Part shown: piece by piece, positions 1 through 11,462 of the stretch
How the letters are laid out: the number at the start of each line of letters is the position of its first letter
How positions within the stretch are numbered: position 1 is the stretch's first letter
Assembly (NCBI GenBank): GCA_900758315.1
Contig: CAAERF010000150.1
Location: 1-11,462 of the forward strand
Reading direction: 5' to 3'
Source of the DNA: an uncultured Oscillospiraceae bacterium
Lineage (GTDB): Bacteria; Bacillota; Clostridia; Oscillospirales; Oscillospiraceae
DNA: 11,462 nucleotides
Notes under the pieces: model-generated
The model's database searches: none
Seen by the model: only the letters and a program-made list of their open reading frames with translations
Told to the model about the DNA's origin: nothing
Translations under genes and position numbers: made by a program

Positions 1-29
1 ATGTCGTCACTTTTTTCGATTTAATTTGA

Positions 30-52
30 TTCCGGCATCCGAGCTGCCGGAA
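30..52 (-). terminator. hairpin downstream of the Cdd1-like gene (weak terminator candidate)
   Basis: An 8-bp perfect inverted repeat, TTCCGGCA and TGCCGGAA, encloses a 7-nt loop. It lies 67 nt past the stop of the minus-strand Cdd1-like gene. The minus-strand sequence after the stem is AT-rich (TCAAATTAAAT) but is not a true U-tract, so termination activity is uncertain. Nothing else gene-like is seen in positions 1-118. Confidence 0.3.
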
Positions 53-118
53 CTCTGCGAGGCCTTTCATGATTGTTGGGTCTTACCGTCTGGGATGTCT
101 GATCTCGGATTGAAACGA

Positions 119-394
119 TTATTTTGAATCCTTCCAGTTCCACCATTTGAGCTTTTCCGGCTCGTGGACCGGGTTGTTTGCGTAGTACACCGCCAGCCGG
201 AACACATAGAGCACGCACCGGTCGTCCTGGCAGCCCTTCACCGAACAGTCCCGGGCAAACAGTTCGTCGGGATCCGCTCCGACCAAATCATCGATGGTAA
301 TGATACCGATGTCGAAAAAGTGCTGTTCCATATCAAGTCCAACACCGGGGATATTTTTCAGATCATTTTCGCTCAGTTTTTTGCGTTTCGGCAT
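119..394 (-). CDS. Cdd1-type helix-hairpin-helix protein
   Basis: A 91-residue protein resembling the small 'pathogenicity locus' Cdd1 family, whose members carry one helix-hairpin-helix and have no firmly established function. What is visible: a basic start (MPKRKK), a helix-hairpin-helix core around residues 10-38 with the IPGVG turn at 15-19, three cysteines at about 50, 55 and 60 (pattern Cx4Cx4C), and a tryptophan-rich end (KLKWWNWKD). HhH motifs usually contact DNA non-specifically, so a nucleic-acid role is plausible but not shown. The ATG is preceded by GAGG at about 8 nt. It follows ppa on the same strand after 66 nt that contain a hairpin, so it may be read through from ppa at reduced level. 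No obvious promoter of its own was found. Confidence 0.75.
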   Translation of the reverse strand: MPKRKKLSENDLKNIPGVGLDMEQHFFDIGIITIDDLVGADPDELFARDCSVKGCQDDRCVLYVFRLAVYYANNPVHEPEKLKWWNWKDSK

Positions 395-420
395 CGTTTC
401 ATCCTCACTTCTATCAAACA

Positions 421-452
421 GGGGAGACAGGTTTCAAGCGGACTGTCTCCCC
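421..452 (-). terminator. ppa / Cdd1 intergenic hairpin
   Basis: GGGGAGACAG and CTGTCTCCCC form a perfect 10-bp stem around a 12-nt loop, just past the ppa stop on the minus strand. The following minus-strand bases are TGTTTGATAG, a poor U-tract. It may be a partial terminator, or an RNA-stabilising hairpin that separates ppa expression from that of the small gene behind it. Confidence 0.4.
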
Positions 453-460
453 TGCGTTGT

Positions 461-994
461 TCAACGGCAGAATTTATCGATGTAGGCGTTCAGGCACTTT
501 TGGATGATTTCCTTGGCCGCATCCGCGCCCTGGGGCTCGTTGACCACCGTCTCCTTACCCTCCAGCATCTTGTAGACGGAGAAGAAGTGGGTCATCTCCC
601 GGAACATGTGCTCGGGCAGCTGGGATACGTCGTGGTACATATTATAGTTGGGGTCATTGAAGGGAATCGCGATGATTTTCTCATCCATCTTGCCCTGATC
701 CAGCATGGTGAACACGCCGATGGGGAAGCAGCGCACCATGCTCAGCGGGATGATGGGTTCGCTGCACAGGACCAGCACATCCAGCGGGTCGTTGTCCTCT
801 GCGTAGGTACGGGGAATAAAGCCGTAGTTGGCGGGGTAGTGGGTGGAGGTGTACAGGACCCGGTCCAAAATGATGAAACCAGTCTCCTTGTCCAGCTCAT
901 ACTTGGACTTGGAGCCCTTTTCGATTTCGATGACGGCGATAAAATCGTCGGGTTTCAGCCGGTCGGGGGTGACGTCGTGCCACAGATTTGCCAT
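461..994 (-). CDS. ppa: inorganic pyrophosphatase (family I, soluble)
   Basis: Hydrolyses pyrophosphate to two phosphates in the cytoplasm, pulling biosynthetic reactions forward; family I enzymes need Mg2+. The 177-residue length is normal for the bacterial enzyme. The family signature DNDPLDV is present (Asp67, Asp69, Asp72), with a second metal/substrate cluster at Asp99, Asp104 and Lys106, a conserved YPANYGFIP stretch (53-61) and Tyr141-Lys142. The reading frame stays open 18 codons upstream to 1048, but those codons look like leader sequence. The chosen ATG at 994 has GAAGGAG about 9 nt before it and gives MANLWHDV, a usual family N-terminus. It has an extended -10 promoter at about 1120 and a GC-rich, foldable leader. 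Some Clostridia use membrane or family II pyrophosphatases; this one is clearly family I. Confidence 0.95.
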
Positions 995-1013
995 GTTTTC
1001 CAACTCCTTCGCT

Positions 1014-1103
1014 GCGGTCCCTGGGGCCGCCAAATTTCGGCGTGCCAATGCCTTATGATAGGCGGAGAGGGAGCATACGCCGGCCTGCGGCCCGGGCGAC
1101 CGC
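1014..1103 (-). promoter_or_regulatory. structured 5' leader of ppa
   Basis: The roughly 115-nt transcript leader between the ppa promoter and its start codon can fold into one long closed structure. GCGGTC (1103-1098 on the minus strand) pairs with GACCGC (1019-1014), with adjacent GGG/CCC pairing. Inside, GGCGT pairs with ACGCC, ATGC pairs with GCAT, and a CGCC/GGCG hairpin has a 7-nt loop (1042-1028). The closing stem ends 3 nt before the GAAGGAG ribosome binding site. I do not recognise a known riboswitch class. GC-rich DNA folds easily, so function is only inferred. Confidence 0.3.
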
Positions 1104-1119
1104 TCCTTTGGGTACTTCT

Positions 1120-1128
1120 ATTGTAGCA
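1120..1128 (-). promoter_or_regulatory. ppa promoter (extended -10)
   Basis: The minus strand reads TGC followed by TACAAT, an extended -10 that is 5 of 6 to consensus. The -35 at 17 bp (TGGCGC) is poor, which fits an extended -10 type. Transcription would start near 1113, giving a leader of about 115-120 nt before ppa. Confidence 0.5.
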
Positions 1129-1205
1129 CAGGGTCCGCCGGCGCGCCATTGGCGAACTGTGCAAAGAAAGGGAAAAAGCGGGAGCTGTTTCAGATAGATT
1201 TAAGC

Positions 1206-1234
1206 TTAAGTCCGTATACTGCACCTGTTAAAAT
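1206..1234 (+). promoter_or_regulatory. promoter of the Gld-type ABC operon
   Basis: TTAAGT (1206-1211), a 17-bp spacer and TAAAAT (1229-1234), with TG one base before the -10 (extended -10). A 10-bp palindrome TTAAGCTTAA (1200-1209) overlaps the -35, a position suited to an operator. A small hairpin GGTCC-gcc-GGACC (1246-1258) sits just after the expected start site. The ribosome binding site AAAGGAGG is at 1271-1278. Confidence 0.5.
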
Positions 1235-1286
1235 CCCCTGATTTGGGTCCGCCGGACCTGAAGCGTTTTCAAAGGAGGAAGAAACT

Positions 1287-2345
1287 GTGATTGAAATCAG
1301 GAACCTGGTCAAGCGCTACGGCGACCACGTGGCGGTGGATCACCTGAACCTGATCCTGGAGGAGGGGAAGGTCTACGGCTTCCTGGGCCCCAACGGGGCG
1401 GGCAAGTCCACCACCATGAATATCATGACCGGTTATCTCAGCGCCACCGAGGGCGATGTCATCGTCAACGGCCACAGCATTCTGGACGAGCCGGAGGAGG
1501 CCAAAGCCTGTATCGGCTACCTGCCGGAGCAGCCGCCGGTGTATATGGACATGACGGTGCTGGAGTACCTGACCTTCTGCGCGGAGCTGAAAAAGGTGCC
1601 GGCGGAAGAGCGGCCGGTACAGATCCAGAAGGTGATCCGGATGACCCAGCTGGAGCCGGTGGCGGGCCGGCTGATTGCCAACCTGTCCAAGGGCTATCGC
1701 CAGCGGGTGGGGCTGGCCCAGGCGATTCTGGGATTCCCGCCCATCATCATTCTGGACGAGCCCACGGTGGGCCTGGACCCCAAGCAGATCATTGAGATCC
1801 GCAGCCTGATTTCCAATCTGGCCAAAGAGCATACGGTGATCCTCAGCTCCCACATTCTGTCCGAGGTCCAGGCGGTGTGCGACCAGATCATCATCATCCA
1901 CCACGGCAAGCTGCTGGCCAACGACACGCCGGACCGGCTGGAGGAAGAGCTGGGCGGCGGCAACATCCTGCATCTGACCGTAAAGGGGAGCCGGGCGGCG
2001 GTGGAACAGTTGCTGTCCGAGACGCCGGGCGTAGGGATCGGGAGCCTGGAGCAGGAGGAAGATCTGGTGTACGCCACCGTGAAGATGGGCGCGAACGATC
2101 CCCGGGAGCGGCTGTTCTACGCCTGCGCGGACCAGCGGATGCCCATTCTGGACCTGCACCTGGATGAGACCAGTCTGGAGCAGGTGTTCCTGCGGCTGAC
2201 CAGCGACGCGGTTGTGGCGCCGCCGGAGAAAAAGCGGCGGCGACTGCTGCGGCGGAAGCCGGAGAAGGAGCAGACGGCAGTGGTCCCGGCACAGATGCCG
2301 GCGGAACCCGATGCGCCGGAAACCCATGAGGAGGTGTCTGACTGA
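1287..2345 (+). CDS. ABC transporter ATP-binding protein, GldA/CcmA type
   Basis: Cytoplasmic ATPase that would power the ABC-2 permease encoded next. The 352-residue protein has Walker A GPNGAGKST (34-42), a Q-loop Gln at about 82, a signature LSKGYRQR (133-140, a common variant of LSGGQ), Walker B IIILDEP (153-159) and a switch His at 189 (SSH). After the nucleotide-binding domain comes a C-terminal extension typical of drug/lipid/gliding-type exporters, then a basic run near 315-324 (KKRRRLLRRK) and a Pro/Glu-rich tail. The start is GTG, with AAAGGAGG 8 nt upstream. The stop overlaps the next start by 1 nt (TGATG), indicating translational coupling. Substrate unknown. Confidence 0.93.
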   Translation: MIEIRNLVKRYGDHVAVDHLNLILEEGKVYGFLGPNGAGKSTTMNIMTGYLSATEGDVIVNGHSILDEPEEAKACIGYLPEQPPVYMDMTVLEYLTFCAELKKVPAEERPVQIQKVIRMTQLEPVAGRLIANLSKGYRQRVGLAQAILGFPPIIILDEPTVGLDPKQIIEIRSLISNLAKEHTVILSSHILSEVQAVCDQIIIIHHGKLLANDTPDRLEEELGGGNILHLTVKGSRAAVEQLLSETPGVGIGSLEQEEDLVYATVKMGANDPRERLFYACADQRMPILDLHLDETSLEQVFLRLTSDAVVAPPEKKRRRLLRRKPEKEQTAVVPAQMPAEPDAPETHEEVSD

Positions 2346-3223
2346 TGAAAGCGATCTATAAACGGGAGCTGGGGACCTATTTCCACTCCATGACCGGCAG
2401 CGTCTGTGTGGCCTTTATGCTGGCGGCAGTGGGACTGTACTTTATGGTGTACAACCTGTACCAGGGCTCGCCCAGCTTTGCCAACGCCCTGGTGTCCGCC
2501 GTGTACCTGTTCATTGTGGTGATCCCGCTGCTGACCATGCGCTCGGTGGCGGAGGACCGGCGGAACAAGACCGATCAGCTCCTGCTCACCGCTCCGGTGT
2601 CGGTCACCGGCGTGGTGATGGGGAAGTTTTTCGCCATGGTCACGGTATTTGCCGTACCCTGTGTGCTCTACTGCCTGTGCCCGCTGATTATGAAGCTGGC
2701 CAGCGGCAGTGAGGGCGTGGTCTACTTCAAGTCGGACTACGCCACTCTGCTGGCCTTCCTGCTGCTGGGATGCCTGTATATCTCCATCGGCCTGTTCATC
2801 TCCTCTCTCACTGAAAGTCAGATCATCGCCGCCGTGGCCACGGTGGGCGTGCTGGTCCTGCTCTACCTGTGGGATGGCATCCTCAACTTCCTGCCCACCA
2901 CCGCCAGCGGCAACCTGGTGGGGATGATCGTGGTGGTCCTGCTGGTGGCACTGCTGCTGTACAGCCTGACCTCCAGCGCGGCGATCGGCGGCGCGGTAGC
3001 TGCCATAGGGATTGTGGCCCTGGTGGTGTGCTACCTGATCAAATCCGCTCTGTTCTCCAACCTCCTGCCCAACCTGCTGGGAACCTTCTCCCTGACCGCC
3101 GTGCTGGACAACTTTGCCACGGACTATATCTTTGACGTGGGCGGACTGGTGCTCTACGTGTCTCTGACCTTCCTGATGCTGTTTTTGACCGTTCAGATGA
3201 TTCAGAGACGGCGTTGGAACTGA
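2345..3223 (+). CDS. ABC-2 type permease, GldF-like
   Basis: Integral membrane subunit pairing with the upstream ATPase. The 292 residues hold about six to eight hydrophobic helices (roughly 17-37, 46-64, 95-116, 132-154, 160-176, 191-207, 212-233, 264-286). After the second helix comes the hallmark amphipathic stretch of ABC-2/GldF permeases, MRSVAEDRRNKTDQLLLTAP (65-84), matching the family pattern MR..aEe...gT.e.LLtaP. GAGGAGGT (2328-2335) inside the end of the ATPase gene serves as the ribosome binding site. GldF is named for Bacteroidetes gliding motility, but homologues are widespread in non-gliding bacteria, and gliding should not be inferred here. Confidence 0.9.
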   Translation: MKAIYKRELGTYFHSMTGSVCVAFMLAAVGLYFMVYNLYQGSPSFANALVSAVYLFIVVIPLLTMRSVAEDRRNKTDQLLLTAPVSVTGVVMGKFFAMVTVFAVPCVLYCLCPLIMKLASGSEGVVYFKSDYATLLAFLLLGCLYISIGLFISSLTESQIIAAVATVGVLVLLYLWDGILNFLPTTASGNLVGMIVVVLLVALLLYSLTSSAAIGGAVAAIGIVALVVCYLIKSALFSNLLPNLLGTFSLTAVLDNFATDYIFDVGGLVLYVSLTFLMLFLTVQMIQRRRWN

Positions 3224-3235
3224 GGAGGTGCCCTG

Positions 3236-4780
3236 ATGAGCATGAAGAAAACTGAGAACAAGGCGGGAAAGCGGGCCAAAAGAGGCGGTCTGACCGTCAT
3301 GCGGACCGCGCGCGGAAAGAACGGCCTGCTCTCCACCGGCATGATCGCCCTGGTGGTGGCCATTGTGGTGGTGTTCAACATCGCGGTCAACCAGCTGCCC
3401 TCCGGGGTCCGGCAGTTTGACATCTCCACCAGCAAGATCTATGAGATCTCGGACACCACCCGGGAGTACCTGGACCAACTGGACAAGGACGTGACTATCA
3501 CCGTGGTGGCGGCGGACGAGAACATCGACTACCGGCTCAGCCACTTCCTGGACCTGTACACCGCCCTGTCCGACCACCTGACCCAAGATAAGGTGGACCC
3601 GGTGGCCTATCCCTCCGCCCTCACCGAGTACGACTGCGAGGAGAACTCGGTGGTGGTCCAGTGCGAGGAAACCGATCAGTCCTACGTCATTCCCATTGAC
3701 GACATTCTGGTGCCGGACAGCTACTACCTGTATTATTACAACGAGACCGTCTACAGCGAGTTTGACGGGGACGGTCAGCTGACCAGCGCCATCGACTCGG
3801 TGGTCTCCAACGCCAGCCACAAGGTCTACCGGGTCACCAACCACAACGAGGCCGATCTGGGGTCGGAGATCTCTGCGCTGCTGACCAAGAACCACTTCTC
3901 CGTCAACGACCTGAGCCTGCTGTTGGACGGCGGGATTCCAGACGACTGCGAGGTGCTGATTCTGAACCAGCCCACCAAGGATCTGGCCAAGGACGAGCTG
4001 AAGATGATCCAGAAGTACCTGAAACAGGGCGGACAGGTGTCCCTGATCCTGGCCAGCGAGGGCTTTGACCACCCCAATTTGGACACGCTGATGAAGGAGT
4101 ACGGCCTGGAGCTGGCCGGCGGCTATGCCGGCGACACCCAGCGCTACTACACCAGCGCCCAGAGCTACCTGACCTTCTTCCCGGAGCTGAACACGGACAG
4201 TGAGGCCAACACCGGCCTGACCGCAGAGGATCTGGCCCTGGTCAACCAGGCCCTGGCCATGAAGCAGGTGGACCCGGAGCGGGATACCATCACCGTGGAC
4301 GCCTTCCTGACCACCTCGGAGAGCGGTCTGAAGGTCGTCAGTAAAGATGACTACGCCGAGGGCAAGTATGTGGTGGGCGCCACCGCCAGCGAAGTGGTGG
4401 GGCAGAAGGAGGACACCGACGACGGGGAAGAGACCGGTGAAGGAGATACCTCTGACGCCGACAGCTCTGAGGCGGACGCGGAGGAGGAAGAGAACAACGA
4501 CATTGTCTCCAGACTGACCGTGATCACCGCTAACTCCCTGATTGACGATAACATCTGCGGCCAGTTTGGTGACGCCATCTGCAACCTGACCGTGTATATG
4601 AACACCCTGACCACCGCCTTTGACGACACCAGCACCATCTCCATCCCGTCCAAGAGCCTGCAGACGGCCACCAATACCGTCACCAGCGCCGGGGTCTGGA
4701 GTATGCTCTACCTGGCAGTGCTGCCGCTGGCCGCCCTGATCATCGGCTTTGTGGTCTGGTACCGCCGCCGGAAGCTGTAA
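3236..4780 (+). CDS. GldG-like membrane-anchored ABC system protein
   Basis: A 514-residue partner of the ABC permease. It has a strongly basic N-terminus (about 1-28), a membrane helix at about 33-52, a large extracytoplasmic region, and a C-terminal helix at about 488-509 followed by RRRKL, so both ends should be cytoplasmic. The post-helix segment RQFDISTSKIYEISDTTREY (59-78) matches the GldG-type pattern (D.t..k.ysLs..t...l). A central part around 195-285 looks like the family's ABC-associated alpha/beta domain (VLILNQPTKDL, GGQVSLIL). An acidic, Ser/Thr-rich low-complexity stretch (about 391-421) interrupts the later part. The ATG follows GAGGAGG and lies 12 nt after the permease stop. 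Function in the complex is not known; it may bind substrate or link to the envelope. Confidence 0.85.
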   Translation: MSMKKTENKAGKRAKRGGLTVMRTARGKNGLLSTGMIALVVAIVVVFNIAVNQLPSGVRQFDISTSKIYEISDTTREYLDQLDKDVTITVVAADENIDYRLSHFLDLYTALSDHLTQDKVDPVAYPSALTEYDCEENSVVVQCEETDQSYVIPIDDILVPDSYYLYYYNETVYSEFDGDGQLTSAIDSVVSNASHKVYRVTNHNEADLGSEISALLTKNHFSVNDLSLLLDGGIPDDCEVLILNQPTKDLAKDELKMIQKYLKQGGQVSLILASEGFDHPNLDTLMKEYGLELAGGYAGDTQRYYTSAQSYLTFFPELNTDSEANTGLTAEDLALVNQALAMKQVDPERDTITVDAFLTTSESGLKVVSKDDYAEGKYVVGATASEVVGQKEDTDDGEETGEGDTSDADSSEADAEEEENNDIVSRLTVITANSLIDDNICGQFGDAICNLTVYMNTLTTAFDDTSTISIPSKSLQTATNTVTSAGVWSMLYLAVLPLAALIIGFVVWYRRRKL

Positions 4781-4789
4781 GGAGGTACT

Positions 4790-5890
4790 ATGGCGAAGAA
4801 GAAAAAACAGCTGTTGACCCTGCTCATTGTGCTGGGAGTGGTAGTGCTCCTGTTGGTGGGCATGCTGGTCTGGAACTGGTACAGTGAAAAACAGAAGGCC
4901 GCGGCTGAGGAGGCGGCGCAGATCCACGTGACCACTGTGGAGGATCCGGTGAAGCTCACCTACTGCAACGGCACGGATACCCTGACCTTCACCAAAGAGG
5001 ACGACGAGTGGGAGTCTGAGGACGTCCCGGACTTCCCGCTGGACAGCTCCTATGTGGAGACCATCGTCACCACCCTGGAAGAGCTGACCGCCGAGCGGGA
5101 GCTGGACGTGGTGGATGAGCTGAGCGCCTACGGCCTGGAGGATCCCCAGCAGTGGGTCACCGTCACCGATGAGGACGGAACCTCCGCAACCCTGTACCTG
5201 GGCAACACCACCGGCGAGAGCAACACCTACGCCATGGTGGGGAAGGACGGGGAGACCATCTACACCATCTCCAGCGATCTGGTGAACAACATGGGCTATG
5301 ACCTGTACGGCATGGCCGAGCTGGCGGAGTTCCCGGCTCTGTCCAGCAGCAACACAAAGACGGTCACCATCAACGGCAAAATGAAGAGCACCCTGACGGT
5401 GAAGGAAGTGGAGAGCGAAGAGGCGGACGAGGACGACGAGGAGACCTCCAGTGCGGACAGCTCCGCCGAAGGGGAGGATACCAAGGAGTACAACTGGTAC
5501 CTGTCCGGCGAGGTGGATGTGACCAAGGAGGCCTATCTCACCGCGCTGCGGACCGAAATTGACTCCATCTCCTTCTCCAGCCTCCACGACTTCCAGCCCA
5601 GCCAGTCGGAGCGGAAGGGCTACGGCCTCACCGAGCCCACTGCGGCGCTGACGGTGCAGTATCTGGACGACGAGGACGAAGAGCAGACCGTGACCCTGCT
5701 CATCGGCTCCGAGTACACCGACGCCGACGGGACTGCGTACTACTACGCCATGCTGAAAGGGCGTGACGACGAGGTGTACCTGATCAGTCAGGACAGCATC
5801 CAGCAGACTGTGGCCGCGGCCAAAAGCGGCTACGCCCAGGCCTCCGCCGACTACGATGAGGCCCAGGAGGATACGGAAACTTCAGAATAA
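4790..5890 (+). CDS. DUF4340 protein, last gene of the ABC operon
   Basis: A 366-residue protein with a Lys-rich start, one membrane helix (about 7-29) and an extracytoplasmic remainder. DUF4340 proteins regularly sit beside GldG-like genes, which fits this position 9 nt after that gene with GGAGG as ribosome binding site. Two halves look related: residues 112-165 (AYGLEDP..., then a beta-rich stretch with LYLGN, YAMV and IYTIS) and residues 276-337 (GYGLTEP..., then LLIGS, YYAML and VYLIS). This suggests an internal duplication. The halves are separated by an acidic Ser-rich linker (about 208-230) similar in character to that of the preceding protein. The C-terminus is also acidic. Biochemical role unknown. 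Confidence 0.85.
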   Translation: MAKKKKQLLTLLIVLGVVVLLLVGMLVWNWYSEKQKAAAEEAAQIHVTTVEDPVKLTYCNGTDTLTFTKEDDEWESEDVPDFPLDSSYVETIVTTLEELTAERELDVVDELSAYGLEDPQQWVTVTDEDGTSATLYLGNTTGESNTYAMVGKDGETIYTISSDLVNNMGYDLYGMAELAEFPALSSSNTKTVTINGKMKSTLTVKEVESEEADEDDEETSSADSSAEGEDTKEYNWYLSGEVDVTKEAYLTALRTEIDSISFSSLHDFQPSQSERKGYGLTEPTAALTVQYLDDEDEEQTVTLLIGSEYTDADGTAYYYAMLKGRDDEVYLISQDSIQQTVAAAKSGYAQASADYDEAQEDTETSE

Positions 5891-5901
5891 GCAACCCATG
5901 G

Positions 5902-5930
5902 GAGAGGGCGGGCGGACAGCTCGCCTTCTC
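5902..5930 (+). terminator. hairpin after the ABC operon (weak terminator candidate)
   Basis: GAGAGGGCG (5902-5910) pairs with CGCCTTCTC (5922-5930) as 9 bp including one G-U pair, 11 nt past the DUF4340 stop. It is followed by TTGCGTGGCGG rather than a U-run, so it may only attenuate, allowing some read-through into the two-component genes. Confidence 0.35.
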
Positions 5931-5959
5931 TTGCGTGGCGGTAGAAAAACAGGTAAAAT
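5931..5959 (+). promoter_or_regulatory. promoter of the two-component operon
   Basis: TTGCGT (5931-5936), a 17-bp spacer and TAAAAT (5954-5959). The -10 is 5 of 6 and the -35 is 3 of 6 to consensus. It starts a leader of about 30 nt with a near-perfect ribosome binding site GGAGGTGATA (5981-5990). Confidence 0.45.
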
Positions 5960-5995
5960 AGAGACAGTTCTCGAATTTTTGGAGGTGATACGGCC

Positions 5996-6673
5996 ATGCG
6001 GGTGCTGATTGTAGAGGATGAGCGGCGGCTGGCCCGAACCCTGGCGGACCTGATGGAGGCCCACAACTATACGGCGGACCTGTCCTACGACGGGGAGTCG
6101 GGGCTGGATAACGCCCTGTCCGGCATCTATGACGTGATTCTGCTGGATGTGATGCTGCCCAAGCGGAACGGATACGAGGTGGCCCGGCAGCTGCGTGCGG
6201 CGGGCAACCGGACGCCCATCCTGATGCTCACGGCCCGGACTGAGGTGGATGACCGGATCACCGGCCTGGACTCCGGCGCGGACTATTACCTGACCAAGCC
6301 CTTCGACTCCAATGAGCTGCTGGCCTGCATCCGGGCCATCACCCGCCGCAGCAACGACACGGTGGACAACAGCATGACCTTTGGGGACCTGCGGCTGGAG
6401 CTGGACAGCTGCCAGCTGTTCTGCGGCGAGCGGTCGGTGCGGCTGAGCAAGAAGGAGTTTGAGATTCTCAGCAAGCTCATGGCCAATGGGGAGAAGGTTG
6501 TGACCAAGGAGCAGCTGATCCTGTCGGTCTGGGGCTATGAGTCGGACGCGGAGGACAACAATGTGGAGGTGTACATCTCCTTTCTGCGCAAAAAACTCAA
6601 GCATCTCAAGAGCGGCGTCACCATCAAAACCCTGCGTCTGCTGGGATACCACCTACAGGAGGGTGCGTCATGA
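5996..6673 (+). CDS. OmpR/PhoB-type response regulator
   Basis: A 225-residue cytoplasmic transcription factor. The receiver domain (1-116) keeps all key residues: acidic pair Glu7-Asp8, phospho-acceptor Asp51 (VILLDVMLP), Thr79, and Lys101 in LTKPF. The winged-helix DNA-binding domain spans about 125-222, with LSKKEFEILSKLM, the VWGYESDAEDNNVEVYISFLRKKL recognition region (written here as a family match at 178-201) and the terminal wing LRLLGYHL. Its stop overlaps the kinase start by 4 nt (ATGA), the normal arrangement for a cognate pair. The ABC operon directly upstream on the same strand is a candidate target by proximity only; no direct repeats typical of an OmpR-family binding box were identified upstream of it. 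Confidence 0.95.
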   Translation: MRVLIVEDERRLARTLADLMEAHNYTADLSYDGESGLDNALSGIYDVILLDVMLPKRNGYEVARQLRAAGNRTPILMLTARTEVDDRITGLDSGADYYLTKPFDSNELLACIRAITRRSNDTVDNSMTFGDLRLELDSCQLFCGERSVRLSKKEFEILSKLMANGEKVVTKEQLILSVWGYESDAEDNNVEVYISFLRKKLKHLKSGVTIKTLRLLGYHLQEGAS

Positions 6674-7938
6674 TCCGGAAACTGAGATGGAAGTTTGTGG
6701 CCATCAACATGGCCATTGTCACCCTGCTGCTGACGGCCATCTGCGCCTTCATGTTTCTCACCATCACGGACGGCCTGCGGGACGACAGCATGTCGGTGCT
6801 GCGCCGGGTGATCGACCCGAAGAATGTCAGCATCACCGTGTGGCGGAAGGACACCGAGAGCGGCAGTGAGAGCTTTTGGAGCCGCAGTCCTCTTCGGGAT
6901 CAGGAGGTGACCCTGCCCTACTTTACCGTGGCAGTGGGCCGGGACGGCGAGGCCGCGGTCATCGACAGCCAGTTTTACGACCTGAACGATGAGGACGCCC
7001 TGCTGGCGGTGGTGCAGCAGGAGGGCCTCAGCGCCACGGCGGAGAGCGGACTGATCCACGCCTACCACCTGCGTTACCTGCGGCAGGCCACCGCCACCGG
7101 CTGGCGCATCGCCTTCACCGACGTCACCCAGGAGCAGAGCACCACCCGAAACCTGATTCTGAACATGCTGATGATCGGATTCAGCGCCCTGGTGGGATTT
7201 TTCTTCATCAGCCTGCTGCTGGCCCGCTGGGCGATCCGGCCGGTGGAGCGGTCCTGGAAGCAGCAGCGCCAGTTTGTGGCCGACGCCTCCCACGAGCTGA
7301 AAACCCCGCTCACGGTGGTGCTGTCCAACGTGGACATGCTGCGGGAGTACGGCGGCGGGCAGAATGAGCGGGAGCGCCGCTGGATGGACAACATCCAGGC
7401 GTCCTCGCTACAGATGAAGGAGCTGGTGGAGGAGATGCTCACCTTGGCCCGGTCGGACAACCTGTCCCAGCGGGATCAGGTCCAGGAGCGGGTGAATTTC
7501 AGCGACCTGGTCACCGACTGCACCCTGATGTTTGAGCCCACCGTCTTTGAGGCGGGCAAGCTGCTGGAGGAGGACGTGACCGAGGACCTCTGGGTGACAG
7601 GAGACCCGGCAAAGCTGAAACGGCTGGTGGATGTGCTCCTGGACAACGCCCGAAAATACGCCTGTCCCGGCGGCAGGATTCGGGTGACCTTACAGGCCGA
7701 GGGGAGCAAACGGGTGCGCCTGTCTGTGAACAACGAGGGCGAGCCCATCCCACCGGAGCAGCTGGATCGCATCTTTGAGCGGTTCTACCGGTCTGACCCG
7801 GCCCGGACCACCGGTGGCTTTGGACTGGGACTGGCCATCGCCCGGGAGATCGCCCGGGAGCACAGAGGCCGGCTCTGGGCGGAATCGGATCAGGAGACCG
7901 GAAATACCTTCCTGTTTAGCCTGCCGCGGGCAAAATAA
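6670..7938 (+). CDS. membrane sensor histidine kinase without an obvious HAMP
   Basis: The 422-residue cognate kinase of the regulator. Helix 1 spans about 9-31. An extracytoplasmic sensor region (about 33-157) of no recognised type follows, and helix 2 spans about 163-186. The phospho-acceptor His208 is in DASHELKTPL only about 20 residues after helix 2, too close for a full HAMP linker, so the signal probably passes directly to the dimerisation helix. The ATPase domain has the N-box LLDNARKY (Asn326), a G1-like NNEGEPI (354-360) in place of the usual DxGxG, the F-box FERFYRSD, and the G2-box GGFGLGLAI (382-390). The NxGEP form of G1 occurs in many Firmicute kinases of this type. GGAGG precedes the ATG. 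Confidence 0.93.
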   Translation: MIRKLRWKFVAINMAIVTLLLTAICAFMFLTITDGLRDDSMSVLRRVIDPKNVSITVWRKDTESGSESFWSRSPLRDQEVTLPYFTVAVGRDGEAAVIDSQFYDLNDEDALLAVVQQEGLSATAESGLIHAYHLRYLRQATATGWRIAFTDVTQEQSTTRNLILNMLMIGFSALVGFFFISLLLARWAIRPVERSWKQQRQFVADASHELKTPLTVVLSNVDMLREYGGGQNERERRWMDNIQASSLQMKELVEEMLTLARSDNLSQRDQVQERVNFSDLVTDCTLMFEPTVFEAGKLLEEDVTEDLWVTGDPAKLKRLVDVLLDNARKYACPGGRIRVTLQAEGSKRVRLSVNNEGEPIPPEQLDRIFERFYRSDPARTTGGFGLGLAIAREIAREHRGRLWAESDQETGNTFLFSLPRAK

Positions 7939-7941
7939 ATC

Positions 7942-7970
7942 GTTACAAATAGGGGCAAGTGTGGTAGAAT
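7942..7970 (+). promoter_or_regulatory. promoter of the SecB-like gene
   Basis: GTTACA (7942-7947), a 17-bp spacer and TAGAAT (7965-7970), with TGG giving an extended -10. It begins 3 nt after the kinase stop. The start site falls near 7977, about 27 nt before the ATG. Confidence 0.6.
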
Positions 7971-8003
7971 AGGAGCAGTACTGAAAACAAGGAGGAGAAG
8001 ACG

Positions 8004-8435
8004 ATGCCGACTGCAACTCTCATCAATCAGAAAGTGCGTGAAATCCACTTTAACAACGACCTTGAACGAAAGCATGGCAATAACCGACAGCTGGGCAGCA
8101 GCTTTTCCTTCCAGGTGAACTACTCTCCTGACGGAGAGCGCTGTGTGGCGAAGCTCTACCACTCTTTGAAGGATAAGGAGGACGAAAAGCTCTTCTTCCT
8201 GTCTGTGGAAATGCTGGGTGTGTTCAAGTGCGAAGGAGTAGAGACCGAGGAGGACAAGAAGATCATCCATACCCAGTGCTACGACCAGCTGTTTCCCTAT
8301 ATGCAGTCTGAGGTGTCCCACCTCTGCACCGCTTCCGGCATGAACGGGCTGGTGCTGAAAAAGGCCAAGATTGACCCCAGTCAGGTGGTCCTCAACAAGG
8401 GCAAAAAGCAGGAACCTACCCTGCCCATCGTGTGA
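8004..8435 (+). CDS. SecB-like small protein
   Basis: A 143-residue cytoplasmic protein with no signal peptide or membrane helix. The layout resembles the SecB fold: an N-terminal strand with alternating hydrophobics (VREIHFNND), a central FFLSVEMLGVFKCEG (64-78) like the SecB strand that carries a 'y.G.F' motif, then QLFPYMQSEVSHLCTASGMN (95-114), which parallels SecB's LFPYaRe.is.lt..gg, followed by VLKKAKIDPSQV in place of l.l.pinf. SecB tetramers hold precursor proteins unfolded for export, and SecB-like proteins also serve as toxin-antitoxin chaperones. Classical SecB is absent from most Firmicutes, so role and partner are open; no toxin-antitoxin gene lies beside it. AAGGAGG precedes the ATG. 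It is monocistronic, between its own promoter and a strong terminator. Confidence 0.6.
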   Translation: MPTATLINQKVREIHFNNDLERKHGNNRQLGSSFSFQVNYSPDGERCVAKLYHSLKDKEDEKLFFLSVEMLGVFKCEGVETEEDKKIIHTQCYDQLFPYMQSEVSHLCTASGMNGLVLKKAKIDPSQVVLNKGKKQEPTLPIV

Positions 8436-8449
8436 TCATAATTTATACG

Positions 8450-8481
8450 AAAAAGAACCGTCCACCTGGACGGTTCTTTTT
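8450..8481. terminator. bidirectional intrinsic terminator
   Basis: AAAAAGAACCGTCCA and TGGACGGTTCTTTTT form a perfect 15-bp inverted repeat with only 2 unpaired bases in the middle. On the plus strand T-rich sequence follows (TGATGTTTTT). The A-run gives the minus strand a U-tract too. It ends the SecB-like gene and, 31 nt past its stop, the convergent minus-strand gene pair. Confidence 0.93.
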
Positions 8482-8512
8482 GATGTTTTTAACGTTCCTT
8501 TTATGGGTAAAA

Positions 8513-9046
8513 TTAGTTTACCTGTTCGATGGATTGATCAGATGGGATTCTCCAGCCGTCTGAACCATATTTCTCGACTGTTAATTGCGCCACAATACGG
8601 TCATCATCCTGTTCTGTCCCAGTGTTATTTACAGTAAACTGAACCACTGCCGTATCTCCCAATAGATTGCCAGCTCCTGGTATTGCAAAGATCATTTTCT
8701 GTTGTTCCTCTGATAGTTCATTGCTGCTAAAAGCAACCACTGTCACATCAGAGACCTCTAGTTTTTGGTCTGAATCTGAAATCTCATATCCAAAGAGCGG
8801 GGAAATTCCTATAATAGATTTAAAATCGATACCCGTTAAATTCTCGGAAAGATTCAGAATACTGTCAATCGTTCTCTCTGTCTTGGGGTCACAGCAGGCC
8901 ACTAAGCCGGCGACATCTGAGTCGTCGTAAGCATCGCAGAATTCGCGGACTACCCCAGTTGGAGAAGAAATGAAAAAGTTTAAATATACAAATAAGCCCC
9001 CAAATATCACAAGAATCAAGAGCCCAATAGAGGCAAAACGTTTCAT
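8513..9046 (-). CDS. single-anchor extracytoplasmic protein, NTF2/DUF4878-like
   Basis: A 177-residue protein of unknown function. A hydrophobic anchor (about 4-26) follows MKRF. There is no lipobox cysteine, so it is probably an uncleaved anchor. The exported part opens with VVREFCDAYDDSDVAGLVAC (32-51), the look of the first helices of NTF2-fold/DUF4878 domains, and ends with a strand-rich section closing on EKYGSDGWRI (158-167), also typical of them. Two cysteines at 51-52 may be redox active or structural. The frame is open 17 codons further upstream, but ATG at 9046 is preferred: GGGAG lies 7 nt before it and the preceding gene's TAA overlaps it (TAATG), so the two are coupled. AT-richer than the genes on either side. 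Confidence 0.75.
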   Translation of the reverse strand: MKRFASIGLLILVIFGGLFVYLNFFISSPTGVVREFCDAYDDSDVAGLVACCDPKTERTIDSILNLSENLTGIDFKSIIGISPLFGYEISDSDQKLEVSDVTVVAFSSNELSEEQQKMIFAIPGAGNLLGDTAVVQFTVNNTGTEQDDDRIVAQLTVEKYGSDGWRIPSDQSIEQVN

Positions 9047-9597
9047 TACTCCTCTCCCTTTGCACTGTCCTTCATCTTGGATGCAATAATAGAACAAATT
9101 CCGCCAAGTAAGCAGGTAAATGGGAAAATTGTGAGGGACACGCTGATATAATCTTGCATGCTATTCTGCTTTATCATACTCGACACATACCCAATCAACA
9201 AGAAAAAGAGCAGCGTAGTCAAAACACTAACCACACCAGCAATCGTTCCAATCGGATAGGCTCGGGAGTTTCCGTTCAATCTGAAGTAGATGGCTGCCAC
9301 ATAGAGCAGGATTACCACAATGCCCAAAAGCATAAAAGTTGTGCCAATAACCTTTAGCACATCAAGACCATCCGATTCACCACTTAAACTGCTTATCAGG
9401 TTATAGAGCTTATTTGTATAGCCCCGAATTCCGAATACAGAACAGCTGCCATTCATCCCACTTAAGCTACCCCAAAAAATGTCGGACGAGAACCAGTTGA
9501 AGAACATTGAAATTGCGGCTACTGCGGCTGAAACATAAAAAGCAATGGGTGTTTCAAGTCGATCAAGTATTTTCCGCATAGTGTTGTTTTCTGACAT
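9046..9597 (-). CDS. four-helix membrane protein, unknown function
   Basis: A 183-residue membrane protein I do not recognise. Four hydrophobic helices are visible at about 18-36, 82-104, 114-139 and 150-172. A roughly 45-residue loop between the first two contains a short Cys/Gly-rich piece (MNGSCSVFGIRGY). Both ends are charged and probably cytoplasmic. The start was set at 9597: GAAGGAG lies 9 nt before this ATG, whereas an in-frame ATG three codons earlier abuts GGAG and could not be used well. First gene of a two-gene unit with the anchored protein. Low GC compared with the ABC/kinase region suggests recent acquisition or a different history. Expression may depend on the unusual palindromic upstream region. 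Confidence 0.75.
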   Translation of the reverse strand: MSENNTMRKILDRLETPIAFYVSAAVAAISMFFNWFSSDIFWGSLSGMNGSCSVFGIRGYTNKLYNLISSLSGESDGLDVLKVIGTTFMLLGIVVILLYVAAIYFRLNGNSRAYPIGTIAGVVSVLTTLLFFLLIGYVSSMIKQNSMQDYISVSLTIFPFTCLLGGICSIIASKMKDSAKGEE

Positions 9598-9626
9598 TTT
9601 AAGCATCTCCTTCTTTCTGATAATTT

Positions 9627-9655
9627 TATTTAAGTGTACTTTTTTACAAGTACAA
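9627..9655 (-). promoter_or_regulatory. weak promoter candidate for the membrane-protein pair
   Basis: The minus strand reads TTGTAC (9655-9650), a 17-bp spacer and TAAATA (9632-9627). An alternative is TTGTAA with a short 15-bp spacer to TAAAAT. Both are sub-optimal. The inverted repeat TGTACTT/AAGTACA lies between the elements, which is where an operator would block polymerase. Confidence 0.3.
9635..9654. repeat. left palindrome (operator or recombinase-site candidate)
   Basis: TGTACTT and AAGTACA are separated by 6 nt. It overlaps the left arm of the 12-bp repeat and the weak minus-strand promoter. A second perfect 12-bp palindrome, AACTTATAAGTT, begins immediately after it at 9655-9666, and ATTTTT-c-AAAAAT follows at 9669-9681. 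Such clustering suggests protein binding. Confidence 0.4.
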
Positions 9656-9702
9656 ACTTATAAGTTAAATTTTTCAAAAATAAGGAGAAATTCACTTCAT
9701 CC

Positions 9703-9731
9703 TTGACATAATATGACAAATATGCTATCCT
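9703..9731 (+). promoter_or_regulatory. strong promoter with no downstream gene in this orientation
   Basis: Perfect -35 TTGACA (9703-9708), optimal 17-bp spacer, and -10 TATCCT (9726-9731) preceded by TGC, an extended -10. Start site near 9738. It faces the 3' end of the convergent recombinase gene, and no plus-strand gene follows. It lies inside the inverted repeat pair 9634-9764. Confidence 0.65.
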
Positions 9732-9746
9732 AAAATAGAAATGTGG

Positions 9747-9776
9747 TTTTACAAAAAAGTACACCTTTTTGTAAAA
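9747..9776. repeat. right palindrome beside the recombinase gene
   Basis: TTTTACAAAAA (9747-9757) and TTTTTGTAAAA (9766-9776) are perfect 11-bp arms around AGTACACC, 8 bp beyond the recombinase stop. It overlaps the right arm of the 12-bp repeat. A 30-bp dyad of this kind suits a recombinase dimer site or operator. As an RNA it could act as an AT-rich terminator, because TTTTTTATTTTT follows on the plus strand at 9781-9792. Confidence 0.5.
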
Positions 9777-9784
9777 ACGCTTTT

Positions 9785-10393
9785 TTATTTTTGTTGTTTT
9801 TCATACTGCGCCGCCCGGTAACGGAAGGTGGACAAAGGCATTCCGCACGCCTTTGCGGCGGCGGTACCAGTCAGTTCACCGTCCTTCCAGCGCTGATAAA
9901 CCTCCGGAAAATTGTCCGGCAGTGGAAGCGGCGGCCTGCCGAACCGCACTCCCCGGGCTTTTGCGGCGGCAATGCCCTCGGCCTGACGCTGGCGGATATT
10001 GGAGCGCTCGTTCTCCGCCACGAAGGAGAGGATTTGCAGGACGATGTCGCTGAGGAAGGTGCCCATCAAATCCTTGCCGCGCCGGGTGTCCAGCAGCGGC
10101 ATGTCCAGGACGACAATATCCACCTGCTTCTCTTTGGTGAGGACCCGCCATTGGGTGAGGATTTCCTCATAGTTGCGCCCCAGGCGGTCAATGCTCTTGA
10201 TGTAGAGCAGATCGCCCTTTTTCAGCCGGCGCAGCAGCTTCCGGTACATGGGCCGGTTAAAATCCTTCCCGGACTGCTTGTCCATGTAGATCTGTCCCGC
10301 CGGAATATTCAGATTTTGCAGAGCGACCAACTGACGGTCCTCATTCTGTTCCCTTGTGCTGACTCGAATATACCCATAAATATGACCTGTCAA
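9785..10393 (-). CDS. small serine recombinase (resolvase/invertase family)
   Basis: A 202-residue site-specific recombinase that cuts and rejoins DNA through a phosphoserine link. The catalytic domain spans about 4-140: YIRVSTREQNEDRQ gives nucleophile Ser12 with Arg10, and SIDRLGRNYEEI gives Asp69, Arg70 and Arg73. A long helix (about 115-148, ENERSNIRQRQAEGIAAAKA) follows, then GRPP and a C-terminal helix-turn-helix (about 162-192) for site recognition. The length matches resolvases and DNA invertases, not large integrases. The start codon is TTG, supported by AGGAGG 7-8 nt upstream. No transposase is nearby, so it is either a remnant of an element or a stand-alone switch enzyme. It converges with the promoter at 9703 and ends 8 bp from a 30-bp palindrome. 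Confidence 0.92.
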   Translation of the reverse strand: MTGHIYGYIRVSTREQNEDRQLVALQNLNIPAGQIYMDKQSGKDFNRPMYRKLLRRLKKGDLLYIKSIDRLGRNYEEILTQWRVLTKEKQVDIVVLDMPLLDTRRGKDLMGTFLSDIVLQILSFVAENERSNIRQRQAEGIAAAKARGVRFGRPPLPLPDNFPEVYQRWKDGELTGTAAAKACGMPLSTFRYRAAQYEKQQK

Positions 10394-10733
10394 AGAACTC
10401 CCTCCTGTTTCGGTAATGCTGTAGAAAACATTGTAGGGATGGAATTCCGGGAAAGGTAGATAATGTATGAATTTCGAGGGGAATTAGAGAGAAAAGTTAC
10501 AGGTTTTGGCAGAGTTGTGGCTTTTTTGGAATGTTATAAGGCGTGTAACCGCTGTGCTGAAGCCGCAAAAAACACCCGCTGTGTAAGCGGGTGTTTTTCT
10601 ATGTCCCCAATGGCAGAAGGGACGTAATTGAGGAGGGATGCGCAGCCCGTTGCAGGGGAGGTCGACAGGCCGCGCGAAATTCGCTTAGATTGATTCAGAC
10701 ACAACAATTTTAAATTCAGGAGGATAGTTTATA
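10394..10733. other. intergenic region between recombinase and carbonic anhydrase
   Basis: No gene is seen. On the minus strand a TACAAT (10435-10430) could be the -10 of the recombinase, with only a weak -35 (TACCTT, 17 bp away). A second possible site is CATTAT near 10470. The perfect palindrome CGGAATTCCG lies at about 10440-10449. The segment 10600-10733, between the terminator hairpin and the carbonic anhydrase stop, holds no convincing reading frame; if the hairpin ends that gene, it is a 135-nt 3' untranslated region. An AGGAGG at about 10718 on the plus strand has no start codon after it. Confidence 0.5.
10568..10598. terminator. strong intrinsic terminator (bidirectional form)
   Basis: AAAAACACCCGCT and AGCGGGTGTTTTT make a perfect 13-bp inverted repeat around GTGTA. 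The A- and T-runs suit termination on either strand. On the minus strand it would end carbonic anhydrase transcription and insulate the recombinase gene. Confidence 0.9.
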
Positions 10734-11321
10734 TTATTCTGCTTTGCCGATCTCGGTAGCTTCCGGGACTTCGATCAGCTGGCCGGTTTTGACGTCATAG
10801 ATATAACCGTAAATGGGGATGTGTTTGGATACCAGCGGATGGTTGCGGATGGTGCGAACGTCGTCCACAACGCTCTGCTCCAGGTTTTTGAAGGGCAGGA
10901 AATTGATGTACTGACCTGCCCGGGAACCGCCTTCTTTCTGGGGATTGTACCAGCCGTTCTCACCGATGGCGGCGGACTCCAGGCTTTCTTCCAGCAGGTC
11001 ATAGATAATCTCGTTGGTAAAGGTCAGCATACCGCAGTCTGAGTGGTGGATGACAAACCACTCCTGAGTGCCCAACAGCTTGTGGGAGATAATCAGGGAG
11101 CGGATGGCGTCCTCACTGACACGGCCGCCGGCGTTACGGATCACATGGGCGTCACCCTCGGCGATTCCGGCGAACTTGGCGGGATCCAGGCGTGCATCCA
11201 TACAGGTCAGTACCGCAAACTTTCTTCCGGGAGGTAACGGCAGGGATCCCTTGTCACCGAACTGCTCCACATAGGCGCGGTTGGCGTTCAGCACTGCTTC
11301 GACGGCTTTACTCTTACTCAT
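10734..11321 (-). CDS. beta-class carbonic anhydrase
   Basis: Interconverts CO2 and bicarbonate in the cytoplasm, feeding carboxylation reactions and pH balance. The 195-residue protein has the zinc site Cys40 and Asp42-Arg44 in CMDARLDP, then His93 and Cys96 in HHSDCGM. The [15 protein letters not shown] stretch (62-76) is characteristic. The short length and the [14 protein letters not shown] pattern resemble the compact archaeal Cab / mycobacterial Rv1284-like clade. The start was set at ATG 11321, 8 nt after GGAG; an in-frame GTG three codons earlier overlaps the ribosome binding site itself. It has its own consensus promoter and stands alone. Confidence 0.95.
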
Positions 11322-11399
11322 GGAAAACACTCCTTTGCATTGCGCGGATTGCCACAGGGGCTCGCGTTTTATTACCTATCTTTCTTGTAGGTTGATATG

Positions 11400-11428
11400 A
11401 TTATAAAGGGTTTTGCCGGCTTTGTCAA
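11400..11428 (-). promoter_or_regulatory. full-consensus promoter of carbonic anhydrase
   Basis: The minus strand reads TTGACA (11428-11423), a 17-bp spacer and TATAAT (11405-11400), a 12-of-12 match to the housekeeping sigma consensus. The leader is about 72 nt and contains a short inverted repeat, ACCTA/TAGGT (11373-11391), that may form a hairpin near its start. Confidence 0.9.
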
Positions 11429-11462
11429 CTACTTTTTGCAAAAAATTTTCCCGGCCTGCGGG

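What the first reader, a model, noticed from the sequence alone, without database searches (positions are those of the whole stretch)
9634..9764. Possible invertible promoter next to a serine recombinase, controlling a two-gene membrane module
A perfect 12-bp inverted repeat encloses a strong promoter (TTGACA-17-TATCCT with extended -10) that in this orientation points away from the membrane-protein pair and into a convergent gene. If the 131-bp segment inverts, the -35 maps to about 9690-9695 and the -10 to about 9667-9672 on the minus strand, giving a leader of about 60 nt to the ATG at 9597. A small serine recombinase ends 20 bp away. Invertible promoters worked by nearby site-specific recombinases are established in gut bacteria; this pairing with an unknown membrane module looks undescribed to me. 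Against it: the two arms sit in non-identical larger palindromes.
Basis: partly seen in the sequence, partly recalled or inferred. Interest (0 to 1): 0.75.

Follow-up and report, generated by a model that had tools for sequence, protein, structure and literature searches.

The report
Promoter switch flipped by adjacent recombinase
A short piece of DNA carrying a promoter sits between two mirror-image sites next to the gene for a DNA-flipping enzyme, and related gut bacteria carry the same piece in both orientations, so it is very probably an on/off switch for the neighbouring genes.

Summary
A perfect 12-bp inverted repeat (9634-9645/9753-9764) encloses an extended -10 promoter that now points into the 3' end of a small serine recombinase, away from a two-gene membrane module. 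The window's own flipped form could not be tested: no genome or close orthologue was available. The layout is conserved, however. Of 80 genome loci fetched by recombinase similarity, 64 have the same pair of inverted GTGTAC-centred sites downstream, 10 do not, 6 could not be scored. Promoters point either way, and loci with homologous cargo carry the segment in opposite orientations (at least four separate cases); the clearest pair is 225/228 identical after in-silico inversion, 169/252 as found. Site spacing is quantised at about 11 bp, and bases beside the core covary. In the OFF state inversion also tends to build a hairpin at the recombinase's 3' end. Cargo elsewhere includes restriction-modification genes, a BREX operon and S-layer/LRR surface proteins. 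I file it as a new variant of a known kind: a self-contained invertible-promoter cassette with its own serine recombinase clade, mostly in Clostridia, of which ten full-text searches found no description.

The parts
9785..10393 (-). Small serine recombinase (202 aa), proposed DNA invertase of the switch
   Evidence: PF00239 E 7.7e-30; nearest solved chain 'Putative transposon Tn552 DNA-invertase bin3' (Sin) 2r0q E 1.4e-32 with the IRVST and SIDRLGRN stretches aligned; sits in a tree group of 82 rows of which 65 have the switch, 11 do not, 6 not scorable
9746..9778 (.). Recombinase-proximal recombination site: near-perfect palindrome GTTTTACAAAAAAGTACACCTTTTTGTAAAAAC; predicted crossover dinucleotide 9761-9762 (GT on minus strand)
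   Evidence: Core begins 20 nt after the recombinase stop here, and 20 or 21 nt in 57 of 67 site-bearing sequences; consensus; symmetry centre inferred from the arms
9623..9650 (.). Distal recombination site, inverted; inner half ACTTTTTTACAAG good, outer half weak as in much of the family; predicted crossover dinucleotide 9636-9637
   Evidence: Exact 12-bp match to the proximal site; outer half 7 of 14 consensus positions, family median 8
9638..9760 (.). Invertible segment between the predicted crossover dinucleotides; core-to-core span 125 bp
   Evidence: span falls in the 125-128 bp class of the family
9703..9731 (+). Extended -10 promoter TTGACA-17-(TG)-TATCCT, now facing the recombinase 3' end (OFF); inverted it lies at 9695-9667 (-) facing the cargo (ON)
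   Evidence: a strict motif of this type in 47 of 67 family segments against 0.6% of mononucleotide shuffles
9746..9795 (+). Hairpin plus T-rich tract directly downstream of the OFF promoter, terminator-like; half of the stem is carried away by inversion
   Evidence: MFE -11.1 kcal/mol (+ strand); minus-strand proximal stretch -10.8 as found, -7.1 after inversion; not found by the terminator scan, which needs 3 G-C pairs
9046..9597 (-). Cargo gene 1: 183-aa membrane protein, about 4 hydrophobic helices by eye, no family
   Evidence: low-confidence model, mostly long helices (pLDDT 49.6)
8513..9046 (-). Cargo gene 2: 177-aa protein with an N-terminal hydrophobic helix and a probably exported rest (by eye), no family, overlapping the end of gene 1
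   Evidence: model unusable beyond the first helix (pLDDT 39)

Best explanation
The segment 9638-9760 is an invertible promoter. The serine recombinase encoded next to it binds two inverted sites centred on GTGTAC, pairs them across a short loop and exchanges strands at a 2-bp GT/AC core, turning the promoter round. In the orientation sequenced (OFF) the promoter faces the 3' end of the recombinase gene and runs straight into a terminator-like hairpin, and the two membrane genes have no evident promoter of their own. After inversion (ON) the promoter stands about 60 nt upstream of ATG 9597 and drives the two-gene module, while half of the hairpin is replaced. The result is phase-variable expression of the membrane module. 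Shown here: the anatomy, its conservation with this recombinase clade, and opposite orientations in related loci. Inferred: that this recombinase does it, that this copy is active, the exact crossover bases, and what the membrane proteins do.
For: Anatomy. Same layout in 64 of 80 genome loci chosen only by recombinase similarity (10 without, 6 not scorable). Proximal core 20 or 21 nt after the recombinase stop in 57 of 67. Core hexamer identical in both sites in 58 of 67 site pairs, 3 of them the variant GTGTAG on both sides; first inner base matches in 81% against 32% when partners are shuffled (0 of 2000). Extended -10 motif in 47 of 67 segments (37 toward recombinase, 10 toward cargo, none both), 0.6% in shuffles. 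Of 34 locus pairs with homologous cargo, 9 have the segment in opposite orientation, 16 the same, 9 unclear; the 9 come from at least four separate comparisons. L055/L077 225 of 228 identical after in-silico inversion against 169 of 252 as found; L019/L031 188/209 against 158/229; L033/L065 171/218 against 148/231. Spacing in classes 113-116, 125-128, 134-139, 148-149 bp, period about 11.2 bp (R 0.84 on 55 non-redundant spans, at most 0.46 in 2000 uniform draws).
Against: No flipped copy of this very locus was seen; no reads and no close orthologue could be examined. Flips in relatives are between species, from single assemblies, several of them MAGs. Spans and sites share ancestry, so the permutation figures overstate significance. 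20 of 67 segments lack the strict promoter motif. 10 of 74 scorable genome loci of close recombinases lack the site pair, though two of these (L056, L067) keep a GTGTA core at the proximal position; of 20 more distant paralogues (28-72% identity) only L115 has it by the repeat test, so a serine recombinase alone does not predict it. One switch without an adjacent recombinase exists (L108). Cargo ORFs were called only on the downstream strand, and none was found in 5 of 70 loci.
Confidence: 0.86

Rival explanations
1. A decayed, locked-OFF switch: the segment once inverted but no longer does in this strain, so the membrane module is silent or driven by read-through from the recombinase.
For: Neither a flipped copy nor reads were available; L015 appears to have lost its proximal site relative to L027, so locked relatives exist.
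Against: 12-bp exact repeat with intact GTGTAC cores, span in a family class (125-128), intact recombinase frame and intact promoter. The distal outer half (7 of 14) is near the family median (8; the seven flipped loci checked 8-10), so it is no mark of decay.
Confidence: 0.1
2. The repeats are only terminator or end structures of a mobile recombinase gene (for example a resolvase cassette), and the promoter between them is incidental.
For: Proximal site is a hairpin at the recombinase 3' end; the recombinase gene is widespread and seems to move between lineages.
Against: The segment between the sites is found inverted with unchanged flanks in relatives; promoter motif in 47 of 67 segments against 0.6% in shuffles; phased spacing; exact repeats of 10 bp or more in only 3 of 81 upstream flanks.
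Confidence: 0.03
3. The segment inverts, but a different recombinase acting in trans does it, and the adjacent gene is a passenger or only one of several enzymes.
For: An orphan switch with only the last codons of a recombinase left exists in L108, in a genome with an 80% identical recombinase elsewhere. A DNA-pattern search of 150 genomes gave 5 places, of which 3 were loci already in hand; of the 2 new ones one lies beside a recombinase and one is the orphan. The Bacteroides Mpi enzyme acts on many regions (passage in PMC5903667).
Against: 64 of 80 loci found through the recombinase carry the site pair, the proximal core mostly at a fixed distance from its stop; of 20 more distant serine recombinases, drawn from 7 genomes, one has a site pair by the repeat test.
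Confidence: 0.08

Closest known systems
Hin/Gin-type small serine DNA invertases (Salmonella hin switch; features recalled)
   Same: Small serine recombinase of the resolvase/invertase family; two inverted sites of about 26-28 bp with an asymmetric 2-bp centre; segment carries a promoter that is turned toward or away from target genes.
   Different: Recombinase lies outside the segment; segment is about 115-150 bp rather than about 1 kb; no Fis enhancer was sought; nearest solved relative by sequence is Sin/Tn552 Bin3, ahead of the chains named DNA-invertase.
Invertible promoters (invertons) of gut bacteria, as surveyed in PMC11892184 (passages and sections 6 and 8 read; Jiang et al. 2019 recalled, not held)
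   Same: Short intergenic segment with a promoter between inverted repeats, controlling surface and other genes.
   Different: Its most significant inverton-invertase link, a group of 33 invertons of which 32 are from Clostridia, is to a tyrosine recombinase; 'serine' and 'resolvase' do not occur in its main text. Of its 9 linked pairs not all are described in what I read, and its supplements were not readable here, so the same sites may be in its tables.
Mpi of Bacteroides fragilis
   Same: Serine recombinase flipping many promoters.
   Different: One master enzyme for at least thirteen regions scattered through the genome (passage); here a recombinase copy sits beside most of the switches found.
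RecV switches of Clostridioides difficile
   Same: Site-specific inversion in Clostridia giving phase variation.
   Different: RecV is a tyrosine recombinase (passage); that it serves several distant switches is recalled.

Membership tests
Small serine recombinase (resolvase/invertase) family | Resolvase catalytic domain with the serine/arginine motifs | tested here: met
   PF00239 at 7.7e-30 over residues 5-149; IRVST and SIDRLGRN align with Sin 2r0q; that these hold the catalytic residues is recalled
Small serine recombinase (resolvase/invertase) family | C-terminal helix-turn-helix DNA-binding domain | tested here: inconclusive
   No Pfam HTH hit at E 0.001; residues 160-202 look like an HTH by eye only
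Invertible promoter switch | Promoter between inverted recombination sites | tested here: met
   family-wide
Invertible promoter switch | Both orientations exist | tested here: inconclusive
   Met for homologous loci; no copy of the window's own locus could be examined
Invertible promoter switch | Orientation controls transcription of the neighbour | not testable with these tools
   Needs RNA data or a reporter
Hin/Gin DNA invertases | Fis-bound recombinational enhancer | not tested
   No search for Fis sites was made; the segment is much shorter than hin (recalled length)
Mpi-type global invertase | One enzyme, many remote sites | tested here: inconclusive
   Most sites were found through the adjacent recombinase, so remote ones would be missed; the pattern search gave 5 places, 4 beside a recombinase, but 3 of those 4 were already known loci and the fifth is an orphan

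The most novel reading that the evidence does not exclude
A transferable phase-variation cassette (serine recombinase, phased pair of GTGTAC sites, promoter, and a hairpin at the recombinase 3' end that inversion builds in the OFF state and breaks in the ON state) has spread across gut Clostridia and perhaps beyond and puts unrelated genes under stochastic control, notably restriction-modification, BREX and surface proteins. Many solo 'resolvase' genes annotated beside defence genes would then be switches of those genes.
Probability: 0.7. Interest if true: 0.8.

Novelty: new variant of a known kind. Interest (0 to 1): 0.7.

Why it matters
Solo small serine recombinases are common in gut Clostridia (8000 homologues of this one passed E 0.001, the cap of the search; 567 relatives in a capped genome scan) and are easily read as transposon debris. 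If this clade carries its own promoter switch, the site motif and spacing rule make many phase-variable genes predictable from sequence, and suggest that defence systems such as BREX and restriction-modification are switched on and off within clonal populations. It would also give a concrete meaning to recombinase genes beside defence genes, called unknown in the abstract of PMC12529663 (seen in a search listing). The two membrane proteins of the window themselves remain of unknown function.

Tried and rejected
Whole-genome search of the window's own assembly: none held. Membrane protein in genome contigs: no relative. Plasmid records, recombinase at E 1e-60: no match. Phage records: one DNA match, inside the recombinase gene, and 7 weak matches (E 0.06 to 0.7) to the intergenic region, not pursued. 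Exact promoter piece in viral contigs: none. Rfam: nothing at gathering thresholds. Host identification by the gliding-type ABC neighbour in 300 genomes of one family: best 53% identity, so the genus was not reached. Four stretches fetched around the best hits, all reaching a contig end, match only the gldG-like and DUF4340-like neighbours and none of the other six neighbours searched nor the recombinase, so no empty-site comparison was possible. Structure models of both cargo proteins were too poor for a fold search. Transposon-end and terminator-only readings were considered and are disfavoured (see rivals).

Dropped before counts: of 93 sequences (92 loci and the window) 8 lacked enough downstream DNA or a stop and 15 had no site pair; of the 70 called, L006, L015 and L088 were dropped as miscalled, leaving 67. 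Of the 6 genome loci not scored, three short ones (L014, L032, L073) show a proximal GTGTAC core. My simple promoter score called 52 OFF, 11 ON, 7 undecided of 70; the stricter motif gives 37 and 10 of 67. Cargo-homologous pairs were 40 before the three loci were dropped and 34 after. Pfam was run on 40 of the 65 cargo ORFs called; one of the 40 (L015) belongs to a dropped locus, and several are homologous to each other.

Full report
What is there. The window holds, on the minus strand, a small serine recombinase (10393-9785) followed by two short genes of unknown function (9597-9046 and 9046-8513). Between them lies a 12-bp exact inverted repeat, 9634-9645 and 9753-9764, with a TTGACA-17-TATCCT promoter and TG extension inside. 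As sequenced, the promoter faces the 3' end of the recombinase. In-silico inversion turns it toward the cargo, with the -10 ending at 9667 and the likely start codon at 9597, and leaves no match of 9/12 or better facing the recombinase within 9590-9800.

Is it more than chance. Most of these show the same thing directly after the recombinase stop codon: a palindromic site of the form TTTACAGGAA-TGTGTAC-TTTCTGTAAA, then a segment, then an inverted second site ending in AAGTACAC, then in most cases a gene in the same direction. Exact inverted repeats of at least 10 bp occur in 45 of 84 downstream flanks (41 of them contain the site core, by my reading), in 14 of 420 dinucleotide shuffles and in 3 of 81 upstream flanks. 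Of 93 sequences, 70 gave a site pair, 15 none, and 8 were too short. After dropping three miscalls there are 67: the window, two viral loci and 64 of the 80 genome loci. Ten genome loci lack it and six could not be scored; two of the ten and three of the six keep a GTGTA core at the proximal position. The proximal core begins 20 or 21 nt after the recombinase stop in 57 of 67.

Evidence that the segment inverts. Among 34 locus pairs with homologous DNA in the first 900 bp after the distal site, 9 have the segment in opposite orientation, 16 in the same and 9 are unclear. The nine are not independent: they reduce to L031 against L019 and L023, L077 against L055 and L046, L065 against L033, and L060 against L013, L024, L047 and L085. 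In the cleanest pair, L055 and L077 (cargo 95% identical), 225 of 228 aligned positions agree once the interval between the two core dinucleotides of one is inverted, against 169 of 252 before; L019/L031 gives 188 of 209 against 158 of 229, and L033/L065, both with isolate strain names, give 171 of 218 against 148 of 231. The inversion that makes them agree ends inside the GTGTAC cores.

Site anatomy. The arms of the proximal site are symmetric about the second GT of GTGTAC, which I take as the crossover dinucleotide; this is inference from symmetry and from what is known of serine recombinases. Both cores are identical in 58 of 67 pairs; in three of these the last base is G on both sides. The first base inside the core matches its partner in 81% of pairs against 32% expected (0 of 2000 shuffles); outside the core the corresponding excess is small, 37% against 25% (25 of 2000). 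The core-to-core distances fall in four classes, 113-116, 125-128, 134-139 and 148-149 bp, about one helical turn apart (period 11.2 bp, R 0.84 on 55 non-redundant spans; uniform draws reach at most 0.46 in 2000). Relatedness inflates these figures, but a rule that the sites must lie on one face of a short loop is the natural reading. The window's span, 125 bp, belongs to the second class.

Promoter and hairpin. A strict extended -10 motif occurs in 47 of 67 segments, 37 toward the recombinase and 10 toward the cargo, never both; mononucleotide-shuffled segments have it in 0.6%. In loci scored OFF, the RNA around the proximal site folds to -17.7 kcal/mol on average as found and -10.4 after inversion (stronger as found in 40 of 50). 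In loci scored ON it is -10.3 as found and -16.2 after inversion (stronger after inversion in 9 of 11). The window gives -10.8 and -7.1. So inversion appears to assemble a hairpin at the recombinase's 3' end in OFF and break it in ON. On the plus strand of the window the hairpin is followed by a T-rich tract, as a terminator for the OFF promoter would be. These are fold energies only, and 12 of the 61 loci go the other way or are equal.

The recombinase. Its closest solved relatives by sequence are Sin / the Tn552 Bin3 protein, then gamma-delta and Tn3 resolvases, then chains named DNA-invertase. In a tree of 91 recombinases (midpoint root, bootstrap not settled), 82 rows form a group with support 98/90 that holds 65 site-bearing, 11 siteless and 6 unscored members; the window is among its deeper branches. 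Twenty more distant paralogues (28-72% identity) from seven genomes were fetched: by the repeat test only L115 (69%) has the layout; L118 (58%) has the two cores in the arrangement of L115 but short arms. The layout is thus largely a property of this clade, with losses. The tree mixes families of Bacillota, near-identical recombinases carry different cargo (L013 with a methylase-like gene, L033 with a zinc-ribbon protein), and one member is in a Gastranaerophilales MAG (L084), which suggests transfer, MAG error permitting.

Check by DNA alone. A pattern for the site pair, without the recombinase, hit 5 of 150 genomes of one family at 5 places, and its reversed control none. Four lie beside a recombinase of this clade, but three of those (L103, L106, L107) are loci already in the set, L065, L081 and L074. 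Of the two new places one (L104) is beside a recombinase and the other (L105/L108) is an orphan: a stretch like the last recombinase codons (ttgttgtaa) precedes the site, the rest of the gene is gone, and an S-layer-homology protein follows (PF00395 E 4.7e-30). That genome has an 80% identical recombinase on another contig. So the association with an adjacent recombinase is strong when approached from the recombinase, but how many switches lack one is open.

Cargo elsewhere. Of 40 cargo proteins scanned with Pfam (of 65 called), 12 are restriction-modification or defence-like (Eco57I, MmeI, DNA methylase, PLD/SNF2 helicase, BrxA; L013 is just under the Pfam cut-off), 7 are surface-type (SLH, BspA-type LRR, SpaA, VWA), 7 envelope-type enzymes (acyltransferases, MBOAT, PMT, sulfatase, deacetylase), 6 zinc-ribbon, Band 7 or DUF6591 proteins, 3 others and 5 without a family. 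Homologous cargo is counted more than once. PADLOC gives hits for 8 of the 10 cargo proteins given to it. L025, whose promoter faces the cargo, stands in front of brxA, brxB, brxC and pglX genes, a BREX operon. The window's own cargo has no family, two homologues found for each gene in a database of 5.8 billion proteins, and unusable structure models.

What is not shown. I have no flipped copy of the window's own segment, no reads and no expression data, so slow or lost switching in this strain is possible; that is the main rival. Its distal site is not unusual for the family. That the adjacent enzyme does the work is inferred from co-occurrence.

Comparison with what is known. Invertible promoters worked by site-specific recombinases are an established kind. 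I found no description of this clade, site and spacing rule in ten full-text searches of the held library (listings only, except the papers named next). PMC11892184 (passages and sections 6 and 8 read) links its most significant Clostridia-dominated inverton group to a tyrosine recombinase, and its main text contains neither 'serine' nor 'resolvase'; its supplements could not be opened and might list the same repeats. PMC5903667 (passages) reports Clostridia inversions and describes RecV and Mpi; PMC11868660 (passages) is a review. Jiang et al. 2019 is not held and is recalled only. Hence 'new variant of a known kind', not categorically new.

Noticed in passing
L108:6070-6300 (G034 contig 84): Orphan switch: a stretch like the last recombinase codons remains before the proximal site, no recombinase gene is found in the 10-kb locus, and an S-layer-homology protein follows; possibly worked in trans by the paralogue on another contig.
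   Followed up: partly
L025:4839-12185: Switch in the ON orientation directly upstream of a BREX operon (brxA, brxB, brxC, pglX) in a Candidatus Merdivicinus MAG.
   Followed up: partly
L015:8642-8800 compared with L027: The proximal site is missing while promoter and distal site remain: looks like a locked-OFF derivative.
   Followed up: no
L005, L007, L008 (viral contigs): Same layout with different arms (TCTCAAAAA or TTTCAAAAA type around GTGTAC or GTATAC) beside more diverged recombinases, so the core is kept while the arms differ.
   Followed up: no
L115 (after position 717) and L118: More distant paralogues (69% and 58% identity) in which the two cores have the opposite polarity relative to the recombinase; L115 has a 16-bp inverted repeat AAAAGTACACCTTTTG.
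   Followed up: no
L017 and L018: Identical recombinase protein and switch segment, and 900 bp of identical downstream DNA, in records named Ruminococcus turbiniformis and Lactonifactor longoviformis: recent transfer.
   Followed up: no
L084:8001-10145: Switch with an MBOAT acyltransferase cargo in a Gastranaerophilales (non-Bacillota) MAG; transfer or contamination.
   Followed up: no
window 8004-8435: Stand-alone SecB-like protein (PF02556) convergent with the cargo genes; host not identified, though the recombinase's relatives are mostly Bacillota.
   Followed up: no
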